A model generated the notes under the pieces. That model did not search any database. It worked only from the letters and a program-made list of their open reading frames with translations, and was not told the origin of the DNA. A stretch of 64,000 nt of DNA from assembly GCA_018262795.1 (NCBI GenBank), contig JADFDM010000009.1, positions 124,001-188,000 of the forward strand, in the 5' to 3' direction. The position numbers and the translations under genes were made by a program. Positions 1 to 64,000 of the stretch are shown piece by piece. Every line of letters starts with the position of its first letter. Positions within the stretch are counted from its first letter, which is position 1. This DNA comes from Sphingobacteriales bacterium (GTDB lineage: Bacteria; Bacteroidota; Bacteroidia; Chitinophagales; LD1).

Positions 1-191
1 GTATTCATCAACTGCCCGTATTCCTTCTTGCGCTCATTGGGCAACTGACCCATACAACCAAAAAGTTCCTTGAGTACACTTTTGCTGCCCAAGTATTTAA
101 TACGAAACTGCTCCACCTCCTCTGCATTGGCAGGCATGGCATTTTTAATCTCTTCTAAAACTGCGTGAGCTTTGTCGAAAGTTTCTTGCAT
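1..191 (-). CDS. pheS: Phenylalanyl-tRNA synthetase alpha subunit, N-terminal part (cut by window edge)
   Basis: The first 63 codons are present; the rest lies beyond base 1. The product would charge tRNA-Phe as the alpha half of the PheST tetramer in the cytoplasm. The visible part begins MQETFDKAHAVLEEI and carries the family's N-terminal coiled-coil signature, with a KYLGSKSVLKEL segment followed by a GQLPNERKKEYGQLMN-like segment, close to the KYLGKKG...LG.L..EER...G..IN pattern of PheS. It lies downstream of guaB on the same strand, separated by about 115 bp of G-poor sequence. The identification rests on this short segment and is recalled, not searched. Confidence 0.85.
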   Translation of the reverse strand, partial: MQETFDKAHAVLEEIKNAMPANAEEVEQFRIKYLGSKSVLKELFGCMGQLPNERKKEYGQLMN

Positions 192-250
192 GTTGTTTTT
201 GTGAGGGTTTTCTACCCTTCGGGATAGTTAATTGGTGAAATATCTTTTAG

Positions 251-325
251 CTCCTAACCTCTAATTACTAACTACTTAATACTTACTACTCATCACTTAC
301 CACTTATCACTTACTACTATAATTC
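251..325. repeat. G-free low-complexity tract at the guaB 3' end
   Basis: Seventy-five consecutive bases contain no G on the + strand. They are made of loose repeats of CTTACTACT and similar words. The tract runs into the last codons of guaB, so the minus-strand transcript would be C-free here. A 16-base word, CTAATTACTAACTACT (261-276), recurs exactly at 21131-21146 beside another minus-strand gene end. Confidence 0.6.
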
Positions 326-1788
326 GGAGCCTCTTTCGTAATCATCACATCGTGCGGGTGCGACTCAGCTACTCCGGCAGAAGTGATGCGAACAAAGCGA
401 GCTTGTTGCAGTGCTTTAATATCCTTCGCTCCGCAGTACCCCATGCCAGCCCGCAGCCCGCCCACATACTGATACATCACCTCTTTCAAACTGCCTTTGA
501 ACGGAACTCTGCCCACAATTCCTTCGGGCACTAACTTCTTAATATCATCTTCCACATCCTGAAAATAGCGATCCTTACTTCCTTCTTGCATGGCTTCTAC
601 ACTTCCCATGCCTCGGTAGCTTTTGAATTTTCGTCCCTCGTAAATAATCGTTTCACCGGGGCTTTCATCAGTGCCGGCAAAAATACTCCCCGCCATCACC
701 GTATCGGCTCCCGCTGCAATCGCCTTCACAATGTCACCGGTAAAGCGGATACCGCCATCGGCAATAATAGGAATGCCCGATTTTGCTGCGGCTTTCGATG
801 CCTCGAAAATAGCACTCAACTGCGGTACGCCTACGCCTGCCACAATGCGAGTGGTGCAAATAGAGCCGGGTCCAACGCCCACCTTCACCGCATCGGCTCC
901 GGCTTTTATCAGCGCCAGCGCACCTTCGCCTGTGGCTACATTGCCGGCTATGATGTCTAAATTTTTGAAAGTTTGTTTGGCTTTTTTTACCGCATTCAAT
1001 ACCCCTTGCGAATGACCGTGAGCCGTGTCAATAGAAATTACATCCACACTCACGGCTACTAATGCTTCCATGCGTTGAAGCATGTCGTGCGTTACCCCTA
1101 CGGCTGCACCACAAAAGAGGCGGCCCAGCGTATCTTTTGACGAACTGGGGTGATCCTTCACTTTCAGAATATCCTTGTAGGTAATCAAGCCCACCAATAT
1201 TCCGTTCTTATCCACCACCGGCAGTTTCTCGATTTTATATTTCTGAAGAATCTTTTCGGCACTTTTTAAATCGGCCCCCTTTGGAGCGGTAATCAAGTGC
1301 TCCCTCGTCATCAGTTCGGTGACTAGTCGCTTCGTGTTTTTTTCGAAGCGCAGATCGCGGTTGGTGAGTATGCCCACTAATTTTTTTGCGGCTGTAACAA
1401 TGGGAATACCACCGATATGGAAATCGTTCATCAAGCGAAGTGCCTGCCCAACGGTCGCATTTTCATCGAGCGTAACGGGGTCAATAATCATCCCCGAATC
1501 GGCTCGCTTTACTTTGCGCACCATCTCAGCCTGTCGCTCTATGCTCATGTTTTTATGAATCATGCCGATGCCGCCTTGGCGGGCGATAGCAATAGCCATA
1601 GACGATTCGGTGACCGTGTCCATCGCTGCGGAAATGAGCGGAACGTTGATCTCAATATTTTTTGTCAAACGGGTTTTCAGGGCTACTTCTCTCGGTAGAA
1701 TATCAGAGTAAGAGGGAACTAACAATACATCATCAAACGTGATGCCTTCAAAGCCGAACTTGTTGTCAGGAGATTTTTTGCTTGCCAT
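307..1788 (-). CDS. guaB: IMP dehydrogenase
   Basis: Oxidises IMP to XMP with NAD+, the committed step of GMP synthesis, in the cytoplasm. The 493-residue protein has the usual length. It opens with [13 protein letters not shown], has two CBS domains (about residues 100-160 and 165-215) inserted in the TIM barrel, and has the catalytic loop [10 protein letters not shown] with the nucleophile Cys311. The flap region near MGSVEAM and the [11 protein letters not shown] segment are also typical. The open frame extends 31 codons further upstream, but the start at 1788 (MASKK) fits the family and sits just behind a good promoter (1792-1821). It is divergent from the hydrolase gene and codirectional with pheS. 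Confidence 0.96.
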
Positions 1789-1791
1789 GCG

Positions 1792-1821
1792 CGAATATAG
1801 GTACAGTGATTTAAGTTTCAA
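1792..1821 (-). promoter_or_regulatory. guaB promoter (Bacteroidota type)
   Basis: On the minus strand TTG (1819-1821) is followed by exactly 19 bases and then TATATTCG (1799-1792), a close match to the Bacteroidota -33/-7 consensus TTG-N19-TAnnTTTG. Only three bases (CGC) separate the -7 box from the guaB ATG, so the predicted transcription start falls on or next to the start codon. Confidence 0.6.
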
Positions 1822-1883
1822 GCCCACTTGCCCAAATTGCTTACTTGAAGGCTTGTTTTTTACTTTCGCCTCAAATCTCAACG

Positions 1884-2825
1884 ATGAAAAAAATACTCCG
1901 GATTGTTGCTATTCTTCTTTTAGTGATCGTGCTGGTTCCTTTGGCGGTGCTTTATCTGCGGCCCGACCTCACCCTCTCCAAAGAGCTAGCAAAGAAGGAA
2001 CTCTCTATTCCGGCTTCTCATTTTATAACCTGGCGCGGAGCCGAGTTGCATTATACCGATGAGGGCAATGCCAATGGCTTTCCGCTGATGATGATTCATG
2101 GCTTTGGAGGTTCGTATCGGAATTTTGACAGTCTCGCAGCCTTGATGAAAGACGAGTATCACATTTATCGGATTGATCTTCCCGGCTTCGGCCTATCCGA
2201 TTTTCCGGTAACAAAAGAAGGGGAGAACTTTATTCAGGACTACCGCGATTACCTCACTTTTATTCTCGACACGCTTCATCTGGATTCACTTTATGTAGTG
2301 GGCAATTCGCTGGGTGGAGGAATTGCATGGATCATGGCGGGCGATCATCCTGATAGAGTGAGAAAGGTGGTGCTGTTGGATGCCGCGGGATATGATACTA
2401 AAAATGTTTCCGGCAGGCTGGCTATGTTTAAGTACAAGTCGGTGAGTAAAGTGTTTGATAAGGGAATGCCGCTTTTTATGTCGTGGAAGGGAATGGAGCG
2501 CGGCTATGCTGATAATACTAAGATTGATGAGGCGGTGGTGAAGTTGAATAATAAGTTCACCAATCGCAAAGGGAATATACAGCACATGCTCACTTTGGCG
2601 AGAGCGCAACAGTTTCCCGATTCGGCTCTTATAACACGAGTAGAATGCCCCACGCTGATTGTGTGGGGGCAGGAAGATTCTATTATTCCGGTAACGGATG
2701 CTGCACGCTTTCATCGCGACATTAAAAACAGTGAAGTAGTCATTCTAGATCCCTGCGGTCACATGCCGATGATGGAAGTGCCGGAAAAAACGTATGCAGT
2801 GATGGAGAAGTTTTTTAAAGAATAG
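1884..2825 (+). CDS. Alpha/beta hydrolase, membrane-anchored or secreted
   Basis: A 313-residue alpha/beta-hydrolase fold protein of unknown substrate. An N-terminal hydrophobic segment (about residues 4-24) without a clear cleavage site suggests a membrane anchor or signal. The oxyanion region is [10 protein letters not shown], the nucleophile elbow GNSLGG places Ser142, and Asp265 (WGQED) and His293 (CGHMP) complete the triad. The open frame begins 13 codons earlier, but MKKILRI is the natural start because it begins the hydrophobic segment. The gene ends 6 bp before the convergent phosphatase gene. It could be an esterase, lipase or C-C hydrolase; sequence alone does not decide. Confidence 0.85.
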
Positions 2826-2831
2826 CCCCCG

Positions 2832-4547
2832 CTACTCCATCTTCATCACTTTGCGATATTTTACTACCCCTCCGCAATTCAGGCGGATGAGGTAAGTGCC
2901 TTCAGCAAACTGCGGTTTACTAAAGTCTATCTTTTCCTGATAATCACCGGGCTGGCGAGTGCCTGAGTAAGAAGCCGAAACCACACGACCTTCTAAATCC
3001 AACACATCAATTTTTACATCACAAGGCTTCAATACTTGATACCCTACTGCGGTTTGGTGATGGATAGGATTTGGATACACATAAAAGTGATCGAACTCTG
3101 CTTGCTCTTCGGCAATCCCTGTCCACGCTTCTTTTTTAATGGTGAATTGATCGAGAATAGAATCTGTAGAAGTGAGATAATACGCATCTAAGCGATCTCC
3201 GTTTACATCCACTATCAAGGAGCCGAAACAAGTGTTGCACGCTTGCCCGTAATAGATAGCGGGATGATCAATCGGACTGTAAGAATTCCCTTCACTGGAA
3301 TTTCCTTCTACCACATACACGGCTCCTTTTCCAGCAAGCGGGCCATCGGTATATTTAATGTAAGCCTCGCCCAACGAATCTTTACCGCTGGTGCCATTGA
3401 TCAAATTGGCAGCCGTAAAAGAGCTTTTGCCACCGTAGTGTCCGTTTATCAAATAGCTGCGCTGATAGTTGTGGTCGTGGCCGTTCATTACTAAGTCAAC
3501 TCCATATTGCTCCAGTATCGGATTGAAATGATGGCGGGTAGCGGTGCAGAAAATCTGAACACTGTTTTCTTCTGTAAAATTATCCTGCCCGCTGTAAGGG
3601 CACTGATGCCAGATAGCTATTTTCCACTTCTTTGTGGTGGCTGCCAAATCTGCTTTTAACCAGTCGAGCATGGGGGAAGTAAAACTTTGGCTGGTATTCA
3701 GCACTCCCGTCCAGTTGTAAGCAGCGTTATAAGAGCCTAATTCCGAATTCAAAACTATAAAGTGTATGTCGCCATAATCCATCGAGTAAAAAAGTTTCAA
3801 GTTAGAAGGCACTCCCCCCAATTCACCTTGGGTAGGCGGGTCTATCAAATTCAAGTAAGGCCCAGTCTGTGTGTTCGGATCCTGATTGCACAACACCGGC
3901 AATCCGTTAGAGTCTTGCCAGGGGCAAATGCTGTTGTAGTCGTGATTGCCGGAGGTGGAAGCAAAAGGCAGATGGGTAAATAGTTTTCCATAACCATAAA
4001 TCGTGTCAAAAACTTTATTCTGAAATTCAGCATCGGTTCCATCTGAATAAGCATTGTCGCCTAACCAAATCTGCATATCGGCCGGCTTTGTTTTTTCGGC
4101 ATATCGCAGGTAGGCTTCGCGCACATCGGCTTCGCCTTGATTGCCGTGACCAAAATCGCCAATCACCCAAAAGCGAACCGGTACATGCGAATTGGAATCG
4201 GGAGCCGTTTTGAAATACAGCAATGAATCGTTTCCTCTCAATACTTGCGAAGAGGAACCTACACTGTAATAATACTCGGTAAGTGGGGTAAGTCCACTCA
4301 CAAGAACCCGATGCTCGGTAGTGGGAGTAGTACTGTCGGCATGTAGGGTCATTGCGCCCAAAGTATTGCCGTAATACACACGGCTATCTGTCAGAGAATC
4401 GGTTCGCCATCTCACAATAATGCTATGTGGCCCTTGGCTTTGGAGGTATGGCCCGCGAAGAATATTCTGCGCCTGAACCGGGGATAGGAAACTGGCGGTC
4501 AGTATCAAAAAGGGGAGGAGGGGATAGAGGTATATTTTTTTCATCAT
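2832..4547 (-). CDS. T9SS type A cargo: purple acid phosphatase-like metallophosphoesterase
   Basis: A 571-residue secreted phosphoesterase. A signal peptide ends near residue 26 (PVQA). An Fn3-like purple acid phosphatase N-domain follows (about 30-115), then a calcineurin-type metallophosphatase core with the metal motifs GDFGHGN (Asp131), GDNAYSD (Asp164), GNHDY (Asn201, His202) and GHDHNYQRS. From about residue 490 there is a type A sorting domain, starting YVYPNP and ending GTYLIRL...YRKVMKME. Type IX export to the surface or medium is therefore expected. The next gene upstream on the same strand is another T9SS cargo gene, with a 63-bp gap. The substrate is unknown. Confidence 0.9.
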   Translation of the reverse strand: MMKKIYLYPLLPFLILTASFLSPVQAQNILRGPYLQSQGPHSIIVRWRTDSLTDSRVYYGNTLGAMTLHADSTTPTTEHRVLVSGLTPLTEYYYSVGSSSQVLRGNDSLLYFKTAPDSNSHVPVRFWVIGDFGHGNQGEADVREAYLRYAEKTKPADMQIWLGDNAYSDGTDAEFQNKVFDTIYGYGKLFTHLPFASTSGNHDYNSICPWQDSNGLPVLCNQDPNTQTGPYLNLIDPPTQGELGGVPSNLKLFYSMDYGDIHFIVLNSELGSYNAAYNWTGVLNTSQSFTSPMLDWLKADLAATTKKWKIAIWHQCPYSGQDNFTEENSVQIFCTATRHHFNPILEQYGVDLVMNGHDHNYQRSYLINGHYGGKSSFTAANLINGTSGKDSLGEAYIKYTDGPLAGKGAVYVVEGNSSEGNSYSPIDHPAIYYGQACNTCFGSLIVDVNGDRLDAYYLTSTDSILDQFTIKKEAWTGIAEEQAEFDHFYVYPNPIHHQTAVGYQVLKPCDVKIDVLDLEGRVVSASYSGTRQPGDYQEKIDFSKPQFAEGTYLIRLNCGGVVKYRKVMKME

Positions 4548-4610
4548 ACAGTTATTTCTTCTTTAAACCTAAAAAGAAAATTGAATAGACCGGAGGGATT
4601 TAACACAAAG

Positions 4611-6392
4611 CTATTTTACCAGCAGCACAATTCCTTTGCGCTCCACCTTTACGCCATCGTTGGCATAAAACTGAATCAGGTAAGCGTAGCCACCCATTTG
4701 TGCGGGCTTGCCGTGGTCGGTGCCATCCCATCCGGTGTTGGGGTCGTTGGTGGTAAAAACTTCTCCGCCCCAGCGGTTAAAGAGGGTCATCACATAGCCT
4801 TGCGGGTCGCCATAAATAATGGTGGGCTTAAACACATTGTTTACTCCATAAGGGGCAAAGGCATTGGGGATATAAATAATAGGCCGGTGAATAATACACT
4901 GCTCGTTGCTCCAACTCGAGAGCGTATCCTTGAAGCCATTTGGCAGTTGCAGATAATACACGGCTTCGATGCGATAACAGAAAATCCCTTCCGCATTTAC
5001 AAACTGTTGCAGTGAATCAGAATATTCATTCTCCCCCGGAACAAAGGTTTTGATAAGCTGATAGCCGTTGCCGTAGTTGCGGTAAAGATTCTGACGAATC
5101 ACCGTGGCATAAGGCAATTCAAAATCGTTCCAAGTTAAATGCGATACATAATAATCGTATAGCTCTCCTTGCAAACTCACCGTCTTCACCGTATCAGATT
5201 CAAAGATGTGCTGGCAACTATCGAATGCGGTAACGGAGTAGTAATAAGGATTCTTCTCGGGCAACACATCTCCCGAATCAATATAAGTTTGAAACCAAAG
5301 CAAGGGCGAAGGCACACTCAGTTGGTCTGCCGGATCGAAGGTGACATTGTTTACACTGCGATTTATTTTGTAGAAAATCAATTCAGCAATAGTATCAATG
5401 GTCCAGGTTATTTGGATGTGTTTACTCATGTCCACCGTAGCATTTGTCATATACAAGTACGAAGGAATCTGCACCACTGTAGCCTTCAGGCAAAGCAAAT
5501 TGCTGTTTGACACTACATTGGTATCGGCAGCACTCACAGCACGCACGGTGAGGCACAGTGAATCGCCATCAGTAAAGCCGGTATAATTGTAAGTGAGGGT
5601 ATTGCTATCCACACTTCCCGCCAGTGTTTGAATTCCGTTATTGGTACTCACCCATATCTGATATTCCTTGACTCCTTGCGGCCAGTTATGGTAAGCATTC
5701 CATGCCATGTTTACTTGGTTTTCGCAACTGGCTATTCCGCCTGTCATATATATAGTGTTGTGTGGGTTGGTGTTAAACGCACTGAACTTTTGACAACTGT
5801 CAAAGGCCGCCACGGTATATACTAATGATTGAGTGGTAGGGTCGCCATTTATATCCATACAAGTGGTGGTAAACCTGCCATACACCGTATCAAAGGGAAC
5901 TGCATTTCCGTTGGGCAGGTAGTAGAAAATAACATAACCATGGGTTTGGGGAGAAGCATCTGCCTGCCAATTCATAATTACATCCCCTCCCGGAGTTACA
6001 TCTACGTTTACGATTTCAGGGATAGCGGGATTGAGATTGTTTACGGTATCACTGCTCAGTTGGGTAGCTCCCGGGCAGCTTGCATTGGTCACTATATAAT
6101 AATACCAAGTGTTAGAACTGGCCAGCGCATTGGTATGCACATAACTAGTTTGCGAGGCGGTAGTAATTTGCGCTAACTGACTGAAAGGGCCTGCGGGGTT
6201 TTGCGAAGCATACACCGTGTAATTAACAAAGGCTCCGCAAGCATTGTTTGGGATGGTCCAGTAAAGCGTCACATTGCCGTTCACATTGTCGTTCACCACG
6301 CATTGCAAATCGGGCGAATAAATAAACTGGCTATACCCCTTACCGATCACAGTAAAGAGAAAAAAAGAAAGGATGAGAATGCGTTGTATCAC
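4611..6392 (-). CDS. T9SS type B cargo with Fn3-like repeats (gliding motility-associated C-terminal domain)
   Basis: A 593-residue secreted protein with no recognisable enzyme domain. A signal peptide ends near residue 21 (GKGYSQ). Several beta-sandwich Fn3-like units of about 100 residues follow. The C-terminal ~85 residues, from YIPNAFAPYGVNNVFKP to KGIVLLVK, form the CHU_C/gliding-motility type B sorting domain, with the typical LFNRWGGEVF and GWDGT motifs. The only reasonable start is GTG at 6390-6392, directly before the hydrophobic segment. The product is probably a surface or adhesion protein. It sits where the first half of the ribosomal spc cluster would normally be. Confidence 0.88.
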   Translation of the reverse strand: MIQRILILSFFLFTVIGKGYSQFIYSPDLQCVVNDNVNGNVTLYWTIPNNACGAFVNYTVYASQNPAGPFSQLAQITTASQTSYVHTNALASSNTWYYYIVTNASCPGATQLSSDTVNNLNPAIPEIVNVDVTPGGDVIMNWQADASPQTHGYVIFYYLPNGNAVPFDTVYGRFTTTCMDINGDPTTQSLVYTVAAFDSCQKFSAFNTNPHNTIYMTGGIASCENQVNMAWNAYHNWPQGVKEYQIWVSTNNGIQTLAGSVDSNTLTYNYTGFTDGDSLCLTVRAVSAADTNVVSNSNLLCLKATVVQIPSYLYMTNATVDMSKHIQITWTIDTIAELIFYKINRSVNNVTFDPADQLSVPSPLLWFQTYIDSGDVLPEKNPYYYSVTAFDSCQHIFESDTVKTVSLQGELYDYYVSHLTWNDFELPYATVIRQNLYRNYGNGYQLIKTFVPGENEYSDSLQQFVNAEGIFCYRIEAVYYLQLPNGFKDTLSSWSNEQCIIHRPIIYIPNAFAPYGVNNVFKPTIIYGDPQGYVMTLFNRWGGEVFTTNDPNTGWDGTDHGKPAQMGGYAYLIQFYANDGVKVERKGIVLLVK

Positions 6393-6710
6393 CGAATTAT
6401 TCCACTTTAAACGAAGCCGATTCAGAAGTATTTCATCTTCTTCTTAATCAAGCGGCTGCAATAATAAAGATTATGTGGGGATTCAAGAGGTTGCGCAGAA
6501 ATCTGTGCCGTTGAATAAATGAGAGGGGTATCTGTCCTCCTTTGCTAAACATCAGATGACGCTATGCGCAAAACTGAAACAAGAATACCCGGTACCCCTC
6601 CATTTAGCAGTAGGTTTCTGAATTTCCCCCTTCTTTACCTATCCTTGCTTCCGGTTATGAAGCGACTCGGTACCATACTTTATACTCCTCAATAATTTTA
6701 GACAAATCTT
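6393..6710. other. Intergenic region with nested inverted repeats, no gene seen
   Basis: No credible coding frame occurs between the T9SS gene and the rplE promoter. The stretch holds a small hairpin (6493-6508, GCGCAG/CTGTGC) and two interleaved inverted repeats: GAGGGGTA 6523-6530 with TACCCCTC 6593-6600, and TGCTAAA 6543-6549 with TTTAGCA 6603-6609. The crossing order would give a pseudoknot-like fold if transcribed. No promoter driving it was identified. Confidence 0.35.
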
Positions 6711-6740
6711 TTGGAAATGTGTGGTGAAGGGTTATTTTTG
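6711..6740 (+). promoter_or_regulatory. rplE operon promoter
   Basis: TTG (6711-6713), 19 bases, TATTTTTG (6733-6740): an exact match to the Bacteroidota promoter form. It lies about 50 bp before rplE and gives the second half of the ribosomal cluster its own start, as needed because no ribosomal gene precedes rplE here. Confidence 0.75.
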
Positions 6741-6742
6741 CC

Positions 6743-6790
6743 GTCCATTTTTAAAAAGGCACGGTTGGTAATCGTGCAAAAAAGAAAATA
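6743..6790 (+). promoter_or_regulatory. 5' leader of the rplE transcript with conserved element
   Basis: The predicted leader begins GTCCATTTTT, then forms a hairpin GCACG (6759-6763)/CGTGC (6773-6777) followed by an A-rich run into the ATG. The same layout, GTCCATTTTT then a hairpin ending CGTGCAAAA, occurs in the infA leader at 12752-12810. This suggests a shared regulatory or initiation element. Confidence 0.45.
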
Positions 6791-7381
6791 ATGAGTCAAG
6801 CTAAATATACTCCACGCCTTAGAGGGCGTTATGAGCAAGAGATTGTGCCTTCGTTGATGAAAAAATTCAACTACTCCAGCATAATGCAAGTGCCTCGTCT
6901 CGAAAAAATTTGTTTAAATCAGGGTGTTAACGGTGCTACTTCCGATAAAAAATTGGTAGATGTGGCGGTGAATGAAATGACAGCAATAGCTGGCCAAAAG
7001 GCGGTATCCGCTAAATCGAAGAAGGCGATTTCTAATTTCAAATTGAGAGAAAATATGCCGATTGCTTCCCGCGTTACACTGCGTCAGGAGCGTATGTATG
7101 AGTTTTTGGATCGCTTGGTATCGGTAGCTCTTCCCCGTGTTCGCGACTTCCGCGGCATCAATAACAAAGGATTTGATGGAAGAGGAAATTATACGCTGGG
7201 GGTAAAAGAGCAAATCATTTTCCCTGAAATTGAAATTGACAAGGTGACCAAGATGAACGGAATGGATATTACGTTTGTCACTACAGCAAAGACGGATGAA
7301 GAAGCTTACGCGCTGTTAGCAGAGTTGGGAATGCCTTTCAAGAAAGACGCTAAAGCAGAACCGATAACCGAAAATAATTAA
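6791..7381 (+). CDS. rplE: 50S ribosomal protein L5
   Basis: Binds 5S rRNA and the central protuberance of the large subunit. The 196-residue protein carries the typical L5 features: [12 protein letters not shown], a [15 protein letters not shown] stretch, RVRDFRGI...[20 protein letters not shown] and [16 protein letters not shown]. It is slightly longer than the usual ~180 residues through a charged C-terminus. It is the first gene of the block; rplX, normally just upstream, is absent. The start follows an A-rich stretch without a Shine-Dalgarno sequence. Confidence 0.98.
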
Positions 7382-7386
7382 GATAA

Positions 7387-7656
7387 ATGGCAAAGAAATC
7401 AATAGAAGCCCGGCAACGCAAGAGAGAAAGATTGGTCGCTAAGTTCGCCACCAAGCGCCAAGAATTAAAAGATGCAGGAGAGTGGAGTTTGTTAGACAAA
7501 CTTCCTAAGAATTCCTCAAAGGTGAGACTCCGCAATCGTTGCGCACTTACCGGCAGACCGAGAGGATACGTTCGCCAATACGGTGTTTGTCGTATTAAAT
7601 TTCGCGACTTAGCCAGTGAGGGTAAAATTCCGGGAGTGACGAAAGCTTCGTGGTAA
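7387..7656 (+). CDS. rpsN: 30S ribosomal protein S14 (zinc-free type)
   Basis: An 89-residue S14 with the C-terminal signature [16 protein letters not shown] followed by a GVTKASW end. Only one cysteine is present in the region where zinc-binding S14 has four, so this is the long, zinc-independent form. It starts 5 bp after rplE in the standard spc order. Confidence 0.98.
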
Positions 7657-7693
7657 ATTATATAAAACAGAAAATCACACAAAAAGCAATACA

Positions 7694-8095
7694 ATGGTAA
7701 TTGATCCGATAGCAGATTATCTGACCCGCATCAGAAACGCCCAGCAGGCCGGGCACAGATTGGTGGAAATCCCTTCTTCTAAAATGAAAAAGAGAATCAC
7801 CGAAATTCTGTACGATAAGGGGTATATCTTGAAGTACAAATTTGATGCAGAGGGCAGCCCGCAGGGTGTGATAAAAATTGCATTGAAATACGACTCAGGT
7901 ACCAAAACACCGGTGATTAAAAGTCTGAAGCGTTTCTCCACCCCCGGTTTGCGCCAATATCGCGGAGCCGGAGAATTACCCAGAGTATTAAGCGGATTAG
8001 GAGTGGCTATTATTTCTACATCCAAAGGCATAATGACCGATAAGGAAGCAAGAGTATTGGGGGTAGGAGGCGAAGTGTTGTGTGAAGTATTCTAA
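7694..8095 (+). CDS. rpsH: 30S ribosomal protein S8
   Basis: A 133-residue S8. It starts [18 protein letters not shown] and ends [13 protein letters not shown]...GGEVLCEVF, both diagnostic. It contacts helix 21 of 16S rRNA during small-subunit assembly. In E. coli S8 represses the spc operon; whether that holds here is unknown. Confidence 0.98.
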
Positions 8096-8132
8096 CATAG
8101 AGAATTGAAGAAAAGAGTTAAACAGAAAAGAT

Positions 8133-8690
8133 ATGTCACGTATAGGTAACGCACCGATTTCATTGCCGAAAGGCGTAACGGTGGAAATTCTTTCCGGTAA
8201 TGTAGTAAAGGTAAAAGGCCCTAAAGGAGAACTTTTTCAAGCAGTGGATCCGGATATTTCTGTAAAGATAGCTGATGGAGAGTTAAAGGTAGAGCGCCCA
8301 ACAGAGCAGAAACGCCACAAAGCATTGCACGGCACTTACCGCGCAGTAATCAGCAACATGGTGAAAGGCGTATCGGAAGGCTATACCTCAAGGATGGAAT
8401 TAGTAGGGGTGGGTTACCGTGCCGATGTGCAAAAGCAATTGCTGATGCTAAACGTTGGTTATTCGCACCCGGTAGCAGTGTTGCTTCCCGAAGAGATAAA
8501 GGCTTCTGCCAAGCAGGATAAAGGACAAAATCCTATTGTAACCTTAGAAAGTCACGATAAGGAATTGTTGGGATTGGTTTGCGCCAAAATTCGTTCCATC
8601 AGAAAGCCTGAACCCTACAAAGGAAAGGGCATCAAGTTTGCCGGAGAAGTATTGAGAAGAAAAGCCGGAAAGAGCGCTTCTAAAAAATAA
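8133..8690 (+). CDS. rplF: 50S ribosomal protein L6
   Basis: A 185-residue L6 with two tandem L6 folds. It begins MSRIGNAPI and has the C-terminal [15 protein letters not shown]...RRKAGKS signature. It lies near the factor-binding site of the large subunit. Spacing to rpsH is 37 bp and it is codirectional. Confidence 0.98.
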
Positions 8691-8770
8691 GCAGAAGCAA
8701 AGTAAATAGCTTTAAGAAAAATAATCATCCCCGCCTGTGTAAGCAGGTGAATACAATAAAAACGGATAAG

Positions 8771-9124
8771 ATGGCATTCAGTAAAGAGGCAAGAAGAAAG
8801 AAAATAAGAAGCAGAATTCGCGGTAAGGTTCAGGGCACGGCAGCGCGTCCACGCTTATGTGTATTTCGCAGCAACCGCGACATTTATGTTCAACTCGTTG
8901 ACGATGCAGCAGGAGTTACATTGGTAGCCGCTTCTTCGCGCGATAAGGACTTTACCCGCAGCGGCAATAAAGCGGATCAGAGTAAATCGGTAGGAACTGC
9001 CATTGCTCAAAAAGCAACTGAAAAAGGTATCAGCACCGTTGTATTTGATCGCGGTGGATATTTGTATCATGGTCGTGTGAAAGCATTGGCCGAAGGCGCT
9101 CGTGAAGGAGGACTTAAATTTTAA
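8771..9124 (+). CDS. rplR: 50S ribosomal protein L18
   Basis: A 117-residue L18 that binds 5S rRNA together with L5. The frame opens 24 bp earlier at 8747, but the start at 8771 ([13 protein letters not shown]) gives the family's usual length and N-terminus. Typical features are [16 protein letters not shown] and [24 protein letters not shown]. Confidence 0.97.
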
Positions 9125-9151
9125 TTGATTCAAACTAATTCAAGATAAGTA

Positions 9152-9670
9152 ATGGCAAAACTGAACGTTCAAAAACTCAAAGCGAGCGAACTAGAATTAA
9201 AAGAGAGAGTGGTGAACATCCGCAGAGTAACTAAAGTTACCAAAGGGGGGCGTACTTTCAGCTTTTCAGCTACCGTAGTAATCGGAAACGGAAATGGTAT
9301 AGTAGGAGAAGGACTGGGGAAAGCCAGAGAGGTTCAAGAAGCTATTCAGAAGGCGATTGACGATGCTAAGAAAAATTTAGTGAACGTTCCGGTTTTCAAA
9401 GGAACTATTCCGCACGTGCAGTTCGGTAAATTCGGAGCCGCTAAGGTAATGTTGAGACCAGCCACTCAGGGAACGGGAGTAATTGCCGGAGGTTCTATGC
9501 GGGCTGTTTTGGAAAGTGCAGGAATTAAAGACGTATTGGCGAAGTCGCAGGGCGGCTCAAACCCCGCCAACGTGATTAAGGCTACATTAGATGCCCTCAG
9601 CAAATTACGCGATCCTTACACGGTGTCAAAAAACCGTGGGGTAGCTATGGAAAAAGTATTTAAAGGGTAA
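9152..9670 (+). CDS. rpsE: 30S ribosomal protein S5
   Basis: A 172-residue S5 with an N-terminal double-stranded-RNA-binding-like half ([17 protein letters not shown], then [10 protein letters not shown]) and a C-terminal half containing [20 protein letters not shown]. It acts in decoding fidelity and mRNA entry. Spacing to rplR is 27 bp. Confidence 0.98.
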
Positions 9671-9706
9671 TTTTATTCGTTCAGCGGATAACAAACAACT
9701 GAAAGC

Positions 9707-9886
9707 ATGGGAAAGATAAAAGTTACAAAAGTAAAAAGCACCATCGAAAAAGACGAGCGCCAAAAGAGAACGATCCAGGCATTAGGTCTTGGTAAAATAG
9801 GAAGCAGCAATGTGTTAGAAAACACCCCTGCTGTTGCTGGTATGGTAAAGAAAGTTCAGCATTTAGTTAAAGTTGAAAACCTGTAA
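9707..9886 (+). CDS. rpmD: 50S ribosomal protein L30
   Basis: A 59-residue L30 in its conserved place between rpsE and rplO. It starts MGKIKVTKVKSTI, has QKRTIQALGLGKIGS in the middle and ends VKKVQHLVKVENL, matching the bacterial short L30. Its stop is 3 bp from the rplO start. Confidence 0.95.
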   Translation: MGKIKVTKVKSTIEKDERQKRTIQALGLGKIGSSNVLENTPAVAGMVKKVQHLVKVENL

Positions 9887-9889
9887 ATA

Positions 9890-10339
9890 ATGGAATTGCA
9901 CAATTTAAAACCTGCTGCCGGTTCAGTTGGCAGAAAGAAAAGAAAGGGAAGAGGTCAGGGTTCTACTGATGGCAAAACTGCCGGAAGAGGTCACAAAGGA
10001 GCGCAGTCCCGGTCAGGCTATAAACAAAAACTCGGTTTCGAAGGAGGTCAGATGCCTTTGCAAAGAAGAATGCCGAAAGTTGGATTTAAGAACTTTAATC
10101 GGGTAGAATATACCGGATTGAACTTAGGCAAAATTCAGCATGTGATAGATACCTATAACCTAAAGGAAATAACCGTTGAAAATCTTCGCGAAAACGGATT
10201 GCTGAAAAAGAGCGCTTTAGTAAAAGTGCTGGGAAACGGTGAATTGAAAAGTAAAGTGAATGTGACTGTTCATGCCATCAGCGAATCGGCCAAAGGCAAA
10301 ATAGAAGGATTGGGGGGCAGCGTTACGATTGTGAAATAA
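9890..10339 (+). CDS. rplO: 50S ribosomal protein L15
   Basis: A 149-residue L15. The glycine- and basic-rich N-terminal tail (VGRKKRKGRGQGSTDGKTAGRG) and the FEGGQMPLQRRMPKVGFKN segment are diagnostic. A strong hairpin with a T-run follows 20 bp after the stop, so many transcripts may end here before secY. Confidence 0.98.
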   Translation: MELHNLKPAAGSVGRKKRKGRGQGSTDGKTAGRGHKGAQSRSGYKQKLGFEGGQMPLQRRMPKVGFKNFNRVEYTGLNLGKIQHVIDTYNLKEITVENLRENGLLKKSALVKVLGNGELKSKVNVTVHAISESAKGKIEGLGGSVTIVK

Positions 10340-10358
10340 TCTTTCAAAAATTAAAGAG

Positions 10359-10383
10359 AGGATTCCACTTCGGAATCCTTTTT
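10359..10383 (+). terminator. Intrinsic terminator between rplO and secY
   Basis: A perfect 8-bp stem AGGATTCC (10359-10366)/GGAATCCT (10372-10379) with a 5-base loop is followed by TTTT. In most bacteria secY is cotranscribed with rplO, so this element would end or attenuate transcription within the usual operon. Confidence 0.7.
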
Positions 10384-10482
10384 ACTTAGAATTGAAGCAT
10401 GAATGAGCAAATAGTTTATCATCACTTTCCGATCACCAATCATGCGAATTCTATTTGCCGATTTTAAAACAAGTTTTTTCAA

Positions 10483-11838
10483 ATGAAACTGATTCAGAAG
10501 TTAAAAGAGATTTGGAGTATTGAGGAACTAAGACAAAGGATTATCCTTACCTTGGGTCTTATCGTCATTTATCGGTTAGGTACTTATATCGTACTACCCG
10601 GTATTGACCCAACCGGTCTGGAAAATATCAAATCGCAAGGTAGCAGTGGTATTCTCGGCTTGGTAAACCTGTTTGCAGGGGGAGCTTTCTCTCGTGCATC
10701 AGTGTTTGCGTTAGGGATTATGCCTTATATCTCAGCCTCCATTGCCATACAGTTGTTAACCATGGCCATCCCTTATTTCCAGAAATTACAGAAAGAAGGC
10801 GAGAGCGGCAGAAGAGAACTGAATCAATATACTCGTTTACTTACTATTGTAGTCACCCTCTTTCAAGGAGCCGGGTATGTCGTGTATTTGCGCAATGCCG
10901 ATGCGGCAGCGGTGATTCCTCACCTCTCGCCATTTATCTTCTCTATTTCTACCATTGTGGTACTCACCGCAGGAACTCTATTTGTGATGTGGATGGGCGA
11001 AAAGATTACCGATAAAGGAGTGGGTAATGGTATCTCTTTACTGATTATGGTGGGTATCCTCGCTCGATTTCCGGGGTCTATTTTGGAAGAATTCTCCTCT
11101 CGCTTAGCAAAAGGTGGATTGATTTCTTTTGTGATGGAATTGGCATTCCTCATCGTAGTGATTGGGGCTTGTATTCTATTGATTCAGGGAACCCGTAGAA
11201 TTCCGGTTCAATATGCAAAGCGGAATATTATTCAAGGAGGAAAAATGATGCAAGCCGGTGGCGTGCGCCAGTATTTACCTTTAAAAATAAACGCTTCCGG
11301 GGTAATGCCAATTATCTTCGCGCAAGCTATTATGTTCTTGCCTGCCACCATCGCACAGTTTTTGCCCGGTTTCGACCAAAATAGCAAATTCTTAATCGCC
11401 TTTAACGATATTAAATCTGTCCCTTATAATGCTACCTATTTTCTGTTAATAGTAGCATTTACATATTTCTATACTGCCTTGATTATTAACCCTACTCAGA
11501 TTGCTGACGACCTGAAAAGAAATAGCGGTTTTATTCCTGGCATTAAGCCCGGCAAGAAAACGGAAGAGTTCATTGATGCCGTTATTTCACGAATCACTTT
11601 ACCCGGTGCAATATTCCTCGGTATTGTTGCGATTATGCCTGCTATTGTAATGCTCTTCGATGTAAACAGCTCTTTTGCTTTGTTCTTCGGAGGAACTTCC
11701 ATCCTCATTATGGTAGGAGTTATTCTGGATACGTTGCAAACGGTAGAAACCTATCTGCTCAATCGCCACTATGATGGCTTGACTTCCTCCGGAAGGATTA
11801 AAGGCAGACAAGGACAAATGTACCAAACCAGCTACTAA
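10483..11838 (+). CDS. secY: Preprotein translocase channel subunit SecY
   Basis: A 451-residue inner-membrane protein with about ten transmembrane segments; it forms the SecYEG pore. Typical parts are RIILTLGLIVIYRLGTYIVLPGID at the first segment, LGIMPYISASI, and the cytoplasmic loop with RRIPVQYAKR. The C-terminus ends QGQMYQTSY. The gene is bracketed by hairpin terminators at 10359-10383 and 11847-11873, suggesting it is partly a separate unit; the 143-bp upstream gap has no clear promoter match. SecG is encoded at 56175. Confidence 0.98.
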   Translation: MKLIQKLKEIWSIEELRQRIILTLGLIVIYRLGTYIVLPGIDPTGLENIKSQGSSGILGLVNLFAGGAFSRASVFALGIMPYISASIAIQLLTMAIPYFQKLQKEGESGRRELNQYTRLLTIVVTLFQGAGYVVYLRNADAAAVIPHLSPFIFSISTIVVLTAGTLFVMWMGEKITDKGVGNGISLLIMVGILARFPGSILEEFSSRLAKGGLISFVMELAFLIVVIGACILLIQGTRRIPVQYAKRNIIQGGKMMQAGGVRQYLPLKINASGVMPIIFAQAIMFLPATIAQFLPGFDQNSKFLIAFNDIKSVPYNATYFLLIVAFTYFYTALIINPTQIADDLKRNSGFIPGIKPGKKTEEFIDAVISRITLPGAIFLGIVAIMPAIVMLFDVNSSFALFFGGTSILIMVGVILDTLQTVETYLLNRHYDGLTSSGRIKGRQGQMYQTSY

Positions 11839-11846
11839 TAAAATAT

Positions 11847-11873
11847 ACCCCTTTCTTTCAGAGAGGGGTTTTA
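11847..11873 (+). terminator. Intrinsic terminator between secY and map
   Basis: A 10-bp stem with one G-T pair, ACCCCTTTCT (11847-11856)/AGAGAGGGGT (11860-11869), a 3-base loop and a TTTT run. It ends only about 9 bp before the map start codon, so it could also mask the map initiation region in read-through RNA. Confidence 0.65.
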
Positions 11874-11881
11874 GTTTAAAT

Positions 11882-12682
11882 ATGGCTATACGAATTAATA
11901 CTGCTACAGAAATTGAACTGATCCGAAAAAGTTGTGAAGTGCTTTCACAAACACTCGCGATGATTGCCGGCAGCTTGAAAGCGGGAATGACCGGTGAGGA
12001 GATAGATAAACTGGCCGAAGAATTTATTAGAGATCATGGAGGAGCGCCTTCCTTTAAAGGCTATGAAGGATTTCCCAACACACTTTGTATTTCTTTGAAT
12101 GATGAAGTGGTGCATGGTATCCCGAAAAAAAGTGAGTTCAAAACCGGAGATATTGTATCGGTGGACTGTGGCGTTTTTATGAATGGATTTCATGGCGATA
12201 TGGCCTATACTTTTGGTATTGGAGAACTGCCACAAGAATCAGTACATCTGATGAGAGTAACGAAAGAGTCGTTATACCTGGGTATTGAGCAGGCGGTGGC
12301 GGGAAAGCGCACGGGAGACATTGGATTTGCTGTGCAGGAATATTGTGAAGTGCAACACCCTTACAAGTGTGTGCGTGAATTGGTGGGGCATGGAGTAGGT
12401 CGTACGATTCACGAAGATCCGCAGGTACCCAATTACGGAAGAAGAGGGCAGGGAACTCGGCTACCCGAAAATTGTGTGATAGCCATAGAGCCTATGGTGA
12501 ACCTTGGCAAGAAAGATATTTATACAAAGCGCGACCATTGGACCATTGCCACACAGGATGGGAAACCATCTGCTCATTATGAGCATACAGTTGCAGTGAA
12601 AGCAGGGAAGGCAGATATTCTTTCCACCTTTAAAGGGATCGAAGAGGCGCTGGAGAAAAATGCAGAATTAGTGAGGATTTGA
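11882..12682 (+). CDS. map: Type I methionine aminopeptidase
   Basis: Removes the N-terminal Met from new proteins after deformylation. The 266-residue protein carries the pita-bread metal ligands in VSVDCGVFMNGFHGDMAYTF (two Asp), ELVGHGVGRTIHEDP (His) and IAIEPMV (Glu), and a final Glu in the HYEHTVAV segment. It starts just after the secY terminator. Partner functions def (62149) and fmt (49701) are also in the window. Confidence 0.96.
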   Translation: MAIRINTATEIELIRKSCEVLSQTLAMIAGSLKAGMTGEEIDKLAEEFIRDHGGAPSFKGYEGFPNTLCISLNDEVVHGIPKKSEFKTGDIVSVDCGVFMNGFHGDMAYTFGIGELPQESVHLMRVTKESLYLGIEQAVAGKRTGDIGFAVQEYCEVQHPYKCVRELVGHGVGRTIHEDPQVPNYGRRGQGTRLPENCVIAIEPMVNLGKKDIYTKRDHWTIATQDGKPSAHYEHTVAVKAGKADILSTFKGIEEALEKNAELVRI

Positions 12683-12719
12683 GAGTGCAGTATTTAGCTG
12701 AAAATTTACTGACAAAAAT

Positions 12720-12749
12720 TTGCTGCATTGTTCATAAAATCTATCTTTG
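12720..12749 (+). promoter_or_regulatory. infA operon promoter
   Basis: TTG (12720-12722), exactly 19 bases, TATCTTTG (12742-12749): a perfect Bacteroidota promoter match, 61 bp before infA. It would drive infA-rpmJ-rpsM-rpsK-rpsD-rpoA-rplQ independently of the upstream genes. Confidence 0.75.
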
Positions 12750-12751
12750 CA

Positions 12752-12810
12752 GTCCATTTTTGGAAAGCAGTGCCAAAAAGCGTGCAAAACCATAGGGATT
12801 AACACATTAA
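12752..12810 (+). promoter_or_regulatory. 5' leader of the infA transcript with conserved element
   Basis: The leader starts GTCCATTTTT, like the rplE leader. It then forms a hairpin with GCAgTGC (12767-12773) paired to GCGTGC (12780-12785), one bulged G and one G-T pair, ending CGTGCAAAA. The common layout with 6743-6790 suggests a shared control or start-site element. Confidence 0.45.
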
Positions 12811-13029
12811 ATGGCAAAACAAGACCTGATTAAACAAGACGGAATCATCACAGAAGCATTGAGCAATGCGATGTTTCGTGTAAAGCTGGAAAATGGGCAT
12901 GAAATAATTGCTCACATATCGGGAAAGATGAGGATGCACTACATCAAAATTTTGCCCGGTGACAGAGTGCAGGTAGAGATGAGTCCGTATGATTTAAACA
13001 AGGGTAGAATAACATTCAGATACAAATAA
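12811..13029 (+). CDS. infA: Translation initiation factor IF-1
   Basis: A 72-residue OB-fold protein that binds the ribosomal A site during initiation. The sequence matches the family along its length, with [26 protein letters not shown] and [25 protein letters not shown]. It is the first gene after its own promoter, and the start is preceded by A-rich sequence with no Shine-Dalgarno. Confidence 0.98.
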
Positions 13030-13062
13030 GCGCAAGCAATTCAATCGAATAAATAAACCATC

Positions 13063-13179
13063 ATGAAAGTAAGAGCATCAGTAAAAAAGAGAAGTGCGGA
13101 TTGCAAAGTAGTAAGACGCAAAGGTGTTGTTTTCATCATCAACAAAAAGAATCCAAAATTTAAACAACGTCAGGGATAA
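13063..13179 (+). CDS. rpmJ: 50S ribosomal protein L36 (zinc-free type)
   Basis: A 38-residue L36 that starts [20 protein letters not shown] and ends KFKQRQG. Only one of the zinc ligands of the classic form (three Cys and one His) is present, Cys14; the other positions carry Ser, Asn and Lys. It is therefore a zinc-independent variant, as also suggested for S14 here. It lies between infA and rpsM as usual. Confidence 0.95.
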
Positions 13180-13210
13180 TCATTTCACCTAAACCAAGAG
13201 ATTACAAAGC

Positions 13211-13588
13211 ATGGCACGTATAGCAGGGATAGATCTTCCGAACAATAAAAGAGGCGTAATTGCTCTTACCTACATTTATGGAATTGGCAGAACTACAGCC
13301 ACTAAAATTCTAACCAGTAACGGGATTGATTTAAATATCAAAGTAGCCGACTGGAACGATGAGCAGATGAACGGTATTCTGACTTATTTGGCAAACCACC
13401 TGAAATTAGAAGGGGAACTTCGCGGAGAGGTACAACAGAATATTAAAAGGCTTCAGGACATTGGTTCGTTCAGAGGAATTCGTCACAGAAAAGGACTTCC
13501 GGTTCGTGGTCAAAGAACAAAGACCAATGCCAGAACAAGAAAAGGTAAGCGCAAGACCGTTGCCAATAAGAAGATGGCAACTAAGTAA
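13211..13588 (+). CDS. rpsM: 30S ribosomal protein S13
   Basis: A 125-residue S13 at the head of the small subunit. It starts [14 protein letters not shown], contains [10 protein letters not shown] and [20 protein letters not shown], and ends with a lysine-rich tail typical of the family. Confidence 0.98.
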
Positions 13589-13628
13589 TCTGTAACAGTT
13601 AGCAGAAAATAGAAAACTAAGATTTATA

Positions 13629-14042
13629 ATGGCAAAGCAACAACAATCACAAACTGCAACCGCTAAGGCGAAGGCAAAAAAGAGAGTGGTAAAAGTAGAT
13701 AGCGAAGGGAAGGTTTTCCTGAATGCTACTTTTAATAACATCATTATCACTTTCACCAACATGTTAGGGCACACCATCAGTTGGAGTTCAGCAGGGAAAG
13801 TAGGGTTCCGTGGTTCAAAAAAGAACACTCCTTATGCTGCACAGATGGCCGCTTCAGAAGCCGCTAAGGTAGCTCACGATGCAGGGTTGAGAAAAGTAGA
13901 GGTGTTTGTAAAAGGTCCCGGGGCAGGTCGCGAATCTGCTATCCGTACTATTTATTCAAGCGGCATTGAGGTAACGGTCATCAATGATACTACTCCCATC
14001 CCACACAACGGATGCCGTCCTCCTAAAAGAAGAAGAGTTTAA
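13629..14042 (+). CDS. rpsK: 30S ribosomal protein S11
   Basis: A 137-residue S11 of the platform. It has [43 protein letters not shown] and the end [18 protein letters not shown], all diagnostic. The first ~20 residues form a Gln/Ala/Lys-rich extension. Confidence 0.98.
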
Positions 14043-14068
14043 TCTAGAAAATTTAAGATTCACAAGTT

Positions 14069-14674
14069 ATGGCAAGATACATAGGCCCCAAAACTAAGAT
14101 TGCGCGTAAATTCGGAGACGCTATTTTCGGAACCGATAAGTATTTCGACAAGAGAAGTTACGCTCCCGGTCAGCATGGACTTTCTAAGAAACGAAAGACC
14201 AAAAGTGAGTATGCTATACAGTTGTATGAAAAGCAAAAAGCTAAGTACACTTACGGTCTGTTAGAGCGGCAGTTTAGAAATCTGTTTGAAAAGGCTTCCA
14301 GAAAGAAAGGGGTAACGGGAGATAACTTGTTTAAATTATTAGAAGGAAGATTAGATAATACAGTTTATCGTTTAGGGTTTGCTGCCTCTCGTGCTCAGGC
14401 ACGTCAGTTGGTTACTCACAAGCACGTGAGCGTAAACGGACAAATTGTAAATATCCCTTCTTTTACCTTGAAGCCAGGGGATAAAGTAGCTCTTCGTGAA
14501 CGTTCTAAAAACTTAGATGTAGTGCGCGAAGCATTAGCCAAAAGAGGAAAGAAATTCAACTGGTTAGTGTTAGATGAAAAAGCAGTAGAAGGAACTTTTG
14601 TTGATTTCCCGGAAAGAGAGCAAGTGCCGGAGAATATCAACGAGCAGTTGATTGTGGAATTGTATTCTAAGTAA
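14069..14674 (+). CDS. rpsD: 30S ribosomal protein S4
   Basis: A 201-residue primary 16S-binding protein. It starts [16 protein letters not shown], carries the S4 RNA-binding domain near [20 protein letters not shown] and [11 protein letters not shown], and has no cysteine cluster at the N-terminus (zinc-free form). It lies in the alpha operon order rpsM-rpsK-rpsD-rpoA. Confidence 0.98.
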
Positions 14675-14750
14675 TACCGGATGACCGGATAAAATAACCG
14701 GTCGCTAATTTTCATAAGTAATCACAAAATTTAAAACTCAATATACGCAT

Positions 14751-15740
14751 ATGAGCATGTTAACCTTTCAGAAACCCGATAAGATTACTCTTCAGAAAGC
14801 TACTGACTTTGAAGGAACCTTTGAATTTAAACCATTAGAGCCTGGCTTTGGTGTTACTATTGGTAATGCGCTGCGCAGAGTACTGCTTTCTTCCTTAGAA
14901 GGATATGCTATCAGCGGAATTAAAATTTCCGGTGTAGATCATGAGTTTTCTACTATCAAAGGAATATTGGAAGATGTAACTGAAATAGTGCTGAACCTAA
15001 AGCAGGTTCGTTTGAAAAAAGTAATGGATGATGAAGCGGCTTCCGATAAAATTTACATTGCCCTGAAAAATCAAGCGCAGTTTAAGGCCGAGCATATTGA
15101 AAAGCATACCAACGTATATCAGGTAATGAATCCTGAAATGGTAATATGCAATATGGATGGAAATGTAAACTTAGAGATTGAACTTTCTATTTCAAAAGGT
15201 CGCGGATATGTTCCGGCTGATGAAAACTCAAAAGAACATCCCATTGGCTTTATTCCCATTGATGCTATTTACACTCCTATCAAGAATGTAAAATATACTG
15301 TAGAGCCTTTTCGTGTAGAGCAGCGTGTGGATTTTGAAAAATTAGTATTGGAGGTAAACACAGATGGAACAATTCATCCTGAAGAATCAGTAAAAGAGGC
15401 TTCGAGAATTTTGATTCAGCACCTGATGTTGATTACCGATGAGCACATTTCATTTGACAGCCCGGCTACTACCGAAACAGAAATGGTAGATGAGCACGTG
15501 TTACACATGCGCAAACTGTTGAAGACTCCGTTGGAAGATATGGATCTTTCCGTGCGTGCCTTCAACTGCCTGAAAGCTGCGAAAATTAATTCCTTAGAAG
15601 AGTTAGTTCAGTTCAACACCAACGATTTACTGAAGTTCCGCAACTTTGGTAAGAAATCACTGGTTGAAATTGAAGCTTTATTACATGAAAAAGGACTCAG
15701 CTTCGGTATGGACTTGGGGAAATTTAAATTAGACGAGTGA
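14751..15740 (+). CDS. rpoA: RNA polymerase alpha subunit
   Basis: A 329-residue alpha subunit. The N-terminal assembly domain contains FKPLEPGFGVTIGNALRRVLLSSLEG. The C-terminal domain (about residues 255-320), which contacts UP elements and activators, has LEDMDLSVRAFNCLKAAKINSLEELV and FGKKSLVEI. Normal length and position. Confidence 0.98.
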   Translation: MSMLTFQKPDKITLQKATDFEGTFEFKPLEPGFGVTIGNALRRVLLSSLEGYAISGIKISGVDHEFSTIKGILEDVTEIVLNLKQVRLKKVMDDEAASDKIYIALKNQAQFKAEHIEKHTNVYQVMNPEMVICNMDGNVNLEIELSISKGRGYVPADENSKEHPIGFIPIDAIYTPIKNVKYTVEPFRVEQRVDFEKLVLEVNTDGTIHPEESVKEASRILIQHLMLITDEHISFDSPATTETEMVDEHVLHMRKLLKTPLEDMDLSVRAFNCLKAAKINSLEELVQFNTNDLLKFRNFGKKSLVEIEALLHEKGLSFGMDLGKFKLDE

Positions 15741-15781
15741 TCGCCACACACTATTAAAGAAATTCGATAAAGATTTAAGTC

Positions 15782-16291
15782 ATGAGACACGGAGATAAGG
15801 TTAATAATTTAGGAAGAAAGAAAGCGCACCGCGTTGCGATGTTGGAGAATATGGCTTCTTCGCTGATAGAGCACAAGCGTATTTTCACCACGGTAGCAAA
15901 GGCGAAAGCATTGCGTGTGTTTGTAGAGCCACTCATTAATAGAAGTAAGAACAACACAACGCACAATAGACGGGTAGTGTTCAGCTATCTGCAAAGCAAA
16001 GAAGCGATTAAGGAATTGTTTGGTGTGGTAGGGGCTAAAGTAGCCGACAGACCAGGTGGTTATACGCGCATTATTAAAACCGGCTTTCGCGCAGGCGATG
16101 CTGCTGAAATGGCAATGATTGAGCTGGTTGATTTCAACGAAACCTATACCCAGAACAAGAACACCGCTAAAGCAACAGAGCCTAAGAAAAGGACTAGAAG
16201 ATCAGGTGCCGCTAAAAAAGCTACTGCAAAAGAAGTGGTAGAGCCGAAAGTGGAAGAAACAAATGATACTACAGAAGCTGCCGCAGAATAG
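15782..16291 (+). CDS. rplQ: 50S ribosomal protein L17 with acidic/basic C-terminal tail
   Basis: A 169-residue L17. The first ~115 residues are the standard fold ([21 protein letters not shown] to the [24 protein letters not shown] region). The last ~50 residues form a low-complexity tail rich in Lys, Ala, Thr and Glu, a common extension in Bacteroidota. It is the last gene of the ribosomal block and is followed by a clear terminator. Confidence 0.97.
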
Positions 16292-16323
16292 GTCAGACAT
16301 TGTTCTAAATAAATTTTAAAAAG

Positions 16324-16350
16324 CCCATCGAATAAAGCGATGGGTTTTTT
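16324..16350 (+). terminator. Terminator of the alpha operon
   Basis: A perfect 7-bp stem CCCATCG (16324-16330)/CGATGGG (16338-16344), loop of 7, followed by six Ts. It lies 32 bp after the rplQ stop and ends the ribosomal block. Confidence 0.85.
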
Positions 16351-16394
16351 GTTTGCTGTGCATGATTATTTTTACCCTTTAAACAAAGAATGAA

Positions 16395-16715
16395 ATGCCG
16401 TTAAATGTGATTTCTGATGCGGACTTCAACCAAAATTTGTCTGCCCATCCTAAAATAATTGTGAAGTACTATGCCGATTGGTGTGGCTCCTGCAAACTGT
16501 TTGCTCCGAAATTCAAAAGGCTTTCTGGCGATGAGCGGTTCGCAGGGATTGAGTTCTTCGAAGTGGATGCAGAGAACAACCCTGAAGCTCGTAAAGCTGC
16601 GGGAGTAGATAATCTTCCGTTTGTAGCTATTTTCAAAAACGGAAAATTGGTAGAAGGCCATGCCACTTCCAAAGAAGATTTTGTAGTAGGTCTGCTCGAT
16701 AAATTGAAAGATTAA
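16395..16715 (+). CDS. Thioredoxin-family protein
   Basis: A 106-residue cytoplasmic thioredoxin fold with the active site WCGSC (Cys30 and Cys33 region), a DADWCG-like approach (YYADWCGSC) and the cis-Pro in DNLPFVAIF. The active-site dipeptide is Gly-Ser instead of Gly-Pro, so its redox potential may differ from TrxA. It is followed after 12 bp by a small Bacteroidota gene, probably cotranscribed. Confidence 0.9.
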   Translation: MPLNVISDADFNQNLSAHPKIIVKYYADWCGSCKLFAPKFKRLSGDERFAGIEFFEVDAENNPEARKAAGVDNLPFVAIFKNGKLVEGHATSKEDFVVGLLDKLKD

Positions 16716-16727
16716 TACGGAAGAACC

Positions 16728-16970
16728 ATGCAATTACCTGAAATAAAAAAGCTGACGGAAGCATACTCTATGGAGCAGTTGCGCGAGGCAGAAGATGCTA
16801 TTCTGAACGAACAGCCTATTTCAATAGAAGTGGGAGGGAAGGATGAAGGCGAACAACTGACTCATGTATTGGCGGCTATTGAAATTCTCCACGATATGCA
16901 GCAAAACCAAAGCGATCTGCGAACAGCGATCAGAAACTACACCCAAAGAGTTCGAAATTCTATTAGTTGA
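16728..16970 (+). CDS. Small conserved protein, probable DUF6952 family
   Basis: An 80-residue soluble protein, rich in Glu and Gln, beginning MQLPEIKKLTEAYS and ending NYTQRVRNSIS. The start (M-x-LP-x-IK) and the end resemble a small Bacteroidota family that I recall as DUF6952 and that is often next to a thioredoxin, as here. The function is unknown; a role linked to the thioredoxin is only suggested by the arrangement. Confidence 0.65.
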   Translation: MQLPEIKKLTEAYSMEQLREAEDAILNEQPISIEVGGKDEGEQLTHVLAAIEILHDMQQNQSDLRTAIRNYTQRVRNSIS

Positions 16971-17028
16971 AATAGTAGAAGTAAAAGGGGGCGAGTCAGC
17001 AGATGGTAAACAAGGCTGTGTGATACGT

Positions 17029-18456
17029 TTATTTTCCTCTGCCATACATCACCGTCAGCACGGTGTAAATCATGATTTTGAAATCCATCATCAAGCTCAT
17101 GTTTTCCATGTAAATGATGTCGTACTTTAAGCGCTTTACCATTTCATCTACGGTAGAAGCGTACCCGTATTTGACCATGCCCAGTGAGGTGATGCCGGGC
17201 AGTACCTTAAACACATGGCGATAATAAGGAGCTACCTCAATAATACGGTCGGCAAAATATTTTCTCTCGGCACGTGGCCCTACAATACTCATTTCGCCTT
17301 TCAGCACATTGATAAATTGAGGCAGTTCATCTATCCGGTATTTGCGGATGACGCTGCCTATGGGTGTAATGCGAGAATCATTCTCAGAGGTGAGTTGCGG
17401 CCCGCTTTTTTCGGCACCTACATGCATGGAACGGAACTTAATGATGTGGAACGGCCGGCCGTATTGCCCTAAGCGCTCTTGTGTGTAAAACACCGGCCCT
17501 TTATCGGTCCACCAAATGCGAAACGCTACATATAGGGTGCATGGAAGGGTAATGATAATAGCTGCCAGGGAGGCTAAAACATCAAACCAGCGCTTGGTAA
17601 TGCGCTCCCATTCCTTCAGAGCCAGCGGAGGAATTTCAATAAAGCCTTCCCCGATCAGGTGATTCATTTTCACCGTGCGCGAAAGAATGTCGTACATATC
17701 GGGAATAATGCGGATAGTCACATTTTTATCTGCCAGACGGTTTAATATATCATTCAGCTTAGGATGTTCGGATGACTCAATGGCAATAATTACTTCTTCA
17801 ATATCCGGATGTGCCTCCATTATTTTTTCAAGGTCGGGGAGTTTGCCCAACTCCTTCAATTCAGCAGTAAGTGTATTTTCAGAGCAGCCATTCAATTCTA
17901 AGTAGCCGATAAAATTGAAGCCAAACGATTCTGCTCTTTCTTTCAGTTGTACATAGAGTTCATTGGCCTTGCTGCTGCTGCCTATCATCAGGGTAACGAA
18001 TCCTACCTTTCCCCGCTTAATGTTTCGTTTGAGAATATTTAGTACGAGGATGCGAAACGTTGCCGTAAAGAGCATCTGAAACGTAAAGAGCACAAAAAAA
18101 GTGAGGTAGTAATCGGAATACTTTCTTACATAATCATCGAGCAATAGCAGAAAGAAGATGATGATGGAGCCGAAGAAAGTAACCACAAAGGTTTTCCCGA
18201 TTTCCTGAAGTCGTGATTTGCGGTACAAATCAGAATAGGTGCCGGTGAGGTAATGAAACAGCAGCCACAACTCGGGAACTATGAGGATGGCCACCCAAAA
18301 ATTATTATCGGCAAAGGGAAGGAGAAGGTCAAAGGGATGCGCTTCGATCACCGTTTTGCGAAACACAAACAGACCGTACCAAGCTAAAACTGAAGCGGCA
18401 TAATCGCAAAGAACATACCACCAGATTTCTCTTTTTCTTCTGTTCATACCCATCAA
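17029..18456 (-). CDS. Polyprenyl-phosphate sugar-1-phosphate transferase (WcaJ-like)
   Basis: A 475-residue membrane enzyme that would start an exopolysaccharide or O-antigen unit by moving a sugar phosphate to undecaprenyl phosphate. Four to five N-terminal transmembrane segments are followed by a CoA-binding-like Rossmann part (about 140-270) and the bacterial sugar-transferase domain, with a KRWFDVLASLAAIIITLP segment, KFRSMHVGAEKSGPQLT, IGSVIRKYRIDELPQFINVLKGEMSIVGPRAE-type motifs and LPGITS. MNRRKREIWW at 18447 is an alternative start. It is the last gene of a three-gene minus-strand group. Confidence 0.9.
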   Translation of the reverse strand: MMGMNRRKREIWWYVLCDYAASVLAWYGLFVFRKTVIEAHPFDLLLPFADNNFWVAILIVPELWLLFHYLTGTYSDLYRKSRLQEIGKTFVVTFFGSIIIFFLLLLDDYVRKYSDYYLTFFVLFTFQMLFTATFRILVLNILKRNIKRGKVGFVTLMIGSSSKANELYVQLKERAESFGFNFIGYLELNGCSENTLTAELKELGKLPDLEKIMEAHPDIEEVIIAIESSEHPKLNDILNRLADKNVTIRIIPDMYDILSRTVKMNHLIGEGFIEIPPLALKEWERITKRWFDVLASLAAIIITLPCTLYVAFRIWWTDKGPVFYTQERLGQYGRPFHIIKFRSMHVGAEKSGPQLTSENDSRITPIGSVIRKYRIDELPQFINVLKGEMSIVGPRAERKYFADRIIEVAPYYRHVFKVLPGITSLGMVKYGYASTVDEMVKRLKYDIIYMENMSLMMDFKIMIYTVLTVMYGRGK

Positions 18457-18464
18457 TCGCTAAA

Positions 18465-19307
18465 CTAAAAATGGATCAGCTTTACGTTATCAATATAAAG
18501 GTTCCCCCCCAATGAACCATAAGGTCGCAAGGCTTCGAAATAAATACTATAAGTATCGGCTCGCACGGACGATATGGATTCGCTCAGCTTTACATAAAGG
18601 TGATTCCAGGTAGCCTTGGGGGTTACAAAAAGAATATCGTCTCGGATGGTGCCGCCTGAAGAAAATTGCCCATAAAAGCCAACGTAAAAAGGCACTTCAC
18701 TTTTGTAATCAAACTCTAACCATATTTCCTGCCCTTCGGGTAAGTCCCAAGTTTGAATACTGGAGGCAATTTTGCTCGAGTCCACTGTATTCACACTCAC
18801 CACTCCGCAGGCGGTGCCATACTTCACATTTGTATCGCTAACCACCGCCATCCCCGTAAAATCATTGCTGATGGTGCCATTGTTTTCGAAGCCCGAAACC
18901 AGACTAAATAAGGCGTTGCTTTTGTAAGTGAATACCGGAATGTGTTTGTATTTTTCTCCGCGAACGGCACTCAGCGTAACCGTGTCGGGATTGTAAAAAG
19001 GGTAAATGATTCGGTAGCCCGATTGACCGCTTTGCTCGATCCCCGCGCTAATCACAAAGCGAACGTCATTTTCTTGCAGCACCGGAAAGTTGATCGGCAA
19101 TTCGTAAGCCCCCAGGTTAGCAGCATTGGCCTCTACCCATATATCAGTAATCTTGTGGCTGCTCAGCCCCTCCTTATTTAGGTTGGTGTTTAGCTTTATA
19201 CTATCCACCTCTAAATAAAAAGGAATGCCATCATTCGGCATCTTTTTACATCCGCCAACGAAGGAAAGCACGATGGCGATAAGGATAAAAGGAGAAGTAT
19301 ATTTCAT
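18465..19307 (-). CDS. Predicted lipoprotein of unknown function
   Basis: A 280-residue protein starting MKYTSPFILIAIVLSFVGGC; the lipobox FVGGC followed by KK predicts a lipoprotein. The C-terminal half looks like a carbohydrate-binding-type jelly-roll (VSVNTVDSSKIASSIQTWDLPEG, IYFEALRPYGSLGGNLYIDNVKLIHF), a fold often ending with a YIDNVKL strand. The frame opens five codons earlier, but this start fits the signal peptide. It lies 9 bp before the sugar transferase, so a role in polysaccharide handling is possible but not shown. Confidence 0.75.
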   Translation of the reverse strand: MKYTSPFILIAIVLSFVGGCKKMPNDGIPFYLEVDSIKLNTNLNKEGLSSHKITDIWVEANAANLGAYELPINFPVLQENDVRFVISAGIEQSGQSGYRIIYPFYNPDTVTLSAVRGEKYKHIPVFTYKSNALFSLVSGFENNGTISNDFTGMAVVSDTNVKYGTACGVVSVNTVDSSKIASSIQTWDLPEGQEIWLEFDYKSEVPFYVGFYGQFSSGGTIRDDILFVTPKATWNHLYVKLSESISSVRADTYSIYFEALRPYGSLGGNLYIDNVKLIHF

Positions 19308-19372
19308 GCTCACAATTGGCAACGTGCTTGATTATAAAAGATTGCAAAGAAAAGGGAATTTTCGAGGCTTGC

Positions 19373-20371
19373 TTATTTCTCTGTGAGCAATTGCTGTTCA
19401 ATTTTATCGAGAATCTGATAGGCCACCTGCATGGCTTGGTAGCCCTCGGAAATACTCACCGGCACCAGTTTGTTTTGGGTGATGGATTGATAGAAAAGTT
19501 CCAACTCCATCTGGATAGCATTCCCATCCTTTTTCTCGATGGTTTCGTAGGTGATGTATTTCTTATTGTTATCGGGCAGGTCTATCTCAAAATGTTGCGG
19601 ACTATCGGTAGCCGAAGGTGCCCGATCAGCAATGCGGAACAGGTCACTTTTCTTTTTCAGAAAATCCATGCTGATGTAAGCTCCGGGTTGAAAGATGCGC
19701 ATCTTCCGCATACTCTTTACCGATATTCTGCTCGCAGTCACGTTGGCCACGCAGCCATTGTCAAATTCAATTCGGGCATTGGCTATGTCGGGGCTTTTGC
19801 TCAGGATGGCCACTCCGCTGGCGCTCACTCGCTTCACGTTGGCCTTTACCAAACTCAGAATAATATCAATGTCGTGAATCATCAGGTCCAGCACCACACT
19901 CACATCGGTGCCTCGTGGATTAAATTCTGCCAAACGATGCACTTCGATAAAAACCGGATGCAGATTCTTTTTGTTGAGGCCTAGAATGGCGGGATTAAAA
20001 CGCTCTACATGTCCCACCATCGCTTTCACGCGGGCTTCGTCTGCCAGCGAAACCAGTTCCTTGGCTTCTTTGAGCGTGTGGGTCAGTGGCTTTTCAATAA
20101 ACACGTGGCGACCTTTGCGTATTGCTTCTTTGGCAATTTGAAAATGGGTGGTGGTAGGCGATACAATATCTACCGCATCACAGTTTTCTAATAGTTTTTT
20201 AGGAGAATCAAAACGGGGGATGCCGTATTCGTCTATTGCTGTTTGAGCGTTGGTATCGTCAGGGTCGTAAAAGCCCATCACCTCATAGCCCGGAATTTCT
20301 TTCAGCAGGCGCAAATGGATTTTACCTAAATGGCCTACCCCAAAAATTCCAATCCTTACTTTCTTCGTCAT
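19373..20371 (-). CDS. Gfo/Idh/MocA-family oxidoreductase
   Basis: A 332-residue NAD(P)-dependent sugar or cyclitol dehydrogenase. The N-terminal Rossmann motif is GIFGVGHLGKIHLRLL; the EKPLTHTLKEAK motif and a C-terminal alpha/beta substrate domain complete the family pattern. The substrate is unknown; the downstream sugar transferase suggests nucleotide-sugar metabolism. A -7-like box TAAATTCG (20385-20378) ends six bases before the ATG. Confidence 0.9.
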   Translation of the reverse strand: MTKKVRIGIFGVGHLGKIHLRLLKEIPGYEVMGFYDPDDTNAQTAIDEYGIPRFDSPKKLLENCDAVDIVSPTTTHFQIAKEAIRKGRHVFIEKPLTHTLKEAKELVSLADEARVKAMVGHVERFNPAILGLNKKNLHPVFIEVHRLAEFNPRGTDVSVVLDLMIHDIDIILSLVKANVKRVSASGVAILSKSPDIANARIEFDNGCVANVTASRISVKSMRKMRIFQPGAYISMDFLKKKSDLFRIADRAPSATDSPQHFEIDLPDNNKKYITYETIEKKDGNAIQMELELFYQSITQNKLVPVSISEGYQAMQVAYQILDKIEQQLLTEK

Positions 20372-20377
20372 TCTGAG

Positions 20378-20385
20378 CGAATTTA
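20378..20385 (-). promoter_or_regulatory. -7 box of the Gfo/Idh operon
   Basis: TAAATTCG on the minus strand fits TAnnTTTG with one T-to-C change. It ends 6 bases before the ATG. No clear TTG at the -33 spacing. Confidence 0.35.
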
Positions 20386-20429
20386 TGAGAGAGACGAAAG
20401 GTAAACGGAATACTTAATGAAATGATGTG

Positions 20430-20441
20430 CAAAATATTTTG
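20430..20441. promoter_or_regulatory. AT-rich palindrome upstream of the Gfo/Idh gene
   Basis: CAAAATATTTTG is a perfect 12-bp palindrome, flanked by TG on the left and TGCA on the right. It lies about 60 bp upstream of the sugar-oxidoreductase operon and could be an operator. The 255-bp gap between 20372 and 20626 otherwise holds no gene. Confidence 0.3.
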
Positions 20442-20552
20442 TGCATTGTCGAATGGAATTGACGTTGAGGCGAATCGTGATTAAGTTTCTTGTTTCCTAT
20501 TTTCTGTTTTCAGCCTGTTGCTCGTTATTCCTACGCACTTCCTTCTAAATCT

Positions 20553-20640
20553 CTTTTCTCTTGACTCTTGTATCTAATTGTTTTCCACTCAACCCTTACT
20601 ACTCAACACTTCTTACCTCCCACTCTTTACTTTACTCCGT
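20553..20640. repeat. Pyrimidine-rich, G-poor tract at the DinB gene 3' end
   Basis: A low-complexity C/T/A tract with very few Gs covers the end and downstream side of the DinB gene. It shares the 12-base word TTGTATCTAATT (20568-20579) with 21125-21136, and its CTTACTACTCA words resemble the tract at 251-325. Confidence 0.5.
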
Positions 20641-21091
20641 CCGTTGCATTCCAGCTATTTTGCAGTTTTCGTATCAGTACGATCTGCCCGATGTGGTAAG
20701 CATTGTGCGTAATGATATGTCCGGCTATTTCTGCCCATTTTGGATTCGAAAACTTATCTCCGCCCAACTCTTTCTGCCATTCTGCGAAAACAACATCTGC
20801 TTTTTTGTGCAGCTCTTCCCAGTCGCGGATCGTGGTTTTAATAAAGCTCTGCTCATTATCAGTTAAGGTGGTATCGAATGGTTGTGAGGTGATATTTTTG
20901 ATGTGGCGTTCATTCCAATAAATTAGATGAGTCACTATTTCAAATATACTGGGGAGATCTTTGGCGGGCTTTTGTGTGGACTGTTCGGCAGTGAGATTTT
21001 TCAAAGCATCGTTCAACGAAACAAACCATTCGGTTTGATTGTAGGTGGTAAGGAATTGTTTTTGAAGGAATATTTGTAAGGTACTCATCAT
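20627..21091 (-). CDS. DinB-family protein
   Basis: A 154-residue four-helix-bundle protein of the DinB superfamily. The family's metal-binding histidines appear as EIVTHLIYWNERH near the middle and ITHNAYHIGQIVLIRK at the end. Some relatives use mycothiol or bacillithiol as cosubstrate, but the role here is unknown. The start is at 21091 or one codon later. Monocistronic; the large T9SS gene ends 69 bp upstream. Confidence 0.82.
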   Translation of the reverse strand: MMSTLQIFLQKQFLTTYNQTEWFVSLNDALKNLTAEQSTQKPAKDLPSIFEIVTHLIYWNERHIKNITSQPFDTTLTDNEQSFIKTTIRDWEELHKKADVVFAEWQKELGGDKFSNPKWAEIAGHIITHNAYHIGQIVLIRKLQNSWNATDGVK

Positions 21092-21119
21092 GATAATTTT
21101 TTACAGTGCCCCTTCCCTC

Positions 21120-21165
21120 GTTTTTTGTATCTAATTACTAACTACTATTTACTACCTACTTATTT
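21120..21165. repeat. G-poor tract at the 3' end of the giant T9SS gene
   Basis: A short C/T/A tract containing both shared words: TTGTATCTAATT (as at 20568) and CTAATTACTAACTACT (as at 261). It directly follows the stop codon of the minus-strand gene that ends at 21160. Confidence 0.5.
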
Positions 21166-24100
21166 CAGCAACGTCAGACTTCCTTTAAACACCTTCTCCG
21201 CATGGTTATCAACGAACACGGCAAAGATGGTATAGACCAGCACTTGCGGAGCAAGAGGCTTGCCGAGGTAAGTGCCATCCCAAGCGAAATTAATGTCGTT
21301 TGCCTCAAACACCTTTTCGCCAATGCGGTTGAAAATCTGTACTTCCACAAACTTGAGAGCCGGCAGGTTGCCGAAGATGCGGAACAGGTCGTTGTTGCCA
21401 TCGCCATTGGGGGTAAATACATTCGGAATGAAAATATCGTAATGCGGCACCACCTTTACCGGTAGGCGTGCATGACCATAGCAATCGGTGCCGTTGATAT
21501 TCACCGTAGCTTCGATGGTGTACACCTGCGACTGATTCAGTGCCACTTCGGGGTTGGGGCATTCCACACAAGTGAGGCCGATGTTGGGGGACCACTGGTA
21601 GTTGGTGATCGCGCCATAGTTACTCGAAGCGTTCAGTTGTATGCTTTCGCCCAAATCTATCGTCAGCGAGTCGGGGGTCGTAGTCACCAGCACTTCTAAA
21701 GGCTGTGTCACAGTCCCTGAAGCAGTGTCGGTGCAGCCATGCGCATCGGTCACAGTGTAGGTATAAGTATCCGCTATTAAGGAGCCGAATACTCCGGTGC
21801 CGTTCACCAAGCCGGTACTGAAAGCATAGGAGTAATCGAGCGTTCCACCGGTAGCTGAAATATTTACCTGCCCATCCTGCTCGCCAAAGCAAGTCACGTT
21901 GGTCACTGTATTAGAAGACTGTAGCAATAGCGGTTCGCTCACAGTGGTAGTGCCAGTGACCGTGCATCCAAAATCGTCTGTGGTAGAGACCGTATAACTG
22001 CCCGCAGCTAAGCCACTAAAACTGCCGTTGCTGTTGTTGCTTTGAGTGCTTCCGCTCAATATCAAATCATATTGATAAGGAGTCACGCCACCCGAAGCCT
22101 GCGAAGTAATGCTGCCTGTGTTATCCCCATTACACAGTAAATCTGTTTCACTCACTGATAGTGAAAGTTGCAACACCGTAAGGGTTGTGGTGACTACACT
22201 GTCGCAGCCGTATTGGTTTTGCAGGGTGATGGGATAAATGCCGGGCGTGTTTACCGAAGATCCATCGGGCAAGAGGTAATTGGTGCCCGCGCAAATTGTA
22301 TCGAACACTGAGGTAGCTGAAACAGGATGCACGGTGAGGTTGGTCTTCACAATACTATCACAGCCGAAAGCAGTAAACAAAGTGTCGGTATAGGTGCCGG
22401 TGGTCTGAACGATGTTGCCTGAAGGAAGCGTATAAGTTTGATTGGCACAGATAGTATCGAACACATTAGTAACGGGAGAAGGATTTACGTTAAGATGGGT
22501 GATGACCGTGCTATCACAGCCAAACACATCGGTCAGCAATGCGGTATCGTTGACGGAAGTAATGGTGGTATTTCCGAGAGGGAAAGTATAGGTATATCCT
22601 TCGCAGATAGAAGTATCAATAATCGTTGTAGAAGGGTTGTGTACGGTAATGGTCACTGTATCACTCACATTGCACAGTCCGATAAAGGAAATATCATCTA
22701 TTGCAAAATCATTCCCGCCTAAGGTGGTGTTTTGGTTCACGATGCAAATGTTGGCAGTGGTATTGCTGCCCGAATTCCACAAGGCATAAAACTGTTGCCA
22801 TTGGCAAGTCGTTGCTGGAGCCGTAAAAGGGGTATTCAACAATCCGCCATTGATAGAGAATTGCAAAATAGCAGGGCTGCCGGCTGCTACACTGGTCACC
22901 CAGCAGGTGAAGGCATAGTTGGTATTTGGCACCACGTTGATGGTTTGGCACCACACGTTGAGGCCCGGTGTACCGGCTCCGTTCACTATCATCATGTTGC
23001 CCGTGCCGGTAGTGTGGTCGGGGCAAGCCGAAAAGCCGCTGTGGTAAGTATTGGGATTTGAACCCACATAATAAGTGCCTTCGGGAGTTAGGTCAGTCGT
23101 ATAATTATAGTCGCTACTGAATCCGGCATTTCCTCCTGAGAAATCTCCGTTGCCAATCATATCCCCCGATGCTACTTGTGTAGTGACGATGTAGGAAGTA
23201 GTTTGTTGTGGTGTAGCCACCGGGTTGGCAAGGCTGCTATCGCTCAAGCCGGTGGAGGGAGTCCATGCGTAAGTGTATAAGCCACCACTGGCCTCCAGTT
23301 GCACCGAACTACCGAGGCATATTGCAGTATCATTGCTCACATTCATTGTGGGAGGTACTACCGAGAGGTTCACCGTAATCACACTGTCGCAGCCGTTTAC
23401 CGATTGCAGGGTATCGGTATAAACCCCGGCCGTGTTCACGGTAGTTCCACTGGGCATAATGTATAAATCGCTGGGGCAGATGGTTTGGCTCACACTGAAA
23501 GAATAGGTGGGATATACCGTCAGATTGGTGGTAATCACACTGTCGCAACCCTGAATGGTGGCTAAGGTATTTACATAAGTACCTGCGGTGGAAGTGTTGC
23601 TGCCATCGGGCAGGGTATAAGTTTCGTTTTGACAGATAAAGGCATTCACCGTGTCGGAATAAATCGGATTCACAGTAATCACAACAGAATCGGTAGCGGT
23701 GCATAATTGCGAGAAGGAAATATCGTCAATAGCAAAGTCGTTGCTACTGGCTAAAGTATTCTGGTTCACAATGCAGATGTTGGCCGTAGTGTTGCTGCCC
23801 GAATTCCAAGTAGTGTAAAATTGTTGCCAGGTGCAAGTGCCATTGGGAGCCACGAATACGGAGCCGAGCAAAGAGCCGTTGATAGAAAACTGAAGTTGAG
23901 CCGGATTGCCGGTGGTCAAAGTCATCAGCCAAGTAATAAAAGCATAAGTAGAGTTGGGCTGCACACTCACCGTTTGGCACCAAATAGAAACGTTGGCCGT
24001 GGTGGAGCCATTCACCAAAAGCATGTTTCCACTGCCGGTGGTATGATCGCCACACGAAGCCATCCCTCCGTTCCATGCTTGCGCATTGGTAGAAACCCAG

Positions 24101-25887
24101 TATTGCCCTTCGCTCGTATTGGGGGGTGTTTTATAAGTGTAGGAAGATGAAAAGCCGGTGTTGCCTGCGCTGAAATCACCATTCACAATACTGTTGCCTA
24201 CCTCCACTTGTGATGAAACGGTGTAAGTAGTTGTGGTAGTGGGCGAAGCGACCGGATTGGCGATGTTGGGATTGCTCAAGCCCGCAGTGGGAGTCCATGA
24301 ATAAATGAAACCTCCGGTGGCATTCAGTGGGGTGGATTTTCCTTTACAAATAGCCGTGTTTGCACCGGCATCTACATTAATTACAGCTACCGTCAGGTTC
24401 GTAGTAATGATACTATCACAGCCGGTAGAGGCGGGAATAGTGTCGCTATAAGTTCCCGCAGTAGAAGCAATCCCTCCGGCAGGGAGCGTGTAGGTGCTGT
24501 TAGGGCAAATAGTAATGTTTTGCGAAGAAAGAGAAGGCCCGGTAATGCTAACCGATAAATAGGTGGTATCGGAAATACATGTCAACCAACGAATTAATTG
24601 CACATGATAAGTGCCGCCAGCCTGAAAGGTGTGTGAAGGAGTTAAAGAGGTAGAAGTATTCGCAGTGCCTGAAGTAGGGTCATTAAAGTTCCAATCCACC
24701 GAATCTAAGTAGGAGGTGTTGACATTCACGGAAAAGGAAACCGGATGATTGGCACAATACCCGCTGGAATGGATGGTCGCGGTGGTGTCGAAAAAGCTCT
24801 GTATGAAAGGAGGCAAGCCCAGTATGGCATTGCGCCCCAATAAATCAACCGCATTAAACTGAATGTTGCAGCCTACTCCCAAGGTATTCGGGTTATTGAT
24901 AGCGCAGAGATAAGGTTGCCCGTATTGCGGGATATACAATTTGCCGTCAGGGCCTAACTGTATGGCTCCGCCCCGGTAAGGAGTGCCGGTGCCGGCTGCC
25001 GTTCCCAAGGAAGTGATGGAGGCAATGACCGCAGCCGGACTTCCCGCCTGCAAATTCCATTGAAACATATTTCCGCTGTTGATTTGCAGTCCGTACAACA
25101 CATCATTGTTGGGCGAAAAAGAAACTCCGTAGCACCCTCCCGCATTTCCTAAAAATATAGGATTGGAAACTACTCCGGTGGCATTATTGAAATCCAGCAC
25201 TTCAAATCCCACATTGCTCATGGCAGTAGCAATTTTTTTACCATTAGGCGAAGCCGTCAGATAGCCCCACCCCGGATACCCCTCCGACTGCCCCACATCT
25301 GTTAGCACCGGAGAGCCGACACCGTTGCAACTCACCAAATAAGCATAGTAGCGGTTGTTATTGATGCCGTGTGCCAGCACCCATACGTCTAACCCGTTGG
25401 CGTGTTTCACGGCTGTGCATTTTTCTACTGAAGGGGTAAAAAGTTGTGTGTTCTTAGTTCCGGGAATCACATCGCCTAAGCCCCCGTTTTGGGTCATATC
25501 TACCTCCGAATAACAAAAGCCACCGGCACTTCCTTCGTTGGCTACTGTAAAAATATAAAAGAGGGTCTTGCTGCCCGGTTTAGGAACTATAATGGCCGAT
25601 TGTGCTGAAGACGGATTGCCCAGCATCCCAAATCCATTGGCCATTTGAACGTGATTGCGATTCCACACCCGAATACCATCTGTATAAAACAGCAAGTTTC
25701 CGTTCTTATCGCTGATGGTAGCGCAGCCTTCAGAAGTACTTAATACTCCATTGGTAAGCGCTACGGGAGTGCCGCTGTTAAAGTCAACCCCGGCTGTGGC
25801 TCCGAAGTACCAAATATTGGCTTCGCCTTGGCCAAAAGCCATAAAACAAACCAAGTGTAGAAGAACAAAGAGTCGAAGTTTTTTCAT
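21160..25887 (-). CDS. Giant T9SS type B surface protein with duplicated modules and SprB repeats
   Basis: A 1575-residue secreted protein. The signal peptide (MKKLRLFVLLHLVCFMAFG) fixes the start eight codons inside the open frame. Then come a beta-propeller-like region (about 20-370), a PKD-like domain (about 380-440), repeated units of ~42 residues with a CxxxxYxLP...GxYxDTL...GCDSxxxTNLTV pattern, two copies of a ~170-residue module (about 560-730 and 905-1070) and two SprB-type repeats (SLSVSETDLLCNGDNTGSI, then NTVTNVTCFGEQDG). The end is a CHU_C type B sorting domain (IFIPNVFTPNGDGNNDLF to FKGSLTLLK). It is likely a cell-surface adhesin or motility-related protein. Confidence 0.88.
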   Translation of the reverse strand: MKKLRLFVLLHLVCFMAFGQGEANIWYFGATAGVDFNSGTPVALTNGVLSTSEGCATISDKNGNLLFYTDGIRVWNRNHVQMANGFGMLGNPSSAQSAIIVPKPGSKTLFYIFTVANEGSAGGFCYSEVDMTQNGGLGDVIPGTKNTQLFTPSVEKCTAVKHANGLDVWVLAHGINNNRYYAYLVSCNGVGSPVLTDVGQSEGYPGWGYLTASPNGKKIATAMSNVGFEVLDFNNATGVVSNPIFLGNAGGCYGVSFSPNNDVLYGLQINSGNMFQWNLQAGSPAAVIASITSLGTAAGTGTPYRGGAIQLGPDGKLYIPQYGQPYLCAINNPNTLGVGCNIQFNAVDLLGRNAILGLPPFIQSFFDTTATIHSSGYCANHPVSFSVNVNTSYLDSVDWNFNDPTSGTANTSTSLTPSHTFQAGGTYHVQLIRWLTCISDTTYLSVSITGPSLSSQNITICPNSTYTLPAGGIASTAGTYSDTIPASTGCDSIITTNLTVAVINVDAGANTAICKGKSTPLNATGGFIYSWTPTAGLSNPNIANPVASPTTTTTYTVSSQVEVGNSIVNGDFSAGNTGFSSSYTYKTPPNTSEGQYWVSTNAQAWNGGMASCGDHTTGSGNMLLVNGSTTANVSIWCQTVSVQPNSTYAFITWLMTLTTGNPAQLQFSINGSLLGSVFVAPNGTCTWQQFYTTWNSGSNTTANICIVNQNTLASSNDFAIDDISFSQLCTATDSVVITVNPIYSDTVNAFICQNETYTLPDGSNTSTAGTYVNTLATIQGCDSVITTNLTVYPTYSFSVSQTICPSDLYIMPSGTTVNTAGVYTDTLQSVNGCDSVITVNLSVVPPTMNVSNDTAICLGSSVQLEASGGLYTYAWTPSTGLSDSSLANPVATPQQTTSYIVTTQVASGDMIGNGDFSGGNAGFSSDYNYTTDLTPEGTYYVGSNPNTYHSGFSACPDHTTGTGNMMIVNGAGTPGLNVWCQTINVVPNTNYAFTCWVTSVAAGSPAILQFSINGGLLNTPFTAPATTCQWQQFYALWNSGSNTTANICIVNQNTTLGGNDFAIDDISFIGLCNVSDTVTITVHNPSTTIIDTSICEGYTYTFPLGNTTITSVNDTALLTDVFGCDSTVITHLNVNPSPVTNVFDTICANQTYTLPSGNIVQTTGTYTDTLFTAFGCDSIVKTNLTVHPVSATSVFDTICAGTNYLLPDGSSVNTPGIYPITLQNQYGCDSVVTTTLTVLQLSLSVSETDLLCNGDNTGSITSQASGGVTPYQYDLILSGSTQSNNSNGSFSGLAAGSYTVSTTDDFGCTVTGTTTVSEPLLLQSSNTVTNVTCFGEQDGQVNISATGGTLDYSYAFSTGLVNGTGVFGSLIADTYTYTVTDAHGCTDTASGTVTQPLEVLVTTTPDSLTIDLGESIQLNASSNYGAITNYQWSPNIGLTCVECPNPEVALNQSQVYTIEATVNINGTDCYGHARLPVKVVPHYDIFIPNVFTPNGDGNNDLFRIFGNLPALKFVEVQIFNRIGEKVFEANDINFAWDGTYLGKPLAPQVLVYTIFAVFVDNHAEKVFKGSLTLLK
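22676..23170 (-). repeat. Second copy of the ~170-residue module in the giant T9SS gene
   Basis: Encodes a module that matches the copy at 23690-24200. Both contain NGDFSxGNxGFSS, a DHTTGxGNM segment, WCQT, and the identical stretch WNSGSNTTANICIVNQNT, and end NDFAIDDISF. The fold looks like a carbohydrate-binding jelly roll. Confidence 0.8.
23690..24200 (-). repeat. First copy of the ~170-residue module in the giant T9SS gene
   Basis: The N-terminal copy of the duplicated module, about 1 kb from its partner. Synonymous and non-synonymous differences are spread over the length, so the duplication is not recent. Confidence 0.8.
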
Positions 25888-25908
25888 GAGGGATATTGTG
25901 TGTTGCCT

Positions 25909-25916
25909 CAAAGATA
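25909..25916 (-). promoter_or_regulatory. -7 box of the giant T9SS gene
   Basis: TATCTTTG on the minus strand, 21 bp before the ATG at 25887. It is in divergent arrangement with the dedA box at 25961-25968. No TTG at the standard spacing was seen. Confidence 0.4.
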
Positions 25917-25960
25917 TAAGATTGATTTTTTTAGTTGCATTATAGCTTCCTTTAGAAAAC

Positions 25961-25968
25961 TATCTTTG
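25961..25968 (+). promoter_or_regulatory. -7 box of dedA-aroE
   Basis: TATCTTTG, a perfect match, ends seven bases before the dedA ATG. A TTG at 25935-25937 gives a long 23-base spacer. A transcript from here would have almost no leader. Confidence 0.5.
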
Positions 25969-25975
25969 CCGCACT

Positions 25976-26623
25976 ATGGATTTTATAAAATTTGCTCTCG
26001 ACCTCTTTCTGCATCTCGACAAGCATTTGGCGGAGATTCTGACCAATTACGGAACCCTTACCTACGTGATCCTGTTCCTCATCATCTTTGTAGAAACCGG
26101 CTTGGTATTTATGCCGCTGCTGCCCGGTGATTCCCTGCTGTTTGCTGCCGGAGCCTTGGCGGCCGCCACCGGCAAGTTAGACATGGCCATCTTGGTTCCC
26201 TTGCTCATTGTAGCCGCTTTGCTGGGCGACAATGTGAATTATTTTGTCGGAAAATTTCTGAGCAAGCAAATAAAATCAAGGGAGCGCATTCTCTTTTTCA
26301 AACGAGAGTATTTGACGCAAACCGAAGCCTTCTATGCAAAGCATGGTGGCAAAACGGTGATCATGGCGCGCTTTATCCCTATCGTGCGCACTATTGCCCC
26401 CTTTGTGGCTGGTGCCGGCAGCATGGAATATCCGCGTTACATCGTTTTCTGTATTGCAGGGGCGGTGCTGTGGGTAGCGGGAGTCAGCTTTGTTGGCTAC
26501 CAGTTTGGCAACATTCAAATCGTGAAAGAAAATTTTGAGTTAGTGATTCTCGGAATTATCTTTATTTCCGTGCTTCCCATCCTTTGGCAAATGATGAAAG
26601 CTCGCTTAGCCCCCGCCAAGTAA
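25976..26623 (+). CDS. DedA-family inner-membrane protein
   Basis: A 215-residue SNARE-associated/DedA membrane protein, a family linked to lipid flipping and envelope homeostasis. It has the LPGDSLLFAAGALAA segment, an ARFIPIVRTIAPFVAGAGSM segment close to the conserved R-F-x-P-x-x-R-T motif, and about five hydrophobic segments. Its TAA overlaps the aroE ATG by one base (TAATG), so the two are translationally coupled. Confidence 0.93.
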   Translation: MDFIKFALDLFLHLDKHLAEILTNYGTLTYVILFLIIFVETGLVFMPLLPGDSLLFAAGALAAATGKLDMAILVPLLIVAALLGDNVNYFVGKFLSKQIKSRERILFFKREYLTQTEAFYAKHGGKTVIMARFIPIVRTIAPFVAGAGSMEYPRYIVFCIAGAVLWVAGVSFVGYQFGNIQIVKENFELVILGIIFISVLPILWQMMKARLAPAK

Positions 26624-27351
26624 TGCGCAGATTTGGGCTTATAGGGTTTCCGCTCACGCATTCCTTTTCAAAAAAATATTTTGAAGAGAAGTTTACACGG
26701 GAAGAAATTGCCGATGCCCGGTATGAACTTTATCCGCTCCACCAGCCCGATGAGTTGCTTGCTTTGCTGACCACCTATCCCGATTTGGTCGGTTTGAATG
26801 TGACTATTCCTTACAAACAATCGGTTATTTCGCTGTTGAATCATTTGGAAAGCGAGGCGCGAGAGATAGGTGCGGTTAATTGTATCAAAGTAACCAAGGA
26901 GGGGCTGATAGGCTACAACACCGATGCCTATGGCTTTGAAAACTCATTGAATCGTTTTCTGACCACCACTCCTGCCCAAGCATTTATTCTGGGAACCGGT
27001 GGCTCTTCAAAAGCAGTGGCTTACGGGCTGCAAAAATTGGGAATAGCTGCGCGGATGGTTTCCAGGGATCCGACTCCACCTCATCTTGCTTATAGTGAGA
27101 TAGAAAAGCATTTAAAAAGCAGCAACCTGTTCATCAACACTACTCCTTTGGGCATGTTTCCGCAAATTGATTTTGCTCCGCAAATACCGTATCACTTGCT
27201 CACCGATAATGACTACCTCTTCGACCTCGTTTACAATCCCGATGAAACGCTGTTTTTGAAAAAGGGTAAACAAGCAGGCGCTTCGGTAAGGAATGGTTGG
27301 GAGATGCTGAAACTGCAAGCCGAGAAAAGTTGGGAGATATGGAATTCGTGA
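26623..27351 (+). CDS. aroE: Shikimate dehydrogenase
   Basis: Reduces 3-dehydroshikimate to shikimate with NADPH in aromatic amino-acid synthesis. The 242-residue protein has GFPLTHSFSKKYFEEKF, NVTIPYKQSVI with the catalytic Lys, and NTDAYGFENSL with the catalytic Asp. The NADP motif is ILGTGGSSKAVAYGL. The open frame starts 39 bp earlier inside dedA, but MRRFGLIGFP is the family start. At 242 residues it is a compact form. Confidence 0.95.
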   Translation: MRRFGLIGFPLTHSFSKKYFEEKFTREEIADARYELYPLHQPDELLALLTTYPDLVGLNVTIPYKQSVISLLNHLESEAREIGAVNCIKVTKEGLIGYNTDAYGFENSLNRFLTTTPAQAFILGTGGSSKAVAYGLQKLGIAARMVSRDPTPPHLAYSEIEKHLKSSNLFINTTPLGMFPQIDFAPQIPYHLLTDNDYLFDLVYNPDETLFLKKGKQAGASVRNGWEMLKLQAEKSWEIWNS

Positions 27352-27379
27352 ATTCTTTTCTTTAGCAGCAGGGGTTCAT

Positions 27380-27408
27380 ACCTTATAGGTTTCTAAAACC
27401 TATAAGGT
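27380..27408. repeat. Perfect 13-bp inverted repeat after aroE (REP-like or terminator)
   Basis: ACCTTATAGGTTT (27380-27392) and AAACCTATAAGGT (27396-27408) with a three-base loop CTA form a perfect stem 29 bp after the aroE stop. There is no T-run right after it. I recall similar ACCTATAAGGT palindromes as dispersed in Bacteroidota genomes, so it may be a REP-like element that also stops transcription. Confidence 0.6.
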
Positions 27409-27476
27409 CTTGTCGGAAATTTCGATTTCGATTCGTGAACCGCTAACCAATTAAAAATTTAATGGCCATGCTATCT

Positions 27477-27560
27477 GTTGCATCGGATTGCTTCCAACCA
27501 GTCGGTTATGTATAGTACGCTGCAATAGATGGCTCCCAACCACTCGGTTGAGTATAATCC
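27477..27560. repeat. Two diverged 42-bp repeat units (upstream outlier)
   Basis: Units 27477-27518 and 27519-27560 share spacing and the words GTTGCATCGGATTGC and TAGTACGCTGCAA with the main array at 27855-28274. They differ in their second half (CCAACCAGTCGGTT and CCAACCACTCGGTT). They are followed by the same flank sequence as the main array. Confidence 0.75.
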
Positions 27561-27632
27561 GCTGCAACGTATTCATACAAACCATTATTTCCGGCCATTT
27601 CCTTCACAAAACACCTGATAAGTGCTGAAATT
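27561..27632. repeat. Flank repeat, copy 1
   Basis: About 72 bp that match 28275-28345. The best shared part is TATTTCCGGCCATTTCCTTC, then AAAACA..TGATAAG and GCTGAAATT. It follows the last 42-bp unit in both places, so array plus flank was duplicated as a module. The distance between the copies is 714 bp, 17 times 42. Confidence 0.75.
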
Positions 27633-27741
27633 GTAGTGCCGAGCGATGTGCTAAGCGCTTTGTTGTGGGCAAATGTGATACCCATCGTTAGTTTTAGCCA
27701 AGGTGGGTGGAACGATAAACGGTAATTAAAGGCGGATGCTT

Positions 27742-27809
27742 TGTTGTTAAAGAGAACACGCAACAGTAGCTTCGGTCATCATTTTGTTGTTGGTGATAAC
27801 ACACAACAA
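27742..27809. repeat. Two related TGTTG...CAACA inverted repeats
   Basis: TGTTG (27742-27746)/CAACA (27761-27765) and TTGTTG (27784-27789)/CAACAA (27804-27809) enclose similar purine-rich loops and lie 42 bp apart. A third, related copy lies at 28348-28370 after the main array. Confidence 0.5.
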
Positions 27810-27854
27810 CGGCTTCCGCTATCGTCCCTTCAAAATTTATGCGGGATGGTGCTT

Positions 27855-28274
27855 ATTGTATCGGATTACAGCAAATAATTCTTCGCGAAGTAGTACGTTG
27901 CATCGGATTGCACCAAATATTTATTCTTGGTGCAGTACGTTGTATCGGATTGTAGTAAATATTCATTCCCGGTGCAGTACGCTGCATCGGATTGCAGTAA
28001 ATATTTATTCTGGGTGTAGTACGCTGCATCGGATTGCAGTAAATATTTATTCTGGGTGTAGTACGCTGCATCGGATTGCAGTAAATATTTATTCTGGGTG
28101 TAGTACGCTGCATCGGATTGCAGTAAATATTTATTCTGGGTGTAGTACGCTGCATCGGATTGCAGTAAATATTTATTCTGGGTGTAGTACGCTGCAACAG
28201 ATTGCTGTAAATATTTATTTTCGGTGTAGTACGCTGCAACAGATTACAACAAATATCTTTTTGTGGAGAAGTGC
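27855..28274. repeat. Tandem array of ten 42-bp units
   Basis: Ten units, each exactly 42 bp, start at 27855 and every 42 bases after it. The five units 27981-28190 are identical; the outer units diverge step by step. Each carries CTGCATCGGATTGCAG (an inverted repeat CTGCA/TGCAG around TCGGAT in the core units) and AAATATTTATT. Because 42 is a multiple of 3, both strands stay open (repeating 14-residue frames), but substitutions between units fall freely at all codon positions, which argues against a protein. There are no unique spacers, so it is not a CRISPR array. Confidence 0.9.
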
Positions 28275-28370
28275 GCTACAACAACATCATATAAAGCACT
28301 ATTTCCGGCCATTTCCTTCATAAAACAGATGATAAGGCTGAAATTTATTGTTGAAGGTAACACACAACAA
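28275..28370. repeat. Flank repeat, copy 2, with TTGTTG/CAACAA hairpin
   Basis: 28275-28345 matches the flank at 27561-27632. It is followed by TTGTTG (28348-28353)/CAACAA (28365-28370), a third copy of the inverted repeat at 27742-27809. It closes the repeat region. Confidence 0.7.
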
Positions 28371-28377
28371 CTCGGCA

Positions 28378-28490
28378 AGTCATTTTCTTACTCTCTCATT
28401 TCCTCATTCCCCAATTTTCTCATTCTCTTACTCCCCAATTTCCCCATTTCTTAATTTTCTAATTTCCTTATTCCTTCCCAAGTTCTAATC
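28378..28490. repeat. Pyrimidine-rich low-complexity tract before the PIF1-like helicase gene
   Basis: About 110 bases made of loose repeats of CTCATTTTCTTACTC- and CCCAATTTC-like words and nearly free of G. It is of a different word family from the tracts at 251, 20553 and 21120. No gene is visible in it. Confidence 0.5.
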
Positions 28491-28513
28491 CGTTAAAATA
28501 TCTTTACCCTTCC

Positions 28514-30685
28514 ATGAACAACCGCGAATTTGAAATAGCCGAACAGTTTGCGCTGCAAACCAATCGCCATTTTTTCCTGACGGGAAAAGCGGGAACGGGG
28601 AAAACCACCCTGCTGAAAACCATTGCTGAAAAGACCTCGAAAAATTATGTGGTGGTGGCTCCTACCGGAGTGGCCGCTATCAATGCCGGAGGGGTGACAC
28701 TGCACTCGATGTTCAGTTTACCCCTCACCGCTTTTGTGCCTACCAACGATTTTGCCGACCCCAACTTGGCCAACAACCGCAGAAGCTTAGCCGAACACCT
28801 CCGCTACCGAAAGGATAAACTGCGCGTGATTCAAGAAATGGAGTTGCTGATTATAGATGAGGTGAGTATGGTGCGTTGCGATATTCTGGATGCGGTGGAC
28901 TTTGCCATGCGCACCGTGCGTAAAAACCACGCACCATTTGGAGGGGTGCAGGTGATGCTGATTGGCGACATGCACCAGTTGCCCCCGGTGGTCAAAGACA
29001 ATGAATGGCAAGTGCTGCGGAAGTATTACCCCGGTCCCTATTTCTTTCATTCCTTAGTGTGGGCCGAACTGAATGCTTTGAATATTGAACTGCGGAAAAT
29101 ATACCGGCAGAGCGATGAAAAGTTTCTGTCGCTGCTCAACAATCTTCGCCATCAGCAAATGGAGGTGGAGGATTATGAATTGTTGGAAAAGCGCTTTCTG
29201 CCGAAATTTGAACCAACCGAAGACGGCTATATTTTGTTGAGCACTCACAACCGCACTGCCGACTCGGTGAATGAGCAAGAACTAAAAAAAATTGACGGTC
29301 GCTCGCATTTATTCGAGGCGATTACCACAGGCGATTTTCCTGAAAACATGTACCCCTGCGACCTGGTGCTGCACCTGAAAGAGGGGGCACAGGTCATGTT
29401 CATCCGCAACGATTCTATGGATGGAAAATACTTTAACGGCAAGTTGGCTCGCGTAAAAAAATTGGAAGGAAATAAAATCATCGTCACCTTTTCGGATAGC
29501 GGGCAAGATTATGAACTGCATCGCGAAACCTGGGAGAACATTAACTATAAGGTGGTAGATGGCTCTGAGAAAATTGAGAAGAATGAGTTGGGTACTTTCA
29601 GTCAGTATCCGCTGCGCTTGGCTTGGGCCATCACCATTCACAAAAGTCAGGGGCTCACTTTCGACAAAGTGATTATTGATGCCGGGCAATCTTTTGCAGC
29701 CGGACAAGTATATGTGGCGCTCAGTCGCTGCCGCACTCTCGAAGGCATTGTGTTGCATTCGCAAATTACTCCGCGTTCGCTGCACAGCGATCCACGCATC
29801 GTTGATTTCTCGGCATCGCATCACTCTACCAACGAGTTAGAAAGCACCTTGGCAGGAGCCAAAGCGGAATATGCCCACTATTTATTGAAACGCCTTTTCA
29901 CTTTCACCAAACTAACGGAGCGCCTGAGTGAATGGCGCGAGATGATAGTGGTGAAAGACATCCCCGAAAAAGAAAAAGCACTGGAGTTGCACAGCACTAT
30001 TTGGAACAGGGTAGATCAACTGAATGGCACGGCTCGCAAATTTCAGCAGCAGTTGGATCGGCTGCTTCATGACTACGATAAAGACGCGGAGCAAATTCAT
30101 GTTCTCCGCGAACGCTGCGAAAAAGCGATTGAATATTTTGCGGAATATATTTTCACGCAACTCATCACTCTCCTGCACGAACACATTATTTCACTCGCCT
30201 TCAAAGCCAAAATGAAAATCTATGTGAGGCAAGTGCAACTACTCGAAGAAAACTTCTGGAACAAAATCAACCATTTGTATCATGCTTATTTCCTCGATGA
30301 AAAATTGTATCGCGGTGAAATGAAATACACCAAAGATTTATTAAAGACGGTGGCCAGTTCCATTACCTCCGGCAAAAAGGAGAAAGGCGGTACCTATCGC
30401 GATACCTTGGAACTATATCGGCAAGAAAAATCAATCGAGGAGATTGCGGAGATACGCGGTCTCGCCCCCTCTACCATCAAAGGGCACTTTGCCAAATGGA
30501 TTTTGAGTGGAGAAATAGATGTGTACCGAGTGTTGCCGGCTGAAATTATCAACCCTATTAAAGCCTTTTTGACCGATAGCGAAGAGAAGAGTGTGACAGC
30601 AGTACTGCATCATTTCGGAGATAAATTTGACGGAGGCGATGTGAGGATGGTAGTGAATGAAATATTGCGAGAGAGGATAAGTTAA
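28514..30685 (+). CDS. PIF1-like AAA ATPase/DNA helicase with C-terminal HTH domain
   Basis: A 723-residue 5'-3' type superfamily 1B helicase. Walker A is GKAGTGKTTLL (about residues 24-34), Walker B is LLIIDEVSMV, and GDMHQLPPV and AITIHKSQGLTFDKV are the other core motifs. YVALSRCRTLEGI marks the end of the core. The C-terminal part contains a helical region and a helix-turn-helix (KSIEEIAEIRGLAPSTIKGHFAKWI), the HTH_40-type domain also seen in RecQ-like proteins. It probably acts in DNA replication or repair. A near -7 box (TATCTTTA, 28499-28506) lies seven bases before the ATG. Confidence 0.9.
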   Translation: MNNREFEIAEQFALQTNRHFFLTGKAGTGKTTLLKTIAEKTSKNYVVVAPTGVAAINAGGVTLHSMFSLPLTAFVPTNDFADPNLANNRRSLAEHLRYRKDKLRVIQEMELLIIDEVSMVRCDILDAVDFAMRTVRKNHAPFGGVQVMLIGDMHQLPPVVKDNEWQVLRKYYPGPYFFHSLVWAELNALNIELRKIYRQSDEKFLSLLNNLRHQQMEVEDYELLEKRFLPKFEPTEDGYILLSTHNRTADSVNEQELKKIDGRSHLFEAITTGDFPENMYPCDLVLHLKEGAQVMFIRNDSMDGKYFNGKLARVKKLEGNKIIVTFSDSGQDYELHRETWENINYKVVDGSEKIEKNELGTFSQYPLRLAWAITIHKSQGLTFDKVIIDAGQSFAAGQVYVALSRCRTLEGIVLHSQITPRSLHSDPRIVDFSASHHSTNELESTLAGAKAEYAHYLLKRLFTFTKLTERLSEWREMIVVKDIPEKEKALELHSTIWNRVDQLNGTARKFQQQLDRLLHDYDKDAEQIHVLRERCEKAIEYFAEYIFTQLITLLHEHIISLAFKAKMKIYVRQVQLLEENFWNKINHLYHAYFLDEKLYRGEMKYTKDLLKTVASSITSGKKEKGGTYRDTLELYRQEKSIEEIAEIRGLAPSTIKGHFAKWILSGEIDVYRVLPAEIINPIKAFLTDSEEKSVTAVLHHFGDKFDGGDVRMVVNEILRERIS

Positions 30686-30798
30686 GGGGGAGTAAATTAT
30701 TGGGTGCTGTGTGCGCTGCCGTGCCCCCTCCTGCTGTAGAATAAAAAGTAAGCAGTGGCGCAAGCCGATAAGGTATATGGAGGTTTCTGCAAGGTGCT

Positions 30799-30806
30799 TA
30801 TATTCG
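30799..30806 (+). promoter_or_regulatory. -7 box of the nucleotidyltransferase operon
   Basis: TATATTCG, the same sequence as the guaB box, 20 bases before the ATG at 30827. No matching TTG at 19-base spacing. Confidence 0.35.
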
Positions 30807-30826
30807 CCATTCAATTCCCAAAGCTT

Positions 30827-31840
30827 ATGCAAGCCATTATTCCCGTAGCCGGAGCCGGGACAAGACTTCGCCCACTGACCTACACCCAGCCCAAAGTACT
30901 TATCTCTGTGGCCGGCAAACCAATATTATCCTTCATCGTGGATGAATTGCTCGGCAACGGAATTGACCATTTTATTTTTGTTATCGGCCACTTGGGCGAA
31001 AAGATTAAAGAGTTCGTTGAAAAGGAATACCCCGATTTGAAGGTGACCTTTGTTACACAGGACGACCGCATCGGACTGGGACACGCCATTTGGTGTGCCC
31101 GTGAAGAGATTGACCAAACCAAAGAGTTGGTGATTCACTTAGGCGACACCATTGTGGACATAGATATCAAAAAAATATTGGCAGAGGAATACTCTACGCT
31201 TTGTGTAAAAAAAGTGGATGACCCCAGAGCTTTCGGAGTAGCTGAAATTGACAGCAACGGATTTATTAAGGCGGTAGTAGAGAAACCCTCTATTCCCAAA
31301 AGCAATATGGCGTTGGTGGGTTTTTATTTTATTAAGGAAACGGCTCTTTTAATGCAGTGTTTAGATGACTACATCCATCAAGAACCGAATCCGCCTCATG
31401 AATTTTATCTCACCGATGCATTGATGGCCATGATTAAATCAGGAGTGAAATTGAAAAGCTATAAGGTAGAAAGTTGGTACGATGTAGGCAAGAAAGACAT
31501 CTTGTTAGAAACCAACGCCATCTTGCTGCGCAGGCTCGGAGCCAAGTTAGTGAACAAAGGAGTGCAGGAAAATACCATCATCATTCCTCCGGTAAACATT
31601 GCCTTGGGAAGCCAAATCAAAAACTCCATTATCGGTCCTAATGTTTCGGTGGGAGAAAATACGGAAATCAATAATTCCATTATTAGCAATTCTATTATCG
31701 GATCGTTTAGCCGCTTAGAAAATATAGCCTTGCACAGTTCATTGATTGGAAGCGACTCCTGCCTCACCGGTTTAAGCCAAAGCCTGAACATAGGCGACAA
31801 TACAGAAATTGATTTGCGTGGAGAAACCCCCAATCAGTAA
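30827..31840 (+). CDS. Sugar-phosphate nucleotidyltransferase with left-handed beta-helix tail
   Basis: A 337-residue enzyme that would join an NTP and a sugar 1-phosphate. The N-terminal motif is AGAGTRLRPLTYTQPKVLI, the catalytic-region motif is LGDTIVD, and EFYLTDALMAMI and VESWYDVGKKDILLETN follow. The C-terminal ~80 residues are hexapeptide-type repeats (NSIIGPNVSVGENTEINNSIIS). The nucleotide and sugar (dTDP-Glc or UDP-GlcNAc type) are not clear. The open frame begins 24 codons earlier, but MQAIIPVAGAG is the natural start. It is followed after 6 bp by the NMO gene and then serA. Confidence 0.88.
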   Translation: MQAIIPVAGAGTRLRPLTYTQPKVLISVAGKPILSFIVDELLGNGIDHFIFVIGHLGEKIKEFVEKEYPDLKVTFVTQDDRIGLGHAIWCAREEIDQTKELVIHLGDTIVDIDIKKILAEEYSTLCVKKVDDPRAFGVAEIDSNGFIKAVVEKPSIPKSNMALVGFYFIKETALLMQCLDDYIHQEPNPPHEFYLTDALMAMIKSGVKLKSYKVESWYDVGKKDILLETNAILLRRLGAKLVNKGVQENTIIIPPVNIALGSQIKNSIIGPNVSVGENTEINNSIISNSIIGSFSRLENIALHSSLIGSDSCLTGLSQSLNIGDNTEIDLRGETPNQ

Positions 31841-31846
31841 TCTTTT

Positions 31847-32806
31847 ATGAAAAATAGAATTACCGAGCTTTTCGGCATCCAATACCCCATTATTCAAGCA
31901 GGCATGATTTGGTGTTCCGGTTGGGAACTGGCCAGTGCGGTGAGCAATGCCGGAGGATTAGGCATCATTGGCAGCGGCTCTATGTATCCCGACATCCTGC
32001 ACGAACACATAAAAAAATGCAAAGCCGCCACCAACCGCCCATTTGCAGTGAATGTGCCACTGTTATATCCCGATATTGAAAAGCATATTCAATTAATTAT
32101 TGAGGAGGAGGTAAAGATTGTTTTTACCAGTGCAGGAAATCCCAAAACGTGGACGAAGCATTTGCAGGAACATGGCATTAAAGTAGTGCATGTAGTTTCT
32201 TCCTCAAAGTTTGCCCGTAAGGTAGAAGAGATAGGCTGCGATGCCGTTGTGTGCGAAGGTTTTGAGGCAGGCGGCCACAACGGAAGAGAAGAAACCACCA
32301 CTTTCGTTTTAATTCCGCAAGTAAGAGCGGCTACTAAACTTCCGCTGATCGCAGCCGGAGGTATTGCCACCGGCAGGGGTATGTTGGCGGCTATGGCACT
32401 CGGTGCCGAGGCGGTGCAGATGGGAACCCGCTTTGTTGCCAGTATCGAATCCTCTGCCCACGAAAACTTTAAGCAGATAGTCACGCAAACGCAGGAAGGC
32501 GGAACTCAACTTTCACTAAAGAAATTAGTGCCCGTTCGGCTTATAAAAAATGATTTCCAAAAAGAAGTTCAACAGGCGGAAGATAGCGGAGCCCCTTCTG
32601 AAGAATTAGCTAAGATTTTGGGAAGAGCCAGAGCAAAGCGCGGTATGTTTGAGGGTGATATAGAACAAGGCGAATTAGAAATTGGTCAGATATCCTCTTT
32701 TGTGAAAGACGTGAAACCTGCAGCAGAAATAGTGAAGGAAATTTGGAGTGAATTTGTGAGCGCGAAAAACGAAATAGCAAATCTGAAAATAGACGATGAA
32801 GTATGA
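31847..32806 (+). CDS. Nitronate monooxygenase-family flavoprotein (paralogue 1)
   Basis: A 319-residue TIM-barrel FMN protein of the 2-nitropropane dioxygenase/FabK family. Typical parts are QYPIIQAGM, SAGNPKTWTKHL, CEGFEAGGHNGREE, and the FMN phosphate-binding region IAAGGIATGRGMLAAMALGAEAVQMGTRF. The physiological substrate is unknown; relatives act on nitronates or as enoyl-ACP reductases. The last bases overlap serA (ATGA), so it is translationally coupled to serine biosynthesis. Another paralogue is at 46556. Confidence 0.88.
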   Translation: MKNRITELFGIQYPIIQAGMIWCSGWELASAVSNAGGLGIIGSGSMYPDILHEHIKKCKAATNRPFAVNVPLLYPDIEKHIQLIIEEEVKIVFTSAGNPKTWTKHLQEHGIKVVHVVSSSKFARKVEEIGCDAVVCEGFEAGGHNGREETTTFVLIPQVRAATKLPLIAAGGIATGRGMLAAMALGAEAVQMGTRFVASIESSAHENFKQIVTQTQEGGTQLSLKKLVPVRLIKNDFQKEVQQAEDSGAPSEELAKILGRARAKRGMFEGDIEQGELEIGQISSFVKDVKPAAEIVKEIWSEFVSAKNEIANLKIDDEV

Positions 32807-34038
32807 GCAATAAACCAACGAGTTACCCCAAGGAGAAAATAAACATTCTGTTGCTCGAAAATATTAGCGATGCAGCAGTAGAAGAATTTAAAGAAGCCGG
32901 ATACACCAGTGTCCGCAAACTGTCAGGAGCCGTAGAAGAAAAGGAACTGATGAATGAGGTAAAGGATGTTCATCTGATAGGAATTCGGAGCAAAACGCTG
33001 ATCACTCCTAAAGTGCTGGCAAAAGCCAATAAACTGCTGGGTATTGGTTGCTACTGCATCGGAGTGAATCAGGTAAACATGAAAGCCGCCACCGAAAAAG
33101 GAGTAGCAGTTTTTAATGCTCCTTATGCCAATACTCGCAGTGTAGCCGAATTAGTCGTGGGGCTATCGGTAATGCTGATTCGCAGAATTACTGACAAGAG
33201 CAACGCTATGCACCAGGGTATCTGGTTGAAAGAGGCCAAGGGCAGTTTTGAACTACGGGGCAAAACACTCGGCATTGTTGGCTATGGAAACATCGGGTCG
33301 CAAGTGAGCGTACTAGCCGAAGCAATGGGTTTGGAAGTGATTTATTATGACGTGGAACCTAAACTGCCCCACGGAAATGCCCGGCAAGTGCGAACCTTAA
33401 AAGAATTAATGAAACGCTCAAATATTGTGACGCTACATGTGCCAAGCGAGGCTTCGACCAAAAATCTGATGAGCGAGGCTATGCTATCTTCCCTGAAGAA
33501 AGGAAGTTTATTGATAAACTGCTCCCGAGGAGATGTAGTGGATTTAGAAGCACTGAGAAACGGTTTAAAAAGTGGTCAAATAGGAGGAGCCGCTATTGAC
33601 GTGTTCCCCGAAGAGCCGGAAAAGAGCGGAACAAAATTTGAATCGGCTCTACAGCATCTGCCAAACGTCATTCTGACTCCACACATCGGAGGCTCTACCG
33701 AAGAGGCGCAATTAAATATTGGCTTAGATGTGACTTCCAAGTTATTAAGTTATCTGGAACGAGGCAGCAGCACCGGGTCTCATTCAGTGCCTCCCTTAAA
33801 CCTGCCTATGCAGGCCAGAACACATCGCTTGCTGCATATTCACCGAAACGTGCCGGGTGTATTGGGCGAAATCAACTCTAAACTCTCCTCGCACAACATC
33901 AATATTCTGGGGCAATACCTCAAAACAAATGACGACATCGGCTACGTGGTATTGGATGTGGATACCAATCTATCCAAAGAAGCGTTCAAACTGCTAAAGG
34001 AAGTAAACGCCACTATTAAAGTTCGGATGTTGTATTAA
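32803..34038 (+). CDS. serA: D-3-phosphoglycerate dehydrogenase with ACT domain
   Basis: The first step of serine synthesis, cytoplasmic. The 411-residue protein has the D-2-hydroxyacid dehydrogenase motif GIVGYGNIGSQVSVLAEAMG, the catalytic Arg in NCSRGDVVD and the Glu/His in DVFPEEPE and PHIGGST. A C-terminal ACT domain (about 335-411, HRNVPGVLGEINSKLS) is a serine-feedback site in E. coli. Length matches the E. coli enzyme. Together with sdaA (45058) it gives both synthesis and breakdown of serine. Confidence 0.95.
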   Translation: MSNKPTSYPKEKINILLLENISDAAVEEFKEAGYTSVRKLSGAVEEKELMNEVKDVHLIGIRSKTLITPKVLAKANKLLGIGCYCIGVNQVNMKAATEKGVAVFNAPYANTRSVAELVVGLSVMLIRRITDKSNAMHQGIWLKEAKGSFELRGKTLGIVGYGNIGSQVSVLAEAMGLEVIYYDVEPKLPHGNARQVRTLKELMKRSNIVTLHVPSEASTKNLMSEAMLSSLKKGSLLINCSRGDVVDLEALRNGLKSGQIGGAAIDVFPEEPEKSGTKFESALQHLPNVILTPHIGGSTEEAQLNIGLDVTSKLLSYLERGSSTGSHSVPPLNLPMQARTHRLLHIHRNVPGVLGEINSKLSSHNINILGQYLKTNDDIGYVVLDVDTNLSKEAFKLLKEVNATIKVRMLY

Positions 34039-34178
34039 ACACCAAACAAGGGCAGCTAAAGAAACCTTCTACCCGTTTGAGGAAATACTCCCCTGTTCGT
34101 TAAATTATTTTTTCATGTTCGCAACAATATATTTACTTTGGCGGACGCATTTTATTTAACTCCTAAAAATTCAGCGTT

Positions 34179-34700
34179 ATGAAAAAGGCTTACTTCTCTC
34201 TCAGTATTATCCTAATTGCTCTATCTGCCGGTGCGCAATCACTCAGCCCCACTGTAATCTCAGCTACCGGAGGTTTTTCATCGAATGCGAATGGCAGTTT
34301 ATCTTACACGGTGGGCGAAATGACAATGGTGGAGACATTCACAGGTGGCAACAACATCCTGACTCAAGGTTTCCAGCAACCCAATGACTTTACCATAGGA
34401 ATTTTAGAAATTTCGCAAGGCGAATACGGCTCTTTTGTGGTATATCCGAATCCGGCAGTAGATAATTTGTGGTTTGGATTTGAATTCCCGGAATCGGGAA
34501 AAATTAACGTAGCGATTTATGATGTGTTAGGTCAAAAAGTAGCTGACATTTATAATAGTAATTATCAAAATGGCAAAACAGTAGAAACGCTGAATGTTTC
34601 AAACTACTCGGCTGGTACGTATATGATGACTCTGACTTTTTCACCGGATAATGGTGGTAAGGCACATTTGATTACTAAACGTTTTCAAGTAGTTAACTAG
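34179..34700 (+). CDS. Small T9SS type A cargo protein
   Basis: A 173-residue secreted protein. The signal peptide ends at AGAQ (residue 19). The N-terminal part (SPTVISATGGFSSNANGSLSYTVGEM, then TQGFQQP) is a short beta-rich segment frequently found in Bacteroidota cargo proteins. A type A sorting domain starts at FVVYPNPAVDNLWF and ends LITKRFQVVN. It has no enzymatic domain. It is monocistronic and followed by a strong terminator. Confidence 0.85.
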   Translation: MKKAYFSLSIILIALSAGAQSLSPTVISATGGFSSNANGSLSYTVGEMTMVETFTGGNNILTQGFQQPNDFTIGILEISQGEYGSFVVYPNPAVDNLWFGFEFPESGKINVAIYDVLGQKVADIYNSNYQNGKTVETLNVSNYSAGTYMMTLTFSPDNGGKAHLITKRFQVVN

Positions 34701-34720
34701 TAAGAAGCTATTACAAAAAG

Positions 34721-34746
34721 AAAAAGGCGCTGCAAAGCGCCTTTTT
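34721..34746. terminator. Bidirectional terminator between T9SS gene and uvrB
   Basis: A perfect 10-bp stem AAAAAGGCGC (34721-34730)/GCGCCTTTTT (34737-34746) with a 6-base loop and A/T runs on both sides. It can end transcription of both convergent genes. Confidence 0.85.
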
Positions 34747-34754
34747 CTTTTTGC

Positions 34755-36788
34755 TCAACTCCCAAACTTTTCCTTCAACAGCTTTTGCAAGTATTGCATC
34801 TCATCGCGATAGCGGGCAGCAGAAAGAAAGTCTGTGTCCTTAGAGGCTTCCAGCATTTTCTTTCGTGTGTCGTCAATAGCTTTGTGCAGTTGCTCGGCAT
34901 TCATGTACTGTATCACCGGCTCGGCTACTAACGATACCTCTCCTTCCTGTTCGATATATACATCGGGCGAAACGGAACGAATATCCAATACGGAAGTCTG
35001 CTTCATAATTTCTTCGCGCGATTTGAAAACTGTTTGAGGAGTGATGTTATGCTCCGTATTGTATTTGATTTGTTTTTCTCTTCTACGATCGGTCTCATCA
35101 ATCGTTAACTGCATGCTGTTGGTTATCTTATCTGCATACATAATGACTTTGCCATTGGCATTGCGAGCGGCCCTGCCGCTCACCTGAATCAAACTTCTGC
35201 GATTGCGCAGGAACCCTTCCTTATCGGCATCTAAGATGGCCACTAAGGAAACCTCCGGCAGGTCTAAGCCCTCGCGAAGTAAATTGACTCCTATCAGCAC
35301 ATCAAATTTTCCCAACCGCAAGTCGCGGATAATTTCAATTCGGTCTAAAGTATCTACTTCACTGTGGATGTAGCGACAGCGAACATTTACTCGACCCAGA
35401 TATTTGTTCAATTCCTCTGCCATACGTTTAGTAAGAGTGGTCACTAACACTCTTTCCTTCTTCTTAACCCGCTCATCTATTTCTTCTAACAAATCATCTA
35501 TCTGATTTATACTGGGGCGCACTTCAATAGGCGGATCCAGCAAACCGGTAGGGCGTACTACTTGCTCCACAATTAAGCCATTTGTTTTTTCCAGTTCATA
35601 ATCACCGGGAGTAGCGCTTACATAAATGGTCTGATTTACCACTGTCTCAAATTCGTGAAAATTAAGCGGTCGGTTATCCAAAGCCGAAGGAAGTCGAAAT
35701 CCGTATTCCACTAAATTCATTTTGCGCGAGCGGTCACCCCCATACATTCCTCCTACTTGCGGAATAGTAACGTGGCTTTCGTCCACCACCAATAAAAAAT
35801 CACTGGGGAAATAGTCAATCAAACAATACGGACGGGTTCCCTTTGCTCTTCGGTCGAGAAAACGAGAATAGTTTTCTATACCGCTGCAATAGCCCAATTC
35901 ACGCATCATTTCCATATCAAACTCTACCCGCTCTTTAATTCTTGCCGCCTCTATATGCCGGCCAATACTTTTAAAATAGTTGAACTGCTCCTCCATTTCA
36001 AGTTGTATTTCATCCAACACTAAGTTGATGCTGTCCTTAGAGGTAACATAAAGGTTGGCGGGGAAGATGGCCACATTTTCCAACTTACCGAGTCTGCGCC
36101 CGGTGGAAGGTTCAAAACTTTCAATCTCCTCAATTTCATCTCCAAAAAAAGTAATGCGGTAAGCGTAGTCCACGTAAGGCAGTGCAATTTCCACCACATC
36201 ACCTTTTACGCGAAAAGTACCGCGAACCAATTCATTATCGCTGCGCGAATAAAGACTGTCCACCAAACTGTGGAGAAACATATTCCGTGAAATCACTAAT
36301 CCCTTGGCAATGCGAATGATTCCATTCTCGTAATCTACCGGATTGCCCATCCCATAAATGCAGGACACCGAAGCTACCACGATAATATCTCTGCGCCCCG
36401 ACAGCAGCGAAGCAGTGGTGCTGAGTCGCAGTTTGTCAATTTCCTCATTGATAGAAAGGTCCTTTTCTATGTAGGTACCCGAAGAAACGATATATGCTTC
36501 GGGCTGGTAGTAATCATAATAAGATACAAAATACTCCACTGCATTGTCAGGGAAAAACTGTTTAAACTCACCATAAAGCTGCGATACCAGCGTCTTGTTA
36601 TGGGTTAGTATTAGAGTGGGGCGCTGTGTTTGCTGTATGACATTGGCAATGGTGAACGTTTTGCCCGAGCCGGTAACTCCCAGTAAAACCTGGGCAGATT
36701 CCCCCTCACTAACACCCGTCTTTAACTGATCTATAGCCTCCGGCTGATCGCCCGAAGGCTTATATTTTGTTGTGAGATTAAACTCCAT
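34755..36788 (-). CDS. uvrB: Excinuclease ABC subunit B
   Basis: DNA damage-recognition helicase-like subunit of nucleotide excision repair. The 677-residue protein has the Walker A motif GVTGSGKT, the damage-probing beta-hairpin region YYDYYQPEAYI, the DESH box, and a C-terminal UVR domain (MNAEQLHKAIDDTRKKMLEA onwards) for UvrC contact. Full length. No strong promoter match; TAATCTTG lies five bases before the ATG. Confidence 0.98.
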   Translation of the reverse strand: MEFNLTTKYKPSGDQPEAIDQLKTGVSEGESAQVLLGVTGSGKTFTIANVIQQTQRPTLILTHNKTLVSQLYGEFKQFFPDNAVEYFVSYYDYYQPEAYIVSSGTYIEKDLSINEEIDKLRLSTTASLLSGRRDIIVVASVSCIYGMGNPVDYENGIIRIAKGLVISRNMFLHSLVDSLYSRSDNELVRGTFRVKGDVVEIALPYVDYAYRITFFGDEIEEIESFEPSTGRRLGKLENVAIFPANLYVTSKDSINLVLDEIQLEMEEQFNYFKSIGRHIEAARIKERVEFDMEMMRELGYCSGIENYSRFLDRRAKGTRPYCLIDYFPSDFLLVVDESHVTIPQVGGMYGGDRSRKMNLVEYGFRLPSALDNRPLNFHEFETVVNQTIYVSATPGDYELEKTNGLIVEQVVRPTGLLDPPIEVRPSINQIDDLLEEIDERVKKKERVLVTTLTKRMAEELNKYLGRVNVRCRYIHSEVDTLDRIEIIRDLRLGKFDVLIGVNLLREGLDLPEVSLVAILDADKEGFLRNRRSLIQVSGRAARNANGKVIMYADKITNSMQLTIDETDRRREKQIKYNTEHNITPQTVFKSREEIMKQTSVLDIRSVSPDVYIEQEGEVSLVAEPVIQYMNAEQLHKAIDDTRKKMLEASKDTDFLSAARYRDEMQYLQKLLKEKFGS

Positions 36789-36897
36789 TGCTGCAAGATT
36801 ACTGTTTTATGATTACTCCTTGGGAGCGGAGTAAAAATAGCCACAGGTATTTCTATATGAGGGATATTCCTATCTTAGCACCCCAAAAAAATTAAGC

Positions 36898-37479
36898 ATG
36901 AAATTATCAGAAATTGCAGCGATTACAGGAATGACAGGACTTTTTAAAGTGACGACTCAACGAAGTGACGGATTAATTGTGACTTCTCTGATAGATGGAA
37001 AAACTCAGTTCGTTTCAGGAAGAACACATTTATTTACTACCCTCGACACAATTACTATATACACCAATGAAGAACCGGTTGAATTGAAAACTGTGCTCGC
37101 CTCCATTAAAGCAAATGAAAAGAAAGTTCCCGTACCGGACGGTAAGGATGACGCGAAAACAAAAGCTTGGATGGAAGTTGTATTACCCACTTACGATAAA
37201 GAGAAGGTGTATGTGAGCGACATGAAAAAATTGGCAAAATGGTATCTCTTAATCAGCAGTAAAAACCTTCTCGATGAAGTATTGGCCGATGAAGCGGTAA
37301 AATCGGAAGAGGAGAACACCGAAGAGAGTGTAGAAACCAAGACCAAGAAGACAAAAGAAGAAAAGTCAAAGAAAGAAAGCAAAACAAAAAAGGTAAAGTC
37401 TGACAAGCCCCTATCCAAAGCCGGTACTAAGCCCGCTCCGGGAGCTAAAAAGATTACAGCACCGCGCAAAGCACAATAA
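36898..37479 (+). CDS. DUF5606 domain protein
   Basis: A 193-residue cytoplasmic protein. The first ~140 residues are the DUF5606 region (MKLSEIAAITGMTGLFKV, then SGRTHLFTTLDTITIYT). The last ~55 residues are a lysine- and glutamate-rich tail ending APGAKKITAPRKAQ. This family is common in Bacteroidota and its function is not known. It is followed after 14 bp by the M3 peptidase gene. Confidence 0.8.
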   Translation: MKLSEIAAITGMTGLFKVTTQRSDGLIVTSLIDGKTQFVSGRTHLFTTLDTITIYTNEEPVELKTVLASIKANEKKVPVPDGKDDAKTKAWMEVVLPTYDKEKVYVSDMKKLAKWYLLISSKNLLDEVLADEAVKSEEENTEESVETKTKKTKEEKSKKESKTKKVKSDKPLSKAGTKPAPGAKKITAPRKAQ

Positions 37480-37493
37480 TAAACCCACATTTC

Positions 37494-39215
37494 ATGAAGG
37501 AGAGCATTGCCCCCCCACCACGCAACAAAAGAAGATTTTTGGCGGCAGATTTTAATCCCGCCACATGGACAGCCATTGAACCCTACTTCCAACAATTATC
37601 TGATCGTGAAATTCATTCGGTGAGTGAACTGCGCGATTGGTTAAAAGACTGGAGCGAGCTCGAATCGGTGTTGGAAGAAAACAGCCGTTGGATTTATGTA
37701 AAAACTTCCATAGACACAACCGATGAAAAATCAAAAGCTGATTTAGCTAATCTGTATCAGCACATTTATCCTTTTGCAATGGCGCGGATGAATGATTTGG
37801 AGCAGAAACTGATAGCCTGTCCTTTTACTGATCAATTAGACAAGGATTTATTTTTTACCACTATTCGGAAAATGAAGAAGAAGGTAGAAATGTTTCGCGA
37901 GGAAAATATTCCTCTATTGAGCGAGTTGAGCATGAAGCAAAGCGAGTTCGATCAGATAAGCGGAGCACAGAGCATTACCTATCAGGGTACGGAGATGACG
38001 CTGCAACAGGCTTCTGCATTTTTCATGAGCAATGACCGCCAGCAACGCGAAGATATTTTTCGCTTGGTGAGTAAACGAAGACTACAAGATGCTCAAACAT
38101 TAGACAACTTATTGAGCGAATTGATTTCGATTCGCCACCGCATCGCACTGAATGCCGGCTATAAAAATTACATGGAGTACCGCTTTGATGAGTTGGGGAG
38201 ATTTGATTATACCCCGGCTGACTGCTTGCAATTTCATCAGTCAGTGAAGGAAACGGTAATGCCTTTGCTGAACAAAATAGCCGATGAACGCAAATCTAAA
38301 TTAAAGTTAGAGGTGCTGCGTCCTTGGGATGCCGAGGTAGATACCAGCGGCAAAGAACCCCTGCAACCGACTAAGTCAAGTGAGGAATTAATTGACAAAA
38401 CCATTGCCTGCTTTAATCATTTAGATCCCTATTTCGGAGAGCGGATTCAGATTATGCGTCAAATGAAATACCTCGACCTGGAATCGCGCATGCACAAAGG
38501 TCCCGGAGGGTTTAACATGACCATGCCCGAAATCGGAGTGCCTTTTATCTTTATGAATTCAGCAAATACGGAACACGATGTGGTGACGATGGTGCACGAA
38601 GGTGGCCATGCCGTACATACTTTTCTTTCGCATGATTTAGAGCTAAACACATTTAAAGAAGTAGGCTCTGAAATAGCTGAAGTGGCTTCTATGAGCATGG
38701 AACTGATGAGCATGGAGCATTGGGATATTTTTTACCCCAATGCCGAAGATTTAAACCGCGCCAGACGAAATCATTTGGGACATATCTTGAATGTGCTTAC
38801 AAAAACCTGTGTAGGAGATAGTTTCCAGTTTTGGATGTATCAGAATCCGGAACACACGGTTGAAGAGCGCAGAGAAAAATGGAAACAACTTTTCTTGGAA
38901 TACAGCTCAACGGCAATTGATTGGTCGGGTTGTGAACAGTACCTCGAAACAGGGTATCAAAAAATTCTCCATTTCTATATCGTTCCACTTTATTACATCG
39001 AATATGCTTTTGCTCAATTAGGGGCCTTGGCAGTTTGGAAAAACTTTAAAGCCAATCCAAAGCAAACCGTAGAAGATTACAAAAACGCTTTACGCTTGGG
39101 ATACACCCGACCCATCCCCGAATTTTATAAAACAGCCGGAGCAAAGTTTGATTTCAGCAAGCCTTATGTGGCAGAACTGATGGGATTTGTAGAGGGCGAA
39201 ATAGATAAGCTATAA
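37494..39215 (+). CDS. M3-family oligoendopeptidase
   Basis: A 573-residue zinc peptidase of the PepF/M3 type, acting on short peptides in the cytoplasm. The zinc motif is HEGGHAVHTF (HExxH), followed by the downstream Glu region NTFKEVGSEIAEVASMSMELM. The length is typical. Its last codon and stop overlap the last codon and stop of the convergent P450 gene by 6 bp. Confidence 0.93.
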   Translation: MKESIAPPPRNKRRFLAADFNPATWTAIEPYFQQLSDREIHSVSELRDWLKDWSELESVLEENSRWIYVKTSIDTTDEKSKADLANLYQHIYPFAMARMNDLEQKLIACPFTDQLDKDLFFTTIRKMKKKVEMFREENIPLLSELSMKQSEFDQISGAQSITYQGTEMTLQQASAFFMSNDRQQREDIFRLVSKRRLQDAQTLDNLLSELISIRHRIALNAGYKNYMEYRFDELGRFDYTPADCLQFHQSVKETVMPLLNKIADERKSKLKLEVLRPWDAEVDTSGKEPLQPTKSSEELIDKTIACFNHLDPYFGERIQIMRQMKYLDLESRMHKGPGGFNMTMPEIGVPFIFMNSANTEHDVVTMVHEGGHAVHTFLSHDLELNTFKEVGSEIAEVASMSMELMSMEHWDIFYPNAEDLNRARRNHLGHILNVLTKTCVGDSFQFWMYQNPEHTVEERREKWKQLFLEYSSTAIDWSGCEQYLETGYQKILHFYIVPLYYIEYAFAQLGALAVWKNFKANPKQTVEDYKNALRLGYTRPIPEFYKTAGAKFDFSKPYVAELMGFVEGEIDKL

Positions 39216-40556
39216 ACCCTCCCTGTTCGCCACTTTCATGGGCAAGCCATTTTTAGGTCGCAACGTAATCAGCGGAGTCAGTTCCATTTCAAAATTATCC
39301 GGCAGATAAAAGTCAAATCGCGAAATCAACATCGCCAGCACTATCTGCATTTCCATCAAGGCGAAATTATTGCCCACACATAGGCGCGCGCCACCTCCAA
39401 AAGGGAAATAAGAATAGCGCGGCCTATCCTTCATGTTTTCGGCCGTAAAGCGTTCGGGAATAAACTCTTCGGGCCGATCCCAGTAGCGCTCGCTATGGTG
39501 CATGGCATAAGGAGAAGCCAATACTTTATCGCCCTTTTTCACGCGGTAGCCGCCAACCACATCTTCCTGTGTGGCTTCGCGAGGAATCATCCATGCCGGA
39601 GGATAAAGCCGCATAGATTCTTTAATCACCCAGTTGGTATAGGTAAGTTTTTGCAGCGCCTCAAAGGTGATCTCACCGGTGGGAATCACTTCGCTGATTT
39701 CTTGTTGTAAGCGTTTCTTGACTGCGGGATTTTTAGCCAGTAAGTAAAGCGTAAACGTAAGTGAATTGGCAGTGGTTTCATGGCCGGCAACAAAGAGGGT
39801 AAGCACCTCATCGCGCAATTGTTGGTCGGTCATGCGCTCGGTAGTGTCGGCATCTTCCACCTCCATCAGCATCGTGAGCAAGTCATCAAAAGTTCCCTGC
39901 TCATTTCTCCGCTGCGTAATAATACCGCGGATGGTCTCATCGAGTATATTCCGGTTGTGTTGTATGCTCAGGTGCGAGGGCAGCGGCACCCATAATGGAA
40001 AGCGCATCATCCGCGAACGCTTTCGGATGGCGGTCATAATATGAGTAAGCGCCTTGTTCACTTTTTCAAATTCCTCTTTCACGTTGGTGCTGAAAAGCGT
40101 TTTACCTACCACATCCAGCGTTAACTTATTCATCTCGTGGTACACATCCATTGTTTCCCCCGTTTGCTGCGCCCATGCCATCAACATTTCATCGGTGGAC
40201 TCGGTAATTTTTTGAACGAAGGTGTGCAGCCGTTGCTTATGAAAAACCGGCTGAATCAACCTCCGCTGTTTCAGCCAAAAATCACCTTCACTCGTCAGCA
40301 ACCCATTGCCCAGCAAATGACCCAATATCCCACCTTCCTTCACCTTGACATATTTATCGCGGTGCAAAAACATATACTCAATGTAATCGGGATGGCAGAG
40401 ATATATCACATTGAACGGCCCGAACTTTATCCGCGAAACCGCTCCGTATTTCCTTTCAAGCTCACACAGATAGCGGTGTGTTTGCTTGCGTGCTAAGGAA
40501 CTTGGTCGCAGAAGTACATTTAATTTAGGGCCGGGAGCTACTTCAACATTAGGCAT
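39210..40556 (-). CDS. Cytochrome P450
   Basis: A 448-residue heme monooxygenase without an obvious signal peptide or membrane anchor. The oxygen-binding I-helix motif is AGHETTANS, the K-helix ExxR is KESMRLYPP, and the heme loop is FGGGARLCVGNNFA with the axial Cys. Substrate unknown; it resembles fatty-acid or CYP102-like hydroxylases in overall pattern. No ferredoxin or reductase gene is nearby, so it must use a partner encoded elsewhere. Confidence 0.95.
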   Translation of the reverse strand: MPNVEVAPGPKLNVLLRPSSLARKQTHRYLCELERKYGAVSRIKFGPFNVIYLCHPDYIEYMFLHRDKYVKVKEGGILGHLLGNGLLTSEGDFWLKQRRLIQPVFHKQRLHTFVQKITESTDEMLMAWAQQTGETMDVYHEMNKLTLDVVGKTLFSTNVKEEFEKVNKALTHIMTAIRKRSRMMRFPLWVPLPSHLSIQHNRNILDETIRGIITQRRNEQGTFDDLLTMLMEVEDADTTERMTDQQLRDEVLTLFVAGHETTANSLTFTLYLLAKNPAVKKRLQQEISEVIPTGEITFEALQKLTYTNWVIKESMRLYPPAWMIPREATQEDVVGGYRVKKGDKVLASPYAMHHSERYWDRPEEFIPERFTAENMKDRPRYSYFPFGGGARLCVGNNFALMEMQIVLAMLISRFDFYLPDNFEMELTPLITLRPKNGLPMKVANREGL

Positions 40557-40695
40557 AGATAGGGTTTTAAATACTGACGAGAGTTAGGGGTAGAAATTTT
40601 AGAGCACGTTTATAAAAAATGAGAAAAGCGAAGAAGTGGATCATAGACGGCTTAAACTCAGCCATTAAAAAAGCATAGTAATTGTTCAAAAATCT

Positions 40696-40727
40696 TCTGC
40701 CACTGTTTCGGCAGAGTCCTATTTTCG
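40696..40727 (+). promoter_or_regulatory. Promoter region of the PcrA-type helicase gene with palindrome
   Basis: A perfect inverted repeat TCTGCC (40696-40701)/GGCAGA (40710-40715), 8-base spacer, sits just upstream of a -7-like box TATTTTCG (40720-40727). Four bases later the ATG begins. The palindrome overlaps where polymerase would bind, so it could be an operator. Confidence 0.45.
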
Positions 40728-40731
40728 CCAG

Positions 40732-43026
40732 ATGTCTTACTTAGAAGAATTGAATGATGCCCAGCGCGAAGCAGTGGTGAATTTTGAAGGCCCCACGATG
40801 ATTGTAGCCGGCCCCGGCTCCGGAAAAACAAGAGTGCTCACCTATCGGATTGCGCATTTGCTAAAACAAGGAGCCGACCCCTTCGGAATATTGGCACTTA
40901 CCTTCACCAACAAGGCCTCTGAAGCCATGCGGCAGCGTATTGAAAAGATAGCCGGAACTAATGCCCGCAACCTTTACATGGGTACTTTTCACTCTGTGTT
41001 TGCTCGCATTCTAAGGGTGGAAGCCACCCAAATAGGCTACCCCTCTAACTTTACTATTTACGATACCGAAGACTCCCGTTCGCTCATAAAATCTATTATT
41101 AAGGAGCAGGGCTTGGACGATAAAATTTACAAACCCAATCAGGTGCAGTGGCGTATTTCTGCCGTTAAAAATGCGCTGATTACTCCACAGTTGTATGCCG
41201 AAGACCCCGAATTGCAGACGGAAGATAAAAACCAGCGGAGGCCGGCCACCGCTAAAATTTATCGCATGTATTGCGAGCGATGCTTTAAAAGCGGAGCGAT
41301 GGATTTTGATGACTTGCTGCTGAACACCCATATCATCTTGGAAAAATTTCCGAATGTATTGTACAAGTATCAACACAAGTTTAAGTATGTGCTCATTGAT
41401 GAGTTTCAGGATACCAACCACCTGCAATATGCTATCGTGAAAAAGATAGCGGACGTGTTTCAAAACATTACCGTGGTGGGCGATGATGCGCAGAGTATTT
41501 ATGCTTTCCGGGGTGCTACCATTGACAACATCCTCAACTTTGAAAAAGATTATCCGGACTTGAAAGTGTATAAGCTGGAGCAGAATTACCGCTCTACCCA
41601 AAACATTGTGAAAGCCGCCAACGAACTGATTCACCGCAATCGCAATCAGTTGAAGAAAGAAATATGGACGCAAAACGACACCGGTGAGCAGATTAAAATG
41701 GTGCGCACTCCCAGCGATAATGAGGAAGGCCGCTGGGTAGCCGATTCGATCATGGAGCTAAAGATGCGCGACCATCACATGAACAATGACTTTGCTATTC
41801 TGTACCGCACCAATGCTCAGAGCCGTGCCTTTGAGGAAGCTCTGCGCAGGCAGAATATCGCCTACAAGATTTATGGCGGCATGAGCTTTTATCAACGCAG
41901 GGAAATCAAAGACCTGCTGGCGTATCTCAAACTAACCGTCAATCATCAGGATGAAGAAGCGCTAAAAAGAGTAATTAATTATCCGGCTCGCGGAATCGGG
42001 CAAACCAGTTTAGACAAGATCATTATCACCGCTGCCAATGAAGGTCGGCTAATATGGGAAGTGATGGATCAAATTCATCAGTACGATGTGCCCGCTCGCA
42101 CCAAACACTCTATCGAGGAGTTTGTGATGATGATAAAGAGTTTTGCAGCGCAATCGGTAAAAATGAATGCTTATGATTTGGCGGCTCACATTGGCAAAAC
42201 TACCAAGTTGATCACGGAGTTGTATAACGATAAAACCGTAGAAGGTTTGGCGCGCTACGAAAACATTCAGGAATTGCTGAACTCTATCAAAGAATTTGTG
42301 GAAGATGATGAAGTGCCCGAAAATGTGGTTACCCCTGATGGGGAGTTGCTGCACACCGATAAATCGCTGGGCACTTTCCTACAGTCAGTGACCCTGCTCA
42401 CCGGAGATGAAAAGGATTCGGGAAATCAGGACACGGTAAAACTGATGACCATACACGCTGCCAAAGGATTAGAGTTTCCGGTAGTGTATGTGGTAGGCTT
42501 AGAAGAAAATCTTTTCCCCGGTCAGCAGTCGCTTTACAGCATGGAAGATTTGGAAGAAGAGCGAAGACTTTTCTATGTAGCCATTACTCGTGCTGAAAAA
42601 AGATTATTTCTCACTTATGCCAACACTCGTTACAAATACGGGCAGTTAAATTATTGCGACCCAAGTCGCTTTTTGCAGGAAATTCCGGAGGGCATCGTTT
42701 CTCATCACGGAGATTTGAAAAAAGCAAAAGTGATGCAACAACGCAACGCCAATGCGGGCGCTGCCAACCGCACTGCCTTTACCCGCACTGCACCGCTTTC
42801 AAACAGCTCAGACCCCTCCGGCAGCAGTGAGCCTTTTATTGCCGATGATGCTACCGGATTGCAGGTGGGCATGGAGGTGATGCACGAAAAATTTGGAGAA
42901 GGAAAGGTGATCGTGATTGAAGGGGCAGGCGCCAATAAAATTGCCGGAATTCAGTTTGCAGGCTACGGCATCAAAAAAATCATGCTCAAATTTGCCAAAC
43001 TGAAAATACTGAGCGGAGGAATGTAA
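40732..43026 (+). CDS. UvrD/PcrA-type 3'-5' DNA helicase
   Basis: A 764-residue superfamily 1A helicase in DNA repair and replication-restart. The motifs are VAGPGSGKTRVL (Walker A), ALTFTNKASEAM, DEFQDTNHLQY (Walker B), GDDAQSIYAFRGA, LEQNYRSTQNI, LMTIHAAKGLEFPVVYV and VAITRAEKRLFLTYA. The C-terminal ~70 residues include the tudor-like tail typical of PcrA/UvrD (MEVMHEKFGEGKVIVIEG). Separate gene; the spacer on either side has no partner gene. Confidence 0.95.
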   Translation: MSYLEELNDAQREAVVNFEGPTMIVAGPGSGKTRVLTYRIAHLLKQGADPFGILALTFTNKASEAMRQRIEKIAGTNARNLYMGTFHSVFARILRVEATQIGYPSNFTIYDTEDSRSLIKSIIKEQGLDDKIYKPNQVQWRISAVKNALITPQLYAEDPELQTEDKNQRRPATAKIYRMYCERCFKSGAMDFDDLLLNTHIILEKFPNVLYKYQHKFKYVLIDEFQDTNHLQYAIVKKIADVFQNITVVGDDAQSIYAFRGATIDNILNFEKDYPDLKVYKLEQNYRSTQNIVKAANELIHRNRNQLKKEIWTQNDTGEQIKMVRTPSDNEEGRWVADSIMELKMRDHHMNNDFAILYRTNAQSRAFEEALRRQNIAYKIYGGMSFYQRREIKDLLAYLKLTVNHQDEEALKRVINYPARGIGQTSLDKIIITAANEGRLIWEVMDQIHQYDVPARTKHSIEEFVMMIKSFAAQSVKMNAYDLAAHIGKTTKLITELYNDKTVEGLARYENIQELLNSIKEFVEDDEVPENVVTPDGELLHTDKSLGTFLQSVTLLTGDEKDSGNQDTVKLMTIHAAKGLEFPVVYVVGLEENLFPGQQSLYSMEDLEEERRLFYVAITRAEKRLFLTYANTRYKYGQLNYCDPSRFLQEIPEGIVSHHGDLKKAKVMQQRNANAGAANRTAFTRTAPLSNSSDPSGSSEPFIADDATGLQVGMEVMHEKFGEGKVIVIEGAGANKIAGIQFAGYGIKKIMLKFAKLKILSGGM

Positions 43027-43197
43027 ACAGGGCAGGTTGGTGGTTTCCGAATTTATTCACACATTTACCGCGTCATACAGCCAGTTTGGTTTGACGGCAT
43101 TAACCATCCTACCCGTTAACTTGCCTTCTAAACCTTCAAACAGGGCTTCGTCTTACAAAGTTTATCAAACTCGTTAATCATTTTATTAAATACCGTT

Positions 43198-43851
43198 ATG
43201 GAATACAATTCATCTAGAAACAAATTAGTGCTGAAAGAATATGGCCGCCATGTGCAGCGCATCGTTGAAAACTGCACTAAAGAAACCGACCGCGACAAAC
43301 GCAATCAGTTTGCCAAAGAGATTATAGATTTAATGGGGCAGTTAAATCCCCATCTGCGCAATGTGGAGGACTTTAAGCACAAGCTCTGGGATCATCTGTT
43401 TATTATGAGCGACTATAAGCTGGAGGTAGATTCTCCTTATCCGATTAAAAATCGCGAAGAAATTGAGAGAAAGCCCGATCGCTTGCCCTATCCTCAATCG
43501 AGAATCAGATTTAAACACTACGGTAAAAATGTGGAGTCGTTAGTTGCTAAGGCGGTAACTACTGAAGACCCTGAAAAGCGCGAAGGCTTTACTTCTTGTA
43601 TCGGCAACTTTATGAAACTTGTTTACCAAAACTGGAGTAAAGAAAACGTGAATGACGAAGTGATAAAAAATGACATTCGCCTTTTATCCGCAGGTAAATT
43701 AGAAATTCCGGAGAATCATGATTTAGATGCGCTATCTCGCGCCAACAAATTCAAATCTAAATCAGAAACCGGTAGCAACGGAGCGCGAAAAGGCGGAGGA
43801 AAGAACCGAACAGGAGGTGGCCGGAATAAGAATTTCAAGAAGAGAAGATAA
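43198..43851 (+). CDS. DUF4290 domain protein
   Basis: A 217-residue cytoplasmic protein of a Bacteroidota family of unknown function. It starts MEYNSSRNKLVLKEYGRHVQ and has DLMGQLNPHLRNVEDFKHKLWDHL-type features that I associate with DUF4290. The last ~35 residues are a basic Gly/Asn/Lys-rich tail, which suggests nucleic-acid contact. No neighbours in the same operon. Confidence 0.78.
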   Translation: MEYNSSRNKLVLKEYGRHVQRIVENCTKETDRDKRNQFAKEIIDLMGQLNPHLRNVEDFKHKLWDHLFIMSDYKLEVDSPYPIKNREEIERKPDRLPYPQSRIRFKHYGKNVESLVAKAVTTEDPEKREGFTSCIGNFMKLVYQNWSKENVNDEVIKNDIRLLSAGKLEIPENHDLDALSRANKFKSKSETGSNGARKGGGKNRTGGGRNKNFKKRR

Positions 43852-44352
43852 ACTGAAAGGGTTAATGTCAATCTCTGTTTTTTACTCCTTTGCCGCTACA
43901 ATAATTTCGTAGTCAAACGGTAAGCCCCGTTATTTTTCATTAAGAATTAGGCATAAGCAAGAACTTATCCTTTCAACGAATGAGATGGGAGGCTATCTTA
44001 TTTCCCGGTAACTGAAGGCGTAACTTGAATGGACAGATGATGGCAGAATGCCTAAACGGAAATCTTACCCGCAGGATAACCTACTACTACCGGAAAATAT
44101 TTCTTGGATAAGTTGCGCATAATGATTCTTTTATCGCGCAAAGGTGAGCCGGGAATTGCAGGTATGTAATATGAAGTTTATCTGATATTTACAAACATTC
44201 CGCTTTACGCAGTATCTTCTTACCAAATTTCTCCGCCCCTTTAATTCGCAGCCAATATCACCTTTAGCGGGAATGGTTTTTTTAGTAAGAAAGGTTTTGA
44301 AAATGAGAGTAATTTCTATTTTTAGGTGTTCAATGAAGTTTAAATATCTACT
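43852..44352. other. 501-bp region without a gene
   Basis: No coding frame with a sensible start was seen. A possible pseudoknot-like arrangement is present: GATAA (44107-44111) with TTATC (44131-44135), and TTGCGC (44113-44118) with GCGCAA (44136-44141). The stems are short, so this may be chance. A good promoter for the following gene was not found. Confidence 0.3.
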
Positions 44353-44979
44353 ATGAAAAAAGCGATTCTACCAATTCTGTTTCTACTCATCATCCATTTT
44401 GCCGGAGCGCAAAATGCGAAGGAAATTTTTACAGGACAGAGCATGGTTTGGTATGGCCTCGATTTCTCAAAAGCTCACCTCATAGGCGTAACCGATGAAA
44501 AGCCTGAAGTGATAAAGAATGATTACTTAGAAAGTTGGAACCAACCGATGATTTACGAGCGCGACCGTTTTCCCTTGGCGAGCATTTTCCGCAAACCCAC
44601 TGTTCGTTATAATCTGGATGTTGTGAAAGCCCGCAACAAAAGCGTGGCTACAAATGATTTGTTCGGTAAAGATGAATCTATTATCACCACGGCAACTATC
44701 GAAAACATGATTAGCCAATATCCGGTGGGAGCCGAAAAACAAGGGTTAGGAGTGGTGTTTGTGATTGAAAGTTTCAACAAGAAGAAAAAGGAAGCCTTTG
44801 CACATATCGTGTTTTTTGACATTGCTTCACACAAAGTACTTTTCGCCAAGCGGATGAGAGGAGAGCCGGGCGGAGGGGGATTAAAAAACTACTGGGCCAA
44901 TGCAATTGGCCAGATGATGGATCAGATTTCAAAAACGCTGTGGCCAATTTGGGAGAAAGAAGTGAATAGCAAAAACTAA
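44353..44979 (+). CDS. Secreted protein of unknown function
   Basis: A 208-residue protein with a signal peptide (MKKAILPILFLLIIHFAGAQ). The mature part contains WYGLDFSKAHLIG near the start, ISQYPVGAEKQGLGVVFVIESF in the middle and RMRGEPGGGGLKNYWANAIGQMM near the end. It has no sorting domain and no lipobox, so it is probably periplasmic. I do not recognise the family and no function can be assigned. Confidence 0.75.
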   Translation: MKKAILPILFLLIIHFAGAQNAKEIFTGQSMVWYGLDFSKAHLIGVTDEKPEVIKNDYLESWNQPMIYERDRFPLASIFRKPTVRYNLDVVKARNKSVATNDLFGKDESIITTATIENMISQYPVGAEKQGLGVVFVIESFNKKKKEAFAHIVFFDIASHKVLFAKRMRGEPGGGGLKNYWANAIGQMMDQISKTLWPIWEKEVNSKN

Positions 44980-45045
44980 TCTCATTGGACGTTCATTCCT
45001 CACAGTACTTGTTGTTATTTAATTAGAAAGGTTCGGGCTTTCCTC

Positions 45046-45053
45046 TAATTTCG
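45046..45053 (+). promoter_or_regulatory. -7 box of sdaA
   Basis: TAATTTCG fits TAnnTTTG with one T-to-C change. Four bases (ATTC) separate it from the sdaA ATG. No TTG at 19-base spacing. Confidence 0.4.
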
Positions 45054-45057
45054 ATTC

Positions 45058-46479
45058 ATGGCGCTCAAAGAATCCTTAAGTGTTTTTGATATTTTCAAAA
45101 TAGGCATCGGCCCCTCCAGCTCTCATACTCTGGGGCCGTGGAGAGCCGCAGAACGGTTTTTGAAAGAAGCCGGTGAAAGTGTGAACCATATTGTTTCTAT
45201 CCGCATTCAACTCTATGGCTCCTTAGCTAAAACCGGCAAAGGACACGGCACCGATATAGCGGTGATGCTCGGCCTGCTGGGAGCAGACCCCGTTACCTTT
45301 GATACCAGCCGAATATATGCCACTATTCAACAAATAAAAGACGAGAAAAAAATAACGCTCACCGGTGGGTGCGAAATTAATTTCGACCCTACTACGCAGA
45401 TTGAATTTCTAAAGGCGGAGAGTTTGCCTTTTCATCCGAATGCGATGCGCATTTCTGCTGTGCTAAACGATGGACAAGAGATGGATTCCGTTTTTTATTC
45501 CGTAGGGGGAGGATTTGTGATAGAGGAAGGAGAAGCCACCGTGCAGAAAAAAATATCGTTGAAGTATGATGTAAGCGATGCGGACGAACTGATGCAAAAC
45601 TGTATGCGTGCCGGCTTGAGCATTTCACAATTAGTGCGCGAAAATGAAAAAGCTTGGCGCAGCGATGCCGATACGAGGGCCTCGTTGCTGAATATTTGGC
45701 AGATCATGCAGGAAAGTATGTATCGCGGATGTCACCATTCAGGCATCTTGCCCGGAGGCTTAAATGTGGTGCGAAGAGCCGCGAATAGCAATCGAAAACT
45801 GCTCAAGAACTACACTGAAAATAGTTTAGAAGAATGGAAGGACGCGATCCGAAAATCAGATCATTCCTTTAGCAATACCATGAATTGGATTAGCTGCTTT
45901 GCTTTAGCGGTGAATGAAGAAAATGCCGCATTCGGCAGAGTAGTTACAGCTCCTACCAACGGAGCCGCTGGGGTGATACCGGCTGTGTTGATGTACTATC
46001 ATTTATTTTGCAATGGAAAGGGAGAAGAAGATACCATTCGCTTTCTGTTGACCGCTTCTGAAATAGGTGCCATCTTCAAAAAAGGCTCTACTATTTCAGC
46101 AGCGATGGGCGGATGCCAGGCAGAGATAGGTGTATCCAGTGCCATGGCAGCCGCAGCTCTCACCGAAGTAATGGGCGGCACGCCTTCGCAGGCTTTGCAA
46201 GCAGCAGAGATAGCGATGGAACATCATCTGGGAATGACTTGCGACCCCATCGGTGGGCTGGTACAGATTCCCTGCATTGAACGGAATACCATGGGAGCCA
46301 TCAAAGCAATTACTGCCTCGCAACTCGCTTTGCAAGGCGATGCCGATTTGATGAAAGTAACACTGGATACCGTGATTAAAACCATGTGGGAAACAGCCGT
46401 TGATATGAGCAGTAAGTACAAAGAAACAGCCGAAGGCGGCTTGGCCTCCAACATTCCATTGAACCTGCCCGAATGTTGA
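45058..46479 (+). CDS. sdaA: L-serine ammonia-lyase (single chain)
   Basis: Converts serine to pyruvate and ammonia with a [4Fe-4S] cluster. The 473-residue protein joins the beta domain ([19 protein letters not shown]) and the alpha domain in one chain. Cys ligands appear in [24 protein letters not shown] and VQIPCIERN. It is cytoplasmic and separately transcribed. Confidence 0.95.
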
Positions 46480-46555
46480 ATCAAAATATTTCAGGGGAAG
46501 AGAGATTTGGTTTCCTTCCCGACTTCTTGTTATGTTTATGACTTAAATTATTCCG

Positions 46556-47542
46556 ATGCCTAAGATGGACACCGACCTTACTCGCCTTTTGAATATTGAC
46601 TATCCGATTATCATGGCTCCTATGTTTTTAGTGAGCAATACAAAGATGGTGATCGAAGCCTGTAAAGCCGGTATCACCGGTGCTATCCCTGCCTTGAATT
46701 ATCGCACCGATGCCGATTTTAGAAAAGCATTAGACGAAATAAAATCAGCTACCGACAAACCTTTCGGCATTAACTTGATTACCAACAAATCCAATATTCG
46801 GTTACACGAGCAACTTCAAACTTGTCTCGATTACAAAGTGGGGTTCATCATCACTTCGCTCGGCTCTCCCGAAAGCACTATCAAAGCCTGCAAGCCGCTT
46901 GGCATAAAAGTGTTTTGCGATGTTATAGACTTAAACTACGCAAAGAAAGTGGAACCGATGGGCCCCGATGCCCTCATAGCCGTGAACAATGAAGCCGGTG
47001 GCCATGCCGGCAAGTTATCGCCCCGCGATTTGATTACCACCTTAAAAAAGCATTGTCAACTACCCATTATTTCAGCCGGTGGAGTGGGCAATGGAGAGCA
47101 ACTGAAAAAGATGCTCGATTATGGCGCTTGTGGCGTTTCTATCGGCAGCCCTTTTATTGCATCCGATGAGTCACCGGTGTCAGACGATTATAAAATGGCT
47201 TGTGTCAATTTTAAAGCTGATGATATTGTGATGACTACCCGGCTGTCGGGCACTCCCTGCACCATCATCAATACGGATTATGTGAAGAAGATTGGCACCG
47301 AGCAGAATTTTGTAGAGAAATTTCTGAACAGCAATAAGCGAATAAAGAAGTGGACCAAGATGATTACTTACTACAAAGGAATGAAGGCATTGGAGAAGGC
47401 TGCCTTTAGCGCTACTTACCAAACCATGTGGTGTGCCGGCCCTTCTATTGAGTATGTGCATTCCATCCGCCCGGTTAAAAAAATTGTAGAAGAACTAATC
47501 GGGCAATATCAAGAAAAAGTTGCCGTTGAGAGTGTAGCTTAA
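46556..47542 (+). CDS. Nitronate monooxygenase-family flavoprotein (paralogue 2)
   Basis: A 328-residue TIM-barrel flavoprotein. It shows YPIIMAPMFLVSNTKMVIEA at the start, NNEAGGHAGKLSPRDLI near the active site and the phosphate-binding region ISAGGVGNGEQLKKMLDYGACGVSIGSPF. It differs from the paralogue at 31847 along most of its length, so the two are old paralogues. The lipoprotein gene follows after 23 bp. Confidence 0.88.
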   Translation: MPKMDTDLTRLLNIDYPIIMAPMFLVSNTKMVIEACKAGITGAIPALNYRTDADFRKALDEIKSATDKPFGINLITNKSNIRLHEQLQTCLDYKVGFIITSLGSPESTIKACKPLGIKVFCDVIDLNYAKKVEPMGPDALIAVNNEAGGHAGKLSPRDLITTLKKHCQLPIISAGGVGNGEQLKKMLDYGACGVSIGSPFIASDESPVSDDYKMACVNFKADDIVMTTRLSGTPCTIINTDYVKKIGTEQNFVEKFLNSNKRIKKWTKMITYYKGMKALEKAAFSATYQTMWCAGPSIEYVHSIRPVKKIVEELIGQYQEKVAVESVA

Positions 47543-47565
47543 TTGTGATTTAAGAAAACAGAGGT

Positions 47566-48036
47566 ATGAATACGATTAAAACATGTTTGTTAGTGCTGAT
47601 TTTTGGAGGAGTGTTGGCCGGTGCTGCTTCCTGCAAAAAAATACAAGAAGATACTTTTATCAAAGGCTTGTGGCGCATCAATACGCTGAACTTCGGCTCC
47701 TTGCCCGATAACCAAATGGCTGTTCATTTTCCCGGCTTTGTCACCGGGAATAGTTGTTGCACTTATAAAATGGATTTTCAAGCAGATAATGTAGTATTTG
47801 GTTACTACATCCAAAACGACAGCTTTAAATCGGTGGTCATCGGTAATTGGAAACTGATTAAGTACAATCAGATTTATCTTCAGATAGACAGCTTCGCAGA
47901 CGGTATTTTCGACATTCAGAAATCAACCGTAAAGATTTATAAACTCACCTCCGATCATAACCACATCAAGTATTACGATGGCATTGACCCTTCGATGGAC
48001 ACTACCTCTACCAAAATCGAGATAGAGCGGATTTGA
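47566..48036 (+). CDS. Predicted lipoprotein of unknown function
   Basis: A 156-residue protein with signal peptide and lipobox LAGAASCKK (Cys at residue 23). The mature part is beta-rich with KGLWRINTLNFGSLPDN and NSCCTYKMDFQADN; the shape resembles lipocalin-like domains, but I do not recognise the family. It is close behind the second NMO gene, so probably cotranscribed. Confidence 0.7.
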   Translation: MNTIKTCLLVLIFGGVLAGAASCKKIQEDTFIKGLWRINTLNFGSLPDNQMAVHFPGFVTGNSCCTYKMDFQADNVVFGYYIQNDSFKSVVIGNWKLIKYNQIYLQIDSFADGIFDIQKSTVKIYKLTSDHNHIKYYDGIDPSMDTTSTKIEIERI

Positions 48037-48383
48037 AGTAGAAACTGAGAGTGGTAGGACGATTATTTCACGCAAAGCCTCGAAGAGATTTTAGAGATTG
48101 TTTACTACTCAATGAATCCTTGTTTTAATCAAGGCTTCATTAAAGTTTATCAGCAAACCCGGTTTTATGCCAGTCAATTTCAGGTAAGTTAGGGTATTCC
48201 TGAAATATTGAACCCTATACTACGAGTAGGTTTGCTATTGAAAGGTGGAAAGAAAAAGCCCCAAAATGCAGCCGAAGCATACAATTTTGAGGTAATCAAA
48301 TATATGTGCAAATGTACCCTAAACTTTTTTTGAGCTAAATCCAACGCTGCTTCATCAACGATTTTTATCCACCGATGTGGGAT
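48037..48383. other. Intergenic region, no gene seen
   Basis: Holds an imperfect hairpin GAATCCTTG (48114-48122)/CAAGGCTTC (48130-48138) with one mismatch and no T-run. The last ~60 bases may belong to the decayed transposase, because the frame after a nonsense codon reads into TFFELNPTLLHQRFLSTDVG. Confidence 0.4.
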
Positions 48384-49095
48384 AAAAGTATCAGGCCATT
48401 CCATGGGAAGTGTTGTCGAAATCTATTCCTCCACCTGCGCATAAAAAAAATGGATGGGGATGCAAACCTTGGTTGGAGGTGTCGGAAGGAATAGGGTTGA
48501 TGTTTCTAAAACACTACTTGCCACTCAGCGATGCCAAACTGATAGAGCGCATCAATACCGATTGGAGCTTGCAATACTTCTTCGGTATTCAGTTGAAGGT
48601 GGGAGAAATTATTCGCGATAAAAATTTGCCAAGTGCCTGGCGTTGTTATCTTGGAAAGTATCTGGATATACTGTTGTGGCAGAAAGCGCTGGCAAAGAAG
48701 TGGAAAACTCACATGGAGCAAACACAAACTTCCTCGCAAGATGCCACTTGTTATGAAAGTAGAATTGCCCATCCCACTGATGTGAAATTGATTTGACAAT
48801 CCTGCCAAGAGGGATATGAACGGATTCAAACCATTCTGAAAAAGCATCATCAGCGCAAGAGCAGAGCCAATCATCAACTCCGTAAAGTAGAATTTTTATC
48901 ATATCAGAAATCAAAGAAGAAAACTCGCAAGGCAGAAAAGAAACTACGCAAGAGATTGATGAAATATCTATTGCGGCTGATTCAACATCACCACCCCCTT
49001 TGCACTCGGCACAAAATCATTTTATCCCACGGGAAAAGCAAACGATTGCTCGTTATCGGTAAAGTATAAGAGCAACAACAGAAGGAAATTTAAGT
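48384..49095 (+). pseudogene. Decayed transposase (IS5-like/DUF772 family) remnant
   Basis: The frame reads KYQAIPWEVLSKSIPPP, then GLMFLKHYLPLSDAKLIERINTDWSL, GIQ...IRDKNLPSAWRCYLGKYLDI and DATCYESRIAHPTDVKLI, which I recognise as the N-terminal half of an IS5-like transposase. A TGA at 48794-48796 stands where relatives have Trp. In frame after it come QSCQEGYERIQTILKKHH and a basic region to a TAA at 49067-49069, then EQQQKEI and another stop. An earlier stop lies at 48383-48385. No terminal inverted repeats were found. The catalytic C-terminal part is missing. Confidence 0.65.
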
Positions 49096-49136
49096 AGTCT
49101 GTTCGCAGGAATTTTTTATCTGTTTTCGCAGTTCTA

Positions 49137-49685
49137 TTACTGCACTCCCAGCTCCGGGTGCCTACCTTTAATAGGCCGGTAGAAATTCATTATCTCCTCC
49201 AAGTCCTTTTCGTAATTACCGGTGGGGTAAAAGGTAGGCCCAATCCCCACTTTCTTATTCTCGAAATCTATGTAGCACATCACAATGGGCACCTTGGCTC
49301 CTAAAGCGATATAGTAAAATCCCTTTCTCCATTTAGGCACATACTGCCGCGTGCCTTCGGGCGATAGGGCCAGAATAAAGTGCTCGCTTTTGTTAAACAT
49401 TTTTACTACTTGATCTACTACGTGATGCGAGCTGGAGCGGTTGACGGGAATACCTCCCAAGCCATACAACAATCGCTTAAAAGGAAAGCGGAAGATTTCC
49501 TCTTTGCCCAAAAATTTCAACTCCAAATCGTAGATATATTTTCCTAACACCCCCACCACGAAATCCCATCCGCTGGTATGCGGCCCGGCTATGGCCACAA
49601 ATTTTTTAATCGGTGGAATTTTCCCTTCTGTTTTCCAGCCAAAAAGCCAAAAGATAAATCGGGCGAGAGTTTGCATCATTCGCAT
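49137..49685 (-). CDS. 1-acyl-sn-glycerol-3-phosphate acyltransferase-like protein
   Basis: A 182-residue PlsC-family acyltransferase. The catalytic HxxxxD motif is PHTSGWD (His-Thr-Ser-Gly-Trp-Asp); the substrate motif is ALSPEGTRQYVPKWRKGFYYIA. It is short compared with PlsC (~240) and probably membrane-associated. It may act in phospholipid or lipid A-type acylation. It starts 15 bp after the fmt stop and is cotranscribed with it. Confidence 0.88.
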   Translation of the reverse strand: MRMMQTLARFIFWLFGWKTEGKIPPIKKFVAIAGPHTSGWDFVVGVLGKYIYDLELKFLGKEEIFRFPFKRLLYGLGGIPVNRSSSHHVVDQVVKMFNKSEHFILALSPEGTRQYVPKWRKGFYYIALGAKVPIVMCYIDFENKKVGIGPTFYPTGNYEKDLEEIMNFYRPIKGRHPELGVQ

Positions 49686-49700
49686 CTAAAGTACGAATAA

Positions 49701-50636
49701 CTATACGTTTACATCAATTTTGTTTCCCCGAAGAAATTCCTCGATGCTCATCTTCTTTTTCCCCTCCAACTGACATTCTTTCACTTCTATGTATCCATCA
49801 GCGCAAGCAAATTGAAGAAACGTTTTTCCATCAGAGCGGTAGCCCCCTGGTTTTGCAGTTCTGTCAATCATAGAAGTTACTTTTTCGGCTTTGTAAATTT
49901 TAAAAACCTTGTTGTTGAAAGTAGTAAAGGCCGCAGGGTAGGGGCTAAGGCCGCGAATGAGATTATAAGTATTTTCTGTGCTGTCGTCCCAGTTTATTTT
50001 ACAGTCTTGCTTAAATATTTTCGGAGCCGTTTTTAAAGTGCCTGCGTGTTCTTGCGGAATTTGCGGATAATCTCCGGCAGCAATGGCATTCACCGTTTTG
50101 TGCAACACCTTTGCTCCGAGGCGCATCAATTCTAAATAAAGTTCACCGGCTGTTTCATCTTCGCGGATGGGAGTTTTTTCGCTGAAAATTATTTTACCCG
50201 TATCAATTTCTTGTTGAATGAAAAAGGTGGTAACTCCCGTTTCTTTTTCCCCATTCATGATCGCGCGGTGAATGGGTGCGGCACCGCGGTACTGTGGTAG
50301 CAAAGAGGCGTGAAGATTAATAGTGCCCAAGGGCGGCATACTCCACACCACTTCGGGCAACATGCGAAAAGCCACTACCACAAACAAATCGGCATGAAGC
50401 GATTTTAATGCTTCGTGAAAGTCGAGGCTTTTTAGTTTTTCGGGCTGTAGAATAGGAAGTCCGCTCGCTTGAGCAAACTGCTTCACTTCGCTTTCGCCTA
50501 CTTGCATGCCGCGCCCCGCAGGTTTATCTGAAGCGGTAACTACCCCTACTACTTCGTGCTCAGAGTTCAGCAGCGTTTCCAACATCGGCACTGCAAACTC
50601 TGGGGTTCCCATGAAAACAATCCGCAGTTTTTTCAT
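49701..50636 (-). CDS. fmt: Methionyl-tRNA formyltransferase
   Basis: Formylates initiator Met-tRNA. The 311-residue protein has the N-terminal FMGTPEFAVPMLETLL, the formyl-THF-binding motif NLHASLLPQYRGAAPIHRAI and the C-terminal OB-type domain. A -7 box TAGGTTTG (50649-50642) ends five bases before the ATG. Functional partner of def at 62149. Confidence 0.96.
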   Translation of the reverse strand: MKKLRIVFMGTPEFAVPMLETLLNSEHEVVGVVTASDKPAGRGMQVGESEVKQFAQASGLPILQPEKLKSLDFHEALKSLHADLFVVVAFRMLPEVVWSMPPLGTINLHASLLPQYRGAAPIHRAIMNGEKETGVTTFFIQQEIDTGKIIFSEKTPIREDETAGELYLELMRLGAKVLHKTVNAIAAGDYPQIPQEHAGTLKTAPKIFKQDCKINWDDSTENTYNLIRGLSPYPAAFTTFNNKVFKIYKAEKVTSMIDRTAKPGGYRSDGKTFLQFACADGYIEVKECQLEGKKKMSIEEFLRGNKIDVNV

Positions 50637-50641
50637 AGCGT

Positions 50642-50649
50642 CAAACCTA
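50642..50649 (-). promoter_or_regulatory. -7 box of fmt
   Basis: TAGGTTTG on the minus strand is an exact TAnnTTTG match, five bases before the ATG. No TTG at 19-base spacing. Confidence 0.4.
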
Positions 50650-50698
50650 ATGAAATAATAAGACAGGTAAAGGTGGAGGAGAGAGGAGGAGGGGTGAG

Positions 50699-51190
50699 CT
50701 ACTTCAGCTTTTTAAATTTCTTTAAAGCGCCTTTGGCGATGAGTTGGTTTATTTCAAGAGTCTCCTCTTTAAACCGGTTCCGATTACCGAGATTATACAT
50801 CTCGGTAATCGGATCGGTATCAATTAGCATTTTCATCATTTTATCGAGCGAAGGAGCCTTCTCTAACTTTGAATATTCTTCATAAGTCAATTGGAGAAAG
50901 GCCGTGTGCGGAGTTACTCCGCGATTATCGAGCCACCAGCCTTTTGAAAGTGCTACGGGATAGGCGAATTGCCCTTTGTAATATACATCTTTGGGAGATG
51001 GATAAGCAACGATTGCAGTGCCTTCTTCATTGAGTGTGACCGGTACATTTTTACTGTAATCCGCTTTCATTTTGTAAATGATAGTCGGCTCACCGGTGTA
51101 ACTAATTTCTCCCGCTACTTTACTGGACGATTGGCAACCGGCCGAAGCAATGAGACTAAAAAGCACTGACAATCGAATGATTGAATTCAT
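50699..51190 (-). CDS. Predicted lipoprotein next to C10 peptidase
   Basis: A 163-residue protein with lipobox LIASAGCQSS (Cys at residue 19). The mature part is mixed alpha/beta with VYYKGQFAYPVALSKGWWLDNRGVTPHTAFLQLTYEEY and a charged C-terminal helix. It starts 10 bp after the C10 peptidase stop, so it is cotranscribed. In Bacteroides fragilis C10 peptidase genes neighbour inhibitor genes, so an inhibitor or accessory role is possible, but I see no matching motif. Confidence 0.72.
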   Translation of the reverse strand: MNSIIRLSVLFSLIASAGCQSSSKVAGEISYTGEPTIIYKMKADYSKNVPVTLNEEGTAIVAYPSPKDVYYKGQFAYPVALSKGWWLDNRGVTPHTAFLQLTYEEYSKLEKAPSLDKMMKMLIDTDPITEMYNLGNRNRFKEETLEINQLIAKGALKKFKKLK

Positions 51191-51200
51191 CTCTCTGAAA

Positions 51201-53807
51201 TTATTGTTTAACGATTTTGGCTTGGCCGGTTTTGTTAGCAGCTTTCAACTGTACCGTATAAATACCCGATGCGAGAGCGCTGATGTTCACCTTTATCGGA
51301 TCAATGGTGGCGGTTCCCTCTTGGTTCATCACCATCTGCCCCACCTGATTAAATACAGATAGGTGGTAGCTTCCTTGCAGTTCACCGGCATCTATCCAAA
51401 CTTTATCAGCAGCCGGGTTGGGAAATACTTTTACTTGTGTCAGTTCAGTTTCATCAATGCCTACGTTGGCTCCGCGAGCTATATTCAAGTCCAGCAAATA
51501 ATCACCGGTGGTTCCGGTAAAGTAATCCGATACAAAGAAGGTTACCGTTCCTCCGTTTTGCACTACAATGGTGCCCGGCATTATATCATCATACGAATCG
51601 CTCCAACTGCCTCCATTCACTGCATAGCTAAACTGCACATCGTTGCTATAGCTGTTTCCATTGCCACTGTTGTAGCTGTCGTGTACTCGTGCGCTGATAG
51701 CGTAATTGGTGCCTGAAGGCAGGTTTACACTGTAATAATCATAATCATTACCCACGTGTTGGTTCGATCCCGGAGTAGTAACACTGGCATTGTTGCCGCT
51801 GAAGTTAGCCGTGAGCGGATAAGCGCTGTTTGCATCGTTATTGCTCTCATATATATCGGGGCTAAGGGTGGCACCAGTAATGGTAATCTCAAAAGGATTG
51901 GGGTAACTGGTAGTATATACCAAAGGCCAGTTTGAGTTATCGGTAGAACTGAAGAAAGCGACATAATATGTGCCGGGAGCTACATTCAGACCACTGGTAG
52001 AAAACTGCTTCGTGTAATAATACCCGGCCTGCATACTGACTCCAGATAGTTCCTGAATGTTTGTGACGAAAGTGCCATCTAAGTTAAAGAGGTCGGCACT
52101 TAGGTAGCCGGTAAAATTACTGCTTCCATAATTGGCAATGTCGGCACTGATGGTGAGTGCTTGATTCACTTTCGGTGCAGCCGGACTTACACTTCCGGCA
52201 CTGTACATTTGTATATCGTTCAGAGGACCTGTTACCGTAATACTCACCGGATTTACATAAGTAGTTGGGTTAATGAGGGAGTAGTTGTTACTTCCGTTTT
52301 TGTAGAATATTCCGAGGATGTAATTCCCAGGCACTACATCCAGCGAGTTGATGGTGAATGTAACGTTGTAGTACATGCCCGCCTGTGCGGTTTGGCCGGT
52401 GAACTCCTGTATAAAATCAACAAACACTCCTTTGTCGTTAAAGATAGCCGCAGCAAAGTCACCCGTAAAGTCGGAGGTACCTCCGTTGGCGATGGTAGCA
52501 TATACGCTGAATTGGCTGCCTGACTGCACCGGGTTGGCACTTACCGTTGTAGCCGCATATAGTTGTATTCCATCTTGGTTCACAGTTCCGCCACCGCCTC
52601 CACCACCGCCACCGTTCAGTGGTTTAATACCGATTACTGCTTGTTGACTGCTGTTAAATCCTCCGGTTCCGCCACCGGCTCCCAGTGAAGTGGGGTCGAG
52701 GTTGTTTAAAGAGAAGAAGCCATCACTGTTTCCACCCCAGCCCCAATTCTGGTGGAAGTAATTGTTTTGGTCGTAGCCATCGCATACCCAAGTATGTCCG
52801 CCACCATTTCCAAATCCCGCATACTGCACGGGGCGACCGTTATCCATCTCTGTTTTCAAAAGACTTATCCAGTTGGCATCCGAATAATTTTGACGAACTA
52901 CTCCTTGCAGCGTTGCCGGATCGTAACCGAAATAAGTTTTGTAGGAATACTCAGCACAAGCCTGTACCGGTGATTCACTGGCTACTACATACGCAGAACT
53001 GCCCCCCGTAGCACCTACACCGTAGTGCATATCTACTGATACTCCGCAATGATACATCAGCGTGGATACCGCGCTATTGGCCGAAGAAAGTTGATTGTCC
53101 ATTTGCGCCCACTGATAGGTAGTGCTGCCAAAGTTGGCCGACTGTGAACCGTAATTTTGGTCGTTGTAGGAATGGAAGCCCGTACCTTGAGTCGGGTAAT
53201 TCCAAAATTTCATGATTTGCGCCATCGCTGTAGCTACGCAACCGGTAACTGTTCTTTCCCCATAATTATTATCGTAAGGGCACATGGCATTCTCGTTAGG
53301 CGACTGGTTCCATTTTGTTGTGCAGAGTGGGGTTACCGCATTGGTGCCGCGGGAGGAGGAAGCACTGAAATCTCCGCTGGTGTAATCGGCCCACATCCTT
53401 GTTATTTCGGGAGTGGTCTCCGTTACATTTTCCTTCACATATACAATTTGCTTTTCGTAGTTATCCATCCATTTTTTTAGTGATGGAGGAAGATCGCTCA
53501 AGGTGTAAGTGCTGCTCTCGCTGTAGCCTAACACCGGTTGCACGAGGTCATCGCCCGAAATAATAATGAAGCCGTGGTTATTAACATCGAAAACATAATA
53601 AACCGGACGGTCATCGCTACTACGGCCAACCCCTGCATGAGTGCGGCATTCATATACTAGTTGGATGTGGTCCACCGGTGTCGGTTGGAGGGTCGCCTGT
53701 TGGTAGAAGTTCTTTGCTAATTGTAAAGCCTGATTCTTATCTACATCTTTTGAAAAGAGCAGTGCAAAGAAGAACAGTGCGCTTAGGGAAAGGGAAAATT
53801 TTTTCAT
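51201..53807 (-). CDS. T9SS type A cargo: C10 (streptopain-like) cysteine peptidase
   Basis: An 868-residue secreted protease. Signal peptide (residues 1-19), propeptide-like domain (about 20-130), then the catalytic domain with Cys190 (TVTGCVATAMAQIM) and His338 (GGGHTWVCDGYD). After a run of nine Gly follow two related Ig-like domains (each starting IQLYAA or IQMYSAG), a pre-peptidase-like domain (starting YESNNDANSAYPL) and the type A sorting domain (VFPNPAADKVWI to AKIVKQ). The frame is open 19 codons upstream, but MKKFSLSLSA is the signal-peptide start. The lipoprotein gene follows downstream. Confidence 0.92.
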   Translation of the reverse strand: MKKFSLSLSALFFFALLFSKDVDKNQALQLAKNFYQQATLQPTPVDHIQLVYECRTHAGVGRSSDDRPVYYVFDVNNHGFIIISGDDLVQPVLGYSESSTYTLSDLPPSLKKWMDNYEKQIVYVKENVTETTPEITRMWADYTSGDFSASSSRGTNAVTPLCTTKWNQSPNENAMCPYDNNYGERTVTGCVATAMAQIMKFWNYPTQGTGFHSYNDQNYGSQSANFGSTTYQWAQMDNQLSSANSAVSTLMYHCGVSVDMHYGVGATGGSSAYVVASESPVQACAEYSYKTYFGYDPATLQGVVRQNYSDANWISLLKTEMDNGRPVQYAGFGNGGGHTWVCDGYDQNNYFHQNWGWGGNSDGFFSLNNLDPTSLGAGGGTGGFNSSQQAVIGIKPLNGGGGGGGGGTVNQDGIQLYAATTVSANPVQSGSQFSVYATIANGGTSDFTGDFAAAIFNDKGVFVDFIQEFTGQTAQAGMYYNVTFTINSLDVVPGNYILGIFYKNGSNNYSLINPTTYVNPVSITVTGPLNDIQMYSAGSVSPAAPKVNQALTISADIANYGSSNFTGYLSADLFNLDGTFVTNIQELSGVSMQAGYYYTKQFSTSGLNVAPGTYYVAFFSSTDNSNWPLVYTTSYPNPFEITITGATLSPDIYESNNDANSAYPLTANFSGNNASVTTPGSNQHVGNDYDYYSVNLPSGTNYAISARVHDSYNSGNGNSYSNDVQFSYAVNGGSWSDSYDDIMPGTIVVQNGGTVTFFVSDYFTGTTGDYLLDLNIARGANVGIDETELTQVKVFPNPAADKVWIDAGELQGSYHLSVFNQVGQMVMNQEGTATIDPIKVNISALASGIYTVQLKAANKTGQAKIVKQ

Positions 53808-53844
53808 AATCGGAACATTTTTGTGTTGGTGGATTAATTGATCG

Positions 53845-53852
53845 CAAATGTA
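53845..53852 (-). promoter_or_regulatory. -7 box of the C10 peptidase operon
   Basis: TACATTTG on the minus strand, 37 bp before the ATG at 53807. Fits TAnnTTTG exactly; no TTG at 19-base spacing. Confidence 0.4.
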
Positions 53853-54029
53853 TTCGCTGAGCATCGTGCGGCTTATCCCTACATTGGGGGATATATTGCC
53901 TTTATTTTGTCGAAAGGTTGTTCATACGCGCCACACAAACTTCAGATAATGCTTAAATATAGTAAGAATCTCTATTGATAGGCAGAAAAGAAACACATTC
54001 TTTTTCAAATCATAGTTCCCGAGAGTGGA

Positions 54030-54043
54030 GGGTTGGCCAACCC
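54030..54043. repeat. Perfect 14-bp palindrome after the TPR gene
   Basis: GGGTTGGCCAACCC touches the stop codon of the minus-strand TPR gene. It has no T-run, so it is not a standard terminator. It could be a protein-binding site. Confidence 0.5.
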
Positions 54044-54898
54044 TTATTTGCTCAGTTCTAGCATTCTGTTTAAGCGTGCTTTTTCATTCAGCGAAAGCCA
54101 AGCATCTTCGACAAGGGTATTATAGGCAAATCGGAAATACATTTTGTGCACCTCTTCGCCTTTGACAAGGTAAAGTTCTGCTAACTCCTCATACACATAT
54201 CCATCCGGACGATCGCTGTTCACCATCTCTTCCAGCAAGCCTAACTGGATGGTAATAGCCTGTTCTATTTTGTTCAATGCTCTCAACGTGCGGCCTACAC
54301 ACCACTTGGCAATAAATATTTCTCGCTCCGATTGTTTCCCTTCTCTCCATTTGAGTGCGCGCAAAAAAATGCTAAGGGCCTTTTCGTATTCTTCTTTATC
54401 GAAGTACGCCCAAGCAAGATTATTATACAATGCGCCTAACCAATTTTTAGCAGGTGGCTCTACCGAAGTTTCTGCTTTCAGCACGGCTTCTTCATTCAGT
54501 GCAATGGCTTGTGCTGTAGGTGCGGCAATGGCCAGCATGTGAAGCGCGTCCAGGGTGTAAAAATCTTCCTCTAACTCCTCGGCCATCGCTTTTGCCCTCT
54601 CAAATTCTATTCTTGCCTCTACCTTTTTCCCGGATGCTTGAAACGTTCGTCCCCTTTCTAAATGATAGCGCACATGCGCCACTTCTGTTGTTGCCGGGAG
54701 TTGTTGCTCTACCTCATTCAAGAGATCATGTGCTTCGTCAAACATTTGGCGGAGGCTGTAAGTGCGCGCTATCTGAGTATTTAATTGAAGAAACCCGGAT
54801 CGGTTTTTCTCCATCGAATAATCGGGCAATACCTCTCTGAATTTTATTTCAGTGGTTGCGGGATCGTTGTAGTTCCAAAGTTTATCGAATGCCTGCAT
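54044..54898 (-). CDS. Tetratricopeptide repeat protein
   Basis: A 284-residue cytoplasmic protein of TPR-type helix pairs, for example NNLAWAYFDKEEYEKALSIFLRALKW and the TYSLRQMFDEAHDLLNEVEQQLP region. The open frame runs 50 codons upstream but those lack helix character; MQAFDKLWNYN at 54898 is a better start, about 40 bp behind a TACATTCG box on the minus strand. It is probably a protein-interaction scaffold; no function can be named. Confidence 0.8.
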   Translation of the reverse strand: MQAFDKLWNYNDPATTEIKFREVLPDYSMEKNRSGFLQLNTQIARTYSLRQMFDEAHDLLNEVEQQLPATTEVAHVRYHLERGRTFQASGKKVEARIEFERAKAMAEELEEDFYTLDALHMLAIAAPTAQAIALNEEAVLKAETSVEPPAKNWLGALYNNLAWAYFDKEEYEKALSIFLRALKWREGKQSEREIFIAKWCVGRTLRALNKIEQAITIQLGLLEEMVNSDRPDGYVYEELAELYLVKGEEVHKMYFRFAYNTLVEDAWLSLNEKARLNRMLELSK

Positions 54899-55080
54899 GG
54901 ATGGTGGTTTCAGTTGCTGTGATAGAGGGGAATAAAAGAAAATCGCGAATGTATTATTTACAACGGGGGATTTCAAAGAGGAGAAGAAGGTGGAATTGAA
55001 AATGAAAAGTAGAAAGTAAAGAGAACTAACATAGCTATAGCAGCCCAAATTAATCTATAATTATGGTCTGTGAATTCTGT

Positions 55081-55088
55081 TACTTTTG
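55081..55088 (+). promoter_or_regulatory. -7 box upstream of the secG operon
   Basis: TACTTTTG, an exact TAnnTTTG match, 17 bases before the ATG at 55106. It excludes the upstream start at 55070, which lies before the box. Confidence 0.45.
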
Positions 55089-55105
55089 TCGCCACATCTT
55101 CACCA

Positions 55106-56173
55106 ATGTTCCATCCACTAACACAGGATAATTTTAATGACTTGCTCAATCGGTTTTCTACTACAGAGTTGGAAGAAATGCTGAGCAAATACCCATACTT
55201 GCATCAGGCTCATTTACTGTTGGCTAAAAAATATCAGGCCGAAAAAAATCCTGCCTTTGATGAGCAACTGCAATTAGCCGCCTTGTATGCTCAAGATCGG
55301 GAGTTGTTCTTCTCCTTGTTCAATGCGGAGGAAGTGGCAAAAGCTCGTCCGGTCATTGCTGATACTTTTGTTAAGGAAAAGGAAGAAGAGGTTTCGGAGA
55401 TTCCCTTTACCGAACAAGAGGAGCCTGTAGAAAAGACAGAAGATGTAGTCGCTCCTTTAGTGGAACCTGAAAATCATATAACCCCGTTGATAGAAGCGGG
55501 AACACAAATTCAAACCGAAGAAGCGCAAGAAATACAAGAGGGCATTCCTGCTACGGTCTTGGCCTATCAAGAGAGGGAAGAAGTGTTGCTTTCGAATGAA
55601 GACAGCACAGAGTCGAAGATTTCAGTAGTAGAGAAGGAAATAGAACATATTCAAGCAGAGGAGATAGTGAAGTTTCTTGAGCCTCTGGTAGCTGAGTTGG
55701 CACCTACTCAAAAAGAAGAGAAGGAGCAACAGCCTTTGTTGGAAATGGATCACACTTTTGAGGAGTGGTTGAAAGTCTTTTCAAAAATTCCCGAAGCCAC
55801 CGAACCTACAAAAGCTGAGACAGCGGCAACGCTTGAACCGGACGCTCGAGCTGCGGAGTTGGATCAACTTATCCGGTCAAATGTTTCTGTCAATTATTTA
55901 CATGAATTAGTGACAGAGGAAACTCATTATAGCCGCGGCTTAGATGATTTTATACAGGAACAGATCAAAAAAAGAAAGACCCATGACCGGAAAATGAGTA
56001 AGTCGGAAAATGAGATGGATCCCGAAATGGTAACCGAAACGCTGGCTAAGTTGTACGAAGCGCAGAAGCGCTATTCTAAGGCGATAGCCGCCTACGAAAT
56101 GCTGGCTTTGAAATTTCCCGAAAAAAATGATTTCTTTGCCGCCCGAATTACCGATCTTAAAAAAATGATTTAA
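55106..56173 (+). CDS. Acidic TPR-like protein upstream of secG
   Basis: A 355-residue protein. The N-terminal ~85 residues are helical (FNDLLNRFSTTELEEMLSKYPYLHQAHLLLAKKYQ). The middle is a long low-complexity Glu/Pro/Lys/Thr-rich stretch. The C-terminus has a TPR-type pair (LAKLYEAQKRYSKAIAAYEMLALKFPEKNDFFA). Cotranscribed with secG (1-bp gap). Its job is unknown; the context suggests membrane or export functions, which is only inference. Confidence 0.78.
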   Translation: MFHPLTQDNFNDLLNRFSTTELEEMLSKYPYLHQAHLLLAKKYQAEKNPAFDEQLQLAALYAQDRELFFSLFNAEEVAKARPVIADTFVKEKEEEVSEIPFTEQEEPVEKTEDVVAPLVEPENHITPLIEAGTQIQTEEAQEIQEGIPATVLAYQEREEVLLSNEDSTESKISVVEKEIEHIQAEEIVKFLEPLVAELAPTQKEEKEQQPLLEMDHTFEEWLKVFSKIPEATEPTKAETAATLEPDARAAELDQLIRSNVSVNYLHELVTEETHYSRGLDDFIQEQIKKRKTHDRKMSKSENEMDPEMVTETLAKLYEAQKRYSKAIAAYEMLALKFPEKNDFFAARITDLKKMI

Positions 56174-56174
56174 T

Positions 56175-56552
56175 ATGTACGTCTTCATCACCATCCTTAT
56201 CATTCTTATAGCTGTGCTGCTGGGCGCAGTGGTTCTTATACAAAATCCGAAAGGCGGAGGTCTGAGCGGTTCTTTTGGTGGTGTAAGCCAGCAAATACTC
56301 GGAGCGCGCAGGTCTTCTGATGTAATTGAAAAACTTACTTGGGGGTTTGCCGGTGCTTTACTCTTTTTGTGCGTGACTACTACTTTTTTTGTAGGTAGAA
56401 ACAGCGCCTCTAAAACAGAGCAACTGCCTAAATCTGAAATTGAAGAGCAGCAAATGAAAAATGGCTTTAACGGAAATGTCCCTACTACCAATCAAGGAAT
56501 GGGAAATACCAACCAGCCGCAAGGTCAGCAGCCGGCTCCTGCTCAAAAATAA
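56175..56552 (+). CDS. secG: Preprotein translocase subunit SecG
   Basis: A 125-residue inner-membrane protein with two transmembrane segments (about 2-22 and 55-75) linked by the GGGLSGSFGG loop typical of SecG. The C-terminal half is a Gln/Asn/Pro-rich tail not needed for the family fold. It supports SecY (10483) in the translocon. A strong terminator follows. Confidence 0.93.
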   Translation: MYVFITILIILIAVLLGAVVLIQNPKGGGLSGSFGGVSQQILGARRSSDVIEKLTWGFAGALLFLCVTTTFFVGRNSASKTEQLPKSEIEEQQMKNGFNGNVPTTNQGMGNTNQPQGQQPAPAQK

Positions 56553-56579
56553 TTTGATTTAAACTTTTCCTATTTTCAC

Positions 56580-56605
56580 GGTCGCCAGTTGGCGACCTTT
56601 TTTTT
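56580..56605 (+). terminator. Terminator after secG
   Basis: A perfect 7-bp stem GGTCGCC (56580-56586)/GGCGACC (56591-56597), 4-base loop, then eight Ts. Strong intrinsic terminator. Confidence 0.9.
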
Positions 56606-56639
56606 ATTGAAAAGCACGGCTATATTTCTAAGAAAAAAA

Positions 56640-56978
56640 ATGACTATGCACATTGACGATAAGAACTGGACTTACAACGAGTTTCTAGCTTTTTTGATGA
56701 TATACGCGGCAGAGATGAATTATGACCTTTCGCCAGAGGAAATTGATTTTATTAAGCAAAAGACCGGTATTGCCGATATTGATAAAATAAAAGATGCGGT
56801 TCATAATGCTTCGGATATTGAAGCCATCGAAGTGATTGAAGATTACCGCAAGCTTTATCTCCACTCTACAGAGCAAGAGCAAAAGGTTCGTCAGGATTTG
56901 GAGGAGCTTTTGAAAAGTCAGAACAACAACTCACAGTTCGAAAATGCATTGGTGCATATTCTGGAGCGAATCATCTAA
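56640..56978 (+). CDS. Small TerB-like helical protein
   Basis: A 112-residue, mostly helical, acidic protein (MTMHIDDKNWTYNEFLAFL... to ...FENALVHILERII). The open frame begins inside the terminator T-run, so the start is at 56640 (or 56646). The length and the N-terminal WTYNEF.AFLMIYAA pattern resemble TerB/tellurite-resistance-like proteins in Bacteroidota, but tellurite resistance is not implied. Confidence 0.6.
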   Translation: MTMHIDDKNWTYNEFLAFLMIYAAEMNYDLSPEEIDFIKQKTGIADIDKIKDAVHNASDIEAIEVIEDYRKLYLHSTEQEQKVRQDLEELLKSQNNNSQFENALVHILERII

Positions 56979-57009
56979 CACTATCTTGCAAATAGATTTA
57001 GCCGGACAC

Positions 57010-57068
57010 TCGCCTAATGTTGATAGTTGCCCGATAAAAACAACAGCGCGATGATGTTGGTTAGGCGA
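57010..57068 (+). promoter_or_regulatory. Possible structured leader element upstream of the DUF347-like gene
   Basis: An outer 8-bp inverted repeat TCGCCTAA (57010-57017)/TTAGGCGA (57061-57068) encloses an inner TGTTG/CAACA pair. It ends 67 bp before the start at 57136. It could be a structured 5' leader. No known riboswitch pattern was recognised. Confidence 0.4.
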
Positions 57069-57135
57069 CTATATTCCCGCAAAACTCTTCTCAATGGCAT
57101 ATAATCTAAAACAGGTAATTAAATCCCAATAGTGT

Positions 57136-57888
57136 ATGACCGCAGAACAATTAAATAAGGTTGCCAAAATCACTCTGATTTTTTGGCTCATGAAGATTGT
57201 GGCGACTACACTTGGAGAAACGCTTGGTGATTTTATCGCCATGACTTTGAATTTGGGCTACACGGTGGGGATTGGCATAACGTTTCTGTTTTTTTTCATT
57301 GCATTGTTTGCCCAACTTTCTGTTACAAAATATATTCCTGTCGTTTACTGGTTAGTTATTATCAGCACCACCACATTAGGAACAGAAATATCTGATTTCA
57401 TTGACCGATCGTTGCATTGGGGCTACGCTACCGGTAGTCTGGTGCTGATTAGTGGTTTAATTCTCACTTTGTTCCTGTGGTTTCGCAAGTATAAGAATCT
57501 GGAAGTGTTTCCGATTGCGGATAGGCAAAAAGAATTTTATTACTGGACTGCCATTCTATTCTCTAACAGTTTAGGAACAGCTTTTGGTGATTTTTTGGGA
57601 GATAATTTAGGGTTGAGTTATTTGCACGGTGCTCTTGTAACCGGAGGAATTATTTTAATCGTGGTGGCACTGCATTACTTAACCAAGATCAATCAAGTCA
57701 TTTTATTTTGGGTAGCATTTATTTTTACGCGACCTTTTGGAGCCACTTTTGGTGATTACCTAACTAAGCCGTTGGAAAGTGGAGGGTTGCACCTCGGCAC
57801 TTTATATGCCTCTCTTGTTGCCGTAGGGGTAATGATTATTCTACTTTTTATTGCCTACCGTCAGCAAAGACTCAACGAGCATATTTAA
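57136..57888 (+). CDS. Membrane protein with DUF347-like repeats (COG4705 type)
   Basis: A 250-residue inner-membrane protein with about eight transmembrane segments in four two-helix units. Each unit shows a G-[DT]-x-x-G-D/E-type motif: TTLGETLGDFIA, TTLGTEISDFID, NSLGTAFGDFLG and RPFGATFGDYLT. I recall this as DUF347/COG4705; a transporter role is plausible but unproven. A candidate structured leader lies upstream. Confidence 0.75.
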   Translation: MTAEQLNKVAKITLIFWLMKIVATTLGETLGDFIAMTLNLGYTVGIGITFLFFFIALFAQLSVTKYIPVVYWLVIISTTTLGTEISDFIDRSLHWGYATGSLVLISGLILTLFLWFRKYKNLEVFPIADRQKEFYYWTAILFSNSLGTAFGDFLGDNLGLSYLHGALVTGGIILIVVALHYLTKINQVILFWVAFIFTRPFGATFGDYLTKPLESGGLHLGTLYASLVAVGVMIILLFIAYRQQRLNEHI

Positions 57889-58011
57889 CCGAACAGTCCG
57901 TTTCTGCCCCCCGCTTTCCGGTGAATGGAAAACATCTCCGGAAGAACTTTTGTTAAATCTACGAGCAGCAGTCAGGAAATGGCGAAGAATCCGTTTTAGT
58001 AGTTAATTTAG

Positions 58012-58045
58012 AAAAGAGATTCTTACTGATTTTTGAATCTTTTTT
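58012..58045 (+). terminator. Possible terminator before the small membrane protein gene
   Basis: AAAAGAGATTC (58012-58022) pairs with GAATCTTTTTT (58035-58045) with one G-T pair and a 12-base loop. It lies 124 bp after the DUF347-like gene. Confidence 0.5.
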
Positions 58046-58096
58046 AATTACAAACACGTTATTAATGTATTCTCCTCATCTGCGCTAATTCAAAAA

Positions 58097-58558
58097 ATGG
58101 AAAAAATCATTTCTACCATCGCTGTTTTCTTTGGCTCTATTGTAAAGTTCTCTGTATTCACACTCACCGCAATAGCCACTGACCTCGGTTTGGGCGGTTC
58201 CTTAGCAAATGTTATAGGAGGAATAATTGGTATCGTACTGTTTACCTACTTAGGTACGGTGATGCAGGAATATATGATTCGCAAATTTCCCAGAAGGTTT
58301 GCACGTAAGTTTACTCGCAGCAATAGATTTCTTGTAAAGGTGAAACAGAAATTTGGTTTGAATGGAATTGCCGTTCTTACTCCAATCATACTTTCCATTC
58401 CGGTGGGAGTGTTGTTTGCGCTTACACTTACGCACGATAAAAAGAAAATCATGTTTACCATGATCACATCCATGCTTTTTTGGGCGATTGTTCTTTTTCT
58501 TCCCTACTACTTGTTTGATATCAACATTGTGGTTTGGATCAAAAGGATGTTTGCCTAA
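58097..58558 (+). CDS. Small membrane protein of unknown function
   Basis: A 153-residue protein with three to four hydrophobic segments (about 1-27, 35-55, 95-115, 122-145) and a basic cytoplasmic loop (RKFPRRFARKFTRSNRFLVKVKQKFG). The pattern resembles small multi-helix transport or DedA-like families, but I do not recognise it. The stop is 2 bp from the convergent methyltransferase stop. Confidence 0.65.
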   Translation: MEKIISTIAVFFGSIVKFSVFTLTAIATDLGLGGSLANVIGGIIGIVLFTYLGTVMQEYMIRKFPRRFARKFTRSNRFLVKVKQKFGLNGIAVLTPIILSIPVGVLFALTLTHDKKKIMFTMITSMLFWAIVLFLPYYLFDINIVVWIKRMFA

Positions 58559-58560
58559 GA

Positions 58561-59334
58561 TCAGTAGCGAAGCACAAAGTCTTCTTTCGCCAGTTTATCC
58601 TTTCTGAAAAAACATATTCCAAACTGAAACACGTCTATCGTTAAAGTGATTTGCGGATGTGCTTTGATTTCATTCCAAGCATTGGTCATTTCTTCATTCC
58701 AGTATATATCATCGAACACGAAAACAGTTTTCTCATTTATTTTTTCTAAGCAAGCATGGAAATAAGCGAGTGTTGATTTTTGAGTGTGATTGCCATCAAA
58801 GAAAACCATATCTAATGAATTGAATTGAGGGAGCACCTGCGGGAGCGATGAGCCAAATTCTCCCGTAATGATTTCAATATTGGTCAGTAATAAGTGCCGA
58901 TGATTTCTTCTCGCTACCTCTGCAATATCTTTTGAACCTTCTAATGAAATAATTTTTGCAGCGGGTTGACCGAGTGCCATGTAAGCCGCACTCAATCCAA
59001 TAGAAGTGCCTATTTCTAAAATTGTCTTCGGCTGACAATACTTTACAAGTGCAAATAACAATTGACCATATTGGTGGCGAACGGCTACCTGTTGTTCCAA
59101 TCTACTTACTGTTATTTCTCTTTTGCTGCCGGTGCCGAAGTCATTTAGTTGAATCGCTTGCTCATTGGCTCTAAGCTCTGTGCGCAATTTCTGAATCGGT
59201 AATAATGTAGAATCATCAATGCCTTCGAGCGCGTGCAGATAAAACTGGTACACAAAAGGGGAGTGGAGATAATATTTTGATTTAGCGCGCCACTGATAGG
59301 ATAAGAATTTCTTGAAGCGGTAAATCAGCGACAT
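58561..59334 (-). CDS. Class I SAM-dependent O-methyltransferase
   Basis: A 257-residue cytoplasmic methyltransferase. The SAM motif is ILEIGTSIGLSAAYMA; later motifs are ISLEGSKDIAEVARRN and LDMVFFDGNHTQKSTL. It belongs to the group that modifies catechol-like or small hydroxyl substrates; the substrate is unknown. The adjacent beta-barrel gene is divergent. Confidence 0.87.
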   Translation of the reverse strand: MSLIYRFKKFLSYQWRAKSKYYLHSPFVYQFYLHALEGIDDSTLLPIQKLRTELRANEQAIQLNDFGTGSKREITVSRLEQQVAVRHQYGQLLFALVKYCQPKTILEIGTSIGLSAAYMALGQPAAKIISLEGSKDIAEVARRNHRHLLLTNIEIITGEFGSSLPQVLPQFNSLDMVFFDGNHTQKSTLAYFHACLEKINEKTVFVFDDIYWNEEMTNAWNEIKAHPQITLTIDVFQFGICFFRKDKLAKEDFVLRY

Positions 59335-59346
59335 GGAATGTTCGGG

Positions 59347-59354
59347 TAACTTTG
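59347..59354 (+). promoter_or_regulatory. -7 box of the outer-membrane barrel gene
   Basis: TAACTTTG, an exact TAnnTTTG match, 32 bases before the ATG at 59387. No TTG at the standard spacing. Confidence 0.35.
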
Positions 59355-59386
59355 TGAAATTTACGAAAGCAAATAAGAACTAAAAT

Positions 59387-60199
59387 ATGAAGAAGCAGGC
59401 AAGTCTTATGCTGTGTTTGTTATTGACCATAGGCGGGTATGCACAAAAGGGTTTTCATCTTGGTGTTTCGGGAACGTTTAGCAGCACCTGGATTCTGAAT
59501 CAGAATAATTATGGTACGCTGGAGCCTTTCAAGCAGAGTTATGTGAAGCAAAGTGAAATGGATTACTTAGCTACTTGGGGTGGCAATGCCGGGGTAGTGT
59601 TGGGATATAACTTTACCAACAACTTAGGATTGCAGGCTGAAGTGCAATACAATGTGACCGGGCAGAAGTATAAGGACAATTTTGAAGGGCCGGCTATAGT
59701 TCCGGTGGACACGGGCATGTTGTCGTTGGGTAGCGCTACGGAACGGGTGGAGGTAACGCGGGTGATTAAACTGAGCTACCTTCAAATTCCGTTGATGTTT
59801 AAAGTGATAACAAAGAAAGGCAAGAAAGTAAAGTTCTTTTTCTGTATCGGTCCGCAGATAGGGTTTAGAACTGCCGCATCGGAACAAGTGAAACTGGAGG
59901 AAATTCCTTATGACCGTTTAGCGCTTCCACCTTCTGAAAAATTTAAAACGGTGGACATCGGCTTGGCGATGCAGTTAGGCGTAGTGGTGTTTGCTACCGA
60001 TTATTTATTTGTTGATATTGGCTTAAGTACCTACGGAGGTTTGAATGACTTGAACGGAAAAAAACTGAAGGCGTTAGATTGGTATAGCAAGAATGATGTG
60101 GCCTATCAGAAGAGTTACAACTTCAGAGCCGGCTTAATGGCCGGGGTGCATTACCTCTTTGGGGTGCAAAAGAGAAAAGAAATCTATCTGCAGTATTGA
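59387..60199 (+). CDS. Outer-membrane beta-barrel (PorT-like) protein
   Basis: A 270-residue protein with a signal peptide ending at GGYAQ. The mature part has alternating beta strands (GFHLGVSGTFSSTWI, NNLGLQAEVQYNVTG, LSYLQIPLMFKVI, FFFCIGPQIGFRT, NFRAGLMAGVHYLFG) as in Bacteroidota OMP_b-brl_2 barrels; PorT of T9SS is a relative. Whether it is part of T9SS is not known. Confidence 0.82.
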   Translation: MKKQASLMLCLLLTIGGYAQKGFHLGVSGTFSSTWILNQNNYGTLEPFKQSYVKQSEMDYLATWGGNAGVVLGYNFTNNLGLQAEVQYNVTGQKYKDNFEGPAIVPVDTGMLSLGSATERVEVTRVIKLSYLQIPLMFKVITKKGKKVKFFFCIGPQIGFRTAASEQVKLEEIPYDRLALPPSEKFKTVDIGLAMQLGVVVFATDYLFVDIGLSTYGGLNDLNGKKLKALDWYSKNDVAYQKSYNFRAGLMAGVHYLFGVQKRKEIYLQY

Positions 60200-60221
60200 A
60201 TCTCGGTAACAGCGTACTCGC

Positions 60222-62039
60222 TTATTCAATGGGATCCAGCGGTATTCCTCTGCGCTCCATTCTTCTGGCGCGGATGAGTTCCTGACGGATATACCAAGCT
60301 CGCCTATAGAACGGAAAGTGGCTCAATTCTTCCTCTGTAAAATCAGGAGGGATGGCATCGTGCGGAATCTTTCTTTCTTCTTTTGGCTTTAGCAACTGCT
60401 TGGCCAACTCATCAAATTTGGTTTGGATGGCGGCCAGTGTCCATTCGCCAAAAACAGTATGCCCCCCTTCATAAATCTGCGCCTGATATTCTTCATAAGT
60501 GGTGATGTAGCCGGAATAGCTATTGGCGTAAGGCGATAAGATGATGCGCTTTACCCCTCGCTGCGAAAGTGTTTCTAACAAAGAACTGCGGAGACGCTTT
60601 CCGGCAGTGGTGGTTATTTCAAAGGAAAATGCAGCAATGGCCACATCGCCTAAAATGATTAATTGAAGTGGAAGAATTTTAGGAGTCCACGGTTTTTTTT
60701 GAAACCCCACTTTTTTATAGAAGTACTTAATAGTGGCAATGACTGGGTCGCCCCAGCCGGGTACCGGAAGCCGATCTATATGTTTGGTACCAAATACCCG
60801 TCTGGCATTCGTCTCTATCATAATGTCTTTTTTACCTTGCGCTGCGTATTTTCGTTTAATTATCTTTTTGTATTCTTCACTCGAAAAGTTCGTTCTGAAT
60901 TTTTCAACGTATTTCACTCCTTTGGAAAGAATTGAAAGCAGCTTGCCGGCTATGAGGTGCATGCCCGGCCCATCTATCATAGTGCCGGTAAAAAAGGCGA
61001 TGCCTAATGCAGCCGGACCGGTTCGTGCATCCTTTCTGCCATTTGCAAAGCGAGGGTCGCAGGTGACATCGCTAAAGTTCACAAACATTAATTCATAATC
61101 CATTTCGCCTTCTATCGGAGTCAGGTCAGTTGATTGCGCAATCTCCGTAGCTTTCTCCGATTGCAGTTTGCCATTGAATTTGGCACTTTCAAAGTCATCA
61201 GGATATTTCCCTTCCCATTGTCCTCTTTGGAACGGATACACCGGATGGTAAACAAAACGAGGAGTCACATCTCCGCAAGTGCCCTGTGCAAAAACGGACA
61301 GATAATTTTTCGCTCCTTTTTCTTTAAAGTAATCTTCAGTAAAGGCAGAGGCGTATCCTTTATTGTCGTAGCAAACTTTGTGATTGGTATTGGGCAAGCT
61401 GGTGGGATGCACTCCAAACCAGTTGATAGATCCCATTTCCTCTCCGTCTTCAGCTGTCACTTTCAGCAGAGTCATCTCGCGGTCTAATGCCAAATGTCGG
61501 TTTTCGAAGGTGATTTTTTCTTTCACCTCCGGGTTTAAATTATAGGCTTCGATAGAGCGCTGAAAGGCAACTTCTTTATCGGGCGCAAACACCCCGGTAC
61601 CGATAGAAAGTTTTGCCGGTCTTACATTTTTCTCTGCGCTGACGATGGCCTCAATAATTCCGTCCACTATTTTTCTATAAACCTCTATCACAAAACCCGG
61701 AATGCTCAAGTTGTATAAGCCATAGTAAGAATAACCTCCGGGGCCGCTATGGGTGTGTTGAGCCGTTAAAATTAAATTGTCCTCATCGTAACCGTATTCA
61801 GGATGGTGGCGTTCCAACCCTTTCAACACTCCTTTCTTTAGGGCGAGAGTAATAAAACACAGCTCGCAGTTTACGTAGCAAATTTTCTTTCCACTTTTTG
61901 AATCGGCCAGCACGAAAGCGCGCGCTGTTAGTGGGGTCTCTACACTTTCCATGGTATTGTAGTGAATGCCATAGCCCAACATTCCTACTCCCTTTACAAA
62001 TGCGGTGATATCTCCTCTGCCGGTTCCTGCTAAATACAT
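60222..62039 (-). CDS. Neutral ceramidase-family protein without signal peptide, active-site variant
   Basis: A 605-residue protein of the neutral/alkaline ceramidase family, which hydrolyses ceramide to sphingosine and fatty acid. It starts MYLAGTGRGDIT with no signal peptide, so it should be cytoplasmic unlike most known members. Zinc His residues sit in QHTHSGPGGYS (His95, His97) and in WFGVHPTSLPNTN. The conserved nucleophile hexapeptide GDVSPN is here GDVTPR, with Thr259 in place of the reactive Ser. Sphingolipids are common in this phylum. It is downstream of def on the same strand with a 109-bp gap. Confidence 0.88.
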   Translation of the reverse strand: MYLAGTGRGDITAFVKGVGMLGYGIHYNTMESVETPLTARAFVLADSKSGKKICYVNCELCFITLALKKGVLKGLERHHPEYGYDEDNLILTAQHTHSGPGGYSYYGLYNLSIPGFVIEVYRKIVDGIIEAIVSAEKNVRPAKLSIGTGVFAPDKEVAFQRSIEAYNLNPEVKEKITFENRHLALDREMTLLKVTAEDGEEMGSINWFGVHPTSLPNTNHKVCYDNKGYASAFTEDYFKEKGAKNYLSVFAQGTCGDVTPRFVYHPVYPFQRGQWEGKYPDDFESAKFNGKLQSEKATEIAQSTDLTPIEGEMDYELMFVNFSDVTCDPRFANGRKDARTGPAALGIAFFTGTMIDGPGMHLIAGKLLSILSKGVKYVEKFRTNFSSEEYKKIIKRKYAAQGKKDIMIETNARRVFGTKHIDRLPVPGWGDPVIATIKYFYKKVGFQKKPWTPKILPLQLIILGDVAIAAFSFEITTTAGKRLRSSLLETLSQRGVKRIILSPYANSYSGYITTYEEYQAQIYEGGHTVFGEWTLAAIQTKFDELAKQLLKPKEERKIPHDAIPPDFTEEELSHFPFYRRAWYIRQELIRARRMERRGIPLDPIE

Positions 62040-62044
62040 GCTTG

Positions 62045-62060
62045 TTTATTTATAAATAAA
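62045..62060. repeat. Perfect 16-bp AT palindrome before the ceramidase gene
   Basis: TTTATTTATAAATAAA lies 5 bp upstream of the ceramidase-family start. Its closeness to the start makes an operator possible. Confidence 0.4.
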
Positions 62061-62148
62061 GGAGAAAAAAAACTCCACTATAAGCGGACGGTTTAACTGT
62101 GAAATTATTGTGAGCAGCAGAAAAAATAGTTACGGGAGGTAGTGGAAA

Positions 62149-62706
62149 CTATTTTTTGGGGAATTTCATTTTGTATTCCACGCTCACTTTCCCTTTCGAG
62201 ATATTCTCTAAGCGACTTTTGAGTAAACTTTTTCTTAAAGGTTTTAGATGGTCAATAAAAAGAATGCCTTCGATATGGTCAAATTCATGTTGCACTACGC
62301 GAGCTGTTAGTCCGGTTAATTTTTTTTCTTGGAAATTGAAGTCGCGGTCGTAGTATTGAATCAGCAGCGTCTCTTCCCGATATACGTCTTCGCGAATACC
62401 GGGAATGCTGAGGCAGCCTTCTTCGTAGCCCCATTCATCACCCGATTCATCAATAATTTTTGCATTGATAAACACTTCGCGCAAGCCCTCTTCTTTATCT
62501 TCCTCATCAAACATTTTAGAAGAGTCAATAATGAACAAGCGGATAGATTTATTCACCTGCGGAGCAGCCAAGCCTACTCCTTTCGATTTTTCCATTGTTT
62601 CAAACATGTCGTCAATCAACTGTTGAAGACCGGGGTAGTCCTTTTTGATTTCAGCCCCTGTTCTTCTCAGCACCGGATCGCCATAAGCGACTATTGGTAA
62701 TACCAT
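62149..62706 (-). CDS. def: Peptide deformylase
   Basis: Removes the formyl group from new proteins. The 185-residue metalloenzyme carries the three motifs GVGLAAPQV, EEGCLSIPG and QHEFDHIEG (Cys and two His metal ligands). Normal length. Part of a minus-strand run DUF1573-ruvX-def. Confidence 0.97.
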   Translation of the reverse strand: MVLPIVAYGDPVLRRTGAEIKKDYPGLQQLIDDMFETMEKSKGVGLAAPQVNKSIRLFIIDSSKMFDEEDKEEGLREVFINAKIIDESGDEWGYEEGCLSIPGIREDVYREETLLIQYYDRDFNFQEKKLTGLTARVVQHEFDHIEGILFIDHLKPLRKSLLKSRLENISKGKVSVEYKMKFPKK

Positions 62707-62763
62707 CTCTCTTTATTTCTTTCCGCGAATTACGAAGTATGAGGTTGAAAATCCAAACACTGT

Positions 62764-63183
62764 TTATTTTCTTTGATTCATTTCAAGATAAGTTTGAAGA
62801 ATCAGGTTGGCAGAGATCGCATCAATGTTCCCTTTATTTCTTCTTTCTTTTTTATTTACGCCACTTATTAAAAGTGTTTGGCCGGCAATCTTTGAAGTAT
62901 AACTCTCATCAATTTTGTACACCGGCTTATCGGGATATAATCGCTGAAGTTTTGTAATGAATTTATCAATCTCCTTAGCAATGGAGTTCTCCTGATGCCC
63001 GTGGCTAAAAGGATAGCCAACCACAAAAGACTCGACTTCTTCTTTCTTGCAATACGAATCAATGAAAGTGAAAAGATGTTTTGTTTCAGCAGTCTCTAAG
63101 GTGTTGGCAATCATTTGCAGCGGATCCGTTACGGCAATGCCTACTCTTCTCTTTCCATAGTCAAAAGCGAGAATGCGTGCCAT
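62764..63183 (-). CDS. ruvX: Holliday junction resolvase-like RuvX/YqgF
   Basis: A 139-residue RNase H-fold nuclease involved in 16S rRNA maturation and possibly recombination. It starts MARILAFDYGKRRVGIAVTD and has VVGYPFSHGHQENS and IDESYTSKIAG, the family's catalytic regions. Its ATG overlaps the stop of the DUF1573 gene by one base (TAATG). Confidence 0.93.
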   Translation of the reverse strand: MARILAFDYGKRRVGIAVTDPLQMIANTLETAETKHLFTFIDSYCKKEEVESFVVGYPFSHGHQENSIAKEIDKFITKLQRLYPDKPVYKIDESYTSKIAGQTLLISGVNKKERRNKGNIDAISANLILQTYLEMNQRK

Positions 63184-63755
63184 TAGTCTGCTTTTGGTAT
63201 GATGGTGGCCTTAATCACCAACTCTGTGAGCGGTGAGGAGGTATTCGTGGTCACCGAAACCGTTTTCATTTGTTCTCCGCTCTTCCCGGCACTGTCAAAC
63301 TCCACCTCAATTTCTCCGCTTTTACCGGGGGCTATGGCAGATTGAGGCCAGTGAGGAACCGTGCACCCGCAAGAGCCGACTGCCTTTGAAATGAGGAGTG
63401 GATTTTTCCCGGTGTTGGTAAATCGGAAAGTGGTGCTCGCTTTGTTGCCTTCTTTTATTCTTCCGAAATCGTGCGTTGTTTTTTCAAATTTCACTTCGGT
63501 TAAAGGAGAGGCAGGAGAAGAGTTAGGGGGGAATTGGTCGCCTAAGGGATCTACATTGGGTTTGTCAAAGGGGCTTGCTCCTTCAGGGTTGGCGATAGAA
63601 CTATTGTCGGGGCCCGAAGGGGTAATGTTTACCTCTTCGCCTTGTCCGTTAATTAGAGCATCCACCTTCTTTTCTAATTTATAATGCTGAACGGTGATGA
63701 ACCCCAATAAACCAATAATGAATATCAGCAGGCCTATAATTATTTTGTTTCCCAT
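63183..63755 (-). CDS. DUF1573 domain protein, membrane-anchored
   Basis: A 190-residue protein with one N-terminal transmembrane segment (about residues 4-22), a Pro/Ser-rich linker and a DUF1573 Ig-like domain (from VKFEKTTHDFGRIKEGNKASTTFRFTN to ELVIKATI) with the conserved SCGCTVP motif. The family is common in Bacteroidota and of unknown function. Translationally coupled to ruvX. Confidence 0.9.
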   Translation of the reverse strand: MGNKIIIGLLIFIIGLLGFITVQHYKLEKKVDALINGQGEEVNITPSGPDNSSIANPEGASPFDKPNVDPLGDQFPPNSSPASPLTEVKFEKTTHDFGRIKEGNKASTTFRFTNTGKNPLLISKAVGSCGCTVPHWPQSAIAPGKSGEIEVEFDSAGKSGEQMKTVSVTTNTSSPLTELVIKATIIPKAD

Positions 63756-63772
63756 AGCAGTTCAATGAAGCG

Positions 63773-63780
63773 CGAATATA
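63773..63780 (-). promoter_or_regulatory. -7 box of the DUF1573-ruvX-def run
   Basis: TATATTCG on the minus strand, the same sequence as the guaB box, 17 bp before the ATG at 63755. A TTG lies at a 24-base spacer (63807-63805). Confidence 0.4.
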
Positions 63781-63828
63781 AGCAGCCACTGCTATTTCGC
63801 CAGACAAGCACAGAAGGCTGCCTCAATT

Positions 63829-64000
63829 TTATAAATGATAGCGGGCGAGTGGTTCGATTTGCTGGGTGGTAAATTCCCCTTTTAAAAATTTAAAATATCC
63901 GGTAATGGCAATCATGGCCGCATTGTCGGTGCAGTACTCAAACTTAGGGATGTGTGTGTGCCATCCATTTTTCTTCCCTAAATCTTTCAACCTCTTGCGA
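63829..64000 (-). CDS. tsaD: tRNA threonylcarbamoyladenosine biosynthesis protein TsaD, C-terminal end (cut by window edge)
   Basis: Only the last 57 codons are inside. The fragment reads WHTHIPKFEYCTDNAAMIAI and ends PLARYHL, where the YCTDNAAMIA motif is the C-terminal metal-binding signature of TsaD/Kae1. It makes the t6A modification of tRNAs. The start lies beyond base 64000. Confidence 0.88.
   Translation of the reverse strand, partial: RKRLKDLGKKNGWHTHIPKFEYCTDNAAMIAITGYFKFLKGEFTTQQIEPLARYHL

Follow-up and report, generated by a model that had tools for sequence, protein, structure and literature searches.

A 42-bp intergenic minisatellite in a Sphingobacteriales genome and a genus-wide class of arrays with periods in multiples of 21 bp

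Intergenic tandem arrays with periods that are nearly always multiples of 21 bp (21n), and whose members mostly share no common sequence, exist as a class in the genus of the bacterium studied here, and this class is well supported. One of its members lies between aroE and a helicase gene in the window (the whole 64,000-nucleotide stretch of DNA that was analysed), and we tentatively favour the view that it is a helically phased intergenic minisatellite, a putative platform for protein binding along one face of the DNA. The shared 21-bp periods suggest that a single DNA face is used, possibly by a bound protein. The 21n period common to the arrays of the genus was missed by a preliminary description of the window, because it is visible only with other DNA.

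The window array and its relative on a second contig

Two 42-bp arrays were detected by TRF, one at 27860-28256 (9.5 copies, 90% match, 0% indels) and one, of 2.0 copies, at 27486-27567. Together with unit phasing, this bears out the count of ten 42-bp units, five of them identical, plus two diverged units, with which the preliminary description had started (Table 1). The identical units are units 4-8 of the main array (27981-28190) and identity drops outward from them, so that the earlier picture of identity highest in the middle, with growth there, also stands. Units abut without spacers (TRF, unit phasing), as expected of something that had been described as not CRISPR, and the head-to-tail copies of a unit within 10-100 bp make the array a minisatellite (TRF). 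The core TGCATCGGATTGCA occurred 10 times in the window at ≤2 mismatches, compared with 0.63 occurrences expected, and 0/100 shuffles reached 10.

The small block lies 378 bp (9 × 42) upstream of the main array, and the unit types of the two share a left-to-right order. Both blocks are followed by a duplicated flank, as had been described; its copies, at 27560-27622 and 28274-28336, lie 714 bp apart and share 83% identity over 63 nt. The distances of 294 and 714 bp between blocks are indeed multiples of 42, but they constitute one coincidence and not the two that had been implied, since adding the 420-bp array to 294 gives 714; a single spacing that is a multiple of 42 arises by chance about 1 time in 42. 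The possibility that the 42-bp unit is a 21-bp dimer was rejected, just 8/42 positions matching at lag 21. The DNA at 28380-28480, lying between the array and the start of the helicase gene, is pyrimidine-rich and contains diverged 24/40-bp repeats (TCATTTCCTCATTCCCCAATTTTC).

Table 1. Features in and around the array, in window coordinates.
Feature	Coordinates	Strand	Description	Evidence
aroE (shikimate dehydrogenase), upstream neighbour	26584..27351	+	start codon uncertain	Pfam PF08501
Palindrome after aroE	27378..27410	.	ACCTTATAGGTTT-CTAA-AACCTATAAGGT; general form CCTTATAGGTTT(3-8)AAACCTATAAGG	
Small block	27477..27560	+	two diverged 42-bp units, same register as main array	
Tail (right flank) of small block	27561..27632	+	GCTGCAACGTATTCATACAAACCATTATTTCCGGCCATTTCC...	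repeat search
R2 hairpin, diverged copy	27741..27775	-		covariance model
R2 hairpin, best copy	27784..27818	-	AGCCGTTGTTG-T-GTG-TTAT-CAC-CAACAAC	family covariation
Main array	27855..28274	+	ten 42-bp units, consensus GCTGCATCGGATTGCAGTAAATATTTATTCTGGGTGTAGTAC, five central units identical	TRF and genome search
Tail (right flank) of main array	28275..28345	+	83% identity with small-block tail over 63 nt	
R2 hairpin, diverged copy	28345..28379	-	directly after main array and tail	
PIF1-like helicase with C-terminal HTH_40, downstream neighbour	28514..30685	+		Pfam PF05970, HTH_40

The bacterium's own genome (G000; 3.48 Mb, 19 contigs) carries the window array on contig C19 and a relative on contig C4. 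This second array of the 42-bp unit (C4:58936-59220, minus strand) has the same period and is flanked by an ERG4/ERG24-type reductase gene and an RmlD-type gene; genome search placed the unit at these two loci and found no further copy. The C19 and C4 arrays aligned over 418 bp with 72.5% identity and no indel, and in both of them ATCGGAT-type units on the left give way to AACGTAT-type units on the right. Agreement in the order of unit types was reached by 0/5000 shuffles (0.0008 with the edges left out), and the two are therefore copies of one polar array rather than independent expansions. The tail is common to the two C19 blocks, and in C4 the match to the tail unit is only weak. An exact 12-bp direct repeat, CCATAAAGTCAG, lies on each side of the C4 array (intergenic region L018) and is possibly a target-site duplication. 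Comparison of left with right flanks, of C4 or of C19, gave no inverted matches of at least 9 bp.

The search that the preliminary description had suggested, for the core unit in its own genome and in relatives, was thus productive for the former, yielding the locus on C4, and not for the latter: the window array was not found in 17 congeners. A model of the 42-bp unit (R1), run against 199 genomes of the order for a wider family, gave only chance-level matches outside the unit's own genome, and viral and phage collections contained nothing matching it. Conserved synteny was considered and rejected, the helicase orthologues of 8 congeners having neither an adjoining aroE nor the window array, as was a fixed 21-bp TGTATCRGAT array family, found in 1/398 genomes.

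Periods in multiples of 21 bp recur across the genus

A TRF scan of 1.26 Mb (36%) of the bacterium's own genome, with intergenic regions set by ORFs and not by annotation, found that 14/22 intergenic arrays have 21n periods: 21, 42 (eight arrays), 63 (two), 84, 126 and 294 bp. At a rate of 1/21 the binomial probability of this count is about 7e-14. The related C19 and C4 arrays make up 3 of the 14, and without them the proportion is 11/19, still far above 1 in 21. Intergenic periods other than 21n occur in this genome too (34, 40, 44, 206 and 450 bp; TRF). A lag scan under a stricter coding mask gave 9 intergenic places at lag 21 and 8 at lag 42, with mostly 0-2 places at lags that are not multiples of 7; the 8 places at lag 14 came from separate heptamer repeats such as TTAATGG. 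TRF and fixed-lag scans both favour indel-free arrays, and some of the 21n arrays contain 1-6% indels (TRF).

The array units compared were unrelated in sequence, apart from the C19 blocks and C4. Pairwise profile scores, which have a floor that hides weak similarity, are read only for C19/C4/B1 and for C4 with array L161, the last pair being weakly similar (z 2.4). Arrays occur in all gene contexts and one (L171) lies between convergent genes, for which reason promoter control is not general.

Two further loci in this genome were noted. At L150 1547-2817 (C15:175.0-176.3k) there is an intergenic 294-bp (14 × 21) tandem repeat of 4.3 copies at 96%, each unit of which carries an CCTTATAGGTTT(3-8)AAACCTATAAGG palindrome and a GTCTGTG/CACAGAC hairpin, with no visible 42-bp sub-period. 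At L163 17905-18624 (C11:237.9k), a 21-bp repeat (GTGGGGAAAAACATTCTTACT) present in about 31 copies is open in four frames, one of which encodes KNILTVG heptads, and this locus may or may not be coding.

Congeners were sampled over 200 kb each in two cases, G005 having one array, of 42 bp, and G008 one array, of 105 bp (5 × 21; TRF). At other congener loci, mostly picked around hairpins or helicase genes, 7/8 distinct intergenic TRF arrays were 21n, and at the hairpin loci the lag scan returned 40 matches over six multiples of 21 compared with 5 over 110 other lags. Each congener array had its own sequence. Small samples, of 400 kb from a sister genus and 200 kb from another family, yielded no 21n intergenic TRF array, and the sister-genus lag scan was swamped by two places matching at every lag. 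Outside the genus, 21-bp arrays of the TGTATCRGAT kind (TTGTATCRGATATAA...) were found in two Chitinophagaceae MAGs (L041 5872-6030; L049, a 4389-bp contig). In L041 a TAACTTTG promoter-like box and a lipoprotein-like gene follow immediately downstream of the array end. A search of the open-access literature found no report of 21n-locked intergenic arrays, which is weak evidence of novelty.

Pooled conservation within units follows the helical repeat

B-DNA has 10.5 bp per turn, and the smallest whole-number period in phase with it is 21 bp; a tandem period that keeps phase with the helix must therefore be a multiple of 21, as the 42-bp period of the window and C4 arrays is, while coding alone would permit any multiple of 3. 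The prediction, set before the test, was that conserved columns within units recur at 10.5 bp. Pooled over 18 arrays, they did so to an extent reached in 0/500 permutations (0.002 with 3-column blocks), and the signal was present when either the bacterium's own genome (0.008) or the set of other genomes (0.018) was taken by itself. The pooled arrays gave no conservation signal at 3 bp (p about 0.8) or at 7 bp (p 0.28, 0.25), although in the other genomes alone 7 bp also reached 0.037. Neither the window array nor C4, each taken alone, had a 10.5-bp signal, the window array having 0.38 of the expected power. Intrinsically curved DNA was tried as a candidate and rejected: the mean z of the curvature predicted from wedge parameters was -0.07 over 22 arrays relative to permuted controls.

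Phased platform or biased duplication

The function of the helically phased class is something we infer, and a protein-binding array is our best guess at it. Constraint would then act on the DNA, with the binding sites of all repeats turned to one face of the helix, and one or more proteins would bind the array cooperatively in line to form a nucleoprotein patch. Slippage or unequal exchange would add copies in the middle of the array, and a unit off by one base would have its binding site turned out of line and would be lost; with off-length units lost in this way, sequence would be free to drift and length would not. A wider proposal, which we consider rather unlikely, extends this to the genus: arrays nearly free in sequence would be held in length to even helical turns, a protein would bind or polymerise along one face largely whatever the motif, and the chromosomal element would be coded by phase and not by sequence.

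It is quite possible, as the main rival to a binding platform, that these are neutral minisatellites without function, produced by slippage or recombination biased to even helical turns. Their presence in all kinds of gene context, their mostly unrelated sequences and their growth in the middle all fit such an origin, as do the failure to find the window array in congeners and the existence of periods of 34, 40, 44, 206 and 450 bp. Neutral growth does not, however, predict conservation on one face at 10.5 bp, nor that the C19 and C4 arrays should have kept register over 28% divergence. The 10.5-bp conservation thus favours a protein on one face, whereas varied gene contexts and turnover favour biased duplication.

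Dispersed hairpins and the mobile-element reading

The TTGTTG/CAACAA inverted repeats that had been described between and after the blocks are real (27740, 27783 and 28344 in the repeat search), and they match other sites in the bacterium's own genome. A covariance model made from these hairpins (R2) had 16 matches there at E ≤ 1, of which the weaker may be chance, and it also matched all 17 congeners, as many as 42 times in one of them, with many of the weaker matches again possibly chance. The copies examined were mostly intergenic, some of them forming inverted pairs, and the stem showed 15 compensated cells compared with 4.0 in shuffles. The hairpins are a separate, genus-wide family of dispersed, REP-like palindromes. 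The mobile repeat family offered in the preliminary description therefore divides in two: the 42-bp unit sits at just two genome loci, and what is dispersed through the genus is the hairpins. The genome has two IS200/IS605-type Y1 transposase genes, and R2 hairpins flank neither of them.

Could hairpin ends and internal array together form a MITE-like mobile element with a minisatellite core, in the manner of BrickBuilt? Five loci, spread over four species, have an R2 copy about 50 bp or less from the end of an array (the window, G005, G016 twice and G017), the C19 blocks have a common tail, and the direct repeats flanking the C4 array would suit an insertion. We nevertheless think this improbable. 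Terminal inverted repeats are lacking in the C4 and C19 flanks, the C4 array has no R2 hairpin and array sequence changes from locus to locus. Moreover, the association of R2 with arrays is optional, because 32/42 of the R2 copies checked had no array within 700 bp and only 10/42 had one; among arrays of the bacterium's own genome, R2 is nearby only in the window and at L191.

Other palindromes were noted. That at 27378-27410 is probably the aroE terminator; its core, CCTTATAGGTTT(3-8)AAACCTATAAGG, has 8 exact genome copies, on C5, C12, C13, C15 and C19, and is possibly a dispersed terminator or REP-like element. A further dispersed palindrome, GATGTCTGTGTCCTCACAGACATC, is found at L144 1562 and 4391, L139 2028 and L150 1606, these being weak matches to model R2. 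In the congener G005 (L132, L133 and L134), same-strand R2 pairs 570-1220 bp apart sit inside longer conserved stretches (TTTAGCCCCTGTTGGTGTTCCTG...CAACAACAGAAGC) and could be the ends of non-autonomous IS200/IS605-like elements.

Coding and RNA readings

We judge it very unlikely that the arrays are repetitive coding sequence, for peptide repeats of 14 or 7 residues, or its decayed remains. It is true that 21 and 42 are multiples of 3 and that several frames are open in the main array, and likewise in L163, L190 and L209, but L161, L172, L183, L191 and the block at 27477-27560 have no frame open throughout. Conservation lacks a 3-bp periodicity, most changes that separate C19 from C4 units are non-synonymous whichever frame is read, and no Pfam family scored above cut-off; the earlier statement that the array is not a gene is upheld, and we treat it as non-coding DNA.

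A transcribed, structured RNA with one hairpin per unit, another of the earlier suggestions, is scarcely credible: the main array folds more stably than its shuffles on the + strand (z -5.0), but any repeated sequence folds well on itself, C4 folding is ordinary on both strands (z -1.6 and +1.5), the CTGCA/TGCAG dyad, while present in core units as described, does not covary and is intact in just 67% of the cells across units, and there is no Rfam match.

Comparison with known systems

The minisatellites of bacteria are commonly regarded as neutral markers for typing, their periods being arbitrary. If the 21-bp module and the conservation of one face are both true, DNA geometry would be selected, or imposed by duplication machinery, independently of sequence. 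The functional and the mutational readings can both be tested, and the arrays provide concrete loci in several species with which to search for the putative binding protein.

The cyanobacterial STRR heptanucleotide repeats are intergenic tandem repeats with a fixed unit length, of 7 bp. Window-type arrays are similarly intergenic, tandem and fixed in unit length, and differ in lacking a 7-bp sub-period. AraC-type direct-repeat operators place half-sites on one face of the helix at a distance of about 21 bp, usually two of them and at one promoter; the arrays described here, which can reach 30 copies, are unrelated in sequence and are tied to no particular promoter context, resemble them by analogy only. 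REP/BIME palindromes are comparable to the R2 hairpins and not to the 42-bp array: R2 is likewise short, imperfect, dispersed, intergenic, partly in inverted pairs and covarying, although no link to a Y1 transposase was found for it.

The archaeal Borg elements also have many sequence-unrelated tandem arrays, genic and intergenic, in one lineage. Their repeats (PMC9879509) come close to perfect identity, are rich in A, have a length divisible by three in only 14-38% of intergenic units and, unlike those here, are not known to be locked to 21 bp. BrickBuilt, of Porphyromonas gingivalis, is a MITE, a single sequence family of 19 copies with a 23-nt minisatellite, a leader, a tail and small inverted-repeat ends (PMC4596501). 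The present arrays differ from it in their 21n period, in each having its own sequence apart from two related loci and in that no inverted-repeat ends were found; they are like it in belonging to Bacteroidota and in being intergenic, spacer-free tandem direct repeats with diverged flanks and a copy number that varies between loci.
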